Source of the DNA: a candidate division WOR-3 bacterium
Lineage (GTDB): Bacteria > Hydrothermota > Tepidihabitantia > Tepidihabitantales > Tepidihabitantaceae
DNA: 64,000 bases
NCBI GenBank assembly: GCA_013177935.1
Contig: JABLXZ010000001.1
Span: 636,191-700,190 of the forward strand
Direction of reading: 5' to 3'
Positions 1-64,000 of the stretch are shown in pieces. The first letter of the stretch is position 1. Each line of letters begins with the position of its first letter. The position numbers and the translations under genes were made by a program. The notes beneath the pieces were generated by a model. It did no database searches and was not told where the DNA came from. It was given only the letters and a program-made list of their open reading frames with translations.

Positions 1-921
1 GTCAACCCTTATTTGACAAACAACGGCAAAAAACTGCCTATTATCCTTTCCATCACCTGTGAAACGATGACTCTGGCACCAGGGGAACAGATGGTTGGTG
101 ACTCCTGGGTGAAAGCCGGAACTGTAACTAACCTTAAAGGTGCGGTCGCATTTTTTGGTAACACCCATTCGCTTGCCTCCAGCACCATTACAGTCCGGAA
201 AAGAAGCGCTGTTGCCCGTGCCTTTGCCAGGGCGTTGTTCCTTGAAGGGAAAACTAAACTTGGTCAGGCGATGATTCGCGCCAAAGATTCGCTTTACCGG
301 GCATTCGCCGATGCCGCTGATTACCGTGGTTTTAATCTTCTGGGCGACCCCGACCTTGATATCTGGACTGCTACTCCGAAACTTCCAACCGTTGAGCATC
401 CAACTGTAATCCCGCCCGAGCCTCAGGAACTTGCAGTCCGCGTCTTACTTAATGAACAACCCATTGCCAACGCCTTAGTATGCATCTCAATGGACACGAC
501 AATTTATGAATATGGCTACACCGACAATTATGGCGCCATCGCCTTTAACATCAACCCAACCGATACCGGTAGACTGCGCCTCGTGGTAACAGGCCATAAC
601 CTCTACCCTTATGATACTCTAATTCCAGTCGGACAGGTTGGCATACAGGAAACACCGGTACTTCTGTCAACAACTAAGGTTATTGCCACACCCCAGGTCT
701 TTCGGCAGACAACTCGCCTGGTCCTCGCCAATTCATCTACCCCAGGCACCGAAATTGTCATCTACGATGCCAGTGGCAGACCGGTACGCACGCTAAAACA
801 CATTAAAACTGATGCTATCTGGGATGGCACCGATGACAATGGAACGCCCTGTCCGGCAGGCGCTTACCTTTGCTGGGTCAAAAACGGTACGAGCCCGACA
901 AAAGTTCTGAAACTGAGATAA
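1..921 (+). CDS. C25 (gingipain-like) peptidase, C-terminal part
   Basis: The reading frame is open to the window edge, so this is the 3' part of a longer gene; the first possible internal start is a TTG at 13. The segment SITCET (Cys codon at 58-60) followed by a GDSW/GAVAFFGNT stretch matches the catalytic Cys end of C25 peptidases, and GDPDLDIWT around 341-369 is the usual end of the peptidase domain. An Ig-like domain follows. The last ~70 residues are FlgD-like/T9SS-like, with IYDASGRPVRTL, WDGTDDNG and PAGAY. Likely a secreted or surface cysteine protease. It faces the same way as etfA, but a promoter lies between them, so the two are probably separate units. Family is fairly sure; substrate unknown. 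Confidence 0.72.
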   Translation, partial: VNPYLTNNGKKLPIILSITCETMTLAPGEQMVGDSWVKAGTVTNLKGAVAFFGNTHSLASSTITVRKRSAVARAFARALFLEGKTKLGQAMIRAKDSLYRAFADAADYRGFNLLGDPDLDIWTATPKLPTVEHPTVIPPEPQELAVRVLLNEQPIANALVCISMDTTIYEYGYTDNYGAIAFNINPTDTGRLRLVVTGHNLYPYDTLIPVGQVGIQETPVLLSTTKVIATPQVFRQTTRLVLANSSTPGTEIVIYDASGRPVRTLKHIKTDAIWDGTDDNGTPCPAGAYLCWVKNGTSPTKVLKLR

Positions 922-1007
922 TGCAGTAATCCCGGCATCACCCGCGTAATAAAGAGGTACGCCTGAAACTGGGCAACACTGATAAAAGGGCAATCATTCT
1001 CAATTTC

Positions 1008-1035
1008 TTGACTTGTTTTTCTCTAATGGTACACT
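1008..1035 (+). promoter_or_regulatory. Promoter of the etfA redox operon
   Basis: TTGACT (1008-1013), 16 nt spacer, TACACT (1030-1035). The predicted start is near 1042, giving a ~57 nt leader that ends in AGGAGG at 1087-1092, 6 nt before the etfA ATG. This is a leadered promoter, unlike many others in the window. Confidence 0.6.
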
Positions 1036-1098
1036 GAATATTCTGATAGATTTCTTTGTTATTATGAAGTTAACAACCAACATAGCAGGAGGAATCTA

Positions 1099-2073
1099 AT
1101 GGTAATGGTTTTTTGCGAACAGCGTGAAGGCAGTCTAAAGAAAGTTGCTTTTGAAGCACTGCTTGCCGGTTTCAAAATTGCCGAAAAGAAGCAGGATGAA
1201 CTCACCGCGGTCGTTTTAGGGAAAAACATCTCAACCCTCGCTCAGGAAGTTGTTAAATTCGGCGTTAATAAAGTTATCACCGTTGATGACCCGACACTCG
1301 AATTTTACACCCCGGACGGCTATGGCAGTGTCCTGGAGAGACTGGCGCGCGAACACAAACCGTATGCAATCATCCTCAGCGCCACCGCGCTAGGTAAAGA
1401 CCTCGCCGCCACCATCGCTTCCCGGTTGGAAACCGCGCTGTTATCAGACTGTACCGCAATTGACTTTGATGAAGAGGGAAATGTCGTTGCCACTCGCCCA
1501 ATCTATGCCGGTAAAGCACTCGCGACCGTTAAAGCGCCGGGAGCACAACCGCTGGTCATAAGCCTGCGACCCCGGGCGGTAGGCGCTCAAGGAGAACTAA
1601 ACCGCGGCGGGCAGATTGTCGCCGCCCAGTTAACACCCGAAGAGTTGCGAATGAAAGTTGCGGAAATCGTCAAAACAGTTACTAAAACGGTAGAACTGAC
1701 CGAAGCCGACATCGTCGTGTCCGGTGGTCGGGGAATGAAAGCACCGGAAAACTACGCCCTGCTTGAAGAACTGGCAGCGGTTATTGGCGCGGCTGTGGGC
1801 GCCTCCCGTGCTGCGGTCGATGCCGGCTGGCGCGACCACCAATTCCAAGTAGGACAGACCGGCAAAGTTGTAGCACCTTCACTCTATATAGCCTGCGGTA
1901 TTTCCGGTGCCATCCAGCACCTGGTTGGAATGATTAACTCAAAATGCATCGTGGCAATCAACAAAGACCCTGAGGCGAATATCTTTAAGGTTGCCGATTA
2001 TGGAATTGTCGGTGACCTGTTTCAGGTTGTCCCTCTTCTCACTGAAGAGTTCAAAAAAATCAAGCAGGGATAG
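1099..2073 (+). CDS. etfA: Electron transfer flavoprotein alpha subunit
   Basis: 324 residues, the normal EtfA length. The N-terminal half is the adenine-nucleotide alpha-hydrolase-like ETF domain. The C-terminal ~125 residues are the FAD domain, with [32 protein letters not shown] and [11 protein letters not shown], the usual FAD-contacting segments. EtfA pairs with EtfB and takes electrons from acyl-CoA dehydrogenases or, in bifurcating systems, splits them between ferredoxin and a quinone or flavoprotein. Start chosen from AGGAGG at 1087-1092. It heads a run of five same-strand genes ending in an acyl-CoA dehydrogenase. Oddly, no etfB lies beside it or anywhere else in the window, although etfBA are usually adjacent. 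Confidence 0.93.
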
Positions 2074-2079
2074 ACCGTT

Positions 2080-2529
2080 ATGCCCAACACCGTCCAGACC
2101 GATGTTCAGAAGGTAAAACGCGTTCTCGAAATAATTCTCGACACCTCGGCTTCTCCGGTACCGCGCTGCCGGCTGCTCTCTTCTGGATTTGGACCTTCCC
2201 ACACATTAAAGGTCAAGGAAAACATCACCGGTACCCGCGCCTGTCTGGGTTGTGGGAATTGTGTTGACATCTGCTCGCTTTTGGCACGAGAACCCGCCCG
2301 ATTAAAACGCACCGCCCAGCGCACCAGCCTCGCCCTCGAAACAATGGTCGGCTCGGACTGCGACCGCTGTTATCAGTGTGTCTTATCCTGCCCCCAGGTT
2401 GATACTACAATAAAACATTACATCGTCAGAGAAAAGGCGATTGAACAGATGAGACATCTGCTGTCGCACCTGGCGCCCCGCGATGACTATTATCTTGACG
2501 AGTTTTATCAGGAGGCAATCAATGGCTGA
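2080..2529 (+). CDS. Two-cluster 4Fe-4S protein, HdrC/ferredoxin-like
   Basis: 149 residues, 6 nt after etfA. Two CX2CX2CX3C motifs are visible: CLGCGNCVDICS (around residue 52) and CDRCYQCVLSCP (around residue 94), enough for two [4Fe-4S] clusters. The first motif ends in Cys-Ser instead of the usual Cys-Pro. The helical flanks resemble HdrC or the ferredoxin domains of fumarate reductase iron-sulfur subunits more than a small bacterial ferredoxin. Likely a soluble electron carrier subunit between the ETF and the flavoprotein complex encoded downstream; that role is inferred from context. Its last 8 nt overlap the next gene, so the two are probably translationally coupled. Confidence 0.75.
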   Translation: MPNTVQTDVQKVKRVLEIILDTSASPVPRCRLLSSGFGPSHTLKVKENITGTRACLGCGNCVDICSLLAREPARLKRTAQRTSLALETMVGSDCDRCYQCVLSCPQVDTTIKHYIVREKAIEQMRHLLSHLAPRDDYYLDEFYQEAING

Positions 2530-3205
2530 AAATATGATTGACATCTATATTATGGGTGAACATCATCGGGTTCCCGATTCATTGACTATCCTTCAAGCGC
2601 TTGAGTACGCGGGCTATCGGCTTATTCGGGGTGTTGGCTGCCGGGGTGGTTTTTGCGGCGCCTGTGCCACTGTGTATCGCGTTGTCGGAGATTACCACTT
2701 AAAATTCGCCCTTGCCTGCCAGACCAAAGTTGAACCCAATATGCAACTGGCGATGATTCCTTATTTCCCGGCGCATCAGCCGCGCTATCGCCTTTCCGAA
2801 CTCAAAGGTACCGCCCAGGAGGTGCTCGATATCTACCCCGAAATGTTAACCTGCTACGGTTGTAACACCTGCACCAAATCCTGCCCCCAGGAAATTGATG
2901 TCCTGGGCTATGTTTCGGCGATTGTCCGGGGTGATATTCCGCTTGCTGCCGACATCTCGTTTGACTGTATTATGTGCGGACTGTGTGTCAGTCGCTGCCC
3001 GGCCGAACTGGTAAAACATCACGCCGCCTTACTCTGCCGGCGCATCTACGGCAAATTTCTCGCCCCCCGCTCCGAACATCTGAAACAACGGATTCAAGAA
3101 ATCAAATCGGGCAAATTTAATGCTGCCATCGCTGAACTTAAAAATATGCCCCAGGCAGAACTTAAAAAACTTTACGCTAACCGGGATATAGAACCCGAGG
3201 AGTAA
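2522..3205 (+). CDS. FrdB/SdhB-like iron-sulfur subunit
   Basis: 227 residues from the ATG at 2522, which has AGGAGG at 2510-2515; a longer in-frame start at 2483 lacks a site. The N-terminal 2Fe-2S domain has CRGGFCGACA plus a later ACQT cysteine. Two 4Fe-4S motifs follow: CYGCNTCTKSCP (around residue 118) and CIMCGLCVSRCP (around residue 156). This order of plant-type 2Fe-2S then two [4Fe-4S] is that of succinate dehydrogenase/fumarate reductase or thiol:fumarate reductase iron-sulfur subunits. No membrane anchor gene is nearby, so the complex is probably soluble. It should pass electrons to or from the flavoprotein that begins 5 nt downstream. Confidence 0.85.
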   Translation: MAENMIDIYIMGEHHRVPDSLTILQALEYAGYRLIRGVGCRGGFCGACATVYRVVGDYHLKFALACQTKVEPNMQLAMIPYFPAHQPRYRLSELKGTAQEVLDIYPEMLTCYGCNTCTKSCPQEIDVLGYVSAIVRGDIPLAADISFDCIMCGLCVSRCPAELVKHHAALLCRRIYGKFLAPRSEHLKQRIQEIKSGKFNAAIAELKNMPQAELKKLYANRDIEPEE

Positions 3206-3209
3206 ACAA

Positions 3210-4841
3210 ATGGCTTATCCATCTCCGTTGAATGAACTTGCCACCCGCGTGGCAGAAACAAGACCGGACCGCCTAAATCAAGCCTTTCCCCGCCTGACCG
3301 CCGAGGAAAAAGATAAACTGCTCCATGAATACCATCCGGACTACCGTGCCGACACATTCTCCACCCTTCGGGTTGGACCGAACGCCGGCGACCGCACCCC
3401 GCGCGAACTTGCCCTCCTCCTTGAGGGCGAAAGCCTGTTAAAAGGAACAAACATCGCGCTTGACCATCCAGACTACGACTGCGATGTCCTGGTAATTGGT
3501 GGCGGTGGTGCTGGTTGCGCCGCCGCGCTCATCGCCGAGGACCTTGGAGCAAAAGTACTTGTGGCAACAAAACTCCGTCTTGGTGACGCCAACACAATGA
3601 TGGCGCAAGGTGGAATTCAAGCCGCCGACAAAGAAAACGACTCGCCGGCAATCCACTATCTCGATGTGCTGGGAGGTGGACATTTTGCCAATATCCCGGA
3701 ACTGGTGGAAACGCTCGTTACCGATGCGCCGGAAGCAATTCAATGGCTTGAAGAGCTCGGGGTAATGTTTGATAAAAACCCGGACGGGTCAATGAAAACA
3801 ATTCACGGTGGTGGCACATCCCGCAAACGGATGCACACCGCTCGCGACTACACCGGTGCGGAAATTATGCGTACCCTCCGCGATGAGGTGAAAAGCCGGC
3901 CGCAGATTACCGTCCTGGAATTCTCGCCGGCGGTTGAACTTCTCACCGACTCAACCGGTGCAACCACCGGCGCGGTTCTGTTAAACCTGAACCTCAGTGG
4001 CAATGCCTTTTCCCGCGATTACCACTACACGGTAGTTCGGGCAAAAACGGTCATTATCGCCACCGGCGGCAGCGGTCGACTTCACTATCAGGGATTCCCA
4101 ACCTCCAACCATTACGGTGCGACCGGTGACGGTTTAGTTCTTGCCTATCGTGCTGGTGCCCGACTGGCATTTATCGATACGATGCAGTACCACCCCACCG
4201 GTGTTGCTTATCCCCAGCAAATCATTGGCCAGCTGGTGACCGAAAAGGTCCGGAGTCTGGGCGCCCAGCTACTTAACATTGACGGACAGCAGTTCATATA
4301 CCCGCTGGAAACCCGGGATGTGGTTGCCTCAGCGATAATCCGGGAATGTCAGCAAGGCAAAGGAGTTGTAACACCCGGCAACATCTCTGGTGTCTGGCTT
4401 GACACGCCAATGATTGAAATTTTGCGCGGTCCAGGCACGGTTAAAAAAGAACTGCCCGCAATGGTTCGTCAATTTGCCCGCTTTGGTATTGAACTGGACA
4501 AAGAACCGATTCTCGTATATCCGACTCTACACTATCAGAATGGTGGGGTCGCAATTGACCCTGATTGCCGAACCAATGTTCCATTTCTGTTTGTTGCCGG
4601 TGAGGCTTCGGGCGGTGTACACGGCCGCAACCGTCTGATGGGCAACTCACTACTAGATGTCATCGTGTTCGGACGCCGGGCTGGTGCGGCTGCTGCTCAG
4701 AACGCCCGGGCAAGAGGTTCTAACCTAGAACTCACTCTCAAACATCTCGAAAAATGGGACCAGGAGTTGCAAAAACAGCGCATCGCTCCGGCAACAAAAT
4801 CGCCCTTGATTCTGCCCGATTATACAAAAAAGGAGGCTTGA
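3210..4841 (+). CDS. FrdA/NadB-family flavoprotein oxidoreductase
   Basis: 543 residues. An ~88-residue N-terminal extension precedes the FAD Rossmann motif VIGGGGAGCAAALIA. Other family blocks are MAQGGIQAA, HGGGTSRKRMHTARDYTG, ATGGSGRLH, TGDGLVLAYRAGA, MQYHPTG and VAGEASGGVHGRNRLMG. They place it in the fumarate reductase/succinate dehydrogenase/L-aspartate oxidase superfamily. The residue before AQGGI is not the His that binds FAD covalently in membrane SdhA/FrdA (it reads NTMMAQGG), so FAD is probably non-covalent, as in NadB. With the FrdB-like gene just upstream, a soluble fumarate reductase or another enoate reductase is plausible; the substrate is unknown. Start ATG at 3210. Confidence 0.82.
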   Translation: MAYPSPLNELATRVAETRPDRLNQAFPRLTAEEKDKLLHEYHPDYRADTFSTLRVGPNAGDRTPRELALLLEGESLLKGTNIALDHPDYDCDVLVIGGGGAGCAAALIAEDLGAKVLVATKLRLGDANTMMAQGGIQAADKENDSPAIHYLDVLGGGHFANIPELVETLVTDAPEAIQWLEELGVMFDKNPDGSMKTIHGGGTSRKRMHTARDYTGAEIMRTLRDEVKSRPQITVLEFSPAVELLTDSTGATTGAVLLNLNLSGNAFSRDYHYTVVRAKTVIIATGGSGRLHYQGFPTSNHYGATGDGLVLAYRAGARLAFIDTMQYHPTGVAYPQQIIGQLVTEKVRSLGAQLLNIDGQQFIYPLETRDVVASAIIRECQQGKGVVTPGNISGVWLDTPMIEILRGPGTVKKELPAMVRQFARFGIELDKEPILVYPTLHYQNGGVAIDPDCRTNVPFLFVAGEASGGVHGRNRLMGNSLLDVIVFGRRAGAAAAQNARARGSNLELTLKHLEKWDQELQKQRIAPATKSPLILPDYTKKEA

Positions 4842-5924
4842 TTGGACTTCTCTTTTTCCGAAGATGCCGAAATGATTCGGCAAACGGTTCATGAGTTTGT
4901 CCGGCGTGACCTCCTGCCTGTGGAACCAAAATTTCTCAATGTCCGCACCCGAGAAGAACGAGAAGCCATTACCCGGGAAGCCACTCAAAAAATAAAAGAA
5001 ATGGGACTGTACAGTGCTGGCGTGCCCGAGCAGTTTGGAGGTGGTGGTCTGGGTTTAATTGAAACCTGCCTGATCGCGGAAGAGCTGTCAAAAACTATCA
5101 TACCGGTTGATTGGGGTGATTTTACCCCGATTCTTTACGAATGCCCGGACAGTCTAAAAGCGGATTATCTTTTGCCGGTTGTTGCGGGTGAAAAGAGTTA
5201 TGCCCTTGCCTTCCGGGAGCCGGAACATTTTTCCAATCCCGATGATATGTCCGCCACCGCCCTGCCGGATGGTGACAATTACATTCTCAACGGTGTTAAA
5301 CTACTCTCCCGTCCCGACTTTGACTTCTGCCTCGTCTTTGCCCGAGCGCCCGAGGGTGTTGCCTGTTTCATCGTTGATAACAACACCCCCGGCACCGAAG
5401 TCGACTTTGGCGTTACTCCTGCCCGGTTGCTCCTGTCAGAATGTCGTATCGGCTCCGACAAACTCCTTGGCAAACCTGGTGCAGCGCTCTATCTCGGCTA
5501 TAAATGGTTTCCGCTGTCGCGCATCTCCCGGAGTGCCGCAATCCTCGGGGTCTGCAGCCGCATACTTGAAACATCAGCACAGTATGTCCGGGATTGGAAA
5601 TCGATGAACGAACCAATCTCTACCCGCAAAGAGTTCCAGCGCAGCCTTAGCGCAATGGCGGCAAACATCGAAGCCCTGCGCTGGCTGGTTTATCGCACCG
5701 CCTGGCTCGCCACCAATTCCAGCAGCATTAACTTTGACACAATGATCTTAAAGCTCTATGCCCACAATATCCTCGAGGATACGGTTAACACCTCGGTGCG
5801 CATTCATGGCGGCACAATACCTCCCACCCAGCACTGGCTCGTCAAGGCATCACAGGAAGGCGAAGCCCTTGATATGCTCCGGCTGGCGGTAAGCAATGAG
5901 GTTATAAACCGCTACACAACCTGA
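4842..5924 (+). CDS. Acyl-CoA dehydrogenase family protein
   Basis: 360 residues, starting at TTG 4842 immediately after the previous stop, with AGGAGG at 4831-4836. N-terminal helical domain (SEDAEMIRQTVHEFV), middle beta domain and C-terminal helical domain ending in a QEGEALDMLRLA segment that aligns with the usual YEGT-EI-R block, so the catalytic Glu appears to be present. The family oxidises acyl-CoA to enoyl-CoA and passes electrons to ETF. As last gene of the etfA operon it could supply electrons to EtfA and the FrdAB-like pair, or work in reverse. At 360 residues it is slightly shorter than typical (~380), and the middle domain is divergent. Confidence 0.82.
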   Translation: MDFSFSEDAEMIRQTVHEFVRRDLLPVEPKFLNVRTREEREAITREATQKIKEMGLYSAGVPEQFGGGGLGLIETCLIAEELSKTIIPVDWGDFTPILYECPDSLKADYLLPVVAGEKSYALAFREPEHFSNPDDMSATALPDGDNYILNGVKLLSRPDFDFCLVFARAPEGVACFIVDNNTPGTEVDFGVTPARLLLSECRIGSDKLLGKPGAALYLGYKWFPLSRISRSAAILGVCSRILETSAQYVRDWKSMNEPISTRKEFQRSLSAMAANIEALRWLVYRTAWLATNSSSINFDTMILKLYAHNILEDTVNTSVRIHGGTIPPTQHWLVKASQEGEALDMLRLAVSNEVINRYTT

Positions 5925-5938
5925 ATTGTGACCACCGG

Positions 5939-7966
5939 TTGAGTACCTTGTCTCGTCCATTACGGGCTCTCCTCCTGACCGTTCTTGTCGGTCTTGTTCT
6001 TATCACCCTGTTTGGCATCGCTGTCTTTCTCAAACTCCGCGCCGACCTCCCAACCCCGGAAACCATTCTTAACTTTAAAGCACCCGCCAGCACCCGAATT
6101 CTCGACTGTAAAGGTCGTGTCATCGCTGAACTGTTTCAAGAAAAAAGGCGTCCGGTACCGCTCGAAACTATTCCCGCCTGTCTCGTTGATGCGGTTGTTG
6201 CAGTTGAGGATAAGCGCTTCTACCATCACTGGGGTATTGACCTCATCCGGGTTGCCGGTTCAATCGTTGCCAACATCCTTCACCCCGGAGACCTGCAAGG
6301 CGCCTCTACCATCACACAACAACTTGCCCGTTCTATGTTCCTCACCCCGAAAAGGACCCTCAGCCGAAAATTGAAGGAGATGGTCCTCGCCCTGGAACTG
6401 GAACGCCACTATTCCAAACAGGAAATTCTTGAGATGTATCTTAATCAGGTGTGGTTTGGTGGTTCAATATACGGGGTTGCCGCTGCCAGTGAGAAGTATT
6501 TTGGTAAACATGTCTCGCGCCTCGACCCGGTCGAGTGTGCGACGATTGGCGCAATGATTGCCAATCCCAGCGCCTACTCTCCTTACTCCCATCCGGAGCG
6601 GCTTATCCGACGCCGCAACTTTTTCCTCACCAAACTGTATCGACTGGGCCGTTTGACAAAAGAGGAGTGGGAAAAGGCACTGCAGAGACCATTAAATGTT
6701 CAACCCCCGGGTGGTGTTACTAACGAAGCCCCTTACTTTGTTGAAGAAATACGACGCTACTTGATCAACCGCTACGGCTACGACTTCGTTTACAAATCGG
6801 GCGCAACAATCTACACTACCCTTGACCTCGACATCCAAGCCGCTGCGAATCGAAGCCTTCTCGGCTGGCTGGACCGTCTGGAATCAGACTACCGTCTGAA
6901 ACCGACAAAACGATTCTACGACTCAATCGCCAAGTCCGACACCACAATTGGTGAACCCGCTTATCTTCAGGGCGCGCTCGTGGTACTCGATGTTAAAACC
7001 GGCGAGGTCCGGGCAATGATTGGCGGCAGGGACTTTCGTGCCAGCGAATTCAACCGGGCAACTCAGGCTTTGCGTCAGGTAGGAAGTACCTTTAAGCCGT
7101 TTGTCTTCACCGCGGCGATTGACAACGGGTTAACCGCTGCCGACATTGAAGAAGACAACCCCATCACCCTGAAGATACCGGGCCAACCCGATTACCAACC
7201 CCACAATTACGACCAGAAATTTTTGGGTCCGATGACTTTGCGCCGGGCACTGGCTTTATCCCGCAATCTGGTTGCGGTCCGCCTTGCCGCCCGAATCGGT
7301 CCAGAACTTGTCGCCCGCTATGCCACAACAATGGGAATTACCCGCAAACTCCCGCCTTATTACTCACTTGCTCTCGGCTCAATCGAACTCACCCTTATGG
7401 AAATGACCAACGGTTTCAACACCATCGCCAACCAGGGGGTTCGGGTTAAACCGATAATGATTAACCGTGTTGAGGACCAGAACGGTCAGGTACTTGAAGA
7501 AAATCATCCGGAACCAATGCTCGCAATCAGACCCCAAACCGCTTACATAATGACCAGTATGATGCAAAGTGTGGTCAATGAAGGCACCGGCACCGCAATT
7601 CGCCAGGTTGGTTTTACCGGACCAGCCGCCGGCAAAACCGGCACCACCGACGATTACACCGACGCCTGGTTTATCGGTTCCACACCAACCCTTACCTGCG
7701 GCATCTGGATTGGCTATGACAAAAAAAGAACAATCTTCCGCGGGGCAACGGGTGGCGTTATCGCAGCACCAGTCTGGGGCGAACTTATGAAGCAAATCGC
7801 CCAGGACACGATGAGCACATTCCCGGTGCCACCGGACATCAAAACCAGCGCCATCTGTGAGCAGTCCGGCAAACTCGCCACCCCATTTTGCCCCCGCGCC
7901 CGCTATGAGGTGTTCATCAGTGGTACCGAACCCACAACCCTTTGTCCCCTTCACAACCGCCCCTGA
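5939..7966 (+). CDS. mrcA: Penicillin-binding protein 1A (bifunctional)
   Basis: 675 residues. One N-terminal membrane helix (residues ~8-28) is followed by a GT51 glycosyltransferase domain with EDKRFYHHWGID, GASTITQQLARSMFL and KEMVLALELERHYSKQEILE. A class A transpeptidase domain follows, with GSTFKPF (SxxK), SRN and KTGTTDDYTDAW (KTG). It polymerises and cross-links peptidoglycan at the inner membrane. The TTG at 5939 is the earliest in-frame start; no clear ribosome site precedes it. The C-terminal ~40 residues carry cysteines (AICEQSGKLA, FCPRA, TLCPLH), as in many thermophile PBP1A tails. The 3' end overlaps the glycosylase reading frame. Confidence 0.93.
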   Translation: MSTLSRPLRALLLTVLVGLVLITLFGIAVFLKLRADLPTPETILNFKAPASTRILDCKGRVIAELFQEKRRPVPLETIPACLVDAVVAVEDKRFYHHWGIDLIRVAGSIVANILHPGDLQGASTITQQLARSMFLTPKRTLSRKLKEMVLALELERHYSKQEILEMYLNQVWFGGSIYGVAAASEKYFGKHVSRLDPVECATIGAMIANPSAYSPYSHPERLIRRRNFFLTKLYRLGRLTKEEWEKALQRPLNVQPPGGVTNEAPYFVEEIRRYLINRYGYDFVYKSGATIYTTLDLDIQAAANRSLLGWLDRLESDYRLKPTKRFYDSIAKSDTTIGEPAYLQGALVVLDVKTGEVRAMIGGRDFRASEFNRATQALRQVGSTFKPFVFTAAIDNGLTAADIEEDNPITLKIPGQPDYQPHNYDQKFLGPMTLRRALALSRNLVAVRLAARIGPELVARYATTMGITRKLPPYYSLALGSIELTLMEMTNGFNTIANQGVRVKPIMINRVEDQNGQVLEENHPEPMLAIRPQTAYIMTSMMQSVVNEGTGTAIRQVGFTGPAAGKTGTTDDYTDAWFIGSTPTLTCGIWIGYDKKRTIFRGATGGVIAAPVWGELMKQIAQDTMSTFPVPPDIKTSAICEQSGKLATPFCPRARYEVFISGTEPTTLCPLHNRP

Positions 7967-8618
7967 AACACCGGCGCTCATAAAGATTTATCAAGCACTT
8001 TACCGGGCGTTTGGACCCCGGCACTGGTGGCCCGCGGAGACCCCGTTTGAAGTCATTGTGGGCGCCATCCTGACCCAGAACACCGCGTGGAAAAATGTGG
8101 AAAAGGCAATCACCAACTTGAAATCTGCCGGGCTATTAGAACTCTATCGATTGAACCGACTGCCCCGGCAAAAAATGGCCTCCCTTATCCGACCCGCCGG
8201 TTATTACAACATCAAGGCAAAACGGCTTCGGGCATTGACCGAATGGCTCGAAACTAACGGCGGACTTGAAAGAGTAAAAAGGTTTTCAACGCCGAAACTT
8301 CGGACTCAACTCCTTGACATTTACGGCGTTGGTCCAGAAACCGCCGACTCGATTCTCCTGTATGCGTTTAACCGCCCGGTCTTTGTCGTCGACGCCTACA
8401 CTCGAAGAATTTTCAGCCGCTATGGACTCATATCAGGAAATGAACCGTATGAGCAGTTGAGAATTTGGCTGGAACAACAACTTGTTCCGTTAACCGGCAA
8501 GAGCAGGGCACGTGCCGTTGCTATCTTTAATGAATACCATGCCCTGCTCGTGCATCTCGGAAAAACATATTGTCGGCCCCAGCCAATATGTTCGGGCTGT
8601 CCGCTTGAGTCCGTTTGA
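7905..8618 (+). CDS. Endonuclease III-like DNA glycosylase (MagIII-like)
   Basis: About 237 residues from the ATG at 7905. Alternatives are GTG 7920 or an upstream ATG at 7857; the conserved fold only begins near 7978, so the start is uncertain and overlaps the PBP gene. HhH-GPD features: FEVIVGAILTQNTAWKNVEKA, the hairpin YGVGPETADS and the catalytic Asp in VVDAYTRR. The Nth hairpin Lys is replaced by Glu (PETAD), as in MagIII-type monofunctional 3-methyladenine glycosylases, so base excision without lyase activity is likely. The C-terminal cluster motif CRPQPICSGC supplies three cysteines. The fourth, expected 5 residues later, falls exactly on the TGA stop. Role: base-excision repair. Confidence 0.8.
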   Translation: MRCSSVVPNPQPFVPFTTAPETPALIKIYQALYRAFGPRHWWPAETPFEVIVGAILTQNTAWKNVEKAITNLKSAGLLELYRLNRLPRQKMASLIRPAGYYNIKAKRLRALTEWLETNGGLERVKRFSTPKLRTQLLDIYGVGPETADSILLYAFNRPVFVVDAYTRRIFSRYGLISGNEPYEQLRIWLEQQLVPLTGKSRARAVAIFNEYHALLVHLGKTYCRPQPICSGCPLESV

Positions 8619-8650
8619 CTTTACCTTGATTCCTCCCTAACATACCATTT
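8615..8650 (+). promoter_or_regulatory. Leaderless promoter of lptD
   Basis: TTGACT (8615-8620), 17 nt spacer, TAACAT (8638-8643), then 7 nt to the ATG at 8651. Transcription should start at or next to the start codon; no ribosome site precedes it. The -35 contains the TGA stop of the upstream glycosylase gene. Confidence 0.6.
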
Positions 8651-10876
8651 ATGCTGTGGCTCTTACTGCTTCTGACCCAACTGCCACCCGACTCGCTTGC
8701 CTCGCCTTCAGACTCGACCCCAGCAGACATCATCTACTACGGTGGTAACCGCGCCCTTTTCCTTGCCTTAAAAAATCAGGTCGTTTTACTTGACTCTGCC
8801 TGGATTCGCTACCGGGATATGTCGGTTTACGCCGACTCCATCAACTATCACATCGACACCAAAATTGTCAGCGCCCATCGCAATGTAAAGTTCCGAACCG
8901 CAAGCGAAGAGGTTATCGGTCGCGAACTTTTCTACAATGTTGACACCAGAAAAGGAATGATGCGCCACGCTCGCACTCAGGTGGAAAATGGATATCTTAC
9001 CGCCCGGGAAGTCTGGTTGGTAAAAGAAAAGGTGCTCAATGCCCGCAGTGCCGATTACACCACCTGTGACCGGGAACACCCCCACTACACATTCTTTGGA
9101 CCCCGGGTCCGCTTGTTGATGGACGATGTCGCCATTACCCAACCGGTTCTGCTCCGTATAGGTCGCATCCCAATTCTTGCTGCACCGTTCTGGATTGTCC
9201 CGGTCGCATCTAAAAGAAAATCAGGCCTGATGCCCTTTAAAGTCGGCAATGCCCGGGACCAGGGTTACTATGCCAAAGGCATCTCCTACTACTGGGTTAT
9301 CAACGACTATGCCGATGCCACTTTCCTTCTCGACTTAATGACGAAAAAGGGGATTCAACTCCGCACCGAAGGAGTGTACATTGTCGACCCTTATGTTCGC
9401 GGCTCAATCCAGGGCTCTTATATCCGGGAAATCTGGGACACCCTGAACCCTGGTCGTCCTCGCTACAGCTTCAACCTTGCCAGCACCGGTAATATAACCC
9501 CTGGGACCGATTTCACCATCCAGACCGAACTCATCTCGGACACCGCTTATGCCCCGGATTACGCCGAAGACCGCTTGGACTGGCTCAAACAGGAGGTGTA
9601 CTCCTACGCTGCCCTGCGCCACCGTTTTCCCGCCCTGGGCCGGCTCAACATCCGGGCAGAACGCCGCACCTACTATATGCGGCACTATCAATACTCTTAC
9701 CTCCCGGCTGGGTCATTCGCCTTCAACACCCGCACCCTGCCCGGTAACTGGGACTTCTCTCCTGCCCTGAGTTTTTCCCGCCGGGTCGAACAGTACGATT
9801 CCAGCGGTATTGACACCCTGTTGCGCCAGCGCCTTACCCCTGGAGTTTCCTTCAATCTCACCAGTCCCGAATACCCGTTTGGCAGGCTTGACATCAGCGA
9901 CCAGTTTTCAATTACCGATTTTTCACGCCGCTCACTTACCGCAGCACCGTTTTCCTCACGTACCTTCAATCACGAAATCACCCTTGCCACATCTCAGAAA
10001 ATTCTTGGAACCTTCAACACGGCAGAAGGTATCAACTTCAAGCAGAACGACGACCTGCGGGACACAATACCTCTTGAGCCCGATTACTCTTTCTACCTGA
10101 CCAGCAGTTTCTCGCTCTACCGGGTATTCGGCTTATCATCATCTACCATTCACGGCATCCTTCACACCGTTACGCCGATGATGCAGTTTAACTACCAACC
10201 CCGTGTCACCCCCCGGGGACTGTTTGGCAAGATCGAGTTCACCCAACCGGAAAATGCCCTCTTCATTTTGGGTATCAACAATGGCTTTCAGGCGAAAATC
10301 GGCGCAACAAAACAGAAGGTTGACTTCGGCACGGCAAACATCACCACCTCATTTGACCTCATCAACCATCGTTTCACGCCATTTAATGGAAACTTGAGCC
10401 TTCGTCCCCTTGCCCTTTTCCCGATTGTTGACTCGGGTCCGGTGCGCAATAACCTGGGACTGTACCTGGACGGTAACATCTCATTTAACCCCGACTCAAT
10501 GCGTTTTGGCCAGGACTTTTCCGCCTTCACCACTTTTCTCTGGACCCACACAATCACCGACACCTTGCGCCACCGGGAAGATGGCTGGGAATTACGCCTC
10601 AATCATACGATTGGCAAAAATGTCCATATGATTACCGGCTCTGTGGCATTCTCCTATGCAGGGTGGCGCCTCGGGCTAAATTCCCTCGGTTACAACATCA
10701 CCCAGCGTCAGGTTACCGACTACTCAATTACCCTTTGGCGCGACCTCCACTGCTGGGAGGCACTCGTAACCCTTTCCGGTCTCGGGAAACAGTGGCGCTA
10801 CGACTTTGAAGTGAGAATTAAAAAACTTCCGGATGTCCGATTCGGCAAAAGCACCTTCCGCGCCTTCCTGCCATGA
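8651..10876 (+). CDS. lptD: LptD-like LPS-assembly outer-membrane protein
   Basis: 741 residues with a short N-terminal signal peptide (MLWLLLLLTQLPP). The N-terminal ~100 residues have the OstA/LptA beta-jellyroll pattern (VVLLDSAWIRYRDMSVYADSI, then VSAHRNVKFR). A long, Tyr-rich beta-barrel region follows with the LptD block FWIVPVASKRKSGLMPF. LptD inserts lipopolysaccharide into the outer leaflet, so this supports a diderm envelope. The length is near that of proteobacterial LptD (~780). No LptE or other lpt genes are adjacent. Its stop overlaps the maf start by four bases (ATGA). Confidence 0.82.
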   Translation: MLWLLLLLTQLPPDSLASPSDSTPADIIYYGGNRALFLALKNQVVLLDSAWIRYRDMSVYADSINYHIDTKIVSAHRNVKFRTASEEVIGRELFYNVDTRKGMMRHARTQVENGYLTAREVWLVKEKVLNARSADYTTCDREHPHYTFFGPRVRLLMDDVAITQPVLLRIGRIPILAAPFWIVPVASKRKSGLMPFKVGNARDQGYYAKGISYYWVINDYADATFLLDLMTKKGIQLRTEGVYIVDPYVRGSIQGSYIREIWDTLNPGRPRYSFNLASTGNITPGTDFTIQTELISDTAYAPDYAEDRLDWLKQEVYSYAALRHRFPALGRLNIRAERRTYYMRHYQYSYLPAGSFAFNTRTLPGNWDFSPALSFSRRVEQYDSSGIDTLLRQRLTPGVSFNLTSPEYPFGRLDISDQFSITDFSRRSLTAAPFSSRTFNHEITLATSQKILGTFNTAEGINFKQNDDLRDTIPLEPDYSFYLTSSFSLYRVFGLSSSTIHGILHTVTPMMQFNYQPRVTPRGLFGKIEFTQPENALFILGINNGFQAKIGATKQKVDFGTANITTSFDLINHRFTPFNGNLSLRPLALFPIVDSGPVRNNLGLYLDGNISFNPDSMRFGQDFSAFTTFLWTHTITDTLRHREDGWELRLNHTIGKNVHMITGSVAFSYAGWRLGLNSLGYNITQRQVTDYSITLWRDLHCWEALVTLSGLGKQWRYDFEVRIKKLPDVRFGKSTFRAFLP

Positions 10877-11466
10877 GCAAATTAGCAATTTACCTTGCCT
10901 CTACCTCTCCCCGAAGGCGCCAGATTCTACGCCACATCGGCATTAAGTTCCGTTTACTCCGTCCTGATTTTGTTGAACCCGATATTAAAACCAGCAACGC
11001 GCCCAAAAAGTTTGCCATCACCTGTGCTCTATTCAAAGCCCTATCCACTCTGCGCCACCACAAATTAAAGTCCGGCGTGGTCATTGGTATGGACACAATC
11101 GTTGTTCAGGGAAAACGCATTCTCGATAAACCGGCAACAGTCAGCGAAGCAAGAAAAATACTTAAAATGCTTTCTGGCAAACCGCATTATGTTATTACCG
11201 GAATTGCTATTATAAAATTACCTGAAAGAAGAGTAATAACTGGCGCTGAATCAACTCGGGTAACATTTCGGACCTTATCAGCCGAAGAGATAAACCGCTA
11301 CATTTGTACCTCTGAACCTTATGACAAAGCCGGCGCCTATGCCATACAGGGCAGGGCATCAGTATTCATAGAAAGGGTAAACGGCTGTTATCTGAATGTG
11401 ATTGGGCTACCGGTACCGCTTCTATTGAAACTGCTGAAACAAATTGAACCAAAAGTAAAATTTTAG
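10873..11466 (+). CDS. maf: Maf-family nucleotide pyrophosphatase
   Basis: 197 residues, the family length. The hallmark STSPRRRQIL is at the N-terminus. VVIGMDTIVVQGKRILDKP supplies the catalytic Asp and Lys region, and PYDKAGAYAIQGRASVFIE is the C-terminal signature. Maf proteins hydrolyse dTTP/UTP or modified nucleotides as a house-cleaning step. Translation is probably coupled to lptD through an ATGA overlap. Its stop codon interlocks with that of the convergent lipoprotein gene (shared bases 11463-11466). Confidence 0.93.
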   Translation: MSKLAIYLASTSPRRRQILRHIGIKFRLLRPDFVEPDIKTSNAPKKFAITCALFKALSTLRHHKLKSGVVIGMDTIVVQGKRILDKPATVSEARKILKMLSGKPHYVITGIAIIKLPERRVITGAESTRVTFRTLSAEEINRYICTSEPYDKAGAYAIQGRASVFIERVNGCYLNVIGLPVPLLLKLLKQIEPKVKF

Positions 11467-12149
11467 GGCGATGTCAGCCGGATTTCGACGCGAAAGTTGG
11501 CGTCAACCAGATTACGGCCGTTATCCAGAACCAGATAGTAAACCCCGGTTGTCGGAATGGTGTCGTAAAACGGCCTATTGTCATCGGCAAACCGCTGGAT
11601 TAAAAATTCCGGTTCTTCCTGGCGCTGCCAGCGCCCAAAATTGTCTTCGTCTAAAAAGAGCAGATACACATTCCGGGTGTCGGACCAGGACTGTCCGCTC
11701 AAACGGTAGCCTGCCAGTGCGGTATCGGCGCAAAAGGCATAACTGCGACCCTTTACTGCGCCTTCCCAGTAAGCAAAAACCACCACCCGGGGCTTAACAG
11801 AAATAACGAGCGAGTCGCGTGTCTTTCTGCCCTCCTGGTCTGAAACCTCAACGCCGATTATCGCAATCCCGGAAGAGTCCGGAGTCCGCCACTTTACGCT
11901 GTCACCTCTAATGTCAAGCAACCGCCCACCTGTACACCACCAATGGAATGTTGCTTCCTCTTTTCGTGCCCCTTCCAGTTCGCACCAGTACCAGGTACTC
12001 TCCTGGGCGCTTAAACTTGTTTTTCCTACCAGCGCTTTAATTGTCAGCTCAGGGGAAAAAGTAAAACAACTACCGCCTATTGAGACGACGACAAAAAAAA
12101 TGGTCAACACCGGTAATAGCCAACGGTAAACGGTTCTAATCGGTATCAT
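11463..12149 (-). CDS. Secreted or lipoprotein-like PKD/Ig-type protein, unknown role
   Basis: 228 residues. The N-terminal hydrophobic helix (residues ~9-26) ends in VSIGGSC, an imperfect lipobox, so export with either a lipid anchor or signal cleavage is likely. The middle part (TFHWWCTGGRLLDI, then SDQEGRKTRDSLVI) has the rhythm of a PKD/Ig-like domain. The C-terminal half (YYLVLDNGRNLVDANFRVEI) resembles beta-sandwich binding domains. I do not recognise the gene and assign no function. A promoter lies at 12161-12188 with an 11 nt gap to the ATG. Confidence 0.6.
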   Translation of the reverse strand: MIPIRTVYRWLLPVLTIFFVVVSIGGSCFTFSPELTIKALVGKTSLSAQESTWYWCELEGARKEEATFHWWCTGGRLLDIRGDSVKWRTPDSSGIAIIGVEVSDQEGRKTRDSLVISVKPRVVVFAYWEGAVKGRSYAFCADTALAGYRLSGQSWSDTRNVYLLFLDEDNFGRWQRQEEPEFLIQRFADDNRPFYDTIPTTGVYYLVLDNGRNLVDANFRVEIRLTSP

Positions 12150-12160
12150 CTGCTCTCTGA

Positions 12161-12188
12161 ATTATTCACCATCCTTACCCCCTGTCAA
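12161..12188 (-). promoter_or_regulatory. Promoter of the 11463-12149 gene
   Basis: On the minus strand: TTGACA (12188-12183), 16 nt spacer, AATAAT (12166-12161), then 11 nt to the ATG at 12149. The predicted leader is only ~4 nt. Confidence 0.5.
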
Positions 12189-12491
12189 GAAAGCAATCAT
12201 ACCTTTGAACTGTTATCGCACCGCTTCAAAACCAAAAGAGACGCAGTTTATAACATAAATCATTCCCAACGGTTAGACGGATAAAAGCCGGTACCCAATT
12301 AAACTGAACCCAGCATCGGGAAAAGTATTAAAGAGCAAGCCCGGGGCATACCCCAAGGCAGTTCCGGGTACCGCACTAAAGGCAACCCGTTAGTCGAGTT
12401 CAAACCTATCCGGCATAATCATTTATCGGCACAACACCCGGTTTCTTCAGAAGTTACATAGGGAAACCTAAACAGCGGTCACCGATTAAGG
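12189..12491. other. Non-genic stretch, no recognised feature
   Basis: About 300 nt between divergent promoters. I see no RNA gene and no long frame. A minus-strand stretch at 12416-12273 starts with ATG and is open except for one TAA at codon 9; its composition is coding-like (VPGTALGYAPG), so it may be decayed coding sequence, but the support is weak. Confidence 0.3.
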
Positions 12492-12525
12492 TTGATTTAC
12501 CGCCTTGGTACATTATCATTGTATT
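12492..12525 (+). promoter_or_regulatory. Leaderless promoter of the rubrerythrin-like gene
   Basis: TTGATT (12492-12497), 16 nt spacer, TATCAT (12514-12519), 6 nt gap to ATG 12526. This spacing selects the ATG at 12526 over the in-frame ATG at 12505, which lies inside the promoter. Confidence 0.58.
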
Positions 12526-13044
12526 ATGCTCAACCCCAGAATCATCGCCCTGCTCAATCTTGCCCAGACCGCAGAAAAGGAGAGTTTGGAGCGCTATCTG
12601 GAGTTTGCCTTCCAAACCAAAGACCCGGGTGGAAAAGATATGTTCATCCGGCTGGCAATCGATGAGTACCACCACTGGCAGTTGCTCGAAACCCAACAGC
12701 GCTCCCTGAATGAAAACGGAACATTTTCCCGGGTTGAAATCCCGTGTTCTCTTCTTGAGCAACTCATCCCCCACCTTTCCGAAAAAGAACTGCTCATCCG
12801 GGGCAAAGAAAAACAGAACGAACTTAACGCCTTACAAACCGCGCTTCAGTTAGAAAGATCGGCGCGTGATTTTTACCACCAAGCCCTTGAGCAAACAACA
12901 GCAGTTGAACTCCAGCAATTACTTTTACGCCTCGAGCAGATGGAGCAGGCTCATCTTGAATTGATTCAAGCCGAAATCGACCACATCCAGAAAACCGGTT
13001 TCTGGTTCTGGTTTGCCGAGTTTACCCTTGAAGGAAACCCTTAA
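12526..13044 (+). CDS. Rubrerythrin-like diiron protein without rubredoxin domain
   Basis: 172 residues forming a four-helix ferritin-like bundle. Candidate diiron ligands are Glu in EKESLERY, ExxH in AIDEYHHWQ, Glu in QLERSARDFY and ExxH in MEQAHLELIQ, which is the rubrerythrin/ferritin-like spacing. No CxxC rubredoxin module follows. Such proteins remove peroxide or store iron in anaerobes. Start set by the promoter at 12492-12519. The stop interlocks with the convergent saccharopine dehydrogenase stop over 13041-13044. Confidence 0.8.
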   Translation: MLNPRIIALLNLAQTAEKESLERYLEFAFQTKDPGGKDMFIRLAIDEYHHWQLLETQQRSLNENGTFSRVEIPCSLLEQLIPHLSEKELLIRGKEKQNELNALQTALQLERSARDFYHQALEQTTAVELQQLLLRLEQMEQAHLELIQAEIDHIQKTGFWFWFAEFTLEGNP

Positions 13045-14378
13045 CCAATCTTTCTTACCCGCTCCTGAAACTTGATACCCAGTTTTTCCAGTTCACTAAG
13101 CACCGGTTGATAAATCTCGGGCACAACCGGAATCTGCACACCGGTAAGCCGCAGTTGACCCTCAAGAGCCATCTTCACCGCAATCGCCGCCGGTAAACTT
13201 ACCGTCCGCGCCATCGCCGTATCACCATTGGGCTGACCAAAATCTATCAAAGTGGACTCAATAAACTCACCCGGCTTATCAGGATATGCGACTTCAAACT
13301 GGTGCTGCAGCACAATCATATCCTTTTCGCCCGGTTTATAGGACATCCGTTCCAGCATCGCCTTGGCAAGAATATCAAGCGTGGAACCGCGCTCAAGCCC
13401 GATTGGTTCATCGCTGAAAAGCCCGAGCCAATCCAATCGTTTCATTACGGGACTGTCAAGGCTCAACCCCAGTTTCTTTGCCACATCCTGCCGCAAATCG
13501 CCTTCTTCCGGCACAAAATCTCTTAACCACTGCGCGTAAGTCAGCCTCTTCAGGTCGCTCCACTCCCGGTCGTCTTTGAGTAATCCAAGGTTAACAAGCG
13601 CCTGCATCGTATCACACCAGCCCGTATTCCGGAATGTCGCCCGCAGCATCGTCTTTATTCCCTTAAGCCCGTAAAGTTCAATGTAGGGCAAAGAGTTACG
13701 ATTGGGATAAGCCTCAAGCTCTCCCAGCCCTTCAACCACCGTCTTCCAGTAAGAAGAAAAAAGCTGGCTGCTGGGAATAAAAACCTCTTTGCCATCCTTT
13801 AAAAAACGGGCATCGTTACGTCCTGCCATTAACACCCCCTTAGGGCTCCAGGAAAACTTGTAGCCCAGAGGGTTGTCATTGGCATCCGGTGCCGGCAGAC
13901 CGCCACAGGAAGAGACAAAACTTACGACCTTGCCCCCTTCGTTTTTAACCCGGTCGATAATCGCCATCGCCGACATATGGTCAATTCCCGGGTCCAGTCC
14001 GATTTCGTTTAAGAAAAGTAAGCCGGCTTTTGCGGCAGGCTCTGAGAACTGGCGCATCGCATCGCCAACATAGGAGGTCGTAACTAAATGTTTTTTCAGG
14101 TCCAGACAGTGCCTTGCGACTTTTGCATGATAAATATATGGCAAAAGGCTTACCACGACATCAGCATCGGCCATCAATCGGTGTAACTCAGGCTCGTCAT
14201 CCACCAAGAGTGGCACCGCCTTGCCCTTCGGATGCCCGGCAATCAAATCCTGCGCCTTGCTTACGGTCCGGGTCGCCACCACGGTTTCAACACCAGGCAA
14301 CTCCAATAGATAACGGACCATCGGTCTGGAAACAAGACCGGCACCAAGGATTAATACACGCTTATTGCTCTTTGCCAT
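13041..14378 (-). CDS. Saccharopine dehydrogenase (glutamate-forming type)
   Basis: 445 residues. An N-terminal NAD(P)-binding Rossmann motif (VLILGAGLVSRPMVRYL) is followed by the saccharopine dehydrogenase core, with SLLPYIYHAKVARHCL, SYVGDAMRQ and LNEIGLDPGIDHMSAM. A C-terminal catalytic/dimerisation domain completes the family length. It should oxidise saccharopine to aminoadipate semialdehyde and glutamate. It lies 4 nt after the lysine-ketoglutarate reductase-like gene, so the two genes reproduce the LKR then SDH order of eukaryotic AASS as separate proteins. Likely lysine catabolism, or the reverse. Confidence 0.88.
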   Translation of the reverse strand: MAKSNKRVLILGAGLVSRPMVRYLLELPGVETVVATRTVSKAQDLIAGHPKGKAVPLLVDDEPELHRLMADADVVVSLLPYIYHAKVARHCLDLKKHLVTTSYVGDAMRQFSEPAAKAGLLFLNEIGLDPGIDHMSAMAIIDRVKNEGGKVVSFVSSCGGLPAPDANDNPLGYKFSWSPKGVLMAGRNDARFLKDGKEVFIPSSQLFSSYWKTVVEGLGELEAYPNRNSLPYIELYGLKGIKTMLRATFRNTGWCDTMQALVNLGLLKDDREWSDLKRLTYAQWLRDFVPEEGDLRQDVAKKLGLSLDSPVMKRLDWLGLFSDEPIGLERGSTLDILAKAMLERMSYKPGEKDMIVLQHQFEVAYPDKPGEFIESTLIDFGQPNGDTAMARTVSLPAAIAVKMALEGQLRLTGVQIPVVPEIYQPVLSELEKLGIKFQERVRKIG

Positions 14379-14382
14379 AAAA

Positions 14383-15699
14383 TTATCCCCTTTCTTTCAC
14401 AAATTCCTCAAGATACTTATAGTTCGGTGTTAACACCCCTTTATGGAGAATCAGTGCCCGTTGTAAAGGTCCTGGCAACACCAGCCGTTCTAACTCAACC
14501 TGAAAATCGGTACTGGCAAGTACCGGAATAAATGGCAGCAATGCTTCACCAAACTCCCGGGAAGCATCCGACGCCAGTTCGCAGGGCAGATTGTCAACCG
14601 CCATTATTACAATCCCCTGCCCCTCTAAACCATCGGTGACCATTCCGGTCAAAGGGTCGCAAACAAAAAATGGCGCACCCGGGTCGGTGGTTTTTACCGT
14701 GATTTCAATTGAACCCTCAATGTCACAGGAGATATCACCGATAATCAGCAATTTGAATCGGTCGGGCTGAAAGTTTTCCCTCAAATACTCTTTTGTCACC
14801 AGCCGTGGATAACGACTGTCCCAGTAAATACAATTGACCAGAACCGAAAGATAGGGTAGGTACTGTTCAAATTTTGCCCGATACCGCTCGGGATGATTGA
14901 AATATTGATTCAGGTCAAACTTCTCCTCCGGGTTTTTCGGCTCAACCGTATCCTCCTCTTTGAAAACTACCTGATAAATCTGGTCTTTTTTCCCTTCTTT
15001 GAGCAAAGCCGGTAAATCCGCCGGAGTCACTAATGTTGTTCCCAGTGCCATTAAAATCTCACCCGCACCGCGGGCAACATTACCGTAGCCGGTAACGCCA
15101 ATAACCAGTGGCACCAGCTCTTCTGGTAAACCATTGCGCCGCACCGCTTCTCCAATTTGGGCAATCGCCTCCTTTGCCTTATCAACCCGGCGGTACTCGT
15201 GCGCCAGTTTTGCCTCCTGAAAAGGCGTTTCCCAGCCCAGGACCTTCAACCTTTGACCCAAACCGGCAATGGTATCTATCATTCCGGCAATCCCGGCAAA
15301 TCGGCCAAAGAAAACCAGCCTTTTCCCCTGCTCATCGGTAATCTTTTCATAATCCAGCAACGAACAACCCAACTCCATCATTCGCTTCAACATCTTCATA
15401 TTGTGGGGCTGACCCTTAATCACATGGGCGAAAAACATATAAGTTCCCTGCGGTCGGAAAAAATTGACGGGCATCTCTTTGACACCGAGCACAATCGGAC
15501 AATCGGCAACATCCTCCCGCACCTCTGCTCCCGCCTGCCGAAACTCCTCATCTGAGAAAATCCGAATCGGCGAACTCTGAACCGCAAACCTCAGCCCGTG
15601 TTCAACAATCAACTGGCGCAGCTGGTCCGGTGTCAACGGCACGCGCCGCTCCCAGATGTTTTTATCTTCTCGCCTGATACCGATTACATTCCTTGTCAT
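14383..15699 (-). CDS. Lysine-ketoglutarate reductase-like (AASS N-terminal half)
   Basis: 438 residues. The N-terminus GIRREDKNIWERRVPLTP is the alanine dehydrogenase/transhydrogenase N-terminal signature also found in LKR. FFAHVIKGQPHNMKMLK and DYEKITDEQGKRLVFFGR match the AASS LKR domain. VIGVTGYGNVARGAGEIL is the nucleotide-binding glycine loop, and DISCDIEGSIE is a C-terminal LKR/AlaDH block. It should condense lysine with 2-oxoglutarate to saccharopine. First gene of a two-gene operon with saccharopine dehydrogenase. The promoter at 15712-15739 leaves a 12 nt gap to the ATG. An unspecialised AlaDH/PNT-family role is the main alternative. Confidence 0.85.
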   Translation of the reverse strand: MTRNVIGIRREDKNIWERRVPLTPDQLRQLIVEHGLRFAVQSSPIRIFSDEEFRQAGAEVREDVADCPIVLGVKEMPVNFFRPQGTYMFFAHVIKGQPHNMKMLKRMMELGCSLLDYEKITDEQGKRLVFFGRFAGIAGMIDTIAGLGQRLKVLGWETPFQEAKLAHEYRRVDKAKEAIAQIGEAVRRNGLPEELVPLVIGVTGYGNVARGAGEILMALGTTLVTPADLPALLKEGKKDQIYQVVFKEEDTVEPKNPEEKFDLNQYFNHPERYRAKFEQYLPYLSVLVNCIYWDSRYPRLVTKEYLRENFQPDRFKLLIIGDISCDIEGSIEITVKTTDPGAPFFVCDPLTGMVTDGLEGQGIVIMAVDNLPCELASDASREFGEALLPFIPVLASTDFQVELERLVLPGPLQRALILHKGVLTPNYKYLEEFVKERG

Positions 15700-15711
15700 A
15701 ATAAGTCTTAT

Positions 15712-15739
15712 ATTTTAATAAAAAGCCATTCCAAGTCAA
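15712..15739 (-). promoter_or_regulatory. Promoter of the LKR/SDH operon
   Basis: Minus strand: TTGACT (15739-15734), 16 nt spacer, TAAAAT (15717-15712), 12 nt to ATG 15699, so a leader of about 5 nt and no ribosome site. Confidence 0.58.
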
Positions 15740-15811
15740 AATATAAAATCGATACTAACCCGGCAAAAGATAAATGGTGCGGGACGCCTCGATTTATCCT
15801 GACCAATTTCC

Positions 15812-15839
15812 TTGACTTTTACTATGCCTTGGTTATTAT
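15812..15839 (+). promoter_or_regulatory. Promoter of the RRM protein gene
   Basis: TTGACT (15812-15817), 16 nt spacer, TATTAT (15834-15839). The predicted start is near 15846, leaving an unusually long ~166 nt leader before the ATG at 16012. Confidence 0.55.
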
Positions 15840-15848
15840 ATTATTGTC

Positions 15849-15960
15849 GATTGAAAACGGGTTCTCAATCGGCGGGAAAAAGTAGTAACCCGAAGAAAAA
15901 CAGGCTTGGAACCGTTCAGTTCCGGGTAAGAGCACAGCAAGATTAGATATCACCTTGTGC
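15849..15960 (+). promoter_or_regulatory. Structured 5' leader of the RRM gene, possible cis-regulatory RNA
   Basis: Three inverted repeats lie in the leader. GATTGA/TCAATC is at 15849-15870. GGAAC/GTTCC (15908-15923, 6-nt loop) sits inside ACCCG/CGGGT (15889-15927). GCACA/TGTGC (15932-15960) can extend with AAG/CTT. Long structured leaders are typical of cold-inducible RNA-binding protein genes; I recognise no known riboswitch. AGGAGG lies just before the ATG at 16012. Confidence 0.4.
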
Positions 15961-16011
15961 GAACCCACCTTTTGAACGATTCTCAAGCGAAAACATAACA
16001 GGAGGATAGTT

Positions 16012-16356
16012 ATGACAAGGCGCTTGTTCGTGGGCAATCTGCCCTTCAGCGCAACCGAAACTCAGTTAAGAGACCTTTTCGGTCAACATGGCGAAGTGGT
16101 TTCGGTGAATATCGTGACCGACCGTTTTACTAATCGTCCCCGTGGGTTCGCCTTCGTGGAGATGGGTACGGACGAAGCGGCTCAAGCCGCTATCGCCGGC
16201 CTGAACGGCTATACGCTTGAAGACCGGGCGTTGAATGTAAATGAGGCGCGGGAGCGGACCGAAAGCCGTGGTGGCTTCGGTGGACGCCCTCAGCGTGGTC
16301 AGCGTCGAGGCGGTCGCAGCGGAAACAGCGGTGGTTTTTCCAACCGGCGCTGGTAA
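16012..16356 (+). CDS. RRM RNA-binding protein, cold-inducible type
   Basis: 114 residues. One RRM occupies residues ~2-80, with RNP2 RLFVGNLPF and RNP1 RPRGFAFVEM. A Gly/Arg-rich tail follows (residues ~84-114: RGGFGGRPQRGQRRGGRSGN). This is the layout of bacterial and cyanobacterial Rbp proteins and plant glycine-rich RNA-binding proteins, which chaperone RNA in the cold. It is a single-gene unit with its own promoter, a long structured leader and a following terminator. Ribosome site AGGAGG is close to the start. Confidence 0.93.
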   Translation: MTRRLFVGNLPFSATETQLRDLFGQHGEVVSVNIVTDRFTNRPRGFAFVEMGTDEAAQAAIAGLNGYTLEDRALNVNEARERTESRGGFGGRPQRGQRRGGRSGNSGGFSNRRW

Positions 16357-16373
16357 ACGATAGACTAAATACC

Positions 16374-16399
16374 AAGCGGGCTCAACACTGAGCCCGCTT
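16374..16399 (+). terminator. Rho-independent-type hairpin after the RRM gene
   Basis: AAGCGGGCTC (16374-16383) pairs perfectly with GAGCCCGCTT (16390-16399) around a 6-nt loop. The following GACTTTTATAT is a weak T-rich tract. The last bases of the hairpin (TT at 16398-16399) are also the start of the tldD -35 box. Confidence 0.65.
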
Positions 16400-16429
16400 G
16401 ACTTTTATATAGGTTTTCTATACTAAACT
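16398..16429 (+). promoter_or_regulatory. Leaderless promoter of tldD
   Basis: TTGACT (16398-16403), 15 nt spacer, TATACT (16419-16424), 5 nt gap to ATG 16430. It overlaps the 3' arm of the preceding terminator. Confidence 0.55.
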
Positions 16430-17932
16430 ATGGCTCCACGACTTAACGATGAAACAAAAATCAGGCGGTTAACCGCTGAGGTTTTGCGCTACGCCGCCCA
16501 GAAAGTAGAATATGCCGACCTGCTCTATGAAAGGTTGTTGCGGATAGAACTCCAAAAACTTCCCGACCGTGTAATTCAAAAACCGTTCAATGCTAAAGCC
16601 CGGGTACAACTGCGCCTCCTGGACGACGGGAAAAAAGTTGAACTAAAAGTCGGGACACTTGAACTGGCATCACTTAAACAGGCAGTTGACGACGGTGTAA
16701 AACTCCTGAAACTTACGCCCGCGCCCCCAAAACCGGTATGCCTTGCTCCCATTCCCAATCCGGGCAAAATCCACTACGGTGCTCCCGCCCCCAAAGCATT
16801 TCCTGCCGCCCGGATTTTCGCTGCGATTATTGACGGGGTGGAAAGCATCGCTCGTAAGATTGAGCACCAGCATCCGGGAATGGAATTGAAACCGGAATTC
16901 TGGTTTTTCTCGCAGCGCGAGGAGAAGGTTATTGCCGACACCGACGGCGTTTTTAAAACTCAGGTTATGCCCCGAACATTCTTTCAACTTTTTACCCGGG
17001 TAAAAGGTCCGGATGGAAAAATGACCCAGACTCGAGCCAGGTTGGGTAATCCCCTGCCTAACTCTTTTATTGTTGAACCTGGCAAAAACGGATTTCACCT
17101 CAGCCGCCTTGCCGCACGACACATCCGGGAATGGATGGAAAAGACGGTTGAGTTGCAGAACGCTGTAACCCTATCGCCCGAAGAAATTAACTCTCTTACC
17201 CACTTAGTATTACACTATACTACCCTCGGCGTCTTCGTTCACGAAGCACTGGGACATAACTTTGAAGCCGACATCGTCAAAGCCGGTGGTTCCGGAATAA
17301 TTGACCAGGAGGGAAAACCGAAAGGGATGGTAGCGGCTGAAGATGTGAACATCTTAGACGGACCACTACCGGATAAATTTGACCAGGGGTTTGGTACCGA
17401 ATTTATCGATGATGAAGGAGTCGAAGTCCAGACCAAACTCCTTGCCGAACATGGTGTTGCTCAGGGAATGATATTAAATCGGGAAACCGCGGCTTATTTC
17501 GGATTACCCCCTAACGGTGGCGCATTTAGCGAACTGGGTGACCGCAGAATTCCCCGGATGTCAAACACCTTCGTTATGCCCGCCTCTAAGCGCAACTGGC
17601 ATAAAAAACTTGAGGAACTTATCAGCGACATTCCCCGGGGCATAATCCTCATTGGAACATCAGGTGGTGCCGTATCCAAAGATGGCATGTCTTCCTCGGT
17701 ACTTATCGGCTATCTTGTTGAAAACGGTAAAATTACCAAAACGGTCAAACCTTCCAACTTTTCTGCCAAAACCCTTTATGCCTTGCGGTATGTTGATGGG
17801 TTTGCCGGACCAATTTCAATCGACGATGTCGGTTTCTGTGGAAAAGGACAAACGAAATATGTCGGGGACGGAGGACCAATGTGGACGAGGATAAAAAATA
17901 ACGAGTTTGTTAGCCTTTCGGTTCAGGGGTAA
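16430..17932 (+). CDS. tldD: TldD metalloprotease subunit
   Basis: 500 residues. The TldD/PmbA family zinc motif HEALGH (HExxxH) is at residues 271-276, followed by the family block GTSGGAVSKDGMSSS and a C-terminal GFCGKGQTKYVGDGGP. With TldE it forms a protease that degrades unfolded peptides and, in other bacteria, matures modified peptides such as microcin B17. The next gene, 3 nt downstream, encodes the partner. Start set by a leaderless promoter. At 500 residues it is slightly longer than E. coli TldD (481). Confidence 0.93.
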   Translation: MAPRLNDETKIRRLTAEVLRYAAQKVEYADLLYERLLRIELQKLPDRVIQKPFNAKARVQLRLLDDGKKVELKVGTLELASLKQAVDDGVKLLKLTPAPPKPVCLAPIPNPGKIHYGAPAPKAFPAARIFAAIIDGVESIARKIEHQHPGMELKPEFWFFSQREEKVIADTDGVFKTQVMPRTFFQLFTRVKGPDGKMTQTRARLGNPLPNSFIVEPGKNGFHLSRLAARHIREWMEKTVELQNAVTLSPEEINSLTHLVLHYTTLGVFVHEALGHNFEADIVKAGGSGIIDQEGKPKGMVAAEDVNILDGPLPDKFDQGFGTEFIDDEGVEVQTKLLAEHGVAQGMILNRETAAYFGLPPNGGAFSELGDRRIPRMSNTFVMPASKRNWHKKLEELISDIPRGIILIGTSGGAVSKDGMSSSVLIGYLVENGKITKTVKPSNFSAKTLYALRYVDGFAGPISIDDVGFCGKGQTKYVGDGGPMWTRIKNNEFVSLSVQG

Positions 17933-17935
17933 TGT

Positions 17936-19276
17936 ATGGAACTACTCAAATTCAATGAAAAAGTAGCAAAACTGGCAAGAAAGTTAAAACTGGACGATTG
18001 TGAACTACTTGTCACCAACAGCCGGGTCCTCAGTGCCCGGATTGAAAATAAAGAAATCACCCTCGAGTTGAAAGAAGACATCTTCGCCGCCGGTCTCCGC
18101 ATCCTCAAAAGAGGTAAAATCAGCTATGTCCCGATAACTGAACCAAATTTTGACCTTCTGGAACGTGGTATCACAACCGCACTCGTCAAAGCCGCACCTT
18201 CTCCTCTGCCATCATTTGCCATAATTGATAACCTGTCCGATGGGCTTTTAAATTTTGACCCGGTGGTTGCCAATCTTTTCAACTCACCGGGTAAAGTACA
18301 GGAAATCGCCCGCGAACTTGTCAGCCGAGCTTTCGCCACCGGTAAAATCGAAACGATTGAAGGTGCAATTCAGGTTGAAATTGAACAGCGACTGGTTTCC
18401 ACCTTACACAGCCCTGATGTCGCTTATGCTGAACGCACCGGTTTTTCTGCTTTTGCCGAAGTGAACTCAAAAGATTTTGACTTTGTAGCAGGAAGAAAGT
18501 CTCCTGAAGTAATGGAACAGGTAATCGAACTGGGCGCCCGCGTTGCCCGCAGTTTATCCGACCGGCAAACCAATCCCGAACAGGAAAATATGCGAGGCAA
18601 AAAGGTACCGGTAATTCTGCATCCGGTGATGCTTGAAGAGCTCATCCGCCGGCTGGTCGCCGAACATCTTTATGCCTCAACGGTGCAAGAAGGGATGTCG
18701 CGCTTGCGGCTTGGTGAACGCGTTGCCCCCGAACAGTTTACACTGTGGGACGACGCGACCGCTCCCTATGATGGCAACACCTTCCCCACCGACGATGAAG
18801 GCACCGCCAGCCGGAAAAACCTGATAATTGAAAATGGCATCTTGAAGATGTACCTTTATGACCGAACAACCGCGTTTAAAGATGGGGTCGAATCAACCGG
18901 CAATGGCAAAAGACGACCAGTACTGATCGAAGAGGAACATGAAGCACCGGTCCGCTGCACCATCAATGACATTTACCTCGCTCCGGGAAATCAGTCGCTC
19001 GATGAAATGGTGAAATCAATTAAACATGGGTTGCTCGTAAAAATGCTACTTGGCTTCCATACCGCGAACCGAACAACTGGTGACTTCACAAACCCACTTT
19101 ACTTTGGCCAAGTAATAAGAGATGGCGAAATTGTCGCACTCCCGGAACCCGGACGCTGGGCGCTCAAAGGAAACGCCCTTGACTGTCTTAAAACGGTTCA
19201 GGCGATTAGCCGTGAAACCAAACCGACCGGCTCGGGAATTCTACCCTGGGTAAAGACGGAACTGACCGTCGCTTAA
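17936..19276 (+). CDS. tldE: TldE/PmbA protease partner
   Basis: 446 residues, same fold as TldD but without the HExxxH motif, as expected for the non-catalytic partner. Family features include the N-terminal SRVLSARIENKEI and the C-terminal GLLVKMLLGFHTANRTTGDF. It pairs with TldD in a heterodimer. No peptide-maturation genes are visible nearby, so general proteolysis is the safer reading. The stop interlocks with the cvpA-like stop over 19273-19276. Confidence 0.92.
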   Translation: MELLKFNEKVAKLARKLKLDDCELLVTNSRVLSARIENKEITLELKEDIFAAGLRILKRGKISYVPITEPNFDLLERGITTALVKAAPSPLPSFAIIDNLSDGLLNFDPVVANLFNSPGKVQEIARELVSRAFATGKIETIEGAIQVEIEQRLVSTLHSPDVAYAERTGFSAFAEVNSKDFDFVAGRKSPEVMEQVIELGARVARSLSDRQTNPEQENMRGKKVPVILHPVMLEELIRRLVAEHLYASTVQEGMSRLRLGERVAPEQFTLWDDATAPYDGNTFPTDDEGTASRKNLIIENGILKMYLYDRTTAFKDGVESTGNGKRRPVLIEEEHEAPVRCTINDIYLAPGNQSLDEMVKSIKHGLLVKMLLGFHTANRTTGDFTNPLYFGQVIRDGEIVALPEPGRWALKGNALDCLKTVQAISRETKPTGSGILPWVKTELTVA

Positions 19277-19764
19277 ATGTTGTTGTAGCGAGCGATTCGC
19301 AATATCCCCAGCAACTCGCGGAAGGCGCCAAAGTAAAGTACCTGGGTTGCCATCCAGGAACGGTGTACCGCCTCAACCACCTGAGGTCGACTTGCATCGT
19401 AAGCGACAATAAGGGTCCGCAGCACAGCGTGCCCGAACACCATACCACAAACAATCCCCAGTAAAAGACCGATGAAATGGTTGAACACACCAAAGCCGAA
19501 CTCGAAAAGCTGGTTCAATCCGCTGGCAAGTAACAATGCCAACACCGATAAAATGACAAAAATGCCAATAAAACAGACCGCCGGGGCAAGACCGATTATT
19601 TGATGAATGGGAATAAAAAGCCGCACCGTGGCAACCAGTGCTCCGATAAAAAGGGCCGTTTCATAGAGAACGAGCGAAAAATCCCTTGTTGCCCTGAGAA
19701 ATTGAATTGCGGCACCGGTCGCAACAACCCCAATCGTCATTATGTCAATCCAGTTGAACCTCAT
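19273..19764 (-). CDS. cvpA: CvpA-family inner-membrane protein
   Basis: 163 residues with four predicted membrane helices (about residues 8-24, 31-50, 57-82 and 92-115). The N-terminus FNWIDIMTIGVV matches the CvpA start. CvpA is needed for colicin V export in E. coli and for envelope stress resistance elsewhere; the molecular role is unclear. The C-terminal ~45 residues are soluble. Its start overlaps the end of the DUF4177 gene by four bases. Confidence 0.78.
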   Translation of the reverse strand: MRFNWIDIMTIGVVATGAAIQFLRATRDFSLVLYETALFIGALVATVRLFIPIHQIIGLAPAVCFIGIFVILSVLALLLASGLNQLFEFGFGVFNHFIGLLLGIVCGMVFGHAVLRTLIVAYDASRPQVVEAVHRSWMATQVLYFGAFRELLGILRIARYNNI

Positions 19765-20027
19765 CCTGCCGAATCGGTTTCTCGCTCAACTAAAGGTCTT
19801 TTAAAAAACAGAACCGCCCGGGTTATTATTCCGCTGTGTTCCGACCCGTTAACCGTTGCCACCAGTTCCCACCCTTCTCGTCCTAAATCATTGACATATG
19901 CTTCAACCCCCTCCATCGTATCCCGCGGCTTCTTTTCACCCGGCACCTGTACACCCCAGCGTGCCATTTTCAATATCGGACTCAGGTTGATATCAATCTG
20001 TAAAAACTTGTATTCCCATTTTGTCAT
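19761..20027 (-). CDS. DUF4177-like small protein
   Basis: 88 residues. The pattern KWEYKFLQIDINL followed by VNDLGREGWELVATV is that of DUF4177 proteins, small alpha/beta proteins of unknown function. It carries a 30-residue C-terminal tail. AAGGAG precedes the ATG. Probably co-transcribed with the cvpA-like gene (ATGA overlap). Confidence 0.7.
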   Translation of the reverse strand: MTKWEYKFLQIDINLSPILKMARWGVQVPGEKKPRDTMEGVEAYVNDLGREGWELVATVNGSEHSGIITRAVLFFKRPLVERETDSAG

Positions 20028-20049
20028 CTTTCAACTCCTTTCTTCTTTA

Positions 20050-20077
20050 ATCCTAATCTGGTAAAATAGCCAGTCAA
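20050..20077 (-). promoter_or_regulatory. Promoter of the DUF4177-cvpA operon
   Basis: Minus strand: TTGACT (20077-20072), 16 nt spacer, TAGGAT (20055-20050), then 22 nt to the ATG at 20027 including AAGGAG. A short conventional leader. Confidence 0.52.
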
Positions 20078-20101
20078 GGATAACCGGTACCAACTACAGG
20101 C

Positions 20102-20137
20102 TTGACTCCCCTCCTTCTGTGCCGTAATATCCAGACT
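20102..20137 (+). promoter_or_regulatory. Leaderless promoter of the aldolase-like gene
   Basis: TTGACT (20102-20107), 17 nt spacer, TAATAT (20125-20130), 7 nt gap to ATG 20138. An in-frame TTG at 20102 lies in the -35 itself and is rejected as the start. Confidence 0.65.
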
Positions 20138-20779
20138 ATGTCTCGTCCCAAGCAACCAGAACCGGATTGGGGTAAAATTACCCAGCGCTATCTCCCCGCT
20201 CTGACGCGCACTGCCTCCCGCGTTGTCGCTTTAGGCTGGGCAGAAAAAAATGCGGGGAATTTTTCAATCAGAATCGAAGACTATTTGCTGACCAAAATCA
20301 CCGGTGGCTCAATGCAACAAGTCGCCCGTGAACCGCGCTCTTCCATCTGTATTGTTCAACCCCAAAAAGTTGGCTGGCGCTATCGGGTATTACCCTCCGG
20401 GGTCAAACCAACAAAAGAACTACCAACTCACATCCTGGGACAGCGCATCCTGAAAAGGTTTCGCCCTGCAGAAATAGTGCTTTTCCACACCCATCCCTCA
20501 GATATCGTGCGTTTGACCACACTCTTTCCTCAACCCCGAACCCTGCTCCGGAAACTAACTCCATTCATAAAAAATTTTCCAGACGTAGTTACCGCGCTTC
20601 CCTTTCTTAAACCCGGCTCACATTCTCTGGCGCGCGCCACCGCCCGAGCATTAAAAAACTACCGTTTAATAATCTGGGTCAATCACGGCGTCATCGCCTC
20701 GGGCAAAACGCTGCAGGAAACATTGCGGTTAATCCAGCAACTCAACGCTGTGGCTCAAAAAATTCTTTGCCAACGATAG
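20138..20779 (+). CDS. Class II aldolase/adducin-family protein
   Basis: 213 residues. The substrate/phosphate loop KNAGNFSIR, the zinc ligands in FHTHPSD and WVNHGVI, and ITGGSM fit the class II aldolase fold of fuculose- and rhamnulose-1-phosphate aldolases and ribulose-phosphate epimerases. The closest look is to RhaD-like proteins, but the sugar is not decidable from sequence. It starts a unit with a SpoU methylase 10 nt downstream and no sugar genes nearby. Confidence 0.8.
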   Translation: MSRPKQPEPDWGKITQRYLPALTRTASRVVALGWAEKNAGNFSIRIEDYLLTKITGGSMQQVAREPRSSICIVQPQKVGWRYRVLPSGVKPTKELPTHILGQRILKRFRPAEIVLFHTHPSDIVRLTTLFPQPRTLLRKLTPFIKNFPDVVTALPFLKPGSHSLARATARALKNYRLIIWVNHGVIASGKTLQETLRLIQQLNAVAQKILCQR

Positions 20780-20789
20780 GACCGCGAAT

Positions 20790-21368
20790 TTGAAAACACC
20801 GCGTTTCCCAAAACACCTGCCTGCACCGGATGGCATCGAAACATTTTACGAAGTTCGCTCCCGCGATTCGCACCTTCCACCTGAACAGTTTGCCCGGCTT
20901 CCCCGACATCCGATTTACATTATCCTTGACAACCTCCGTAGTGCCTTCAATGTCGGCGCTATCTTCCGACTCGCTGATGTTACCCGCGCCCGGGAAATTC
21001 TGCTCTGCGGCTACACCGCACATCCTCCGCATAAAAAACTGGAGCAAACCGCTTTGGGTACAACCAATTCCGTGCCCTGGCGTTGGTTTCAAAACACCGT
21101 TAACGCCGTCCTGGAGCTGAAGAAAAACGGGGTGCAAATTGTCGCCCTGGAAACGGTTACCGGCGCCCCCTCTTTTCATCGTTTCACCTACCAATTTCCC
21201 GTCGGTATCGTTCTCGGCAACGAAGCACTGGGTGTTTCTCAGCAAGTCTTGGAGCTTTGTGATGGTATTGTCGACATCCCGGTTTTGGGCTATAAGAATT
21301 CGCTTAATGTCGCAACCGCTGCGGCGGTTGTCCTCTACGAACTGCTTCGGCAGGGCAACTGGATTTAA
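20790..21368 (+). CDS. SpoU/TrmH-family RNA 2'-O-methyltransferase
   Basis: 192 residues from TTG 20790. SPOUT motifs: NLRSAFNVGAIFRLAD (motif 1), VGIVLGNEALGVS (motif 2) and IPVLGYKNSLNVATAAAVVLYE (motif 3). It methylates a ribose 2'-OH in tRNA or rRNA using SAM bound in the trefoil knot. There is no N-terminal L30e-like substrate domain, so it is a short form closer to TrmH than to RlmB. The TTG start has only a weak AGGA upstream. Confidence 0.88.
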   Translation: MKTPRFPKHLPAPDGIETFYEVRSRDSHLPPEQFARLPRHPIYIILDNLRSAFNVGAIFRLADVTRAREILLCGYTAHPPHKKLEQTALGTTNSVPWRWFQNTVNAVLELKKNGVQIVALETVTGAPSFHRFTYQFPVGIVLGNEALGVSQQVLELCDGIVDIPVLGYKNSLNVATAAAVVLYELLRQGNWI

Positions 21369-21414
21369 TCAACCGGCTCAGCCCCAACTCTTCCCATTTT
21401 ACTCGTTAACTTAT

Positions 21415-21825
21415 TTATTCAACCGGTCTAACCTTAGGAATGTGTGACTTCAAAACCGGCTTCTTATAAAGTCCTACGCCCAGTACAAAACCCTGCCAGA
21501 CAATAAGCACAAACCCATTCTCCACCCCGGCGTCAATTTCAATAGAACTGCCGTTGATCAGACCTTTTGCCTGCTCATCGTTAACCTCAATTAGATTTTT
21601 CTGAGCCGATTTCCCTAAAATCTGCATCGCAAAAGTGGTCGGTTTAACCGAATGAGGAAATAAGCGACAGAGCCGTATCCCCCGGCGTAACGGCTTCAAC
21701 CTATCAAACTGCATCACTTCTGAAGTCCCGGCAAAAATTGTCTCCTGTTCTTTTATAAGTTCCAGACCTTCCAGCCAGTTAGCCGACAATCCAAACCTCA
21801 ACCGCAAAAAATCAATCTGCTCCAT
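21415..21825 (-). CDS. PUA-like RNA-binding domain protein (RsmF C-terminal type)
   Basis: 136 residues. The sequence, with IRLCRLFPHSVKPTTFAMQ and the end GFVLGVGLYKK, resembles the C-terminal PUA-like RNA-binding domain that in most NOL1/NOP2/sun methyltransferases is fused to the catalytic domain. Here it is a separate gene: ATG 21825, 14 nt inside the end of the methyltransferase gene, with AGGAAG 7 nt upstream. This arrangement supports translational coupling rather than a sequencing frameshift. It probably acts with the upstream enzyme. Confidence 0.6.
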   Translation of the reverse strand: MEQIDFLRLRFGLSANWLEGLELIKEQETIFAGTSEVMQFDRLKPLRRGIRLCRLFPHSVKPTTFAMQILGKSAQKNLIEVNDEQAKGLINGSSIEIDAGVENGFVLIVWQGFVLGVGLYKKPVLKSHIPKVRPVE

Positions 21826-22756
21826 TTACTGGCTTCCTGATTAGGGCAACAAAAAAAGCTTCGGTGTCGTTATCCTGGGGTAAAATCCGGCAACACCGTT
21901 TTACCACTTCAGGAAAAATTTCACCTTCCCATTCCGTTAGTGCCGGTCGTGTTACAAACCCTGGTAGTTCAAACGGCACAATCTCGGCATCAGGATATCG
22001 TTTGAGCAACGCTGCTACCACCGATTCATTCTCCTCCGGCGCAATCGTACAGGTAGAATAAACCATCACGCCCCCGGGTTTCAAAGCCTGATAACCGGCA
22101 CGTATCAAACCCCGCTGGAGTGTTGAAAACCGTTGAATCGCTTTTATGGACCAGCGGTTCAACGCCTCGCGGGTTTTACGGATTGTTCCTTCCGACGAAC
22201 ACGGCGCATCGACCAGAACGCGGTCAAAGAAATTAGAAACCCTCTTTGCGATAGTTAGCCCATTGGTACGGCAAACCGCAACATTCAAACATCCCATCCG
22301 GTCAATGTTACCGATCAAACCGCGCACCCGGTCTAACGAAATATCATTGGCAACAATCAAGCCCGTATTGTTCATCATTGCTGCCATCTGCGTTGTTTTG
22401 GAACCCGGTGCCGCTGCAACATCAAGAATCCGCTCCCCGGGTTTCGGGTCAAGCACAAGTGCCGGTATCATCGAAGCCGCATCCTGAATATAAATCAACC
22501 CGATAAAGTGGCTGATTGTCTTACCCAGACCTTCTCCTTTTCGGGCGACAAAACCAAAAGGATAATAAGGCAGGGGTTCGGGCTGAAAATCGGTTAAAAG
22601 CGGCAGGACCTTATCCGGTGTCGCCTTCAAGTTGTTAACCCGGAAAACCGTGGGCAAAGGGGTAGCCATCGTTTCAAGGAAAATATCAAAATCCGGTATA
22701 AACTTTGAGTAACGGTAAATAAACTCCTGTGGAAAAAGACGCCTGAGCTCCTTCAT
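21812..22756 (-). CDS. NOL1/NOP2/sun-family RNA m5C methyltransferase
   Basis: 314 residues. SAM-binding ILDVAAAPGSKTTQMAA, the catalytic motif IV DAPCSSEGTIRKT (Pro-Cys) and motif VI YSTCTIAPEENE (Thr-Cys) mark an RsmB/RsmF-type cytosine-5 methyltransferase of rRNA or tRNA. The N-terminus RVNNLKATPDKVLPLL is the usual recognition region. It lacks the C-terminal PUA domain, which is encoded by the overlapping next gene. Its start overlaps the DUF763 stop (ATGA). Confidence 0.9.
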   Translation of the reverse strand: MKELRRLFPQEFIYRYSKFIPDFDIFLETMATPLPTVFRVNNLKATPDKVLPLLTDFQPEPLPYYPFGFVARKGEGLGKTISHFIGLIYIQDAASMIPALVLDPKPGERILDVAAAPGSKTTQMAAMMNNTGLIVANDISLDRVRGLIGNIDRMGCLNVAVCRTNGLTIAKRVSNFFDRVLVDAPCSSEGTIRKTREALNRWSIKAIQRFSTLQRGLIRAGYQALKPGGVMVYSTCTIAPEENESVVAALLKRYPDAEIVPFELPGFVTRPALTEWEGEIFPEVVKRCCRILPQDNDTEAFFVALIRKPVNGAD

Positions 22757-23835
22757 CGTTCAGCTGTTGAAACAGCCCCGGACCATTGCTCAAGCCGTTT
22801 TAGCGCGGCAAGTTTCTCACCCCGCCCCAGTTTTGCCTCCTTGATTCCATTTTCGAGCAAGGAAATAGTGCGGTCATAATCACGGCGGTTGACCGGATAG
22901 GGATAACCATCCTTACCACCATGGGCAAACGAGTAAGTTACCGGGTCCCGAAAAGAAAGTGGTGCCCCATAAACCACCTCAGCCACCAGCGCCAGCGCTC
23001 GCACCGTTTTCGGTCCAACCCCAGGTGTAAGTAAAAATTGGGCAAAATCTGCTGGCGGCTTTTCATAGGTACTCACCAGCACCTTTTTCAAATAGGTGGG
23101 ACTGATGTCCGAATCAAGAATCGGATGCTGCTCCGGCATTTTCAGCCGGGTAACATCCTTCAGGGTCTTTTCCGGAACATCCTTTGCCAGTTCCACCACC
23201 ACCTGTCTTGCCTTTTCCGCCTCGTGGGCAACCATATTCAACACCGCACCCGCTCGTGCTCCAGTAATCGCCTTATGGGGCTCGTTTACAAAACTTTCCA
23301 GACCCTCTGAATACCAGTGATACCTTCGTGCCCAGCGCGTTGTTGCATTCATCCCCTGTTGCACTATCGCCCACTTCCCATCCCTGGTGCTGATGAACAT
23401 ATGGTGGTAAATCTGAAAACCATCCTGCAAGCCGCTGGAATCAACTTTAGCAACCAGACGACTGGTCTGGGTTAAAATCGTCCCATTGACTCCAAACCGT
23501 TCGGCATAAAAATTAATCTCCTCTGGTGTCCGGCGCGCTGCCCTGCCCTTTCCACCGCAGACAAAAAATCCCAAATCGTGCTCTAAACCTTTAATCCCTT
23601 CCTTCAGGGCACCACAAACTGTTGTTGTCAAACCCGAAGAGTGCCAGTCAAATCCGGCAACACAACCGAGGCTCTGAAACCAAACTGGGTCTGAGAACCG
23701 ACGCAAAACCTCTTCTGTCCCGAACTCGGCTACGATAACTTCCACAACCGCCCGTACCAACCGCTTCATTCTTTCAAAAAGCCAGGCTGGTGCCGAGCCA
23801 TAATGCAAAGGCAAATCGACAATGCCGCGCCGCAT
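22753..23835 (-). CDS. DUF763 protein with helix-hairpin-helix motif
   Basis: 360 residues, a full-length DUF763 protein. The N-terminus MRRGIVDLPLHYGSAPAWLF is the family start. Further blocks are WHSSGLTTTVCGALKEG, YHHMFISTRDGKWAIVQQGM and ARRYHWYSEG. A helix-hairpin-helix follows at about residue 275 (LLTPGVGPKTVRALAL), suggesting nucleic-acid binding. The family is found mainly in archaea and thermophilic bacteria, and its function is not established. It leads a three-gene operon with an RNA m5C methyltransferase and its PUA partner, which hints at an RNA role (inference). Confidence 0.88.
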   Translation of the reverse strand: MRRGIVDLPLHYGSAPAWLFERMKRLVRAVVEVIVAEFGTEEVLRRFSDPVWFQSLGCVAGFDWHSSGLTTTVCGALKEGIKGLEHDLGFFVCGGKGRAARRTPEEINFYAERFGVNGTILTQTSRLVAKVDSSGLQDGFQIYHHMFISTRDGKWAIVQQGMNATTRWARRYHWYSEGLESFVNEPHKAITGARAGAVLNMVAHEAEKARQVVVELAKDVPEKTLKDVTRLKMPEQHPILDSDISPTYLKKVLVSTYEKPPADFAQFLLTPGVGPKTVRALALVAEVVYGAPLSFRDPVTYSFAHGGKDGYPYPVNRRDYDRTISLLENGIKEAKLGRGEKLAALKRLEQWSGAVSTAER

Positions 23836-23841
23836 AAACTG

Positions 23842-23869
23842 ATTGTATGTCGAAACCGTTTCAGGTCAA
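23842..23869 (-). promoter_or_regulatory. Leaderless promoter of the DUF763 operon
   Basis: Minus strand: TTGACC (23869-23864), 16 nt spacer, TACAAT (23847-23842), 6 nt gap to ATG 23835. Confidence 0.6.
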
Positions 23870-23897
23870 GAGACCGGGTTTGCCCTAAACTCATCTA

Positions 23898-23925
23898 TTG
23901 ACAAATGCCGGCGCTTGCTTACAAT
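23898..23925 (+). promoter_or_regulatory. Promoter upstream of tRNA-Ala and pdaD
   Basis: TTGACA (23898-23903), 16 nt spacer, TACAAT (23920-23925). The tRNA begins ~110 nt further on, so the primary transcript would carry a leader removed by RNase P and could continue into pdaD. Confidence 0.55.
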
Positions 23926-24042
23926 TCATTCGGCAGTGAACCGAATAACTTTTCAATCCGGACCGGCACAGGCAGTTGCCGGCGGTTCGGGGTTCAAACG
24001 GAGCATGTTGCCTTGAATACGGCACATGCAATAAAAGTACTT

Positions 24043-24115
24043 GGGGCAGTAGCTCAGTTGGGAGAGCGCCAGAATCGCACTCTGGAGGTCGCCAGTTCAA
24101 ATCTGGTCTGCTCCA
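24043..24115 (+). tRNA. tRNA-Ala (CGC anticodon)
   Basis: 73 nt cloverleaf. Acceptor GGGGCAG/CTGCTCC carries the G3-U70 wobble that identifies alanine tRNAs. D-stem GCTC/GAGC; anticodon stem CCAGA/TCTGG with loop ATCGCAC, giving anticodon CGC for GCG codons; T-arm GCCAG-TTCAAAT-CTGGT. The discriminator A is at 24115 and the CCA tail is not encoded. pdaD starts 23 nt downstream, so both may share a transcript. Confidence 0.95.
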
Positions 24116-24138
24116 CTTTTTTCTTTTAAGGAGGGTAG

Positions 24139-24741
24139 ATGGTCATCTTGCCTCGTTATGTATTTCTCACCAAAGGGGTTGGTGTTCATCGGGAGCGTCT
24201 TGCCAGTTTTGAGGCGGCATTGCGCGATGCGGGCATCGCTCCTTTTAATCTGGTTCGGGTCTCTTCAATCTTCCCCCCATACTGTCGCATCATTTCACGC
24301 ACGCGCGGTTTGAATCTGTTGAAACCGGGCCAGGTGCTGTTTGTAGTTATCAGTGATAACGCCACTAATGAACCGCACCGGCTCATCGCCGCATCTATCG
24401 GTATCGCTATCCCCAAGGACCCATCGCGCTACGGTTACCTCTCAGAATACCACTCTTTCGGCGAGCGAGAAGAAAAAGCCGGCGATTATGCCGAAGACCT
24501 TGCCGCGCAGATGCTTGCCACCACCCTGGGCGTACCGTTTGACCCGGACCTCAGTTACGACAAACGGAAAGAGGTGTGGAAAATCGCCAAAGAGATTGTC
24601 CGCACCCAGAACATCACCCAGAGCGCCATCGGCAATAAAAATGGCTTATGGACAACGGTTGTTGCCGCCGCTGTGTTCGTTACCGATGTACCGGAAGATA
24701 AGGAAACCGAGACCGAATCTTCGGCCCAACCCCGGGGTTAA
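24139..24741 (+). CDS. pdaD: Pyruvoyl-dependent arginine decarboxylase
   Basis: 200 residues. The proenzyme self-cleavage site VSSIFPP lies at residues 41-47, so cleavage between Ser42 and Ser43 would create the pyruvoyl cofactor. FLTKGVGVHRERLASFE and the C-terminal NGLWTTVVAAAVFV are family blocks. It makes agmatine from arginine for polyamine synthesis and is common in archaea and scattered thermophilic or chlamydial bacteria. AAGGAGG at 24128-24134 sets the ATG. The stop interlocks with the SpoIID stop over 24738-24741. Confidence 0.93.
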   Translation: MVILPRYVFLTKGVGVHRERLASFEAALRDAGIAPFNLVRVSSIFPPYCRIISRTRGLNLLKPGQVLFVVISDNATNEPHRLIAASIGIAIPKDPSRYGYLSEYHSFGEREEKAGDYAEDLAAQMLATTLGVPFDPDLSYDKRKEVWKIAKEIVRTQNITQSAIGNKNGLWTTVVAAAVFVTDVPEDKETETESSAQPRG

Positions 24742-25979
24742 TACACCTTTTTAATTCGCAACGCCGGATAGTAATGGCTTAAAATCTGGTGGTAGCGGTA
24801 TCCCTTAAGCGCCATGGCAATCGCCCCATCCTGACACAAGCCAACCCCATGGCCCCAGCCTCGACCTTCAAATGTAAAACGGCGGGCTGAAAGTTTCATT
24901 TGAAAATATGTGGATTTCAGACCAAGCGCAAGCCGGAATTGACTGCCACCGACTGCAATCTCACCCCGGTCAGTTTGGAATCGGACCCTTGTAACTCTTT
25001 TTTTCAGTCGGTCTTTCTCCAGTCTAAAACCGCGCACTTGGGGTTTGGTTTTCCAACCCTTTAATTGCATTAATACCAATTCTACACTGTCTTGAGGCAC
25101 ACTCTGACGCCAGAAATAGTTTTTACTCGAAGCACAAAATGGCTGTACCCCAGCTCGATTTCCCGGAGTGTCGTAAACTGACCGGAGGTAAGGTTCTGAA
25201 CCATCGGCAGTAACCCCGCCACAATTCCCGTGATAAAGTGCTACCGCGACCTCGTCGTTAAACATCAGCACCTCACCCTTTGTCTCATCAACCGCCTTGT
25301 TTCCAAGACCAACCTCCCTATCCGCCCCTTGATACTCCTGGTCCCGGAGATAACTGTCGTAAAGTTCATAACCCAGTCCGCGTCGCATTTTTAGCCGGGT
25401 TAGCGTAAAACTACGGGCGGCAACCGCCTGGGCTTTTACCGCTTCAAATGTCTCAGGCTTAATCGGTCCAATTTCTGCCGGTATTACACCATACAGATAC
25501 TGCTCAACTGTCAGTCTGTTCACGACCACCATACCGGTATCAGGAATGATAAACGCCCGAATTTCACCTCGATACCTTCTGCCTTCAACATCAATCAGTC
25601 CGGTGCTGGAAAAAACCACTGTGTCATTGGTACTTTGCCATAGTGTCGGTGCCCCACGGTAACTTTTCCCATCAATCAACTTCACCGCAATCCGATCGCC
25701 CTCCTGGTCCAGCACAACAACCTTTTCCTGAGTAACTTCATACCGTAAACCATTTGTTATTATCAGCAACCCTTGCGCCCCTTTCAGTTTTACGCTGTCT
25801 TGTCCAACACTCAATCGCACCCGAACAAAAATCTCCTTGTCCGAAAACAAACGGTGTCGCGTGGGCGTTGAGTAATGGTAACAGGCTATAAAAATTACCA
25901 GACTTAGTACGGTAAAACCTCCAACCCCAATCACTTTAACCGGACGAAAAAACCCGATGGAAACTTGCTTTACCGCCAT
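24738..25979 (-). CDS. SpoIID/LytB domain protein
   Basis: 413 residues from ATG 25979, chosen because a -10 box ends 7 nt upstream. One N-terminal membrane helix (around residues 18-38) anchors an extracytoplasmic SpoIID/LytB domain, with VEQYLYGVIPAEIGP, FEAVKAQAVAARSFTL and GWGHGVGLCQDGAIAMA. In sporulating Firmicutes SpoIID is a lytic transglycosylase; in other phyla SpoIID/LytB proteins remodel peptidoglycan. No sporulation genes are visible here, so cell-wall turnover is the sensible reading. Confidence 0.88.
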   Translation of the reverse strand: MAVKQVSIGFFRPVKVIGVGGFTVLSLVIFIACYHYSTPTRHRLFSDKEIFVRVRLSVGQDSVKLKGAQGLLIITNGLRYEVTQEKVVVLDQEGDRIAVKLIDGKSYRGAPTLWQSTNDTVVFSSTGLIDVEGRRYRGEIRAFIIPDTGMVVVNRLTVEQYLYGVIPAEIGPIKPETFEAVKAQAVAARSFTLTRLKMRRGLGYELYDSYLRDQEYQGADREVGLGNKAVDETKGEVLMFNDEVAVALYHGNCGGVTADGSEPYLRSVYDTPGNRAGVQPFCASSKNYFWRQSVPQDSVELVLMQLKGWKTKPQVRGFRLEKDRLKKRVTRVRFQTDRGEIAVGGSQFRLALGLKSTYFQMKLSARRFTFEGRGWGHGVGLCQDGAIAMALKGYRYHQILSHYYPALRIKKVY

Positions 25980-25986
25980 CGCCACC

Positions 25987-26014
25987 AATTTAACTTCAAT
26001 CGCTGTGATGTCAA
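25987..26014 (-). promoter_or_regulatory. Leaderless promoter of the SpoIID gene
   Basis: Minus strand: TTGACA (26014-26009), 16 nt spacer, TAAATT (25992-25987), 7 nt gap to ATG 25979. The 81 nt between the divergent starts holds this and the rbfA promoter. Confidence 0.6.
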
Positions 26015-26026
26015 AGATTTGCTAAC

Positions 26027-26060
26027 TGGACAATAACACCAGATTTGTTTAAAATAGCGT
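26027..26060 (+). promoter_or_regulatory. Leaderless promoter of rbfA
   Basis: TGGACA (26027-26032), 17 nt spacer, TAAAAT (26050-26055), 5 nt gap to ATG 26061. Confidence 0.55.
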
Positions 26061-26465
26061 ATGCAACATCGGGATTTAAGGGTCGCGGACGCAATTCGGG
26101 ACATCGTCGCCGACATCGTGTTAACAAAACTCTCGGACCCGGCGATTGGCTTTGTTACAATCACCCGTTGCTCTCTTTCCCGGGACCTCCGTAACGCCAC
26201 CGTCTATTTTTCGGTAATGGGTGATGAAAGCCAGCGCCAGCGCTCCCGCACTCGTCTTGAACACGCCCGAAGGTTTATCCGGCGCCTTCTTGGTCAACGA
26301 CTTAAGATGAAGTTTTTACCCGAGCTTCACTTCGAACTGGACGAAATTCTCATCGAAGAGCAACGCATCGGCGAAATCCTTGACCAGCTTAACCCTGAGG
26401 AGGAAGAAAGAAAATCTCCAGACAATAATGCCAACGAAGACAATACCCCATCTGATGAAAAGTGA
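26061..26465 (+). CDS. rbfA: Ribosome-binding factor A
   Basis: 134 residues, with the KH-like RbfA fold: RVADAIRDIVADIV, DPAIGFVTITRCSLSRDLRNATVY split over two strands, and LRLK-type helices. The C-terminal region LPELHFELDEILIEE is followed by an acidic tail. RbfA matures the 16S rRNA 5' end on the 30S subunit. It is first in rbfA-truB-ribF, a common bacterial order that often follows infB; infB is not next to it here. Confidence 0.92.
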   Translation: MQHRDLRVADAIRDIVADIVLTKLSDPAIGFVTITRCSLSRDLRNATVYFSVMGDESQRQRSRTRLEHARRFIRRLLGQRLKMKFLPELHFELDEILIEEQRIGEILDQLNPEEEERKSPDNNANEDNTPSDEK

Positions 26466-27403
26466 CGGCAAATATACGGATGCGCGGGCTTTTGAACATC
26501 AACAAACCGACTGGAATTTCTTCTTATGATGTAATCCGGCGTCTTAAACCTTTGCTCAAACCGAAAAGAATTGGTCATGCCGGCACCCTGGACCCAATTG
26601 GAACCGGCGTATTGCTAATTCTGATAAATGAGGCGACTAAAATCAGCCGTTTTTTGCTCAATCAGCCCAAGGAGTACGAAGCCGAAATTCGGTTCGGGAT
26701 TCAAACCGATACCGACGACATCACGGGCAAACCCATTGCTACCGCCCCGGTACCACAGATTAGCGCTGAAGAAGCGGAAAGAATCATCGTGAACCGATTC
26801 ACCGGTGAATTTGAACAGACCCCACCCCGGTTTTCCGCATTGAAAAATGCGGGTACGCCGCTCTATAAACTGGCACGAGAGGGGGTGGAATTTACCCCGC
26901 ATCCCCGGCTGGTTACAGTCTATGAACTGGAACTGCTCAACTGGCAACCACCCTGCGCCATTATCCGTTGCCTTGTCTCCAGCGGCACTTACATTCGCAG
27001 TCTGGCGCGGGACATCGGTTTCGCCCTCAACTCCTGTGCCACCCTGACCGGTCTGACCCGAAAGAAAGTCGGCAATTTCACCATCGAGACCGCGGTCTCG
27101 CTTGAAAATCTCGCTGCGCCCGATGCCGACTGGAAAAATTTTCTTATTCCAATTGAACAGGCGCTAACTCAACTCCCCCGGATTACCATAACACCAGAAC
27201 AGGCGCGGATGCTCCTTCAGGGGAAAATCATCACCCTTCCAGTTTTAAACATAACTTTTCCTGAAACCCCAAAACAGAAACTATCTTTATCCAGCGACTT
27301 ACCCGATATCACGCTCGCCCTTTCTCCTGACAACAACTTCCTTTCGCTGGTCAAAATATCCGACAACCGAATCAAACCCGTAAAGGTCATTTATGCCGAT
27401 TGA
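26462..27403 (+). CDS. truB: tRNA pseudouridine-55 synthase
   Basis: 313 residues from GTG 26462 (GTGA overlap with the rbfA stop); ATG 26480 is an equally possible start, closer to the family's LLNINKPTG. Catalytic motif HAGTLDPIGTGVL contains the nucleophilic Asp. Further TruB blocks are RFTGEFEQTPPRFSALK and SSGTYIRSLARDIG. A C-terminal PUA-like region follows. It makes pseudouridine 55 in the tRNA T-loop. Confidence 0.94.
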   Translation: MTANIRMRGLLNINKPTGISSYDVIRRLKPLLKPKRIGHAGTLDPIGTGVLLILINEATKISRFLLNQPKEYEAEIRFGIQTDTDDITGKPIATAPVPQISAEEAERIIVNRFTGEFEQTPPRFSALKNAGTPLYKLAREGVEFTPHPRLVTVYELELLNWQPPCAIIRCLVSSGTYIRSLARDIGFALNSCATLTGLTRKKVGNFTIETAVSLENLAAPDADWKNFLIPIEQALTQLPRITITPEQARMLLQGKIITLPVLNITFPETPKQKLSLSSDLPDITLALSPDNNFLSLVKISDNRIKPVKVIYAD

Positions 27404-28322
27404 AAAGAGCCCGCTGGTATTAACCATCGGCAGCTTTGACGGGTTGCATCTCGGCCATCAGGCAATTATCCACCGGGTTCAGGAAATCGCCCGGGAAATT
27501 CACGGCATTCCCGGAATGGCAACCTTTCACCCTTTGCCCGCCCAAATTCTCCATCCTGATTTCCCCTACCTTCTGACGACAATTGACGAAAAGATTCCGC
27601 TCCTGACCGAACTGGGCATCCAGTTCACCTATCTCATTGAATTTAACCAGCAACTACGCTCAACCGAACCCGAACAGTTTATCAAAAGTTACATCATCCA
27701 GCCCCTACAACCAGTGGTTTTAGTTCTCGGAGTGGACCACCGCTTTGGTAAAGATGGCAGGGGCGACATCAACCTCCTCGCATCTCTCTTAAAACCTCAT
27801 GGTATCCAGTTAGAAACGGTTCCGGAATTTCATCACCTTGGCGCACCGGTAAAAAGCACCCGGATTCGGGAACACCTCGTTTTAGGCCATGTCCGTCTTG
27901 CCGCAGAACTTTTGGGTCGACCTTACGCCTTCACCGGCAAGGTTACCAGCGGTTCTGGCACCGGCCGACGGCTTGGTTTTCCAACTATCAACCTGCTCCC
28001 GCTCCATCAGGAAAAGCTGTTACCAGCCGAAGGGGTCTATGCGGCTATCGCTGAAACCACTCTGGGTAACTTTGGCGGTGTTCTTAACATCGGCTTTCGC
28101 CCGACATTTGGTGGAAACAACCGGACGATAGAAATCCATCTCCTTGATTACCCGCCAAATGCCCCGGAGGTGACAAAGGTTACCGTCCATTTTCTGGAAC
28201 GCATCCGACCCGAAATCCGATTTGATAGTCCTGAGGCACTCAAGGCGCAAATCAAGCAGGATGTTGCCATCGCCCGCCCGCTCATCGAAAATTCAATTTA
28301 CCGGGCACATTTCCTCGGTTAA
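27393..28322 (+). CDS. ribF: Bifunctional riboflavin kinase/FAD synthetase
   Basis: 309 residues. The N-terminal FAD synthetase domain has the nucleotidyltransferase motif GSFDGLHLGHQAI, and HRFGKDGRGD. The C-terminal riboflavin kinase domain has GRRLGFPTINL and GGVLNIGFRPTFGG. It makes FMN and FAD, needed for the flavoproteins in this window. The ATG at 27393 overlaps truB by 11 nt, so the three-gene operon is probably translationally coupled. Confidence 0.95.
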   Translation: MPIEKSPLVLTIGSFDGLHLGHQAIIHRVQEIAREIHGIPGMATFHPLPAQILHPDFPYLLTTIDEKIPLLTELGIQFTYLIEFNQQLRSTEPEQFIKSYIIQPLQPVVLVLGVDHRFGKDGRGDINLLASLLKPHGIQLETVPEFHHLGAPVKSTRIREHLVLGHVRLAAELLGRPYAFTGKVTSGSGTGRRLGFPTINLLPLHQEKLLPAEGVYAAIAETTLGNFGGVLNIGFRPTFGGNNRTIEIHLLDYPPNAPEVTKVTVHFLERIRPEIRFDSPEALKAQIKQDVAIARPLIENSIYRAHFLG

Positions 28323-28336
28323 CTGACCACAAACAG

Positions 28337-28372
28337 TTGACAATAACCCATTAACATTTATTATTTACCATT
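28337..28372 (+). promoter_or_regulatory. Leaderless promoter of the exporter operon
   Basis: TTGACA (28337-28342), 16 nt spacer, TATTAT (28359-28364), 8 nt gap to ATG 28373. Close to consensus. Confidence 0.65.
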
Positions 28373-29770
28373 ATGATGCCTTTCCTATTAATACTTTCGT
28401 TGCTTGAACCGGCACAGATTGTGCCGCCGGACTCATTCGTTTATCCTTTGCGTGTTGACACAATAAACGAACTGGAACTCACCATTTTCCCAGAAGCCCG
28501 TAACCCCTTACCGCTCTTTTACAAAATTGACTGGGGCGATGGCGAAACCCTTGACTGGACCGGACCGCTGCGTTCGTTGATTGATATTACCCGTTACCAT
28601 CGCTATCATTCGACCGGTAAATTCGCCATCCGGGTAATGGCAAAAGACTCCATCGGCAACCAATCAACCTGGAGCCAGCCATGTTCAGTTCAGGTTGTCC
28701 CGTCCCTGCTCAAATGGTTTGCGCCGACATCTGGTCCGGTTGTTGCCGCCCCGGCAATTGACGAAATGGGCAATATATACATCGGCGATGAAACCGGTAC
28801 CTTCTACTCCTTTTCTCCTAACGGTGAATTGCGCTGGACCTTTACCGCCCGAGGCCCGATTTACTCCGCAGCAACAATTCACGCCGGCAAAATCTATATT
28901 CCCGCACTCGACTCCCAGCTTTATTGCCTTGATACTGCCGGCAACCTTCGCTGGTCAATAAACCTCGAAAACGAACTGTGGACCCCGGCAACAGTCAACA
29001 CCGACGGCTCAATTTACATCGTCAACGACAGTGGCACCTTATTTGCCTTGACCCCTCAGGGCAAAATCCGCTGGCGCGTCAATGTCGGAGAAGAAGCCAC
29101 ATCATCCCCAACGATTGCCAGTAATGGACTAATCTACATCGCCACCGACTCGGTATACTGCTTTACGAACCGAGGCAAAAGACGCTGGGCTTTTGGCGCT
29201 GCAGAGGAAAGCTATTTCTTTCCGGCACCGGTTCCGGATGAACAAAGTAACATTCGTATCGGCTGTTCCGATGGCTTCATTTACGCCCTGAGGCCCGAGG
29301 GCAAGCTACGCTGGCGGATTCCGGTTCCGGATGAGGATGAAATCCGAACCGAAGTTGTTTATGGACCTGATGGTACGATGTACTGGGGCACTGATGGTTA
29401 CTACCTTTGCGCCAAATCCGACACGGGCCGGACAAAGATTATTTACGAAATGAATGATGTGGTTTGTTCCACGCCCGCAGTAAGTGACAACGGTACGGTT
29501 TACATTTTGCCCGATGACGGCACCTTCTACGCCTTCACCGCCTCAGGCCGACTCCTCTTCAAACAGGATATCGCCTGGGAAGACAAGGACCTGTATTACA
29601 CATCATCACCCACCATCGGGCCTGATGGTACAGTGTATATCGGTTCCTGGGATGGTGGTCTCTACGCCTTTTATGGCGATGCGCCACCCGCCCGTTCCAT
29701 CTGGCCCCAGTTTCGCCAGAATGCTCAGCACACCGGCACCCAGAGCAAAACCGCCGGGAAAAGGAGGTAA
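28373..29770 (+). CDS. Secreted PKD plus PQQ-like beta-propeller protein
   Basis: 465 residues with a short signal peptide. Residues ~20-110 form a PKD-like domain (KIDWGDGETLDWTGP). The rest is a series of ~40-residue repeats with core patterns such as GNIYIGDETGTFYSFSPNG and GTVYIGSWDGGLYAFYGD, each followed by a W (LRWSI, IRWRV, RRWAF). This is the PQQ-like propeller fold seen in BamB. PQQ-enzyme residues were not identified. It heads the operon leading to the TolC/MacAB-type exporter. Role unknown; surface scaffolding or envelope assembly is possible. Confidence 0.75.
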   Translation: MMPFLLILSLLEPAQIVPPDSFVYPLRVDTINELELTIFPEARNPLPLFYKIDWGDGETLDWTGPLRSLIDITRYHRYHSTGKFAIRVMAKDSIGNQSTWSQPCSVQVVPSLLKWFAPTSGPVVAAPAIDEMGNIYIGDETGTFYSFSPNGELRWTFTARGPIYSAATIHAGKIYIPALDSQLYCLDTAGNLRWSINLENELWTPATVNTDGSIYIVNDSGTLFALTPQGKIRWRVNVGEEATSSPTIASNGLIYIATDSVYCFTNRGKRRWAFGAAEESYFFPAPVPDEQSNIRIGCSDGFIYALRPEGKLRWRIPVPDEDEIRTEVVYGPDGTMYWGTDGYYLCAKSDTGRTKIIYEMNDVVCSTPAVSDNGTVYILPDDGTFYAFTASGRLLFKQDIAWEDKDLYYTSSPTIGPDGTVYIGSWDGGLYAFYGDAPPARSIWPQFRQNAQHTGTQSKTAGKRR

Positions 29771-29777
29771 TGTCCCG

Positions 29778-30533
29778 ATGTGGCAAATCATCTCCGCTCC
29801 GACCCGCCGCTTTCAGGAGTTAAGTAACAAACCGACCTGGACTGCTCCGCTCATCCTTGCCCTGATTTTGCCGCTCTTCATCGCCACCATTGGCAGTTCG
29901 TTCCTGCCACGCGCCCGACTCGCAGCCAGCATTGAATCCCGCATCGCCAAGACCAAAGATTTTCTGGATACCCAGGTGGAAAAAGGCAAAATGCCCTCGG
30001 ACCAGTATGAGGCAGCGCTCAAGCGTATTGAAGAAATGTCCCGTTCCGAAATCGAGTTCTACCAGAACGCCTCCTGGTTGAAACTGTTTTTCCGCTTTTT
30101 TGTCCGCAGCCTACCCGCGGTGGTCTGGTCAGGGTTACAAATCGTCATCTGGAGTGCAATCCTCAATCTACTCTTGCCGCTACTCGGCGCCTCATCCAGC
30201 TTTGGCCGCACCTTCGCCATCACCACCAACTCCGCGCTCGTCCGCATCCCTGCCTCTCTGTTTCACATCATCATAATCCTTGCCACCGGCAACCTGACCG
30301 CTGCCACCAGCCTTGCCCCGCTCGCCGCTAATGCTCCGGTTTATCTCCGGGGAGTCCTCGCCTGCATTGACATCTTCACCATCTGGGAACTGATTCTTGT
30401 CAGCCTCGGGCTTAAAGTCATCTTCAACCTTAAAATGAGAAACACCGTTCTGGTCGTATTTCTAATCTGGTTCTGCTATGTCCTCATCATCGCCGGCTTG
30501 GTATCGCTCTCCGGTGGTCTGGCGCTGGGATAA
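29778..30533 (+). CDS. Yip1-domain-like membrane protein
   Basis: 251 residues from ATG 29778, which has AAGGAGGT at 29761-29768. The start TRRFQELSNKPTWTAPL and a first helix at residues ~22-42 resemble bacterial YIP1 family proteins. A soluble charged segment follows, with further helices in the C-terminal half (five helices in all). Function is not known in bacteria. It lies between the propeller protein and a TolC-type gene in the same transcription unit. Confidence 0.6.
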   Translation: MWQIISAPTRRFQELSNKPTWTAPLILALILPLFIATIGSSFLPRARLAASIESRIAKTKDFLDTQVEKGKMPSDQYEAALKRIEEMSRSEIEFYQNASWLKLFFRFFVRSLPAVVWSGLQIVIWSAILNLLLPLLGASSSFGRTFAITTNSALVRIPASLFHIIIILATGNLTAATSLAPLAANAPVYLRGVLACIDIFTIWELILVSLGLKVIFNLKMRNTVLVVFLIWFCYVLIIAGLVSLSGGLALG

Positions 30534-30539
30534 ATAGTA

Positions 30540-31802
30540 ATGAATTTTATTGCCCTTCTCCTTTTTTTCATCGCCTCATCGTCTGATGACACCCTTTACC
30601 TCAGCCTCAATCAGGCGCTCCAAACCGCATTAAAACAAAGCGCGCAGGCAACTGAAGCCAGTGCTGACCGGTTGCAGAGCTGGTTGAGTTTAGGCCAGGG
30701 GCTGAACGGCATCCTGCCCGCACCTCAGGTAAACATCACCCGGACCAAAGAAATGTCCGGGCAAGCACTGTGGACCAGTACTCTGACCATCAATCAGGTG
30801 TTGTTCGACCCGACGGTATTCGCCGGCTTCATTAATGGCATCATCAACGCCCGTTACTATTCCCTTGACGCCCGGGAAAAAATTGCCGCACTTATCTTTC
30901 AAACCACCACCGACTATCTAAACCTTTTAAAGGCTCAACTGCTACTTGATGCCGCCCAAAAAGCACTGAAACAAGCTGCCGAAAACCTCGCCTATACTAC
31001 CGAACGCCACAACCTTGGTCAGGCATCCCGCATCGACCTCCTGCGCAGTGAGGTATTCTACTCCCGGGCGCAACTCAACCTGTTAAGCGCCCAGAAAAAT
31101 GTCGCTCTGGCTCAGGAAAAATTACGCGCCACCGCCGGCATCAACCGTCCCCGTCCAATCCGGGCAACCGAAGAACTTAATTCGCCCGCCGATTTTCCCA
31201 TCACCGACCCCGACAGTCTGCTTTTTGCGATTGAGCGCGTTAATCTCGGTGTCCGGATGAGCCAGAATCTCAATACCGCTGCCCGACTAAACCTCGGTGC
31301 CGCCTTTGCCCGCGTCCTGCCTTCAATATCACTCTACCGCTCCTGGGCTACTATTGACACTACCCTGCCCCAAAACTATCGCACTTGGCAGGATAACGCA
31401 AACCGTACCGATGGCATCCGCTTTTCCTTCTCGCTCGCTGACATTAAAACCCTGCTCCTTAACATCGGTGACGCCGTTGCCGGTTCACGTCGCGCCCGTG
31501 CCGCGCTGGCACGAGCCCGTTTCCAGTTGCGGGCGGCAGCGCAATCCGCGCTCCTTGACCTTGAAGAGGCGAAACTCCGTTACGCCGAGGCAAAACGCAA
31601 CTTAGAACTCAACCAAGAGCTTTACAACCTTGCCCGCTCGCAATACGAACTCGGTAGCTTTTCCTTAAACGACCTGTTGGAAGTTGAAGTCAACCTCGCG
31701 CAAGCCGAGGCTTCCTACCTCGCCGCGCTCTGTGACACCTACATCCAGACCGCCCAGATTGGCTATCTTCTGGGCAAAACCGATATCTTTACTGGAAAGT
31801 AA
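30540..31802 (+). CDS. TolC-family outer-membrane efflux protein
   Basis: 420 residues with a signal peptide (FIALLLFFIASSS). Two repeated halves of long amphipathic helices and beta segments follow (LSLNQALQTALKQSAQATEA near the start, LNDLLEVEVNLAQAEASYLAAL near the end), the usual OEP duplication. It should form the trimeric outer-membrane channel of a tripartite exporter with the adaptor, ATPase and permease downstream. Confidence 0.86.
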   Translation: MNFIALLLFFIASSSDDTLYLSLNQALQTALKQSAQATEASADRLQSWLSLGQGLNGILPAPQVNITRTKEMSGQALWTSTLTINQVLFDPTVFAGFINGIINARYYSLDAREKIAALIFQTTTDYLNLLKAQLLLDAAQKALKQAAENLAYTTERHNLGQASRIDLLRSEVFYSRAQLNLLSAQKNVALAQEKLRATAGINRPRPIRATEELNSPADFPITDPDSLLFAIERVNLGVRMSQNLNTAARLNLGAAFARVLPSISLYRSWATIDTTLPQNYRTWQDNANRTDGIRFSFSLADIKTLLLNIGDAVAGSRRARAALARARFQLRAAAQSALLDLEEAKLRYAEAKRNLELNQELYNLARSQYELGSFSLNDLLEVEVNLAQAEASYLAALCDTYIQTAQIGYLLGKTDIFTGK

Positions 31803-31820
31803 TAAGTTGAAGGAGGTGTT

Positions 31821-32933
31821 GTGAAAAAACCGCTCCGCATCATTTTGGTCGTCCTGGGCGTAATTGTTTTGCTCGTCCTTTTCATCGTCCTGAACCGTTC
31901 CCAGCGTTCACCTGGCGTGCTCTGTGAGACTGAAACCGCCGACTACGGTTCAATCCTCTCTAAGGTTACCGCCACCGGTACGCTCCGCGCCCGAACCCAG
32001 GTTAACCTACAGGCGCAACTGATGGGTGTGGTTAAAAAACTGCGCATCCAGGAAGGCGACTTTGTCCGGGCTGGTGACACCCTGCTTGAACTTGACCGGC
32101 AGACCTATGAAGCACAACTAATCCTGGCACGTGCCCAGTTTACCCAGATAAAACTGAAACACGCCCGAATCGAAAGCCTCTACAGCCGCGGGCTCATCGC
32201 GCCCGAGCAGTATGAGGCGTCTAAAGCCGCCTACGAAGCAGCCGAAGCCCAGTTTTTACAGGCACAAGACCAGTTTGACAAAACGGTTATCTGCGCCCCG
32301 ATCTCGGGCATCGTCTCCCAGTTAAACATCAAAGAAGGTGAAACGGTTGTCATCGGCACGATGAACAGCCCCGGTACCGTACTGATGGTACTTGCCGACC
32401 TGTCCGCAATGGAAGCCCTGGTTGAGGTAGACGAAACCGATATTGTCAATGTCGCACCGGGCCAGTTCGCCCAGATTACGGTTGACGCCCTGCCCGACAC
32501 AACCTTCACCGGTAAAGTCACCCGGGTCGGCTATATGCCGGTACAAAAACTCCTCAGCGCAACCGAAACCGGCACGAATTTTGAGGTTACCATTACCATT
32601 GACAGCACCGTGGTATCATCCTTGCGTCCGGGAATGACCTGCCACGCCGAAATCATCACCGCCCGGCTCGACTCGGTGCTCACGGTACCGATTCAGGCGG
32701 TAGGCCGGCGCAAAGTGGCGGGTAAAGAGACCGAAACCGTGTTTTTAGTAAAAGATGGCAAGGCGGTTCTCACCCCGGTCAAAACCGGCAAGGCAAGCGA
32801 TACCGACATCGAAATCGTCGCCGGTATCAATCCCGGTGACGAAGTTATCACCGGTCCCTACAAGGTCCTGACCAAACTCACCGATGGGCAACGGGTCAAC
32901 GCCCGTCCGGTGCAAACCGATACCCTTGACTGA
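31821..32933 (+). CDS. HlyD/MacA-type periplasmic adaptor
   Basis: 370 residues from GTG 31821, with GGAGGTG just upstream. One N-terminal membrane helix, then a lipoyl-like domain (VNLQAQLMGVVKKLRIQEGD), a coiled-coil hairpin (residues ~95-150) and beta-barrel and membrane-proximal domains. This is the membrane fusion protein that links the TolC channel to a MacB-type permease. It is followed directly by the ATPase and permease genes. Confidence 0.88.
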   Translation: MKKPLRIILVVLGVIVLLVLFIVLNRSQRSPGVLCETETADYGSILSKVTATGTLRARTQVNLQAQLMGVVKKLRIQEGDFVRAGDTLLELDRQTYEAQLILARAQFTQIKLKHARIESLYSRGLIAPEQYEASKAAYEAAEAQFLQAQDQFDKTVICAPISGIVSQLNIKEGETVVIGTMNSPGTVLMVLADLSAMEALVEVDETDIVNVAPGQFAQITVDALPDTTFTGKVTRVGYMPVQKLLSATETGTNFEVTITIDSTVVSSLRPGMTCHAEIITARLDSVLTVPIQAVGRRKVAGKETETVFLVKDGKAVLTPVKTGKASDTDIEIVAGINPGDEVITGPYKVLTKLTDGQRVNARPVQTDTLD

Positions 32934-32936
32934 GGC

Positions 32937-33605
32937 GTGTTGATCAAAATCGAACAGGTAACCAAAATCTACTCACTGGGTAAAAGTGCGGTGCGTGCCC
33001 TTGACGGCATTTCGCTGGCAATTGAAAAGGGCGAATATGTTGCCCTCATGGGACCATCTGGCTCGGGTAAATCGACTTTGATGCACATTTTGGGCTGCCT
33101 CGACACACCGACCTCCGGCAAGTACCTCTTCAACGGTGCCGACACATCCCAGCTCAGCGACAACGAACTCGCCCGCCTCCGTAACAAAGAGTTCGGTTTT
33201 GTATTTCAGAACTTCAACCTGTTGCCCCGGCTCTCCGCCCTTGCCAATGTTGAACTGCCGATGCTCTACGCCGGTGTTGGGCGTAAAGAACGGCTGCGCC
33301 GTGCCACCGAACTGCTCACGATGGTGGGCCTTGGTGACCGGCTTAACCATCGCTCCAACGAACTATCCGGCGGTGAAATGCAACGGGTCGCAATCGCCCG
33401 TGCCCTTGCCAACTCTCCCGCCGTTATCCTTGCCGACGAACCCACAGGCAACCTCGACTCCCGAACCGGCAGCGAAATTATGCACCTGTTTGACACCCTG
33501 GCACAGGAAGGCAATACCGTCATCCTCGTCACCCACGACAAAACGGTCGCCGACCACGCCCGGCGTACAATAAAACTCAAAGACGGCAAAATCGTTGAGG
33601 AGTAA
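32937..33605 (+). CDS. MacB/LolD-type ABC transporter ATPase
   Basis: 222 residues from GTG 32937. Walker A GPSGSGKST, Q-loop VFQNFNLLPRL, signature LSGGEMQRVAIARAL, Walker B VILADEPTGNLDS and H-loop VTHD are all present. It belongs to the MacB/LolD/FtsE-like ATPase group and powers the mechanotransmission permease encoded 3 nt downstream. In MacB the ATPase is fused to the permease; here it is separate. Confidence 0.92.
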   Translation: MLIKIEQVTKIYSLGKSAVRALDGISLAIEKGEYVALMGPSGSGKSTLMHILGCLDTPTSGKYLFNGADTSQLSDNELARLRNKEFGFVFQNFNLLPRLSALANVELPMLYAGVGRKERLRRATELLTMVGLGDRLNHRSNELSGGEMQRVAIARALANSPAVILADEPTGNLDSRTGSEIMHLFDTLAQEGNTVILVTHDKTVADHARRTIKLKDGKIVEE

Positions 33606-33608
33606 TAA

Positions 33609-34847
33609 ATGCCCGTCTGGGAAATTGCCAAACTTGCTCTGACCACCTTCCGCACCAATCGCCTGCGTTCCTTTTTAACCACCCTGGGCATTATCATCGG
33701 CGTGATGACCGTCATCGCCATCGTCTCGTTAATTCAGGGTATGAACTACGAAGTGGAACGCCAGATCAGTTCCCTAGGCTCCAATGTCATCTACCTGCAA
33801 AAGATAAACTGGGGAATGGGCCGCATCGACTGGGACGAAATCAACCGCCGGCCCGACCTAACCGTTGACGATGCCAACGCCATCGCCCGGCTTCCGATAA
33901 TTGAACGGGTGGCACCGCTGCGCAGCCGGATGGTCAGTCGCCTGAACTACCGCAACCGCAAGGTAACCAGTATTGAAATGGCGGGTATCACTCCGATTTA
34001 TGCGACCATTGCCAACTACACGATTGAAACCGGCCGCTTTATCAATTCCGACGACAGTATGCGCAAACGGCCCGTGTGTGTTATCGGTGGTTACATCGTT
34101 GACAACCTCTTCCCGGACGAAGACCCACTGGGCAAAAGACTCAACATTGAAGGTAAGAGTTTTACCATCGTCGGCACCTTGGTCCGCAAAGGCTCATTTT
34201 TAGGTCAAACCCAGGACAATGTACTTTTCATCCCCCTGACCACCTTTGAAAAAAGCTTCAAACCCCAGGGCGGATTTGGTGCCCTCGCCCACGACCTCGC
34301 CATCGTCATCGAACCAAAGAAAAATGTCCCGGTCGAACAGGCAATTGACCGCATCCGCGAACTGATGCGCCGGCGCCACGCTCTTGGCTATGACAAACCG
34401 GACGACTTCGGCATCAACACTCAGGAAACGCTACGCGAAATTTACAAAAACATCACCCGCGTTGCCTTCATTGTGATGATTGCCGTTGCCGCGATTTCGC
34501 TGCTCGTGGGTGGTATCGGAATTATGAACATAATGCTCGTTGCCGTTGCCGAGCGTACCCGGGAAATTGGCTTGCGTAAAGCCCTGGGAGCCACCACGCG
34601 CGACATCCTCTATCAATTTCTCCTTGAATCGGTCTTCCTCGCCCTTGCCGGAGGTGCCGTCGGTATCCTCCTTGGTATCGGCATCGCCAAGATTGTTGAA
34701 CTCACCGCGCACCTCCGTGCTGCCGCACCGTTCTGGACCATACTTCTCGGCTTTGGTTTCTCGGCACTGGTTGGCATCTTCTTCGGCATCTACCCGGCAT
34801 CAAGGGCAGCACGACTTGACCCCATCCAGGCGCTCCGTTACGAATAA
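33609..34847 (+). CDS. MacB-type ABC transporter permease
   Basis: 412 residues. An N-terminal membrane helix (LTTLGIIIGVMTVIAIVSLI) precedes a ~230-residue periplasmic MacB core domain. Three C-terminal helices follow, with the FtsX-like block EIGLRKALGATTRDIL between the first two. This is the type VII ABC (mechanotransmission) layout. With the adaptor and TolC it should expel a peptide, lipopeptide or macrolide-like substrate, or work in envelope assembly. The substrate cannot be told. Confidence 0.9.
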   Translation: MPVWEIAKLALTTFRTNRLRSFLTTLGIIIGVMTVIAIVSLIQGMNYEVERQISSLGSNVIYLQKINWGMGRIDWDEINRRPDLTVDDANAIARLPIIERVAPLRSRMVSRLNYRNRKVTSIEMAGITPIYATIANYTIETGRFINSDDSMRKRPVCVIGGYIVDNLFPDEDPLGKRLNIEGKSFTIVGTLVRKGSFLGQTQDNVLFIPLTTFEKSFKPQGGFGALAHDLAIVIEPKKNVPVEQAIDRIRELMRRRHALGYDKPDDFGINTQETLREIYKNITRVAFIVMIAVAAISLLVGGIGIMNIMLVAVAERTREIGLRKALGATTRDILYQFLLESVFLALAGGAVGILLGIGIAKIVELTAHLRAAAPFWTILLGFGFSALVGIFFGIYPASRAARLDPIQALRYE

Positions 34848-35013
34848 ATTAGATTAACCGTCCATTAAATTTCCCACCTATCACTGTAACCGGTCACGCA
34901 CATCCGGTATAAGAAATCGATAGAAAACAAATATCCCTTTTCAGGACCAGCGCAATATCGGCTGGCTCCTGCTCAGCAAAAAACGATTTGACCACTCCAT
35001 AACACAGGGAAAC
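34848..35013. other. Non-genic stretch, no recognised feature
   Basis: Between the exporter operon and a decayed minus-strand gene. A small inverted repeat CCAGC/GGCTGG lies around 34947-34966. No T-rich tract makes it a convincing terminator. Confidence 0.3.
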
Positions 35014-35436
35014 TTAGAAAATTAGCAACGATAAAGCCATTGCTTCTATTTCGTCCACCGTTGCGAACCCAGCAAACGTCAGCACCCTATTGATAATTAC
35101 ACCAGGCGCGCCCTTCACCACCATACTGGATACCACCTCCGGAACGACCCAGGGGACGGTATTAACCACTGCTTCGAACGCTCAACTCACTATTTTTCAA
35201 AATGTTATAGAATTCGTTAACTTTTCTCTCCTATGGGGTCTAAACTCTTTAGCCCGGGGATAAAAATATGTAACTGCTGTTTTGTTCAACCCTTTTCTAA
35301 ACGATTCAATCTCAAACTTTGCTACCTTCTGGACAAAATTATTAGACTCCCAACACAAGAGCATAGTCATCTCATTCAACCCGGCAAAAATGGTAGTTGG
35401 CTCCCACCCTGTTCTTTTAAAAACCTCTTTGTCCAA
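35014..35436 (-). pseudogene. Decayed thioredoxin-like (redox disulfide protein) remnant
   Basis: On the minus strand, codons 35181-35014 read as a 55-residue open segment ending in VKGAPGVIINR, LTFAGFATVDEIEAMAL and a stop. This matches the C-terminal half of small redox-active disulfide/thioredoxin_3 proteins (cis-Pro before a VIN strand, then a G-x-x-x-VEEI helix). Directly upstream in the same frame are two stops (TGA at 35197-35199 and another TGA at 35184-35182), then an open frame back to 35436 without a visible CxxC. It looks like a gene that has lost its N-terminal half and gained stops. The upstream part may be unrelated. Confidence 0.42.
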
Positions 35437-35498
35437 CCTGATTAATTAGATATACTGTTTGACCAGAAATTAACCAAATTCGTGCCCGGGTCAAAAAC

Positions 35499-35533
35499 TT
35501 GACTCACAGCAAAATTCGTTTATCCTTCTAATA
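35499..35533 (+). promoter_or_regulatory. Leaderless promoter of rpsR
   Basis: TTGACT (35499-35504), 16 nt spacer, TATCCT (35521-35526), 7 nt gap to ATG 35534. No ribosome site precedes the start. Confidence 0.6.
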
Positions 35534-35764
35534 ATGAGTACAAAACGTTTTACCGTTAGAACAAGAGCCTGCCCTTACTGCGCTGAGGGCGTAACTCATA
35601 TCGATTACAAGGACCCACGACTTAAGGACTTCCTGACGGACCGAGGAAAAATCGTTTCTTCGCGCGTCTCCGGCTTGTGCGCCCGTCACCAGCGCCGACT
35701 GGCAAAAGCGATTAAACGGGCACGCAATATGGGTCTATTACCCTTCATCACAGTCCATATTTAA
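35534..35764 (+). CDS. rpsR: 30S ribosomal protein bS18
   Basis: 76 residues, normal bS18 size. YKDPRLKDFLTDRGKIVSSRVSG is split across the central helix region, and the GLCARHQRRLAKAIKRARNMGLLPF C-terminus is the hallmark of the family. Two N-terminal cysteines (CPYC) plus the later Cys could bind zinc, as in Cys-containing S18 variants. It binds the 30S platform next to S6. It is followed by rplI, but rpsF and ssb, which usually precede it, are absent. Confidence 0.95.
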   Translation: MSTKRFTVRTRACPYCAEGVTHIDYKDPRLKDFLTDRGKIVSSRVSGLCARHQRRLAKAIKRARNMGLLPFITVHI

Positions 35765-35772
35765 GACTAACT

Positions 35773-36222
35773 ATGAAGGTCATTCTCCTCACCGACATCG
35801 AACGATTGGGCAAACAGGGCGAAGTGGTTGATGTACGCGATGGCTTTGCCCGCAACTATCTCTTGCCCCGAAAACTGGCAATTGTTGCCGATGAAGCGAA
35901 TATGCGCCAGCTCGAAAATATCCGTCAGCAGATTGCAACCCGTACTGAGCGTTTGACCAAACGGCTGATGACGGTAAGTGAACAACTGGGACTGGTGACA
36001 TTAAAAGCAAAAATTCGGATGGGTGCGGAAGGTGCATTCGGCGCCATCACCAATGCCGATATCGCCGACCTTTTGGAAAAAGCGGGCCATAAAATCGATA
36101 AGCATGCTATTGTGCTGGAAGAGCCAATAAAAGCGCCCGGCATCTATGACATCCCTATAAAATTAGGACACGAAATAACCGCCACCGTAAAACTCTGGGT
36201 CGCCGAAGAAGCGGTGGGTTAA
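35773..36222 (+). CDS. rplI: 50S ribosomal protein bL9
   Basis: 149 residues. The N-terminal domain MKVILLTDIERLGKQGEVV and the signature DGFARNYLLPRKLA are clear. A central helix and a C-terminal domain (ILEEPIKAPGIYDIPIKL type) follow. It binds 23S rRNA at the base of the L1 stalk. It lies 8 nt after rpsR. Confidence 0.96.
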   Translation: MKVILLTDIERLGKQGEVVDVRDGFARNYLLPRKLAIVADEANMRQLENIRQQIATRTERLTKRLMTVSEQLGLVTLKAKIRMGAEGAFGAITNADIADLLEKAGHKIDKHAIVLEEPIKAPGIYDIPIKLGHEITATVKLWVAEEAVG

Positions 36223-36263
36223 GACCCCATCTTTGATGCCTTTGCAGCCCGCAGGTTCATCTT

Positions 36264-36746
36264 GTGATTGAAGTTCAGGTTGAAGCGGTTTTGATTGACA
36301 ATGCAACCAATTCACCGGTTATGCTCTTGCGTGAGGTTAAAGGCAACCGGGTTTTACCGGTTTTTATTGGCGCGGCTGAGGCGTCAACGATCGCCTACGC
36401 CCTTGAAGGCATTCAGTATGTACGGCCCCTCACGGTCGATTTGATGCGCAATTTGATTGTCGGAATGAACGGTAAGGTAAGTCGGGTACTCATCACCAAA
36501 CTGGAAAACGAAACCTTCTATGCGGAACTGGTAATCGAAACGGGCGACCGGTTGATTACAATTGATGCCCGCCCTTCCGACTCGGTTGGACTGGCACTAC
36601 GCACCGGCGCGCCAATCTATGTTGAAGACACAGTAATGGACAGTGCCGGGCAGTTCCTCTCGCCCGAAGACGAAGATAAACTGCGGGAACTGCGCACCAA
36701 ATTACGGGGCATCGACCCCGAAGACCTGGGCAACTACCAATTTTAA
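36264..36746 (+). CDS. Bifunctional nuclease (BFN/DUF151) family protein
   Basis: 160 residues from GTG 36264. The family core is clear: VMLLREVKGNRVLPVFIGAAEA is the N-terminal block, and RPSDSVGLALRTGAPIYVE the C-terminal one. Members include plant BFN nucleases and bacterial proteins of unclear role; the Thermotoga structure shows a dimeric nucleotide-binding-like fold. It sits between ribosomal protein genes and tyrS. Confidence 0.88.
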   Translation: MIEVQVEAVLIDNATNSPVMLLREVKGNRVLPVFIGAAEASTIAYALEGIQYVRPLTVDLMRNLIVGMNGKVSRVLITKLENETFYAELVIETGDRLITIDARPSDSVGLALRTGAPIYVEDTVMDSAGQFLSPEDEDKLRELRTKLRGIDPEDLGNYQF

Positions 36747-36752
36747 CCCCTT

Positions 36753-37961
36753 ATGATTCCCTCGGTAATTGAACAACTCAAAAGAGGTGTTGACCGCCTG
36801 GAAACCGAAGCCGAACTACTTGAACGGCTGGAGCAATCTCGCGCCACCGGTAAACCATTGCGCATCAAACTGGGTATTGATGCCTCGGGTCCGGATATTC
36901 ATCTCGGCTTTGCCGTGGTGTTGAGGAAGTTAAGGCAATTTCAGGATTTGGGGCATATCGCGGTCTTGATCATCGGCGACTTCACCGGTAAAATCGGCGA
37001 CCCGACCGGACGTTCGAAAACCCGACCGCAACTTACCGATGAACAGATTAAAGAAAATATGGCACGATACCGGGACCAGGTGTTTAAAATCCTTGACCCG
37101 ACGCGCTGTGAATTTCGTTACAACTCAGAATGGCTCGACCCGCTTAATGCCACCGATATTGTCAATATCGCCGCCCGTTACACCGTTGCCCGGTTGATTG
37201 AGCGCGAGGATTTTAAAAACCGGCTCCAGCAGGGGGTACCGCTATTTGTCCACGAACTACTTTATCCCCTTTTTCAGGGCTACGACTCGGTAATGGTTCA
37301 GGCTGATGTTGAACTGGGCGGTGCTGACCAGTACTGGAACCTTTTGGTCGGCCGGGAACTTCAGGCGCGCTTTGGTCAAAAACCCCAGGTCATTATGACA
37401 ATGCCTTTGCTCGTGGGTACCGATGGCAAGATGAAGATGTCAAAATCGTACGGCAACTATGTCGGCATCACCGAACCACCGCAGGAGATGTTCGGCAAGT
37501 TGATGTCCATCCCTGACGAGTTGATTTTAGACTACTTCCGCCTGACCACGACAAAAACCGAACCCGAACTCAATCAGATTGCCCAGCGCTTAAAAGCGGG
37601 CGAAAACCCGCGCCACATTAAAGCCGAACTGGCAAAAGAGGTTGTTGCCCTCTACCACTCTCCTGCCGAAGCGGTAAAGGCAGCGGAAGAGTTCGACCGG
37701 GTATTTCGGGAAAAACAGGCGCCCGAAGATATCCCTGAATTCCTTATGCCGCCCGAAGGAGTTAACATCGTCGAACTGATTTCTGCCACCGGCATTTTGC
37801 CCTCAAAAAGTGAGGCACGACGCAAATTGCAGGAAGGTGCGGTATATCTCGATGGTCAGCGGCTCTCCGACCCGAACTACCTCGTGCGCGTTGCCGACAA
37901 ACCTGTTATTCTCAAAGTTGGAAAACGCCGGTTTCTCCGCCTTGTTCCCCGCAGACCTTGA
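36753..37961 (+). CDS. tyrS: Tyrosine-tRNA ligase
   Basis: 402 residues, TyrRS of the bacterial second type (TyrZ-like). Rossmann domain with GDFTGKIGDPTGRSKTRPQL; KMSKS loop DGKMKMSKSYGNYVG; C-terminal S4 RNA-binding domain from about residue 340 (LPSKSEARRKLQEGAVYLDG). The HIGH-like motif reads HLGF instead of HLGH (residues ~49-52), so the second His is replaced by Phe. The stop codon TGA lies inside the -35 box of the next promoter. Confidence 0.95.
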   Translation: MIPSVIEQLKRGVDRLETEAELLERLEQSRATGKPLRIKLGIDASGPDIHLGFAVVLRKLRQFQDLGHIAVLIIGDFTGKIGDPTGRSKTRPQLTDEQIKENMARYRDQVFKILDPTRCEFRYNSEWLDPLNATDIVNIAARYTVARLIEREDFKNRLQQGVPLFVHELLYPLFQGYDSVMVQADVELGGADQYWNLLVGRELQARFGQKPQVIMTMPLLVGTDGKMKMSKSYGNYVGITEPPQEMFGKLMSIPDELILDYFRLTTTKTEPELNQIAQRLKAGENPRHIKAELAKEVVALYHSPAEAVKAAEEFDRVFREKQAPEDIPEFLMPPEGVNIVELISATGILPSKSEARRKLQEGAVYLDGQRLSDPNYLVRVADKPVILKVGKRRFLRLVPRRP

Positions 37962-37985
37962 CTATTTCTCCGGATAGTTTACAAT
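37958..37985 (+). promoter_or_regulatory. Promoter of the DUF3467-cca-ftsK operon
   Basis: TTGACT (37958-37963), 16 nt spacer, TACAAT (37980-37985), then 20 nt to ATG 38006 with a GGAAAGGAG ribosome site. A short leadered promoter whose -35 contains the tyrS stop. Confidence 0.6.
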
Positions 37986-38005
37986 CATAGGAAAGGAGTA
38001 TCAAG

Positions 38006-38317
38006 ATGAACAATGAAGAAAAACAACCACCCCAGGGACCACCGGTCCAGGTGGAAATTGGTGAAAAAGAGTCCGAGGGGATTTATTCTAACTTTGTTCT
38101 TATTGCCCATTCCGGTTCTGAATTCATAATTGACTTTGCTCGCATCCTTCCCGGCTTACCAAAAGCCAAGGTGTTTGCCCGAATTGTAATGACACCGCAG
38201 CATGCCGCTCTGCTCCACGAAGCGTTAGCCGAAAACATTAAAAAGTACGAAGCCCGCTTCGGCAAAATAAAACTCCACGGTCAAAAGGAAGATACAGCAA
38301 AATCTCTTGGCTTCTAA
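38006..38317 (+). CDS. DUF3467 protein
   Basis: 103 residues. The core YSNFVLIAHSGSEFIIDFAR and VFARIVMTPQHAALLHEAL is the DUF3467 family, small proteins of unknown function found in many bacteria and some archaea. GGAAAGGAG precedes the ATG. It is first in a five-gene run with cca, an M50 protease, ftsK and a GNAT-like gene. Confidence 0.85.
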   Translation: MNNEEKQPPQGPPVQVEIGEKESEGIYSNFVLIAHSGSEFIIDFARILPGLPKAKVFARIVMTPQHAALLHEALAENIKKYEARFGKIKLHGQKEDTAKSLGF

Positions 38318-38330
38318 TGGACCGTCCCCG

Positions 38331-39560
38331 GTGCCCAACTTCCGACCCGGTCTGCCCCAAACAGTAATCCAGATAAGCCAACTTGTCTGGCGCCAGCACG
38401 GCAAAGCCTACCTGGTTGGTGGGCCGGTTCGTGACCTGCTTCTCAACCATCCCTGCCCGGACTGGGATATTGCCGTTGACTTCGGATTAAAGGAAAACCG
38501 GGCTGCAGTCGAAAGAAAAATGTCCGAACTTCTGGGCGCCGTCGCCCGGCTTCTAAAAGGCAAATTTGTGTTTCATCGCCCTTTCCTCACCGGAACTGTA
38601 ACCCTGCCGGACCGTACGAAAATCGATATCTGCCACACCCGGCGCGAATCGTACCGCAAACCAGCAACTTTGCCCCGGGTTGAACCGGCCTCAATTGAAG
38701 ATGACCTTGCCCGTCGCGACTTCACAATCAACGCCCTCGCGCTCGAATTAACCCCTGACGGTGAGAAACTTATCGACCCTTTCTCGGGCCAGGAAGACTT
38801 AAACCGCCGGCTCATACGCATCCTCCATCCGCTAAGTTTTGTCGACGACCCGACCAGAATTTTTCGTGCCCTCAGATTTGCCATTCGCCTTGACTACAAC
38901 ATTGAATCCGGCACCCTTTACCTTCTCCGGGCAGCGGTAAGGGAACGCTATCCCGCACTTCTAACACCGGAACGAATCCTCTACGAGGTGCGTTGTATCC
39001 TCGCCGAATCTGCTGCCCTGAAGATGCTGGAAGCGCTCCTGAAAGAAAATGTCCTTCAATCTTGCTGGACTAACTGGCGGTTAGACCGCTCACCCCTTCC
39101 CGGATTAAAAAAACTCTCCCAGCGCGGCGCCACCTCACAGGAACTTTTCTGCTACCTCCTCAGTTTTCTGCCGGTAAACGAGAAATTCCCCATCACCAGC
39201 GAAGAACGTGATACCGCCCGGTTCCTGCGCCATCTCAATCCCTTACGGCATCGTCTGTTGCGCGCCAAAAAGGCAAGCACAATTTATCACATCCTTAAAC
39301 CCGTACCGGAAACCGTGTTACTTATTATGACGAAACTTGAGCGCCCGGCAATTCAGAATAAATGCAACTTGTTCTTACATCAACTTCGGTTTGTCAAACC
39401 CGAAATTACGGCCGCTAACCTGATTGCTCTTGGTATCCCACCCGGTCCTAAAATAGGCGAATTGATGAAACGTTTGCTCACCGCCCGGCTGGACAAAAAG
39501 GTCCGGAACCGGGAAGAAGAACTCCGGCTGCTCAAACGCTGGACAAACAAAGGGCGCTGA
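38331..39560 (+). CDS. cca: CCA tRNA nucleotidyltransferase family protein
   Basis: About 409 residues from GTG 38331; an in-frame TTG at 38307 overlaps the previous gene. Class II nucleotidyltransferase head with YLVGGPVRDLLL and the metal-binding DWDIAVD. RRDFTINALALEL and DDPTRIFRALRFAIRL are the neck/nucleotide-recognition blocks. The tail is helical. Both tRNAs in the window lack an encoded CCA, so CCA addition is needed. A split A-adding or poly(A) polymerase role cannot be excluded. Confidence 0.9.
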   Translation: MPNFRPGLPQTVIQISQLVWRQHGKAYLVGGPVRDLLLNHPCPDWDIAVDFGLKENRAAVERKMSELLGAVARLLKGKFVFHRPFLTGTVTLPDRTKIDICHTRRESYRKPATLPRVEPASIEDDLARRDFTINALALELTPDGEKLIDPFSGQEDLNRRLIRILHPLSFVDDPTRIFRALRFAIRLDYNIESGTLYLLRAAVRERYPALLTPERILYEVRCILAESAALKMLEALLKENVLQSCWTNWRLDRSPLPGLKKLSQRGATSQELFCYLLSFLPVNEKFPITSEERDTARFLRHLNPLRHRLLRAKKASTIYHILKPVPETVLLIMTKLERPAIQNKCNLFLHQLRFVKPEITAANLIALGIPPGPKIGELMKRLLTARLDKKVRNREEELRLLKRWTNKGR

Positions 39561-40180
39561 TGGACTGGGGCGAACTTATTCTTTCGGCACCAGCGATTCT
39601 CTTCGGATTAACGATTCACGAATTCAGTCACGGCTATGCCGCATTTATCCTCGGTGACCCGACCGCCAAACAGTCAGGTCGACTCACACTCAACCCGCTA
39701 AAACATCTTGACCCCCTTGGCACAATTCTACTCTTCCTGCCCTGGACCCGCTTTGGCTGGGCAAAACCGGTTCCCATAAACCCTAACAACTTCAAGAATC
39801 CGCTCCGCGACTTCGCAATCTCTGCTCTTGCCGGACCAATATCCAACTTTCTGGTCGCCATCTTCGCCGGAATCGTTGCCCGGATTTTAACTGCGGTCGG
39901 CGTAAATGGGTTCGCATGGAAACTATCAGGTTACTTTGTAATCATCAACCTGATTCTGTGCTTTTTCAATCTGATTCCGATACCGCCGCTTGACGGTTCA
40001 AGATTAATTTATTATCTTTTACCACCCGAGCTTGCCGCCCGTTACGGCAGGCTGGAACAGTCTAATTTGTTAAGTTTGATTGTGATATTTGTGTTTGGGT
40101 TACCGCTTTTCCGTATGGTTGTTTTCCCGATGGTAATGGCGACTGCCCGGCTTCTTCTGGGCGCTGGCATCGGATTCTAA
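39560..40180 (+). CDS. Site-2 protease family (M50) membrane metalloprotease
   Basis: 206 residues, mostly membrane helices. Zinc motif HEFSH at residues 20-24 in the first helix; the third ligand region FNLIPIPPLDGSRLI is near residue 140. This is the short YwhC-type S2P without PDZ domains. Such proteases cut membrane-embedded substrates such as anti-sigma factors; the target here is unknown. Its first base is the last base of the cca stop codon. Confidence 0.92.
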   Translation: MDWGELILSAPAILFGLTIHEFSHGYAAFILGDPTAKQSGRLTLNPLKHLDPLGTILLFLPWTRFGWAKPVPINPNNFKNPLRDFAISALAGPISNFLVAIFAGIVARILTAVGVNGFAWKLSGYFVIINLILCFFNLIPIPPLDGSRLIYYLLPPELAARYGRLEQSNLLSLIVIFVFGLPLFRMVVFPMVMATARLLLGAGIGF

Positions 40181-40184
40181 ACTT

Positions 40185-42776
40185 ATGGGCAAGAGAAAAC
40201 GCAACGGCTGGCAGGTCTTCGGCTGGGTCACCATCATCGGGCTGGTGCTGTTTATCTCTGTTAGCCTTTTCTCATCAATCATCGGCAAAAACAGCCCGGC
40301 AACGAATTACGGTGGAGTTGTCGGCTACCATCTTGCCCGGGCTTTGATATACCTTCTCGGTGGAATGAGTCCCCTCGTTCCAATCCTCGCTGCCACAGCA
40401 ATCGTTCTCAAAATAACGAAAAAGAAGCAGTGGCGCCGGTTTGCTGGATTCGGAATTCTGACCCTTGCCGTTCTCCTCAGCGCCGCAATCCTTTCGTTCT
40501 ATGCCGGGCTGAAAAATCCCCCAGACAACTTCAGCGGCGTACTCGGACACACCTTGAACAACCTTCTTCTGCCCGTTTTTGGGTTAGGCTCACTCGCATT
40601 TATCGGTCTGGGGTTTTACTGGGGATTTACCCTCTGGTTTCGTAAACCGAAACCGCTCGATTTCAGCCGCTCGGCATTCATTTTGCTCTTCGGCATATTA
40701 TTTGAACTATTTCTCGCTTATTTCCAAACCGACAAAATGCTTGCGGGCGCCCTTGGCCAGGCGACTGTTAGTTTCCTTAACAGCCTGTTAGGCGTCGGGA
40801 CCCTAATCCTGCTCATCGTTTTATTAATTGCGCTCATCATCGCGTCGGGTTTAACCATCCCCGGGCAAAAAGACATCAACACCAAAATAGGTAAACTTTT
40901 CTCCAGTATCCGCCAGTTGTTTACCCGCAAACCCAAACAAAAACCAATCATCAGCGTTACCCCGAACCAAACCGATAACCGAGCCCTCGCTGAAAATCTG
41001 CAACCCCAGGATAGGGAAAGTTCTGTGCCACCTTCAAGCCCACCTGCAACCACCGAACCAGCAAAACCGGACCAGCCCATCCCGACTACAGTTGTCACGG
41101 CACAACCTTTGCGCCCCCGCCTCACGCACCTTAACCTCGATGAATTCCAGAAACAGTTCCTCCAGCGTCTTGACACACCTAAACCAGAAGACAAACTCTT
41201 TAAGGACCCGGCAGAGGCAGAAGCCGAAGGACAACTGCTGATGGACAAACTTAAGCAGTTTGGCGTTGAAGGCAAACTGACCGCCATCCTCTCGGGGCCA
41301 ATGATTACCCGATTTGAACTGGAACCGGCACCTGGTGTCCGTTGTAGCGGCATTGAAAGTCTCGCCGACGACATTGCACTCGCCCTTTCCGCCGAAAGGG
41401 TCCGGATTCTTGCTCCGATTCCCGGAAAAAGTGCGGTCGGAATCGAAATTCCCAACAAAGCACGCCGTACCGTTTATCTCAAAGAGGTCCTTACCAGTCC
41501 CGCATTCCAGCAGGTTGACTCACCCTTGGGCTTTGCCCTCGGTACAACAATTACCGGCGAACCCTACTGTGCCGACATTCGCCAGATGCCCCATGTCCTT
41601 ATCGCCGGCACCACCGGCTCGGGCAAATCGGTCTGCATCAACTCCATCATTATGTCAATTATCTACCGCTCAACTCCCGACGAGGTCCGCTTTCTCACCA
41701 TCGACCCCAAACAGCTTGAACTACCAATCTACAACCCGATACCCCACCTCCTTTCCAAAACAACCACCAATCCCGAACTGGTCGTTGCCGAACTCACCCG
41801 AATTGTAAACATTATGGAAGCCCGTTACAGCGAATTTGCCGAGCTCGGGGTTCGAGACATCTCCAGTTACAACATCCGCTGTGAAGAATTGGGAAAAAAG
41901 AAAAAACCTTACATCGTTGTGGTAATTGACGAACTCGCTGACCTGATGCAACGCGCACCAACCGAAATTGAAGCCCGTATCATCCGGCTTGCTCAAATGT
42001 CCCGGGCGGTTGGCATCCATTTGATACTTGCCACCCAGCGACCTTCGGTTGATGTCATCACCGGGCTAATCAAAGCCAACTTTCCCTGTCGTATTGCCTT
42101 TCAGGTGGCAACCAAAGTTGACTCCCGAACCATTCTTGATGCCAACGGCGCGGAATCGCTCCTCGGCCGGGGCGATATGCTCTTCCTACCACCAGGAAAA
42201 GGTGATGCCATACGCATCCACGGTTGCTTCGTATCCGAAAAAGCGGCTAAGGGCGTGGTTGACCTCTGGGCAACAAGATACCTCTCCGAAATCCTTTCGG
42301 AATTTGTTGACGAACCCGAGAAAAAAGCCCAGGAGATTGTTAAGCAAGAACTCACCGATGTCTTTTATGACCCCCGGTTTGCTGCCCGGGGCAGAAAACT
42401 CGAACAGATAAAGACCATTCTCCCGGAAGAAATTCTTGACAACATCCTTGCCCGTCGCTATTATGAACCATTAGAAGAGGAGGTCGGGAAAAGCCACCCG
42501 GCCGATAATGGAACGGAGACATTAAACGGTGAATTTGACAACCTTTTTAGCGAGGCAGCACGCCTGGTTGTACTGCACAAAGAAGCATCGGTCTCAATGC
42601 TCCAGCGACGACTTGATGTTGGGTGGGCACGCGCCGGCCGTATCATCGACCAGCTCGAGCGCGCCGGTATTGTTGGACCCCATGCTGGAAGCAAACCACG
42701 CAAAGTGTTAATTCAAGACGAAGCCGAATTGGCCAAGAAACTGGCTGAGATTTTAAAGCAAAATGAAAGACCCTAA
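40185..42776 (+). CDS. ftsK: FtsK/SpoIIIE DNA translocase
   Basis: 863 residues. Four or five N-terminal membrane helices (up to residue ~225), a Pro/Gln-rich linker, then alpha and beta motor domains with Walker A AGTTGSGKSV (around residue 475) and Walker B VVVIDELADLM. The C-terminal winged-helix gamma domain (residues ~790-845: LHKEASVSMLQRRLDVGWAR) reads KOPS-type polarity sequences. It pumps chromosome ends through the septum. The full set of domains is present. Confidence 0.96.
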   Translation: MGKRKRNGWQVFGWVTIIGLVLFISVSLFSSIIGKNSPATNYGGVVGYHLARALIYLLGGMSPLVPILAATAIVLKITKKKQWRRFAGFGILTLAVLLSAAILSFYAGLKNPPDNFSGVLGHTLNNLLLPVFGLGSLAFIGLGFYWGFTLWFRKPKPLDFSRSAFILLFGILFELFLAYFQTDKMLAGALGQATVSFLNSLLGVGTLILLIVLLIALIIASGLTIPGQKDINTKIGKLFSSIRQLFTRKPKQKPIISVTPNQTDNRALAENLQPQDRESSVPPSSPPATTEPAKPDQPIPTTVVTAQPLRPRLTHLNLDEFQKQFLQRLDTPKPEDKLFKDPAEAEAEGQLLMDKLKQFGVEGKLTAILSGPMITRFELEPAPGVRCSGIESLADDIALALSAERVRILAPIPGKSAVGIEIPNKARRTVYLKEVLTSPAFQQVDSPLGFALGTTITGEPYCADIRQMPHVLIAGTTGSGKSVCINSIIMSIIYRSTPDEVRFLTIDPKQLELPIYNPIPHLLSKTTTNPELVVAELTRIVNIMEARYSEFAELGVRDISSYNIRCEELGKKKKPYIVVVIDELADLMQRAPTEIEARIIRLAQMSRAVGIHLILATQRPSVDVITGLIKANFPCRIAFQVATKVDSRTILDANGAESLLGRGDMLFLPPGKGDAIRIHGCFVSEKAAKGVVDLWATRYLSEILSEFVDEPEKKAQEIVKQELTDVFYDPRFAARGRKLEQIKTILPEEILDNILARRYYEPLEEEVGKSHPADNGTETLNGEFDNLFSEAARLVVLHKEASVSMLQRRLDVGWARAGRIIDQLERAGIVGPHAGSKPRKVLIQDEAELAKKLAEILKQNERP

Positions 42777-43425
42777 AGTTTACCGTAAGTGGATAAAGGC
42801 GATTGTTACCACCATCCCCTGTCAGACCGACGCCGAGGTGATGAGTTTCATTCAGTCGTTATCCGAAGCCAAAACTCATACACCCCAGCCGGAAATAGTG
42901 GTTGACGACCACTGGTTCTGTGCCCGACGGTATCATGACCCGGTGTCGCAGGAGAATCTACTTGAAATCTATATCGGGTCCAACAAATCGGGTAATGAGT
43001 GGATGGGCTACGACCGCATCGACCCGCGCTGGCTTGATGCTGAAGGCCGAGACCTTGACCGCTGGGAACTCACCCGCGCCTATATGAGACCAAAATACCG
43101 CGGGCTTAACTATGCCCCGTTTATGGTCGAACTGGTCCTTGCCCTTTGCAAGAAAAACCGGGGATATTCGGTTGTTGCCTATCCTCGCCATGTCGCGATG
43201 CTCGTAACGCTGATTAAAATGGGATTCCGAACTATGGAAGGCAATTACGACGCCACCCTCAAAAGAATTCTTGCCCAGGGGTTACGCTGGTATCGCAACG
43301 ACACATCCCAGCGCCGGCTTTATTATGCTCAGGAATTCCGCCCCTTCATCATTGAAGGCAGTTTTATAATGGAGAAAAGGGTAGCACCAGTCACACTCTG
43401 GGAATTTCTCTGGCAGAAAATCTAA
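42763..43425 (+). CDS. GNAT-like acetyltransferase, substrate unknown
   Basis: 220 residues. The block ELTRAYMRPKYRGLNYAPFM, then ALCKKNRGYSVVAYPRH and IKMGFRTMEGN, resembles the GNAT motif A (R-G-x-x-x-A) followed by the motif B helix and a GF turn. The N-terminal ~50 residues and C-terminal ~60 residues are not recognised. It overlaps ftsK by 14 nt, so translation is probably coupled. The stop interlocks with the convergent ROK kinase stop over 43422-43425. Moderate confidence in the fold, none in the substrate. Confidence 0.5.
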   Translation: MKDPKVYRKWIKAIVTTIPCQTDAEVMSFIQSLSEAKTHTPQPEIVVDDHWFCARRYHDPVSQENLLEIYIGSNKSGNEWMGYDRIDPRWLDAEGRDLDRWELTRAYMRPKYRGLNYAPFMVELVLALCKKNRGYSVVAYPRHVAMLVTLIKMGFRTMEGNYDATLKRILAQGLRWYRNDTSQRRLYYAQEFRPFIIEGSFIMEKRVAPVTLWEFLWQKI

Positions 43426-44429
43426 TTGCCCTGCGGGACAAACCTGTTAAGTTGACTCGCCCCTAAAATCCCGGCGTCTTCCCGCAATCGCGACAGAACT
43501 ATCTTAACATTTCGCTGTCCTAAGTAAGGTCGACTAAAAATAGTAGTTTTAACCGCCTGAAGCAAAGGTGTACCCAGCCGGCTCATGCCGCCGCCAATCA
43601 CAACTATCTCCGGGTCAAGAAGCATTATGGCGTTGTATATGCCAAGCCCAAGAAAATAGCCCATTTCACTGATCACCTGTCGGGCAATCCTGTCGCCCAT
43701 CTTTGCCGCTTTTCCAATCTCCCGGGGCGTCAACCTCTTTAAATCGTACCCGACCAGCTCCCAGATTCTGCTCCGGTCTTTTGCATCTTGGGGAAATAAC
43801 ACCAGCTGATTGCGTGCGTTAGAAAAATGTGCCCCCTGACGACGCAAAAGCTGCCGGCAATTTCGCACCAGCGCCCGGGCACTGACATAACTCTCCACAC
43901 AACCATTATTACCACAAAAACAGGCTGGCCCGTGCAGAGAAATTACTGTATGGCCCAGTTCACCGGCAAAAAAATTTGCACCCAAAACCGGCTGATTGTT
44001 AGCAATAATCCCGCTACCCACCCCGGTACCAAGAGTCAAAACCAGAACATTGCGACAGCCTTGTCCCGCACCAAACAGCCACTCCCCAATCGCTACCGCA
44101 TCAGCATCATTCGCACAGAATACATCAAATTTCGTCAGTTTTTCAAGGATGTCCTTAACTGGCGTTTGTGTCCACAGCGGCAGGTTGGGCGAAAAATTCA
44201 CTACTCCGGACCGACAATCAACCAGTCCGGCGACACCAACCCCGAGCGTTTGTACCGGATAGCTCTGGCTTAATTTAACAACACGCTGAGCTAACCGGAC
44301 TAAAATTGTCTGGGCGGGTTCTTCGGGATTGGTGTTGAGCCGGCACCGCCGCACAATTTTCCCTTTCTCGTCCACCAGCCCGACTTTGATGTTCGTCCCG
44401 CCAATATCAACCCCAATTGCAAATTCCAT
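43422..44429 (-). CDS. ROK-family sugar kinase
   Basis: 335 residues. N-terminal ATP motif GVDIGGTNIKVGLVDEKG, catalytic FCANDADAVAIGE, and the ROK zinc motif GELGHTVI...CFCGNNGCVE (His plus CxCGxxGCxE). No helix-turn-helix, so an enzyme rather than a repressor: glucokinase or N-acetylglucosamine/mannosamine kinase. It follows a GlmU-like gene by 9 nt, which hints at amino-sugar metabolism. Confidence 0.9.
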   Translation of the reverse strand: MEFAIGVDIGGTNIKVGLVDEKGKIVRRCRLNTNPEEPAQTILVRLAQRVVKLSQSYPVQTLGVGVAGLVDCRSGVVNFSPNLPLWTQTPVKDILEKLTKFDVFCANDADAVAIGEWLFGAGQGCRNVLVLTLGTGVGSGIIANNQPVLGANFFAGELGHTVISLHGPACFCGNNGCVESYVSARALVRNCRQLLRRQGAHFSNARNQLVLFPQDAKDRSRIWELVGYDLKRLTPREIGKAAKMGDRIARQVISEMGYFLGLGIYNAIMLLDPEIVVIGGGMSRLGTPLLQAVKTTIFSRPYLGQRNVKIVLSRLREDAGILGASQLNRFVPQGN

Positions 44430-44438
44430 ACGAGGAAT

Positions 44439-45566
44439 TTACCGCTTTGGGCGGCGGCGATTGTAAATCTTCAAAAGCAGTTTTTCATAAGTCGGACTCA
44501 ACCGGACACCACGCCGTTCCATCACTCGCCGAGCACACTCCACCATTTCAGTTCGACGCCAGTGCCCCTTCTTCCCCCAAGCAAAGGAGGATACCAGTTT
44601 TGGTGTCATGCCGGACTCGAACCAGTTGGCAAAAGTGCCGAGCACCGCGCCCGTTGGTAAAAAAGTGCCAATAGCGGTCTTTGCATGGTCCCCAATAAAG
44701 CAGCCCAATTTCACCATACCGGTATCAAACCGCCTTGCGCCAATTTTAACCCGCACCGGACGATAATTGTTCTTTAAGTCCGAGTTTGTGGTTAACGCCC
44801 CTAAATTGACCCATTCTCCTACATAACTGTGACCCAGAAACCCTTCGTGGTGTTTATTGGCATAGCCCTGAAACACACACTCTTCCACCTCACCGCCAAT
44901 ACGGCATTGTGGCCCAAAGCTGCAGCCCGGTCGGACCAACGCGCCATCAATTACTGTACCGGGCCCGATATAGCAGGGTCCTTCAACAATACTACCAGGA
45001 CGCACTATAGACCCTTTATCGACAAATACCGGACCCTTTTCCGTAACAACCTGTGCTCCGGGATAGACCTTACCGCCCTTTTTTACAAACACCAAACGCC
45101 TTTTTGTCACTAAAGGCAGTTCCCTTATAAGTTCTTGATAGTTAAGTCGAACAATATCCCAGGGATAAAAAACCGCCTCAGCCGCAACCTCTTTTGCCGT
45201 AAGCCCCGCTAAATCGGGCAATGCTTTACGACCTGTATGCCGATTCAATCGAAAGCCGATGGTTCTTCCCATCGATGTAAACTTCTCATCGCGACCCTGA
45301 ATCGGAATCGGCTCAAAAAGAATTACTCCAGCGTACAGGAAAAGTGCCGGCTGATTCACCGCCGCATTCACTTGAAAAGCAGGGTACTTCTCCGCAACCA
45401 GTTCGGCGATTTCCTCACGCACCCAGAGAATAAACTTCTCCTTTGGGTAAACCATTTGTAACTTTTCCAGCAGCGGAAAACAACCACACCTCAACTCAAA
45501 AATTGCCCTCAGGTCAACTATCGGGCCAAAATTGCACCAGGAATCTCCCTCATAAATACATATCAT
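44439..45566 (-). CDS. GlmU-like sugar nucleotidyltransferase/acyltransferase
   Basis: 375 residues from ATG 45566, set by a leaderless promoter. The C-terminal half is a left-handed beta-helix (hexapeptide repeats VYPGAQVV, VDKGSIVRPGSIVEGP, YIGPGTVIDGALVRPG) ending in the block FGPQCRIGGEVEECVFQGYA. The N-terminal half is a degenerate nucleotidyltransferase-like domain. This is the Bacteroidetes-type alternative GlmU (putative UDP-GlcNAc diphosphorylase/GlcN-1-P N-acetyltransferase). It probably works on amino sugars with the ROK kinase. Confidence 0.8.
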   Translation of the reverse strand: MICIYEGDSWCNFGPIVDLRAIFELRCGCFPLLEKLQMVYPKEKFILWVREEIAELVAEKYPAFQVNAAVNQPALFLYAGVILFEPIPIQGRDEKFTSMGRTIGFRLNRHTGRKALPDLAGLTAKEVAAEAVFYPWDIVRLNYQELIRELPLVTKRRLVFVKKGGKVYPGAQVVTEKGPVFVDKGSIVRPGSIVEGPCYIGPGTVIDGALVRPGCSFGPQCRIGGEVEECVFQGYANKHHEGFLGHSYVGEWVNLGALTTNSDLKNNYRPVRVKIGARRFDTGMVKLGCFIGDHAKTAIGTFLPTGAVLGTFANWFESGMTPKLVSSFAWGKKGHWRRTEMVECARRVMERRGVRLSPTYEKLLLKIYNRRRPKR

Positions 45567-45571
45567 ACGCA

Positions 45572-45599
45572 AGAATAACCACTACTTTTCGTCTGTCAA
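45572..45599 (-). promoter_or_regulatory. Leaderless promoter of the GlmU-like/ROK operon
   Basis: Minus strand: TTGACA (45599-45594), 16 nt spacer, TATTCT (45577-45572), 5 nt gap to ATG 45566. An upstream TTG at 45572 overlaps the -10 and is rejected as start. Confidence 0.6.
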
Positions 45600-45623
45600 C
45601 TACCAGCAGGAAAAAAGCTTTTA

Positions 45624-46571
45624 TTAAGACTGCGGCTTAAAACACTCCTGTTTTTTATGAAGCGTTATCCACTGCTCATCAATGTACCGCTGAATTTCGG
45701 CAATCACCTTGGCGCCTTCTGGATTCTCAAATAGATGCCGAAACCTGCCCTGGGGTTTCAAAAACTCTTCAACTGGCAACTTCTTCGTTGGCTCGTAGTT
45801 GATTTTGTAAGAACCGTTTTCAAACTCGTATATTGGCCAGTAGCAGGTATCGGCAGCAAGTTTGGAAAGTTTTACCGTCTCGCCCGGTTGATGGCGCCAA
45901 CCTAACGGACAGGGCACCAGAACATTTAAGAATGTTGGACCCGGAGTCAAAAGTGCCTTTTGAACCTTTTGTGCCAGATCGCGCCAGAAAAAGACCGTGG
46001 TCTGCGCCGCATAAGGTACCTCATGACCAATGACAATATCCATAATATTTTTCCGATGCTGAACTTTACCCGGAAGCACTTTACCGGCTGGAGAAGTTGT
46101 TGTATCGGCACCATAAGGAGTTGCCGAGGAACGCTGGATGCCGGTGTTCATATATGCCTCGTTATTGGTACACACATATAGAAACCGGTGCCTTCTTTCC
46201 AGAGCGCCCGAAAGTGCTTGTAAGCCAATGTCGTAAGTACCGCCGTCGCCCGCAAAGGCGATTATCGCTATCTCATCATTAATCCGACCGGTCTTGCGCA
46301 AAAACCGATATGCCGCCTCAACTCCGGCTGCAGTTGATGCTGCTGTTTCGAAGGCGGTGTGAATCATCGGCACCTGCCAGGCGCTGTGCGGATAAATTGA
46401 GGAAAAAATTTCCAGGCAGCCGGTAGCCATCGTTGTTACTACCGGCATACCTGCTGTCTGGGCAGCGAGTAAAATCTGCCGCACCGCCAACGCTTCACCA
46501 CAACCAGCACAGGCACGATGACCATGGGAAAACAGTTCCTGATTTTTTGCCAGGTCAGTAAGTTTCAACAT
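45624..46571 (-). CDS. porB: Pyruvate:ferredoxin oxidoreductase beta subunit
   Basis: 315 residues. CAGCGEALAVRQ near residue 21 gives two of the [4Fe-4S] cysteines. The TPP-binding motif AGDGGTYDIGLQALSG leads to NNEAYMNTG. This is the thiamine diphosphate subunit that, with PorA, PorC and PorD, oxidises pyruvate to acetyl-CoA with ferredoxin. Last gene of porCDAB, 3 nt after porA. Confidence 0.95.
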   Translation of the reverse strand: MLKLTDLAKNQELFSHGHRACAGCGEALAVRQILLAAQTAGMPVVTTMATGCLEIFSSIYPHSAWQVPMIHTAFETAASTAAGVEAAYRFLRKTGRINDEIAIIAFAGDGGTYDIGLQALSGALERRHRFLYVCTNNEAYMNTGIQRSSATPYGADTTTSPAGKVLPGKVQHRKNIMDIVIGHEVPYAAQTTVFFWRDLAQKVQKALLTPGPTFLNVLVPCPLGWRHQPGETVKLSKLAADTCYWPIYEFENGSYKINYEPTKKLPVEEFLKPQGRFRHLFENPEGAKVIAEIQRYIDEQWITLHKKQECFKPQS

Positions 46572-46574
46572 CCT

Positions 46575-47729
46575 TCACCTCACTCCCACATAGGTTACTA
46601 ATTCATCTTTTTTACCGGAAAGGACCTGCTCATAAACCGCAATGGCGTCTTCCGGAGTAAACTCCTTACCACCTAACCCATAAACATAGGAAAAAACCTC
46701 GGGTTTCTCAGGTGCGTTGTAAAGTACCGAAGTTACTTCGGTAAATAGCGGACCACCATAGGAGTTCACCGCATCAACCCGGTCAAGTACGCCAATTTTC
46801 TTGAATTTGCTAAGACTCTGCTTCAAAAGCTGCCAGACGAGCGGCCGATACACCCGCAGTTTCACCATCCCCACCTTCTTTCCCTGAGCCCGCAATCGGT
46901 CAACCGCAACCCGACAGGTGCCGCAGGCTGAACCCATCAAAAGCAAGACCGCCTCGGCATCTTCACATCTGTACTCCTCAAGTACCGGATATGTTCGCCC
47001 AAAACGTTTGCCAAACTCCTCCTGTACCGCCTGAATTATTGGCAGCGTCTGATTCATCCCTTCAATCTCACCCCGCTTAAACTCAAAGTAGTAATCCTGC
47101 AATGTTGCCGGACCAACCAGAATCGGTTTACGCCAGTCGAGCAGATTGTACTGAGGCTGTCGCACACCGAGAAAATCTCGCACCGCCTGGTCATCTAAGG
47201 TCTCAATCCGCTCCTGACAGTGGGAAAGAATGAACCCATCAATTGCGACGAGCGCCGGCAGATTTGCCTTTTCTGCAATTTTCACCGCTTGAATTAGCGT
47301 ATCATAACCTTCCTGCACCGTCTCGCAGAAAAACTGCATCCAGCCGGAATCCCGCGATGCGACCGAATCGGAGTGGTCACCATGGATGTTTAACGGTGAA
47401 GAAAGCGAACGAGAAGCAACCGCCATCACAATTGGCAACCGTAATCCCGCAGCGATAAAAAGCATCTCGTGCATCAAAGCCAGACCCTGTGAAGCGGTTG
47501 CGGTCATCACCCGGCAACCACAAGCCGCCGCACCGATACAGGCGGTCATTGCGGAATGTTCGCTCTCCACCGGGACGAACTCAGTATCCACCTCACCATC
47601 ACTGACATAGTTAGAAAACAACTGAACGATTTCGGTTGATGGAGTAATAGGATAAGCCGCCACCACATCTGGGTTAATCTGCTTCATTGCGTAGGCCAAC
47701 GCCTCATTGCCGGTCTTCGCCAGAATCAT
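46575..47729 (-). CDS. porA: Pyruvate:ferredoxin oxidoreductase alpha subunit
   Basis: 384 residues from ATG 47729, which overlaps the porD stop as ATGA; a longer frame upstream is not supported. AYPITPSTEIVQLFS, SEHSAMTACIGAAACG and ATASQGLALMHEMLF are the PorA domain I blocks. EYRCEDAEAVLLLMGSACGT starts the C-terminal domain. It binds the pyruvate/TPP site with PorB. Confidence 0.95.
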   Translation of the reverse strand: MILAKTGNEALAYAMKQINPDVVAAYPITPSTEIVQLFSNYVSDGEVDTEFVPVESEHSAMTACIGAAACGCRVMTATASQGLALMHEMLFIAAGLRLPIVMAVASRSLSSPLNIHGDHSDSVASRDSGWMQFFCETVQEGYDTLIQAVKIAEKANLPALVAIDGFILSHCQERIETLDDQAVRDFLGVRQPQYNLLDWRKPILVGPATLQDYYFEFKRGEIEGMNQTLPIIQAVQEEFGKRFGRTYPVLEEYRCEDAEAVLLLMGSACGTCRVAVDRLRAQGKKVGMVKLRVYRPLVWQLLKQSLSKFKKIGVLDRVDAVNSYGGPLFTEVTSVLYNAPEKPEVFSYVYGLGGKEFTPEDAIAVYEQVLSGKKDELVTYVGVR

Positions 47730-48010
47730 TTTCGCTCCTTTTCCATGGTAATCGCCTTTGCCGGACAAATACTGGCACAGTTTCCGCATCCCTTGCAAAA
47801 CTCGTAATTAACTCCTATCACCTTACCGTCTTTAATGATAATTGAACTGTCCGGGCAGTATATCCAGCACATCAAACACTGTTTACACTTTTCCTTATCC
47901 CATACCGGGCGCACACTGCGCCAGGCACCAGTTTTGTTCTCCTTCACTGCTGCCATATCGGTGATTATTGCACCACATGGCAATTCACGCCATCCCTTGA
48001 GTTTCGCCAC
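47726..48010 (-). CDS. porD: Pyruvate:ferredoxin oxidoreductase delta (ferredoxin) subunit
   Basis: 94 residues from GTG 48010, which has AGGAGG at 48020-48015 and lies 10 nt after the porC stop; the longer ATG frame at 48046 overlaps porC and is less likely. Two 4Fe-4S motifs: CKQCLMCWIYCP and CKGCGNCASICP. They carry electrons from the TPP site to ferredoxin. Confidence 0.93.
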   Translation of the reverse strand: MAKLKGWRELPCGAIITDMAAVKENKTGAWRSVRPVWDKEKCKQCLMCWIYCPDSSIIIKDGKVIGVNYEFCKGCGNCASICPAKAITMEKERK

Positions 48011-48020
48011 CTCTCCTCCT

Positions 48021-48605
48021 TTAATCGACGCCCTTAACTTCCTCAAAAGCGCGCCGGATACTTTTCAAATTGTCCTCTACCAGTTTTGCTCTTCCCCGAA
48101 ACTTTAATGCAAGCTTTTCTTTTATCGCCTCGAGCATCGGTTCAAGTTGCAACACTCCGGTAACCCGCACCAGCGCGCCGAGCATTGGCGTATTGGGCAC
48201 ATCCCGCCCAATCGTCTCCAGAGCAATTTGGGACGCATCCACAGTATAGACCTTAACTGTCGCGGGTAGATTCTGCCGTTTTCGCAACTCCTCCGGGCTC
48301 TCCGTGGTATTAACCAAAAGGATTCCGTTTTCTTTCAACCCTTCAACAACCCGTGCCGGTTCGATTAACGACGAATCCAGCACCACGACAATATCCGGTG
48401 TTTTTATTCCGGAATGAGAGTAAATTGGCTCGTCAGCCAGCCGGTTAAAAGCGGTTACCGGCGCACCCATCCGTTCTGGACCATACTCCGGAAATGCCTG
48501 AATGAACTTACCGGTATCAAGTGCCGCTTCGCCAAAGAGTAACGCCGCGGTCTTGGCTCCTTGGCCGCCTCGACCATGCCAGCGAATCTCAAGAACTTGA
48601 CTCAT
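48021..48605 (-). CDS. porC: Pyruvate:ferredoxin oxidoreductase gamma subunit
   Basis: 194 residues. IRWHGRGGQGAKTAALLFGE and FPEYGPERMGAPVTAFNR are PorC signatures. First gene of the four-subunit por operon. Ribosome site GGAGG precedes the ATG, and a strong promoter lies upstream. Confidence 0.95.
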   Translation of the reverse strand: MSQVLEIRWHGRGGQGAKTAALLFGEAALDTGKFIQAFPEYGPERMGAPVTAFNRLADEPIYSHSGIKTPDIVVVLDSSLIEPARVVEGLKENGILLVNTTESPEELRKRQNLPATVKVYTVDASQIALETIGRDVPNTPMLGALVRVTGVLQLEPMLEAIKEKLALKFRGRAKLVEDNLKSIRRAFEEVKGVD

Positions 48606-48670
48606 TGTTCCTCCATTTTTCTATTGCCAGAGAAAAACCATTGCCTTTTCACACAATAATGTAGATAGAT

Positions 48671-48699
48671 ATTTTACTAATTGATAACTTTAATGTCAA
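48671..48699 (-). promoter_or_regulatory. Promoter of the por operon
   Basis: Minus strand: TTGACA (48699-48694), 17 nt spacer, TAAAAT (48676-48671). The predicted leader is ~60 nt with GGAGG before the porC ATG. One of the best matches to consensus in the window. Confidence 0.65.
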
Positions 48700-48756
48700 A
48701 ATTTACTCTAACACTCTTAATATTCCGGCTTTCCTCCCTGCGGCAAAAATTCCAAT

Positions 48757-48790
48757 TTGACACCTTATTTGCCATCTTTTACCCTTTGCC
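48757..48790 (+). promoter_or_regulatory. Possible leaderless promoter of comEC
   Basis: TTGACA (48757-48762). A -10 in the right place is poor (TTTACC, 48778-48783, 15 nt spacer, 7 nt gap to ATG 48791). It fits the layout of other promoters here but the -10 is weak. Confidence 0.35.
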
Positions 48791-51073
48791 ATGAAGTTTA
48801 CTATTCCGGACACTGGCATCCGTTATGCCGCAGTCCGGGAACTGGTTGCCATTGCAACCGGTATCGCATTGAGTCAGGTATCGGTTCACGCCTGGTGGTT
48901 AGCATTAGCCCCAGCACTCCTCGGCATCATACTAACCCGCTGGACTAAAAGATTCTCACTTTATCTCACGCTAATCGCTGCCGCCTTTGTATTTGGCCAA
49001 AGCCGCGTACCTCAAACTCCGATTTCCCGCACCTACAGCACATCCACATTTAAGGTCCTTATCACCGAGGAACCATTAATTACCGGTCGGTCAACTGGTG
49101 TCCTTCTTCCCCCTTATTCCGGAAAAGTATCGCTCTTATTTAAAGACTCATTAAGTAGCGTGCACTATGGTGACCTGCTCCTGCTCAGGACAAAGATTAA
49201 ACCGTTCTCATTTCCCCGTAATCCGGTTCTAACTGACTACAACAAAATTCTGTTTCGACAAGGGTATGTGGGCAGCGCCACGGTAAAATCAGGCGCAATA
49301 AAAATCGTCAGCCGTAACCACGGCAACCCACTAATCACGCAACTGATTATGCCGGCAAGAAGATATCTCTTCAATCTGTTTAATCGCCTTATTGGTGGTA
49401 CCGAAGGTGCGCTCCTCCAGGCTATCCTTTCAGGAGAAAAGTCCGGTTTGCCGGAAACGGTTTGTAAGGCGATGTCTGACTCGGGAACGATGCACATTCT
49501 GGCGGTTTCCGGGCTCCATGTCAGTATCGTCGTTTTCAGCTTGTGGCTTTTGCTCAATGTCCTGCGGATTCGTGGCTGGTGGCGGTTCGGGCTCTTGACT
49601 TTGGGAACTCTCTTCTACATCCTTGTCGTGGGCTGGCGGGCATCTGCGGTCCGTGCCGGTTTTATGACCTGGGCAGCCCTTTTAAGTAGCCCGACTCAGC
49701 GCCGTGTTAGCCCCATCTCCAGCCTTGCCGTTTCTGGCATCCTCCTTCTCCTCTTAGACCCTTTTACCCTTTTTAACCCCGGCGCGCAACTTTCCTTTGC
49801 TGCGACTGCCGGTCTTATCACTATTCCTCCCCAACTGGAAAGTCTACTCAAAAAAATCACCATCCCACCCCTCCTGAAAAACTGGTTTATTCGCCCGACT
49901 CTTGTTTCGGTCGTCGCAACGCTTGCCACCGCGCCGCTTTTACTCCACCATTTCTTTCGATTCCAGCCTTTAACATTTCTTGCTAACATCCTGCTTGTTC
50001 CCCTGACAACTGTCATCCTACCGCTCGGCTTTTTGCTCGCCTTTGTCAACCTTATCACGCCAGCAATTGCCGCCCTTTTCGCCGAAACCCTCCGTTTTCT
50101 GCTCCAGTTGATGCTCTTAATTACCAATTTATTCAGCAACTTAAAATGGGCAATAGTTGAACCCGGGAAACTGTCCTGGTTCGGTGTGTTTTACCTTTAC
50201 GGGCTCATCCTGCTCAGCCTTAACTACCGAAAAAATTGGGCAAGAACCGGCTTCCGTCTCAGCCTGCTCGCTGGCTTGTGCTTCCTTGTATGGAAAAGTG
50301 CCCTTAATAACCCAAAACCACAGGTAACCTTCCTTGACCCCGGTCGCGGTGATGCCGTACTTCTCGAAGACCACCAGGGAAGAAAACTGCTCATCGATGC
50401 CGGCATTGACAACACCGATGTGCTGCGCGACTTTCTTCTCTGCCGTGGTATAAACCGCCTTGATGCCGTCCTGATTACCCATCCTGACCGGGACCATTAC
50501 GGTGGTCTTCTTGACCTTGAACCAACCCAGAAGATAAACCTCCTGCTTGTACCAACATTAGAAGGTGACAGTTTGTACCAAACCCTGCTGCGCCGGTTGC
50601 AACGTTCGGGGACAAAAATCGTTGTTGTCGGAAAGGGCGCATCCCTTGCCGGTTTTGGTTTTAAAGTTGACATCCTCTGGCCCGATGCTGTTACAAAATG
50701 GTTCTACTCAAAAAAACTCATACCTACCAATCCGATTTCAATCGTATCCCGGATTGAACAAAACGGTTTCAGGATGCTCTTCACCGGCGACTGTGAATTC
50801 CCGGAAGTCATTCATCCGGCCAATCTAAGCGGCACGGTCAACCTGTTGAAATCACCCCATCATGGCAGTCGTAAAGGAAATAAAAAGCAACTGTTTGAAC
50901 CCCTCAAGCCCGAATATGTTGTTGTAATGGGGCGTTATCCTACTCCAGCAAGACTGGAATCGCTACTTACCACAAGCGGCATTTGCTATATTAACACCCG
51001 CGCTGCCGGCGGTCTAACTATGAAAATTCCGCCTAAGATTTCCCGGTTTTCGGTACCCACCTCAAACCGATAG
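48791..51073 (+). CDS. comEC: ComEC/Rec2 DNA uptake channel
   Basis: 760 residues with all three ComEC parts. The N-terminal helices and OB-like domain come first. The central competence domain has AILSGEKSGLPETVCKAMSD, GTMHILAVSGLHVSIVVFSL and several membrane helices. The C-terminal metallo-beta-lactamase domain has ITHPDRDHYGGL and SPHHGSRKGN. It carries single-stranded DNA across the inner membrane in natural transformation. No other com genes are in the window. Its 3' end overlaps the convergent PorV-like gene by 41 nt. Confidence 0.93.
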   Translation: MKFTIPDTGIRYAAVRELVAIATGIALSQVSVHAWWLALAPALLGIILTRWTKRFSLYLTLIAAAFVFGQSRVPQTPISRTYSTSTFKVLITEEPLITGRSTGVLLPPYSGKVSLLFKDSLSSVHYGDLLLLRTKIKPFSFPRNPVLTDYNKILFRQGYVGSATVKSGAIKIVSRNHGNPLITQLIMPARRYLFNLFNRLIGGTEGALLQAILSGEKSGLPETVCKAMSDSGTMHILAVSGLHVSIVVFSLWLLLNVLRIRGWWRFGLLTLGTLFYILVVGWRASAVRAGFMTWAALLSSPTQRRVSPISSLAVSGILLLLLDPFTLFNPGAQLSFAATAGLITIPPQLESLLKKITIPPLLKNWFIRPTLVSVVATLATAPLLLHHFFRFQPLTFLANILLVPLTTVILPLGFLLAFVNLITPAIAALFAETLRFLLQLMLLITNLFSNLKWAIVEPGKLSWFGVFYLYGLILLSLNYRKNWARTGFRLSLLAGLCFLVWKSALNNPKPQVTFLDPGRGDAVLLEDHQGRKLLIDAGIDNTDVLRDFLLCRGINRLDAVLITHPDRDHYGGLLDLEPTQKINLLLVPTLEGDSLYQTLLRRLQRSGTKIVVVGKGASLAGFGFKVDILWPDAVTKWFYSKKLIPTNPISIVSRIEQNGFRMLFTGDCEFPEVIHPANLSGTVNLLKSPHHGSRKGNKKQLFEPLKPEYVVVMGRYPTPARLESLLTTSGICYINTRAAGGLTMKIPPKISRFSVPTSNR

Positions 51074-51983
51074 AAACCCGCTGCGCATCCCCTAAAATTC
51101 CATAAGAGAGATAAACCGCATCCACTAAAATTGTCAAATTAGCGGCTAAAACCGTTTCGTAACCAACTCCAAACGAAAAACCGGACCAGGTTCCAAGGTG
51201 TCCGCCCGATTGATACCCTCCTCTTAAATATACCGCGCCGGTCTGATTTGAACCCAGTGCACGCATATCCAGTTTCCCTTCAACGCCCACCCCGACAGTT
51301 GGTCCGTAATCTGGATAGGCAGAGACATCACCTGCAACAAGAATGTAATTCTTATCGAATGGGAGTTTAAAACAGGCACCAGCGCGCAAATTAACCGGCT
51401 GGTACTCCCAATCCTGAATAAACCGGCGTGGTGTCCCGATATGAAGCAAACTTGCTCCCATGGTGATGTAACGCAATGGTCGATACAGTGCTCCGGCGTC
51501 AAAAGATACCGCGCCACTGGCAAAAGAGTCCAGCCGACTGTAAACAAACTTCGCACCCGCTCCTAATGCAACCCCTTTTAGCGGCTGCCAGGCAACACCA
51601 GGTCCTACAACCAAATCGCTCAAACTGAACTTTCCCAGCTCTTCACCCAGTTCACTCCTTCGGGTGTCAAGGGCATTCAAATACCCAGCCCCCAGCCCAA
51701 AACCAAACCGCTTGAAAACCGGCACCGTAACCCCACCGGAAACATAAGAAACACCCTGCAACATCTCGCACAAAGTTAAACCCGCATCAAACTTTCGCTC
51801 CAGTGCCGGTCCTGCGGGATTGTAAAAAAGGGCATACACATCATCTGCAACTGCGGTAAACGCCTGCCCCAATGCGGTTGGTCTTGCTCCAACCCCAATT
51901 TTCATAAATGTGAAACCGGTTGCCGAAGGACCAAGCCAGCCCAAATCGGCGACAACCACAAAAAATAGAGTTAAGGCTTGCAC
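51033..51983 (-). CDS. PorV/PorQ-like (UPF0164) outer-membrane protein
   Basis: 316 residues from GTG 51983, set by a leaderless promoter. Signal peptide MQALTLFFVVVAD. The N-terminal pattern FTFMKIGVGARPTALGQAFTAVADD and YNPAGPA is the PorV/UPF0164 hallmark, followed by a beta-barrel (14-stranded in PorV). In the type IX secretion system, PorV shuttles substrates at the outer membrane; related proteins occur widely in WOR-3-like bacteria without proven secretion roles. No other T9SS gene is in the window. Confidence 0.82.
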   Translation of the reverse strand: MQALTLFFVVVADLGWLGPSATGFTFMKIGVGARPTALGQAFTAVADDVYALFYNPAGPALERKFDAGLTLCEMLQGVSYVSGGVTVPVFKRFGFGLGAGYLNALDTRRSELGEELGKFSLSDLVVGPGVAWQPLKGVALGAGAKFVYSRLDSFASGAVSFDAGALYRPLRYITMGASLLHIGTPRRFIQDWEYQPVNLRAGACFKLPFDKNYILVAGDVSAYPDYGPTVGVGVEGKLDMRALGSNQTGAVYLRGGYQSGGHLGTWSGFSFGVGYETVLAANLTILVDAVYLSYGILGDAQRVSIGLRWVPKTGKS

Positions 51984-51989
51984 AGATAA

Positions 51990-52017
51990 AATATATAAAA
52001 CCGGCTCCGAATTGCAA
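51990..52017 (-). promoter_or_regulatory. Leaderless promoter of the PorV-like gene
   Basis: Minus strand: TTGCAA (52017-52012), 16 nt spacer, TATATT (51995-51990), 6 nt gap to GTG 51983. This supports the GTG start. Confidence 0.5.
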
Positions 52018-52560
52018 CATAACCCTATTAAAATTTACCGGTTGTTGGATAAGATGGTGCCACCTCACTCTGCCGGGTTAAAAAGCGAAACCCAATCACG
52101 GACGCCCGGAAGATTATGACCCCCTCTTGTTGGTAATATTGACTCATTATACCATCGGGACGCGGCTACTGGCACCACAATCTGAAACTTAAAATACCTC
52201 TATAACAATGGTCCGGGCACTTCTGCACGATGAAAGACCAACCGCCCCTCAAAACAAAATAAATGTCAAAAGCGATTGAAAAGGCTAAAGGGATGTTAAA
52301 ACCAAAGGCAAAGGGATAGCGGTATAGGAGACGACCCCCTGGGCCGTTTCGGGGATGGTATCCTAATGCCTATCCTCCATTTTTTCAAGGAATTATAGGA
52401 AACGTTAATCAATCTCAGTTTTGGGCTCTAATAGTATCATAAGAACAAGAACTGAAACCTGTTGGGAAAAGGGCAATTTCAATTATCACCTTGCGATTTG
52501 CGAAGTTAATTTCACAAGAAGCGGCGAATTACCTCAACCCATTCGGTTTGGAACATATTA
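52018..52560. other. Long non-genic stretch with coding-like remnants
   Basis: About 540 nt with no recognised gene or RNA. Two coding-like stretches are visible: a plus-strand 59-codon frame at 52263-52442 broken by one TAG, and a minus-strand stretch of ~44 codons ending near 52075. Neither matches a family I know. Decayed coding sequence is the most likely reading. Confidence 0.35.
52263..52442 (+). pseudogene. Small basic Pro/Gly-rich ORF interrupted by TAG
   Basis: From ATG 52263, 18 codons encode a Lys-rich start (MSKAIEKAKGMLKPKAKG). TAG follows at 52317-52319, and then 40 sense codons in the same frame (starting RYRRRPPGPFRGWYPNAYPP) to TAA 52440-52442. The composition after the stop, rich in Pro, Gly, Tyr and Trp, is unlike random sequence. 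No ribosome site or good promoter is seen, so a recently broken small gene is likelier than recoding. Confidence 0.3.
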
Positions 52561-52594
52561 TTGACAAATAAAAAATTAAAGCAAAACTACTTCA
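52561..52594 (+). promoter_or_regulatory. Possible leaderless promoter of the EamA gene
   Basis: TTGACA (52561-52566), 16 nt spacer, AAAACT (52583-52588), 6 nt gap to ATG 52595. The -35 is perfect and the -10 weak. Confidence 0.4.
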
Positions 52595-53458
52595 ATGCCT
52601 GTATCTCGTGCCCGCATTTTCCTGGTCCTGCTTTTCGGTATTGGGGTCGCCTCTTTTGCCTCAATAATCATTCGTGTTACACCCGCCCCCAGCCCGATGA
52701 TTGCCGCTGGTCGGATGCTCTTTACCAGCATCATTCTCACACCGTTTTTTATCAAAAACCTTCGCACCCATCGCAATGAACTCACCCCGGCACGCTGGCG
52801 CTGGGCACTCCTTGCTGGCTTCTTTCTTGCGGGCCACTTTATCCTCTGGATTGAATCGCTCAAACACACCACCGTGGTCAGTTCGGTCGTTCTTGTGGCG
52901 ATGAACCCGATTTTTGTCGCTCTCATTGCCCCGGTATTTCTTAAAGAACATCTGTCATTACGGGGCTGGTTTGCTATCCTTATCGCGTTTCTTGGCGCCA
53001 TACTCATTGCCGGACCGACATTGAAATCGACCAGCCTTACCACCGGTAATTTCCTTTCGCTGGGCGGTGCGTTGTGTGCCGCCTGTTATGTAATTTTAGG
53101 AAGAAAACTCCGGAGTGGACTGTCCCTGCTCAATTACATCTATCCGGTTTACACCATCGCCGCGCTGCTCCTTCTTCTCTTTGCCCTTGTCAGCCGAACT
53201 CCGCTTCTTGGCTACCCGATGAAAACCTATCTACTTGTCCTTCTCCTTGCCTTGGGACCTCAAATTCTCGGTCACACCAGTTTTAACTGGGCGCTGAAGT
53301 ACCTTCCCGCACCGGTGGTTGCGATGTCCATTCTCGGCGAACCAATCGGCACTACCATCCTTTCTGCCCTTCTTTTACACCAGCCACCAACGCCACTCGA
53401 ACTTGCCGGTGGACTGCTAATCGGCACCGGCATCTATCTTGTCGCAAGTAAGTCCTGA
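52595..53458 (+). CDS. EamA-family (DMT) transporter
   Basis: 287 residues with ten predicted membrane helices in two EamA repeats (first ~10-140, second ~152-285). Typical blocks are HFILWIESLKHTTVVSSVVL, IFVALIAPVFLKE and, in repeat two, PAPVVAMSILGEPIGTTILS. These are drug/metabolite exporters or permeases; the substrate is unknown. It stands alone. Confidence 0.9.
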   Translation: MPVSRARIFLVLLFGIGVASFASIIIRVTPAPSPMIAAGRMLFTSIILTPFFIKNLRTHRNELTPARWRWALLAGFFLAGHFILWIESLKHTTVVSSVVLVAMNPIFVALIAPVFLKEHLSLRGWFAILIAFLGAILIAGPTLKSTSLTTGNFLSLGGALCAACYVILGRKLRSGLSLLNYIYPVYTIAALLLLLFALVSRTPLLGYPMKTYLLVLLLALGPQILGHTSFNWALKYLPAPVVAMSILGEPIGTTILSALLLHQPPTPLELAGGLLIGTGIYLVASKS

Positions 53459-53501
53459 TTCAATCTGAACCCCACCTGCCCGGCATCATCTTTAAACTAC
53501 T

Positions 53502-54506
53502 TTACATCAAACCAAGTGCCCGCTCTAAAGCCGATGCGGCGTTTTCATTCAGCGTAGCACACTCCCGGAGAAGGGTTATTGCTTTGCTGTCAGATACCCA
53601 CTCTTCAAGCCCGGTTTCAATGCGAGACGGCAAATGGCTTTTCAACCTTTCAAGATTTTTTAACGAGCCCTGAAAAAAGTTTGCCGCCTCTTTTAGCGCC
53701 CCAGCCGCACTCTTCCACTTTTTAACCAGCCGCTGACAAAAACCGGCCGCAAACATCTGCAGTTCCCAGTAACACATCAGATTAAATGCATTACCTACCG
53801 GGTCGGCTCGTCCTCTTTCCAGAATATCCGCCCAGCTGCGAAATGCACTTGCCCCATAATAGTAATTGCTATCAAAACAGGCATGCTGACCCCGCAGCAA
53901 CTTTACGCCCCGGCTTATCGCCTGGCGTTCCTGCAACTCGCTCTCGGTTTTAATCCGGTCGCCAAAAAACAGCGCTGCCAGCCGCCACGGTGCCTTAAGA
54001 TTATCAAACCGAATCGGTGGTTCTGGTTCCTCATCCGGTCCTAAAAGTTTTTCCTCTTCCCGGCTCCGACTGCTCCTTGATGACCGTACTAAATAAGAGT
54101 CGCCCCGATAACCGTACACGATACCGAACTCGGGCGCCTCTCCTGCACCCCAGACGATACAGCATCTTCCGGCGTCAATCTCAGCCCGCACCCGTTCAAA
54201 AAGTTCAACTTCTAACTCGGAATCATCTGCGCCCCGTTCCACCGCCACCAGCTCGGTCTCAACTCCCAGCGCCTGAGTCCCTTCCACCAGCACCTCCCAG
54301 TCAAAGGCAACCGGACCGGTGGGCAAAATTTCCGGGTCAATATTAACGACAAATGCGTAGCCGCTCATCCCGGCGACATCGGTAAAATCGCATTTCACCC
54401 CCCGGGTCCGCAAAACACTGGTTACCGCGCCGACATAACTCACCCAGGACCAGGGCGGCATCAATTTTACTCTAACAACATTTTCGGTTGCCTGATTACT
54501 GTCCAT
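53502..54506 (-). CDS. BtrH-like/papain-fold-like protein, uncertain
   Basis: 334 residues. The N-terminal half (WSWVSYVGAVTSVLRTRG, DFTDVAGMSGYAFVVNI, then CCIVWGAGEAPEFGIVYGY) has the layout of BtrH N-terminal or C39-like domains. The usual catalytic Cys position near the start is not Cys (WSWVSYVG), so it may be inactive or divergent. The C-terminal half is helical (residues ~210-330). No signal peptide. Function unknown. It is a single gene with its own promoter at 54517-54546. Confidence 0.45.
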   Translation of the reverse strand: MDSNQATENVVRVKLMPPWSWVSYVGAVTSVLRTRGVKCDFTDVAGMSGYAFVVNIDPEILPTGPVAFDWEVLVEGTQALGVETELVAVERGADDSELEVELFERVRAEIDAGRCCIVWGAGEAPEFGIVYGYRGDSYLVRSSRSSRSREEEKLLGPDEEPEPPIRFDNLKAPWRLAALFFGDRIKTESELQERQAISRGVKLLRGQHACFDSNYYYGASAFRSWADILERGRADPVGNAFNLMCYWELQMFAAGFCQRLVKKWKSAAGALKEAANFFQGSLKNLERLKSHLPSRIETGLEEWVSDSKAITLLRECATLNENAASALERALGLM

Positions 54507-54516
54507 AAACCACCTT

Positions 54517-54546
54517 ATCTTACTCCGTATCCCAATTAGATGTCAA
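54517..54546 (-). promoter_or_regulatory. Promoter of the BtrH-like gene
   Basis: Minus strand: TTGACA (54546-54541), 18 nt spacer, TAAGAT (54522-54517), 10 nt to ATG 54506; predicted leader of only a few nt. Confidence 0.48.
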
Positions 54547-54548
54547 CA

Positions 54549-55079
54549 CTATTTTTTCTCTAACCATTGCAGTGGGTCCACCGCTTTACCACCAATCCGC
54601 ATTTCAAAGTGCAAAACATCTCCGCTCATTCCGATTGTATCACCGGCAACAACTTCGTCACCGCTACGGACCTTTAACTCAATCAGCCGGGAATAAATCG
54701 AATGATACCCGCCGCCATGTTCTACAATCACCATCAACCCCTGCCCCATAAAAAAATCGGCATAACTCACCCTGCCCTTCCCAACCGCTCGCACCGCACT
54801 GTTACTCTTACAACTGATATCAATCCCGGAATTTTTTGTCTTTGTGCCATACTTCGGATCAACCTGAACTCCAAATTGCCCGACAACAACTCCGGAAACT
54901 GGCCAGGGTAATTTTCCTTTTCTCTCCTCGAGCGGATGTTTTTGTGATATTTGCGCTGGCTGTGTCTTTGCCTTTCGTTCCCGACGCGCTCGACCATAAC
55001 GCGGTGTACCGGTGTAAAGAACTGAACACCCAACCAGCACTGTTATGCCCGCCACAACCAGCAATCTATGCCACACCAC
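54549..55079 (-). CDS. EnvC-like LytM/M23 lipoprotein, probably non-catalytic
   Basis: 176 residues from GTG 55079. Lipobox VLVGC near residue 18. The LytM domain spans residues ~60-170, with GIDISCKSNSAVRAVGKGRV, GLMVIVEHGGGYHSIYSRL and LHFEMRIGGKAVDPLQWL. Where active LytM enzymes have HxxxD, this reads KNSGID, so one zinc His is missing; the end resembles EnvC, which activates amidases without cutting. Likely an envelope lipoprotein regulating cell-wall hydrolysis. Confidence 0.78.
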   Translation of the reverse strand: MVWHRLLVVAGITVLVGCSVLYTGTPRYGRARRERKAKTQPAQISQKHPLEERKGKLPWPVSGVVVGQFGVQVDPKYGTKTKNSGIDISCKSNSAVRAVGKGRVSYADFFMGQGLMVIVEHGGGYHSIYSRLIELKVRSGDEVVAGDTIGMSGDVLHFEMRIGGKAVDPLQWLEKK

Positions 55080-55085
55080 TAAAAC

Positions 55086-55113
55086 CTTCTACTATTCTTA
55101 GAGCCAAAGTCAA
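55086..55113 (-). promoter_or_regulatory. Leaderless promoter of the EnvC-like gene
   Basis: Minus strand: TTGACT (55113-55108), 16 nt spacer, TAGAAG (55091-55086), 6 nt gap to GTG 55079. Confidence 0.48.
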
Positions 55114-55126
55114 CCCTGACCCGGAT

Positions 55127-55163
55127 AAAAAAAGCCACGCCCGGTTACTTCAGGCGTGGCTTT
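55127..55163 (-). terminator. Intrinsic terminator of the glutamate dehydrogenase operon
   Basis: A perfect 11-bp stem AAAGCCACGCC (55131-55141) and GGCGTGGCTTT (55153-55163). Read on the minus strand it is followed by a run of seven T (55133-55127), which fits an intrinsic terminator for the gene ending at 55178. Confidence 0.88.
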
Positions 55164-55177
55164 ACCCCAGTCGTTAT

Positions 55178-56497
55178 TTATGGGAAAATTCCGCGTTCCT
55201 TATACACCTTCTCCAATCGAGTTAGGGCAACAATGTACGCTGCGGTACGCCAGTCTACGCCGTACTTCTCTGCTGCCTCTTTTACCCGATGGTACGCCGG
55301 AACTATCTTCTTGTAAAGTTTGCAATCAACCTCTTGCAACTCCCAGTACTCGCTACGCTTATTCTGCAACCATTCAAAATAGGAAACAATCACACCGCCC
55401 GAGTTACAGAGAATGTCCGGTAACACATCAATGCCCCGTTTTGCCAGTATTGCATCACCTTCAGGATTGGTTGGGCCATTTGCTCCTTCGGCAACCAGTT
55501 TCACATTGAGCATCGGCGCAGTCTCTTCCGTAATCTGGTTTTCGAGAGCCGCGGGAATGAATATGTCTGCCTTTGTACTTAGGAACTCGCTGTGGCTAAT
55601 TGGCTTTGCCTTGGGATAACCTTTGACACCACCGTGCTTTTGAACATAGCCGGTCAAATCGTCCGGGTCAATACCATCGGGATTGGCAATTGATCCGGTC
55701 ACATCTTCAACCGCCAGCAACTTCGAGCCAAGCGGTTTCATCAGCCGTGCCGCCCAGGAACCAACATTGCCAAACCCCTGAACAATATATGTTGCACCGT
55801 TCAGGTCGAAATTGTGGTCTTTTGCCCATTCCCGGATAAGAAAAACTACTCCCTGACCGGTCGCCTTATCCCGTCCGATACTACCGCCCGATTCAATCGG
55901 TTTCCCGGTCACAACATGCAGACAGCGCTGACGCTCATATGCCGGCATCATCGACTGGTAGGTATCCAGAATCCATGCCATGATTTGCGGATTGGTATTG
56001 ACATCCGGTGCCGGTATATCATATTCCGGTCCGATTGTATTCCCCAGAGCAAATGCAAAGCGTCGCGTAATCCGCTCCAGCTCAGAGAAAGAGTACTGAG
56101 ACGGGTCCAGTTGAATGCCACCCTTGGCACCACCGAACGGAATGTTGACAATTGCCGACTTCCAGGTCATCCAAGTCGCCAGTGCCCGAACCTCATCGAT
56201 ATCCACTGCCGGGTGAAATCGTAAGCCACCCTTGAATGGACCAAGGGCGTTGTTATGTTGAACCCGGTAACCGGTAAACACCTCAATCCGACCGTCATCC
56301 ATCTTGACCGGGAAATGAACAACGATTTCGTTCATCGTCGTCCCGAGAATCTTGCGCACCCCGGGGTCAAGATTCATTATGTCGGCGGCACGATTGAACT
56401 GGGTGACCACATCCTCATATACACTCCGGCGTTTCTGATTGCCGACCGATTTTGGCAGCATCGCCCGTTTACTGCGGACTGTCGTAATCGTCTTCAT
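55178..56497 (-). CDS. Glutamate dehydrogenase (Glu/Leu/Phe/Val family)
   Basis: 439 residues. Catalytic block [33 protein letters not shown] and the DVNTNPQIMAWILDTY segment are typical of NAD-type bacterial and archaeal GDHs. The C-terminal Rossmann motif is VQGFGNVGSWAARLM. It interconverts glutamate with 2-oxoglutarate and ammonia. AGGAGG precedes the ATG. It lies 28 nt after a Cys-rich gene behind a sigma-54-type promoter, which fits nitrogen control. The GDH near the right edge belongs to a different subfamily. Confidence 0.93.
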   Translation of the reverse strand: MKTITTVRSKRAMLPKSVGNQKRRSVYEDVVTQFNRAADIMNLDPGVRKILGTTMNEIVVHFPVKMDDGRIEVFTGYRVQHNNALGPFKGGLRFHPAVDIDEVRALATWMTWKSAIVNIPFGGAKGGIQLDPSQYSFSELERITRRFAFALGNTIGPEYDIPAPDVNTNPQIMAWILDTYQSMMPAYERQRCLHVVTGKPIESGGSIGRDKATGQGVVFLIREWAKDHNFDLNGATYIVQGFGNVGSWAARLMKPLGSKLLAVEDVTGSIANPDGIDPDDLTGYVQKHGGVKGYPKAKPISHSEFLSTKADIFIPAALENQITEETAPMLNVKLVAEGANGPTNPEGDAILAKRGIDVLPDILCNSGGVIVSYFEWLQNKRSEYWELQEVDCKLYKKIVPAYHRVKEAAEKYGVDWRTAAYIVALTRLEKVYKERGIFP

Positions 56498-56525
56498 TTT
56501 TCATCCTCCTGTTAACTTTTCAAAG

Positions 56526-56876
56526 TTACTGATACTCTTCACAGTGCCAGACACCAATTTCGCTGTTACGAATTGCACACTCTTTTCGATTCTCGCAGTT
56601 GGCACAAAGCCCTTTGTACTCGTCCCACTCCCGCATATCCTCAACGGTAGGCGCCACCACCGGAACTACTTCCTCTTCAACCGTTGGTACATAAGATTCA
56701 AACTCTTCGCAAAAGACCACTGGCTGTGTCTGATTAAGCCGAAACGAACAGTTTTTAGCATGATTACAGGTTAGACACAACCCGCTAACGACAGTTTCCT
56801 TTTCTTTTACTGTCGCCTGCTTTCTTTGTTTTGCTTTCCTTTCCGATATTCTTTTGGTCTTAGTTATAACCGCCAT
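56526..56876 (-). CDS. Cys-rich protein with duplicated CX2CX5C motif, unknown
   Basis: 116 residues. The basic N-terminus (KTKRISERKAKQRKQATVKE) precedes two copies of a Cys motif: GLCLTCNHAKNC followed 12 residues later by Cys, and GLCANCENRKEC followed 11 residues later by Cys. Both end in the same CEE-F/Y pattern. An acidic Val/Pro linker separates them. Each copy could bind zinc or an iron-sulfur cluster. Family not recognised. AAGGAGGT precedes the ATG, and the sigma-54 promoter lies ~85 nt upstream. Probably co-transcribed with glutamate dehydrogenase. Confidence 0.7.
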   Translation of the reverse strand: MAVITKTKRISERKAKQRKQATVKEKETVVSGLCLTCNHAKNCSFRLNQTQPVVFCEEFESYVPTVEEEVVPVVAPTVEDMREWDEYKGLCANCENRKECAIRNSEIGVWHCEEYQ

Positions 56877-56960
56877 ATTCTACCTCCTTAAGGTTTTCGA
56901 TTTCTTAACTACCATTACCACCTTATTCTTCCTCTCCCTTATTCCCCCAAAACAATAGTT

Positions 56961-56976
56961 AGCATCTCCTGTGCCA
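56961..56976 (-). promoter_or_regulatory. Sigma-54 (-24/-12) promoter of the Cys-rich/GDH operon
   Basis: Minus strand TGGCACAGGAGATGCT matches TGGCACG-N4-TTGCW with two mismatches and exact GG/GC spacing. The start should be near 56950, ~75 nt before the Cys-rich gene's ATG. The sigma-54 activator encoded next door makes this more likely to be real. Confidence 0.72.
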
Positions 56977-57096
56977 TTGCGCATTTATCCTTTCATTTAA
57001 TTGGGTCTTTTGTTAACTATTTGAAAAATTGTGGCTTAAATATCCGAAACTTTACACAAAAACCTCAACCATTGGTATAAATTAGTGCCGGAATTG

Positions 57097-57127
57097 GGGT
57101 AAAAATACCCGGTGGGGAAAATTTCCC
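57097..57127. promoter_or_regulatory. Paired palindromes, candidate activator (UAS) sites
   Basis: GGGTA-N4-TACCC (57097-57110) and GGGAAA-A-TTTCCC (57115-57127) lie back to back, about 120-150 bp upstream of the sigma-54 promoter and at the end of the regulator gene. That distance is typical of enhancer-binding protein sites. A weak terminator hairpin is the alternative, but there is no T-run. Confidence 0.4.
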
Positions 57128-58461
57128 TATTCTTTGATTTTATTTCTCAGGGTTTTTCGGTCTATTCCGAGGATTTGAGCGGCTTTGGTTATATTACCAT
57201 TGACGCTTAATAGCACCTGCTTAATATAATCCCTTTCCACCTCTTCAAGTGTTCGGTTCAACTTCAACTCGCTTGTTAATGAAAAGCGCATATGCGCAGG
57301 CAAATCTGGGACATCAATCGTATCGGAATCGCACATTACCAGCAGGCGCTGAATCAAATTTTCCAGTTCGCGTACATTACCGGGCCATTCGTACCTTCTC
57401 AAAATCTGAAGCGCCTCGTCTGAAAATCTCGGTACGCCTCGTCCCATTTCTCGGGCAAACTTTTCTAAAAAGTGGTTGGCAAGAAGTAAAATGTCATCTT
57501 CCCGTTCCCGCAGCGGTGGCACCATTATTGTAAGCACATTCAACCGGAAAAACAGGTCCTCACGAAACGCCCCTTTCTGAACAAGATTTAACAAATCTTT
57601 GTTGGTCGCCGCCATTATTCTCACATCCACCTTGTATGCTTTAGTATCACCAACCATCCGCACCTCTTTATCCTGCAGAACGCGGAGAAGTTTCACCTGC
57701 ATCGAAAGACTGGTCTCACTGATTTCGTCAAGAAAAATTGACCCGCCTTCTGCCGTCTGGAAGAAACCAGCCCGGGTCTCATTGGCGCCGGTAAACGCCC
57801 CTTTTACATAACCGAACAACTCACTTTCCAATAACCCTTCGGGAATGCCGCCACAGTTAACAGGCACAAATGGCGCCGACGACCGTTTGCTTGAGTAATG
57901 AATCGCCCGGGCAACAAGTTCTTTGCCCGTGCCGCTTTCACCGGTTATCAACACGGTCGCGGAAACTTTTGCCGCCCGTTCGATTGTGGCAAAAACGCGC
58001 TTCATAACCCGAGACTCACCGATTAAACCAGGGTAGAACCGCTGTACCGAACTTGTCTCAATTCGACTGCATCGACGCAGTCTTAATTTCTCTAGCACCT
58101 GCTTTACTGCTTTAAGCAACTCTTCGTCGGTAAACGGTTTAACAAGATACTCCTCGGCTCCGGTCTTAACCGCCTGGACCGCACTTTCCACTGTTGCATA
58201 TCCGGTGATTACCATTACCTCGGTATCCCGAAAATTCTCCCTGACAAATCTCACCAGGTCAAGCCCACTGGCTCCAGGCATCTTCAGGTCCGTTATCACG
58301 AGGTCTACAGGATGGACCTCCAGCACCTTCAAAGCATCAGAAACATTAAGAGCGGTGTAAACTCTGTAGCCAGCAGCCGTTAAATTGCGTTCCAGAACCT
58401 CAAGCGTATCCTGAACATCATCAACTACTAATAGGGTTGCCTCAGTTCTGTCTTGACTCAT
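57127..58461 (-). CDS. NtrC-family sigma-54-dependent response regulator
   Basis: 444 residues from ATG 58461. Receiver domain with LLVVDD and the phospho-acceptor Asp58 in ITDLKMPG. The AAA+ domain has Walker A GESGTGKE, the sigma-54 contact loop GAFTGA, and DEISETSLSMQVKLLRVLQD. A C-terminal Fis-type helix-turn-helix (GNITKAAQILGIDRKTLRNK) follows. It overlaps the kinase gene by 20 nt. Most likely target is the sigma-54 promoter 150 bp downstream of its own stop. Confidence 0.95.
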   Translation of the reverse strand: MSQDRTEATLLVVDDVQDTLEVLERNLTAAGYRVYTALNVSDALKVLEVHPVDLVITDLKMPGASGLDLVRFVRENFRDTEVMVITGYATVESAVQAVKTGAEEYLVKPFTDEELLKAVKQVLEKLRLRRCSRIETSSVQRFYPGLIGESRVMKRVFATIERAAKVSATVLITGESGTGKELVARAIHYSSKRSSAPFVPVNCGGIPEGLLESELFGYVKGAFTGANETRAGFFQTAEGGSIFLDEISETSLSMQVKLLRVLQDKEVRMVGDTKAYKVDVRIMAATNKDLLNLVQKGAFREDLFFRLNVLTIMVPPLREREDDILLLANHFLEKFAREMGRGVPRFSDEALQILRRYEWPGNVRELENLIQRLLVMCDSDTIDVPDLPAHMRFSLTSELKLNRTLEEVERDYIKQVLLSVNGNITKAAQILGIDRKTLRNKIKE

Positions 58462-60190
58462 CAATAACCTCACTTTCGTTGAGCGCCCCTCCACCAATTG
58501 GTAAGACTACATCAAACCGGCTCCCTTTTCCAGGTTCGCTTTTCACAATAATCTCGCCACCATGAGCGGTAACAATTCCATGCGCTACCGATAGCCCCAG
58601 CCCGGTACCTTCACCAGGTGGCTTGGTTGTAAAAAAGGGGACAAAAATCTGTCTCTTTACATCCTCGGTCATACCAACACCGGTATCTTCAACACTTAGG
58701 ACAACACTCCTATCTTTTGATGCGGTGGCTATCGTCAATTTGCCTCCACCGGGCATTGCCTGAATTGCGTTGACCACAAGATTTACCAGTACCTGATGCA
58801 ACTGGGAAGGGTCTGCAAAAATCTCGGGCAAATTTGGGCTTAACTCCTTTACAACTTCTATTCCCGCTTTGGCACAGCGGCTGAGCAGGAAATAAAGGCC
58901 ATCGGTTACCAGTTCGTTTAAGTTCACCCGGGTCCGATTGGGGGGCTTCTGACGAGCAAATAGCATCAGTTTACCAACAACTTCTCGTGCGTGCAATGCG
59001 GCTCGAACAATTCGCTCAATATCTCTTTGTGCCTGTTCGGAAAGCCCTGGCACCTTCAAAGCAAGCTGTGCAAAACCCAGGATGTTTGCCAGGGGTTCAT
59101 TCAACTCGTGGGCAACGCCTGCTGCCAGCTGTCCAATGGTGGCAAGCCGGTCTGCATGCCGCAGTTGTAATTCAAGCCGTGATTTCTCCTGCTTCGCCTC
59201 CCAGCGTTCAATAAAAATCCCCAGCTCTCGGGCAATTGCCTCAATTAAACTTCTTTCCTCTTTGAGGAATGGTCCCTCATCGAGCGCCGGTCGCTCTTCG
59301 CAATAATTTACCTCCACTACCCCTCGTTTTTTGCCTCGTACCAGAATATCGGCACTCTGCCACGCAACACCACTTCGATAATCTTTGCTAACATACTCAA
59401 TACCATCAAAGACAATCCGCGCCGAAGCGATATCCGAATAAAGCCAGGCCGCTGGCAGTATCTCGGCGACCGATTTCAACGCTACTGCCGGCTCAATCTT
59501 TTCTCGGCCCAGAATTTTGTCCACTGAATAGAGACAGGTCAGCTCCTTCACCCGTTCTCTTAAGGCCGCTTGTGCCTGCCGGTCCGCAATCGCTACCCCT
59601 AAGGTTTGCGCTACCCCCTGATAAAATTCAACCTCGTAATTTCGGAAAAAATTCGGCTTTCGACTTTTCAGAAAAACTAAACCATGACTGTCTTCCGCCA
59701 CTGAAAATGACAGAATCGCCAAAGAACGAAACTCTCCACCAATAACAAAAAACCTATCTTTTTTTATCGCCACCGGCACTGCCGTATCGTTAACCCAGAA
59801 GGCACCGTTGCTTGTAAAGCAGGGTTGTGAGGCATCAAACTGTCCTCTTACAAGTTCCCGGTACAACTCAAGCAAATCACCTGCCTCTTCCTCAAGACCT
59901 TGGAACAATTCACTCAACTCAGGTTTGTCTCGGGTCAGAATAGTAAAATTAAAATCGGTCTCCGTTCCTTTGCTGAGCACTCCCCGGTAATATCTTATAC
60001 CCTCATTAACCCGCAACTCTACCTGGTCACACCCCGAAAAATCCATAAACTCCTTCAACACCAATCGGGTAAACTCACTTCGGGGAACACCCATATTTGC
60101 CTCGCGAAGAATCCGGCGCGAAAGCGCACAGAACTCCTCGGCAAGCTTGCGGCTATATCCTCGCCCTTTAGTTTGCTGTGACTCTGCCAT
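58442..60190 (-). CDS. Cytoplasmic sensor histidine kinase (GAF/NtrB-like)
   Basis: 582 residues, no membrane helices. N-terminal ~330 residues look like two GAF-type sensory regions, joined by a helix (residues ~205-220) and followed by a coiled coil. The HisKA domain has GVAHELNEPLANILGFAQ, with His361 as phospho-acceptor. HATPase motifs: VNLVVNAIQAM (N), VEDTGVGM (G1) and GEGTGLGLSVAHGI (G2). It should phosphorylate the overlapping NtrC-type regulator. The signal is unknown; a soluble sensor fits an internal cue such as nitrogen or redox state. It begins 29 nt after the tmRNA 3' end. Confidence 0.93.
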   Translation of the reverse strand: MAESQQTKGRGYSRKLAEEFCALSRRILREANMGVPRSEFTRLVLKEFMDFSGCDQVELRVNEGIRYYRGVLSKGTETDFNFTILTRDKPELSELFQGLEEEAGDLLELYRELVRGQFDASQPCFTSNGAFWVNDTAVPVAIKKDRFFVIGGEFRSLAILSFSVAEDSHGLVFLKSRKPNFFRNYEVEFYQGVAQTLGVAIADRQAQAALRERVKELTCLYSVDKILGREKIEPAVALKSVAEILPAAWLYSDIASARIVFDGIEYVSKDYRSGVAWQSADILVRGKKRGVVEVNYCEERPALDEGPFLKEERSLIEAIARELGIFIERWEAKQEKSRLELQLRHADRLATIGQLAAGVAHELNEPLANILGFAQLALKVPGLSEQAQRDIERIVRAALHAREVVGKLMLFARQKPPNRTRVNLNELVTDGLYFLLSRCAKAGIEVVKELSPNLPEIFADPSQLHQVLVNLVVNAIQAMPGGGKLTIATASKDRSVVLSVEDTGVGMTEDVKRQIFVPFFTTKPPGEGTGLGLSVAHGIVTAHGGEIIVKSEPGKGSRFDVVLPIGGGALNESEVIDESRQN

Positions 60191-60219
60191 TTATTTGGTT
60201 GTCCGAATCCAGTTTACAA

Positions 60220-60570
60220 TGGAGGCGGCGGGAATCGAACCCGCGTCCGAAGCGTTCAGAGTTCAGGTTCTACATAGTTAGTCAATCTACTTTTTCTCGT
60301 CGACCGTCTCGCCGATTGACAGGCAACGGTCAACCAGCCTCAGTTGTAATCCGGTCATCACGCTGAGGCGCCGCGAAGACCTTAATCACCCTTATCGACC
60401 CTGCACCGACGCCGGGTGAAACTCGTCGGGCAAGGGGCTACCCGCTTTAGGCAGCCAGTGCGTAGCTGCTGTTGGCAGCTGTCGTTCCTCTGTTAGTATT
60501 AACGAGGCAACAGAGGAGCCTCGCTATGCCCCTGAACCCCTCAGTCACTTCGTCGAGACCATTCGCCCCC
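60220..60570 (-). ncRNA. ssrA: tmRNA
   Basis: 351 nt on the minus strand. The 5' end is GGGGGCGAATGGTCTCGACG, and the 3' end has a T-arm GCGGGTTCGATTCCCGC and acceptor CGCCTCC plus A. GGGGGCG pairs with CGCCTCC and includes the G3-U70 pair needed for AlaRS. The tag reading frame encodes ANSSYALAA then TAA (60476-60447), possibly with one extra Ala. The 3' CCA is not encoded. It rescues stalled ribosomes with SmpB (not in the window). Confidence 0.95.
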
Positions 60571-60653
60571 GTTTTCCCGTGTACTTTTGGCTCCGCTGAC
60601 AAAAGGGGCACACCTGACCACCGAGTTCCCATAATCTCTCTTCTACCTGAATT

Positions 60654-60682
60654 ATTATATCTTTAAGGGGTTTAAATGTCAA
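60654..60682 (-). promoter_or_regulatory. Consensus promoter of ssrA
   Basis: Minus strand: TTGACA (60682-60677), 17 nt spacer, perfect TATAAT (60659-60654). About 83 nt lie between the -10 and the mature tmRNA 5' end, so a 5' leader is removed, presumably by RNase P. This is the closest match to consensus in the window. Confidence 0.75.
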
Positions 60683-61521
60683 TGCGCCATTATCCGGTTG
60701 CGCAGTTTTTCAAGGAACTGCCCTGTTGCGGTACGCCGGTCCGGACAGCGTCGAACCTGGATTGGTGCCCCAACATAGAAATACTTTTCCCTCGGTTCGT
60801 TTATCGCATTAAAGAACCCAAATCCAACACCCTGAACATTTCCCCGGTCTCCCGGTTCTATTGCCGGACCACAACCCGACCAGACCATTGCACTCCCATC
60901 ACCTTCAATCACATCCGCCACAAAACCGGGGAAAATTCTCTCCGGAGAAACAATCAAATAAGTGTCCTGGACCATCGTATCGAGCCGCAGGTCATAATCG
61001 TTCTCCGTACCCAGTGTATCACGATACTCATAGGAAACATCAAGTTCCACCCAATACCACTCCGCTCCTTCCGACCTGGTCCAGGAAATAACCAAAGTTG
61101 AATCCAGGTCCAGAATGTACCTTTCCGGTGGACTGGTAAGCGAAAAGTTCCCGGGCATCGTTACCCGGGCTTGAGCGTTACCCCAGTAATGGACAACCCG
61201 CAGCTCATAAGGACGACTGACATCGAACTCCAAAGTATCGCCATACTCATACCTTGTCCAGTTGTAAGACAACACATCCAGCCTCTCTTCATTCAGCGTC
61301 ACAATCGGCACCATCCGCAAACCCTTTGGATCAAACACCTGTACATAGCGCTCATATTCAACCGAATAGTCGTAATACTCCCCCCGGTACAGATAACCAT
61401 TCACCATTGGCTCCGAATAGTTTGGGTCAAGACGACGGCAACCAGTTATTACCAGTAGTATCAAAGAGAAGGAAAAAAGGGCGATAGAACTTCGCACAAA
61501 ATCCATAATCGGCAATTTCAT
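60679..61521 (-). CDS. Predicted lipoprotein, unknown function
   Basis: 280 residues from ATG 61521 (TTG 61524 also possible). Signal peptide with lipobox LVITGC near residue 29. The mature part is beta-rich and Tyr/Asp-rich, with several D-T-L and Y-W-V-E patterns (SEGAEWYWVELDVSYEYRDT), and resembles the Ig-like lipoprotein at 11463-12149 only in style. Family not recognised. It follows dnaN by 3-6 nt, so the two are co-transcribed. Confidence 0.65.
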   Translation of the reverse strand: MKLPIMDFVRSSIALFSFSLILLVITGCRRLDPNYSEPMVNGYLYRGEYYDYSVEYERYVQVFDPKGLRMVPIVTLNEERLDVLSYNWTRYEYGDTLEFDVSRPYELRVVHYWGNAQARVTMPGNFSLTSPPERYILDLDSTLVISWTRSEGAEWYWVELDVSYEYRDTLGTENDYDLRLDTMVQDTYLIVSPERIFPGFVADVIEGDGSAMVWSGCGPAIEPGDRGNVQGVGFGFFNAINEPREKYFYVGAPIQVRRCPDRRTATGQFLEKLRNRIMAH

Positions 61522-61527
61522 CAAGAC

Positions 61528-62622
61528 CTATTCGAGCCGAATTGGCATTAAAATGAACAGGTCTTCGCCATCCGTTTTTTGCTCGGCTGGTTTCAGAAAA
61601 ACCGGTGCCATGGGACTGGAAAATTCGATTCGGACTTCTTCAGTCGCAATCTGTTTAATTATATCCATGAGATAGATACCACTAAACCCGATTCGCATCT
61701 CATCACCTTCATATTGACAATCGAGCGGTTCCTCAATCTTTCCCAGTTCCGGATTTTCGGCTCGCATCGTGATTAAATTGCTCTGAAACTCTAAGCTTAT
61801 TGGCTTGCCGATTGTTTGTGAAATCACCACCCCGCGCCGTACTACCGCCAGTAATCCATCACGATTTACAATCGCCTTATGCGGATTATCCTTGGGGATA
61901 ATCCTTTCGTAGTCAGGGTAGGGACCTTCAATCATTCTTGTCACCAGCACCGTATTTTCGGCAACAAACCCTATGTTCTTGGGGTCAAAACGCACCACCA
62001 CCTTTTCTACGCCCTGGGGTAATAGTGCAAAAACCTTGGGGGTAACCAGCAGTTTTGCCTTACCTGCCGATTTAACCTTCCGGCTTATCAGCGCCAGTCG
62101 AAAACTGTCGGTGGCAACCATTCGTGACTCGTTCTTAGAAATCTCCCAGTTGATACCTGTTAACACCGGCCGGTTTTCATCTTTGCTAACGGCAAAATTA
62201 CAACCGTTGAACATTTCAAACAGCACCGGGGCAGGAAACTCTAATTCGTTGTCTTCTGGCAAGCTAGGAAAAGATGGAAAGTCTTCAGGCGGGAAATGAA
62301 CGAATGACACCTTCATCCGGCCGCAGATAACCTTCAAAGTCTTGCCGTCCTCTTCCAGGACAACTGTTGAACCGGTACTTTCCTGGATTAAAGTGTTTAG
62401 CTCCCGGCCTCGCACCAGCGCTGCACCTTCACTGCTCTTCCCTTCCAGTCGCACCTTCTTTTTAAGCGCCGTATCACCATCCAAACCGGTTATTGCCAGT
62501 TCCCCATCAGCCACCTCCAGCAAAATATTCTGATATATCGGGAATGTGGTTTTGGCCGGAATTATCTGGACAACACTGTTTAGCACCTCAGCCAGAACAT
62601 TACGGTCCAATTCACAATGCAT
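61528..62622 (-). CDS. dnaN: DNA polymerase III beta subunit (sliding clamp)
   Basis: 364 residues from ATG 62622, with AAAGGAGG just upstream; an earlier in-frame ATG at 62667 is not supported. Three clamp domains: LAEVLNSVVQIIPAKTTFPI, TDGxR-type VATDSFRLALISRKV in the middle and the C-terminal LMPIRLE (the M-P-x-R end). It holds the polymerase on DNA. dnaA and recF are not adjacent, and no DnaA-box cluster is evident, so this is not obviously the origin region. Confidence 0.95.
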   Translation of the reverse strand: MHCELDRNVLAEVLNSVVQIIPAKTTFPIYQNILLEVADGELAITGLDGDTALKKKVRLEGKSSEGAALVRGRELNTLIQESTGSTVVLEEDGKTLKVICGRMKVSFVHFPPEDFPSFPSLPEDNELEFPAPVLFEMFNGCNFAVSKDENRPVLTGINWEISKNESRMVATDSFRLALISRKVKSAGKAKLLVTPKVFALLPQGVEKVVVRFDPKNIGFVAENTVLVTRMIEGPYPDYERIIPKDNPHKAIVNRDGLLAVVRRGVVISQTIGKPISLEFQSNLITMRAENPELGKIEEPLDCQYEGDEMRIGFSGIYLMDIIKQIATEEVRIEFSSPMAPVFLKPAEQKTDGEDLFILMPIRLE

Positions 62623-62716
62623 TCCGCCTCCTTTTTCCATTAATTTCCACTTCAATAGTTCTACCAAGAATTATTGCCCAGTCAAGTTTGCACCAGGTAT
62701 CCGATTTAAATGAGAA

Positions 62717-62753
62717 ATAAAAAGGGTGCCCCTGTAATAACAGAGGCACCCTT
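62717..62753 (-). terminator. Intrinsic terminator of the NADP-type GDH gene
   Basis: AAGGGTGCC (62722-62730) pairs with GGCACCCTT (62745-62753), with an inner CTGT/ACAG extension. On the minus strand it is followed by TTTTTATTT, an intrinsic terminator for the gene ending at 62768. Confidence 0.85.
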
Positions 62754-62767
62754 GAGTAAGGCTATTC

Positions 62768-64000
<1,233 letters not shown>

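Follow-up and report, generated by a model that had tools for sequence, protein, structure and literature searches.

A 64,000-nucleotide stretch of DNA from a candidate division WOR-3 bacterium (this whole stretch is referred to here as the window) carries two adjacent genes that a first-pass annotation had read as a two-gene bacterial version of the eukaryotic bifunctional enzyme alpha-aminoadipic semialdehyde synthase (AASS). This raises the questions of what the two proteins are, how unusual such a pair is, and whether it serves to break down or to make lysine. The saccharopine pathway has mostly been described from eukaryotes; the results below extend it to WOR-3, to many largely uncultured bacterial phyla and to some archaea. 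In the open-access literature, we found no paper with both 'saccharopine' and 'WOR-3' and, searching by title, nothing on the saccharopine pathway in uncultured phyla.

Layout of the gene pair

The pair is located in the window of the host genome (1.96 Mb in 5 contigs, 98.6% complete) as follows.

14383..15699, minus strand: predicted lysine-ketoglutarate reductase (LKR) of the AASS/LOR type, 438 aa, first gene of the pair
14379..14382, minus strand: intergenic spacer TTTT, 4 nt, between the LKR stop and the SDH start
13041..14378, minus strand: predicted saccharopine dehydrogenase, glutamate-forming (SDH), 445 aa, second gene of the pair

In the window DNA, the LKR stop codon (TAA at 14385-14383) is followed by TTTT and then by the SDH start codon (ATG at 14378), which bears out the 4-nt gap that had been noted between the genes, and the gene order, LKR then SDH, matches the domain order of AASS. 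Human AASS is one protein, whereas the host has two genes, with open reading frames split by the TAA and 4 nt in place of the single polypeptide of the bifunctional enzyme. A purine-rich AAGGGG within the end of LKR, directly before the spacer, is a candidate ribosome-binding site that may serve SDH, and the two genes are probably co-transcribed. SDH shares a 4-base tail-to-tail overlap with a rubrerythrin-like gene, and a divergent RRM-protein gene lies upstream of LKR.

Identity of the two proteins

When compared with PDB sequences, LKR scored 271 bits against the LOR domain of human AASS (35.2% identity), 62.9 bits against yeast Lys1 and at most 27.4 bits against alanine dehydrogenases; the corresponding scores of a profile made from 26 LKR relatives were 401, 97 and 44 bits. 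An AlphaFold model of LKR (pLDDT 93.1, pTM 0.90) was superimposed on human LOR (8e8u) with Z 46.9 and rmsd 2.5 over 424 residues, on Lys1 (2qrj) with Z 34.0 and rmsd 3.1 over 352 residues, and on the best member of the alanine-dehydrogenase family with Z 28.8 and rmsd 2.8 over 322 residues. Foldseek ranked the three in the same order. Thus, fungal Lys1 belongs to one superfamily with LKR and shares its aligned active-site residues, yet the proposal that LKR is closer to the LKR domain than to Lys1 holds by both measures (271 versus 63 bits, Z 46.9 versus 34.0). No LKR-specific model matched in a Pfam search of LKR, and the best model there was AlaDh_PNT_N (87 bits), which would favour an alanine dehydrogenase as the product of the first gene. 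Against the alanine dehydrogenases themselves, however, LKR reaches only 27 bits or less, as opposed to 271 for LOR, and Z 28.8 as opposed to 46.9, and we regard this identity, and a place in the alanine dehydrogenase clade, as hardly credible. Judged by its sequence and modelled fold, the first gene is an LKR of the AASS/LOR type, not a Lys1 or an alanine dehydrogenase.

We then aligned 122 prokaryotic LKR rows, three of which duplicate others; four partial sequences had been dropped beforehand. E17, R19, K74, E75, H92, E118 and R127 of LKR are invariant in 122/122 rows and align to E16, R18, K77, E78, H96, E122 and R131 of Lys1, respectively, among which we take E16, R18, E78, E122 and R131 to be further active-site positions beside the catalytic pair. 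The latter, K77 and H96, are the catalytic lysine and histidine according to a title cited in PMC9490328. The substrate residues, as represented by these seven positions, are therefore kept, with human LOR having an arginine where LKR has E75. It could be argued that the pair acts with the same chemistry on another amino acid or on an opine-like substrate, since the activity of the WOR-3 members is a prediction from genes and relatives with the LKR fold work on alanine or nucleotides. The active-site positions shared with Lys1 in all 122 rows, together with the strict pairing with SDH described below, make this very unlikely. The report on the human LOR structure (PMC9490328) assigns Ala-Gly 154-155 to the nicotinamide site and S266 and R267 to NADPH. 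The matching Ala-Gly is A and G in 122/122 LKR rows. What stands opposite human R267 depends on the alignment, LKR showing E in the HMMER register and K in that of MAFFT; a basic residue occurs in this region in 108/122 rows, the register being ambiguous.

SDH scored 331.7 bits against yeast Lys9 (40.0% identity), 318.1 bits against Magnaporthe Lys9 (40.3%) and 295.0 bits against the SDH domain of human AASS (38.2%), and it matched the Pfam models Sacchrp_dh_C (270 bits) and Sacchrp_dh_NADP (77 bits). The bit scores of LKR and SDH against PDB sequences and Pfam models exclude chance similarity. SDH carries the two Pfam domains of the saccharopine-dehydrogenase family together with its conserved motifs: E125, G127, D129-G131, D133, H134, N169, P170, Y173, K174 and W177, as well as R227, R246 and R250, are conserved in 104/104 rows. 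Its preference for Lys9 over the human domain (332 versus 295 bits) is marginal, and 72 of the 104 prokaryotic SDHs are closer to yeast Lys9 than to human SDH, while 32 are not.

The motif after the second strand is A-T-R-T in SDH and A-C-R-T in Lys9 (together A-[CT]-R-T), in contrast to G-S-D-M in human SDH, with T-R-T facing S-D-M. In Rossmann folds, an arginine at this motif position denotes NADP, and SDH thus looks like an NADP-type enzyme by its motif, as does Lys9. The arginine is found in 86/104 rows and an aspartate one position earlier in 13/104; two of these 13 (L042 and L053) belong to the host's own family and 11 form one Bacteroidota clade. The description of the pair as a two-gene AASS therefore suits LKR and is less apt for SDH, which is marginally closer to Lys9 and carries the Lys9-type motif. 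Although SDH looks NADP-type, we rejected cofactor motifs as a guide to direction and left them out of the assignment made below, because the NADPH site of LKR changes with the alignment.

Distribution and joint retention of LKR and SDH

Serrano et al. 2012 are said to have described bacterial LKR and SDH, in Ruegeria (Silicibacter) pomeroyi. Bacterial LKR/SDH pairs are already known, and the WOR-3 pair, which on its own settles no open question, adds another; the wide spread of such pairs is the more useful result. A single scan of genome contigs confirmed at least 581 LKR relatives. The best 80 of these at least 581, that is, the named loci nearest to the query (plants and Ruegeria left out), come from a wide range of bacterial phyla and from some archaea, including Bacteroidota, Thermoplasmatota and other archaea, Chloroflexota, Acidobacteriota, Aminicenantes, Bipolaricaulota, Neomarinimicrobiota, Cloacimonadota, Planctomycetota and Myxococcota. 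The view that the arrangement is uncommon in bacteria finds no support here. Among the same best 80 loci, 73 have SDH downstream of LKR on the same strand, 70 of them within 420 nt. Of the seven loci without a downstream SDH, four are cut short by a contig end no more than about 500 bases away; in the other three (L135, L147 and L156), about 6 kb of sequence beside LKR lacks SDH. None of the best 80 has an LKR-SDH fusion. An 888-aa open frame in genome G056 was considered as a fusion and rejected, a TGA being present in the DNA between its LKR and SDH.

Within the phylum, LKR matches occur in 54 of 147 genomes, or 51 after removal of three weak ones (E 8e-6 or worse, covering the first third only). 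SDH follows LKR in 37 of 45 loci, and four of the other eight are cut by contig ends; in the remaining four, those of G018, G019, G121 and G131, SDH is present on a different contig from LKR. Full-type SDH (about 200 bits or more by Pfam, with truncated stretches in G019 and G112 and a stub in G013 also counted) was found in 47 of the 51 genomes with LKR, as against 3 of the 96 without it. For the 93 good WOR-3 genomes, the figures were 33/33 with LKR and 1/60 without (Fisher p about 2e-24, the genomes being related and hence non-independent). These results show that LKR and SDH are retained together in WOR-3 even where they are unlinked.

The genes beside the pair, examined in one representative per cluster, vary (OTCase, a Na/Pi transporter, a phosphate-butyryltransferase-like gene, LolCE and others), and in other genomes the neighbours are mostly unrelated housekeeping genes, which counts against the breakdown reading favoured below. 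A GABA-transaminase-like aminotransferase is near the pair in 6 of the 80 named loci, the copy in L151 being the one scanned. In a tree, human LOR lies apart from the prokaryotic rows on a single long branch, its neighbours shifting when Lys1 and the alanine dehydrogenase are omitted; the latter outgroup (L079) was labelled from its length and a weak score. Stand-alone relatives of the LOR of human AASS, a drug target, are now available for structural work.

Direction of the pathway

Both glutamate dehydrogenases that the first-pass annotation had mentioned are present, inside the window.

55178..56497, minus strand: second glutamate-dehydrogenase-family protein (PF00208, 247 bits)
62768..63973, minus strand: glutamate dehydrogenase, NADP type by NCBIfam (PF00208, 294 bits; NCBIfam NADP-specific glutamate dehydrogenase, 695 bits)

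On the sequence and model evidence given above, the pair probably performs lysine breakdown through saccharopine. LKR would condense imported lysine with 2-oxoglutarate and reduce the product to saccharopine, SDH would oxidise saccharopine to glutamate and 2-aminoadipate 6-semialdehyde (AASA), and glutamate dehydrogenase would return glutamate to 2-oxoglutarate, so that the net result would be removal of the epsilon-amino group of lysine. AASA would then be converted to aminoadipate, presumably by one of the host's three general aldehyde dehydrogenases. The activity, direction and cofactors of the pair, the lysine import and all the steps beyond AASA are predictions from the genes. The host also has a second saccharopine-dehydrogenase-like protein (C5:29353), outside the pair, whose nearest relative is 3abi (PH1688; 139 bits, compared with only 33 bits for the window SDH), which we take to be a lysine 6-dehydrogenase. 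Lysine breakdown via the saccharopine pathway occurs in R. pomeroyi, where, according to PMC4334477, the saccharopine and lysine-dehydrogenase routes are both used and several genes have been verified experimentally. Compared by that description, R. pomeroyi resembles the host in having separate saccharopine-pathway genes and a lysine-dehydrogenase-like gene.

The host gene content points to the same direction. The host carries a dapA gene (344 bits against a cut-off of 206), and diaminopimelate (DAP) decarboxylase (LysA) was not found in its genome. Its sole PF02784 protein is decarboxylase-like of another kind, scoring 271 bits against lysine/ornithine decarboxylase, 239 against human ornithine decarboxylase and at most 144 against DAP decarboxylases; a homospermidine-biosynthesis-like gene (NF001980, 524 bits, cut-off 450) adjoins it. 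Homocitrate synthase was not found in the host genome either, the one PF00682 match (67 bits) falling within a 643-aa frame that is presumably a carboxylase subunit. With neither homocitrate synthase nor LysA in the host, there is therefore no known route that supplies AASA or lysine, and, given the lack of a complete known lysine route and of a known AASA source, breakdown of imported lysine is the most likely role of the pair.

The absence of LysA can also be turned the other way. In the fungal direction, SDH would join AASA and glutamate with NADPH to give saccharopine and LKR would release lysine, replacing DAP decarboxylase. This would fit the host and two other genomes with LKR and SDH (G119 and G120), in which LysA is absent by TIGR01048. 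Two features that run counter to breakdown slightly raise the odds of lysine synthesis: the SDH motif is NADP-type as in biosynthetic Lys9, unlike that of the catabolic human SDH, and dapA, a gene of lysine/DAP synthesis, lies upstream of LKR on the same strand, 849, 1453 and 2962 bases away, in G105, G106 and G120, respectively. Yet no full homocitrate synthase was found among 18 genomes of the family, 17 of which have one partial PF00682 match of at most 74 bits, leaving no known source of AASA. Furthermore, LysA occurs in 10 of the 33 good genomes with LKR and in 11, 18 or 20 of the 60 without it (strict, wide and widest definition; p = 0.20, 1.0 and 0.82 over the 93 good genomes), where the LysA classes, namely at least 260 bits, a group near 225 bits and split or partial matches in G089 and G050, were defined post hoc, after the scores had been seen. 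We consider lysine synthesis by the pair very unlikely, and rejected LKR as a replacement of LysA, the two being unassociated across these genomes. Slightly less likely still is that the pair makes lysine from homocitrate-free AASA, in some perhaps dapA-linked way, in those WOR-3 lineages that lack DAP decarboxylase; we know of no bacterial lysine route from such AASA through saccharopine.

Breakdown, the preferred reading, requires a further step for AASA. A search of the host genome for an aminoadipate-semialdehyde dehydrogenase, which the annotation had proposed to look for, returned three aldehyde dehydrogenases, at C1:277159, C2:141180 and C2:463009, and no dedicated AASA/piperideine-6-carboxylate (P6C) dehydrogenase above the curated cut-off (best 389 bits, cut-off 730). 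One is a P5C dehydrogenase (802 bits, cut-off 648), and the other two are nearest to alpha-ketoglutarate-semialdehyde dehydrogenase and lactaldehyde dehydrogenase, both below cut-off. This counts against breakdown and differs from R. pomeroyi, which has a dedicated AASA dehydrogenase, SPO0235 (PMC4334477), although a general aldehyde dehydrogenase could still handle the step in the host. The same absence would suit osmolyte production, in which AASA would cyclise to P6C and be reduced to pipecolate, or be oxidised to aminoadipate, as a compatible solute, a role described for marine bacteria and plants in PMC7253579, PMC8426250 and PMC4334477. No salt-related genes were recognised among the neighbours scanned, and we give this role a small chance, if a better one than lysine synthesis. 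A point in favour of breakdown is that P6C dehydrogenase exceeds the cut-off in only 3 of the 147 genomes (G046, G048 and G049, of one genus), all of which have both LKR and SDH.

Variation among LKR-SDH loci of related genomes

In the WOR-3 genome G056 (locus L062), one TGA and a few bases lie between the genes for lysine-ketoglutarate reductase (LKR) and saccharopine dehydrogenase (SDH), which share a frame; the genome search output for G056 featured an open frame of 888 aa. In the NADP motif of SDH, Asp replaces the S/T preceding the R in L042, L053 and 11 Bacteroidota loci. The variants of the two own-family loci (L042 and L053) read D-K-V and D-I-E, and these Asp-bearing motifs likely represent cofactor switches among close relatives.

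In G048, G046 and G049 (loci L064, L067 and L070, respectively), LKR-SDH is followed by genes that cluster as two FAD oxidoreductases, as identified by a scan of the L064 copies only. These three genomes are the only ones in the WOR-3 phylum with curated-level P6C dehydrogenases, which sit on contigs other than those of LKR-SDH.

dapA and LysA in WOR-3 genomes

The lysine/DAP synthesis gene dapA lies 0.8–3.0 kb upstream of LKR, on the same strand, in G105, G106 and G120 (L046, L045 and L043, respectively). It is present in G000 (the genome holding the window), G111, G107–G109, G119 and G120, all at least 92% complete; LysA of the TIGR01048 class was not found in these genomes, and G119 and G120 had no matches to either TIGR01048 or PF02784.

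Further candidate genes in G000

L002:1471-2598 (G000 C5:29353-30066), a second protein resembling saccharopine dehydrogenase (376 aa)
L095:7577-9895 (G000 C3), lysine/ornithine-decarboxylase-like gene and adjoining homospermidine-biosynthesis (deoxyhypusine-synthase-like) gene
window 1099-5924, clustered genes for ETF-alpha-like, iron-sulphur, FrdA/NadB-like flavoprotein and acyl-CoA-dehydrogenase-like products

The second saccharopine-dehydrogenase-like protein was closest to 3abi (PH1688; 139 bits), which we take to be L-lysine 6-dehydrogenase. Many WOR-3 genomes have PF16653 proteins that are shorter and lower-scoring than this one. The decarboxylase-like gene and its neighbour perhaps form a polyamine unit. 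The acyl-CoA-dehydrogenase-like protein in the window showed a general acyl-CoA dehydrogenase resemblance (best, 113 bits), whereas its score against glutaryl-CoA dehydrogenase was just 80 bits.
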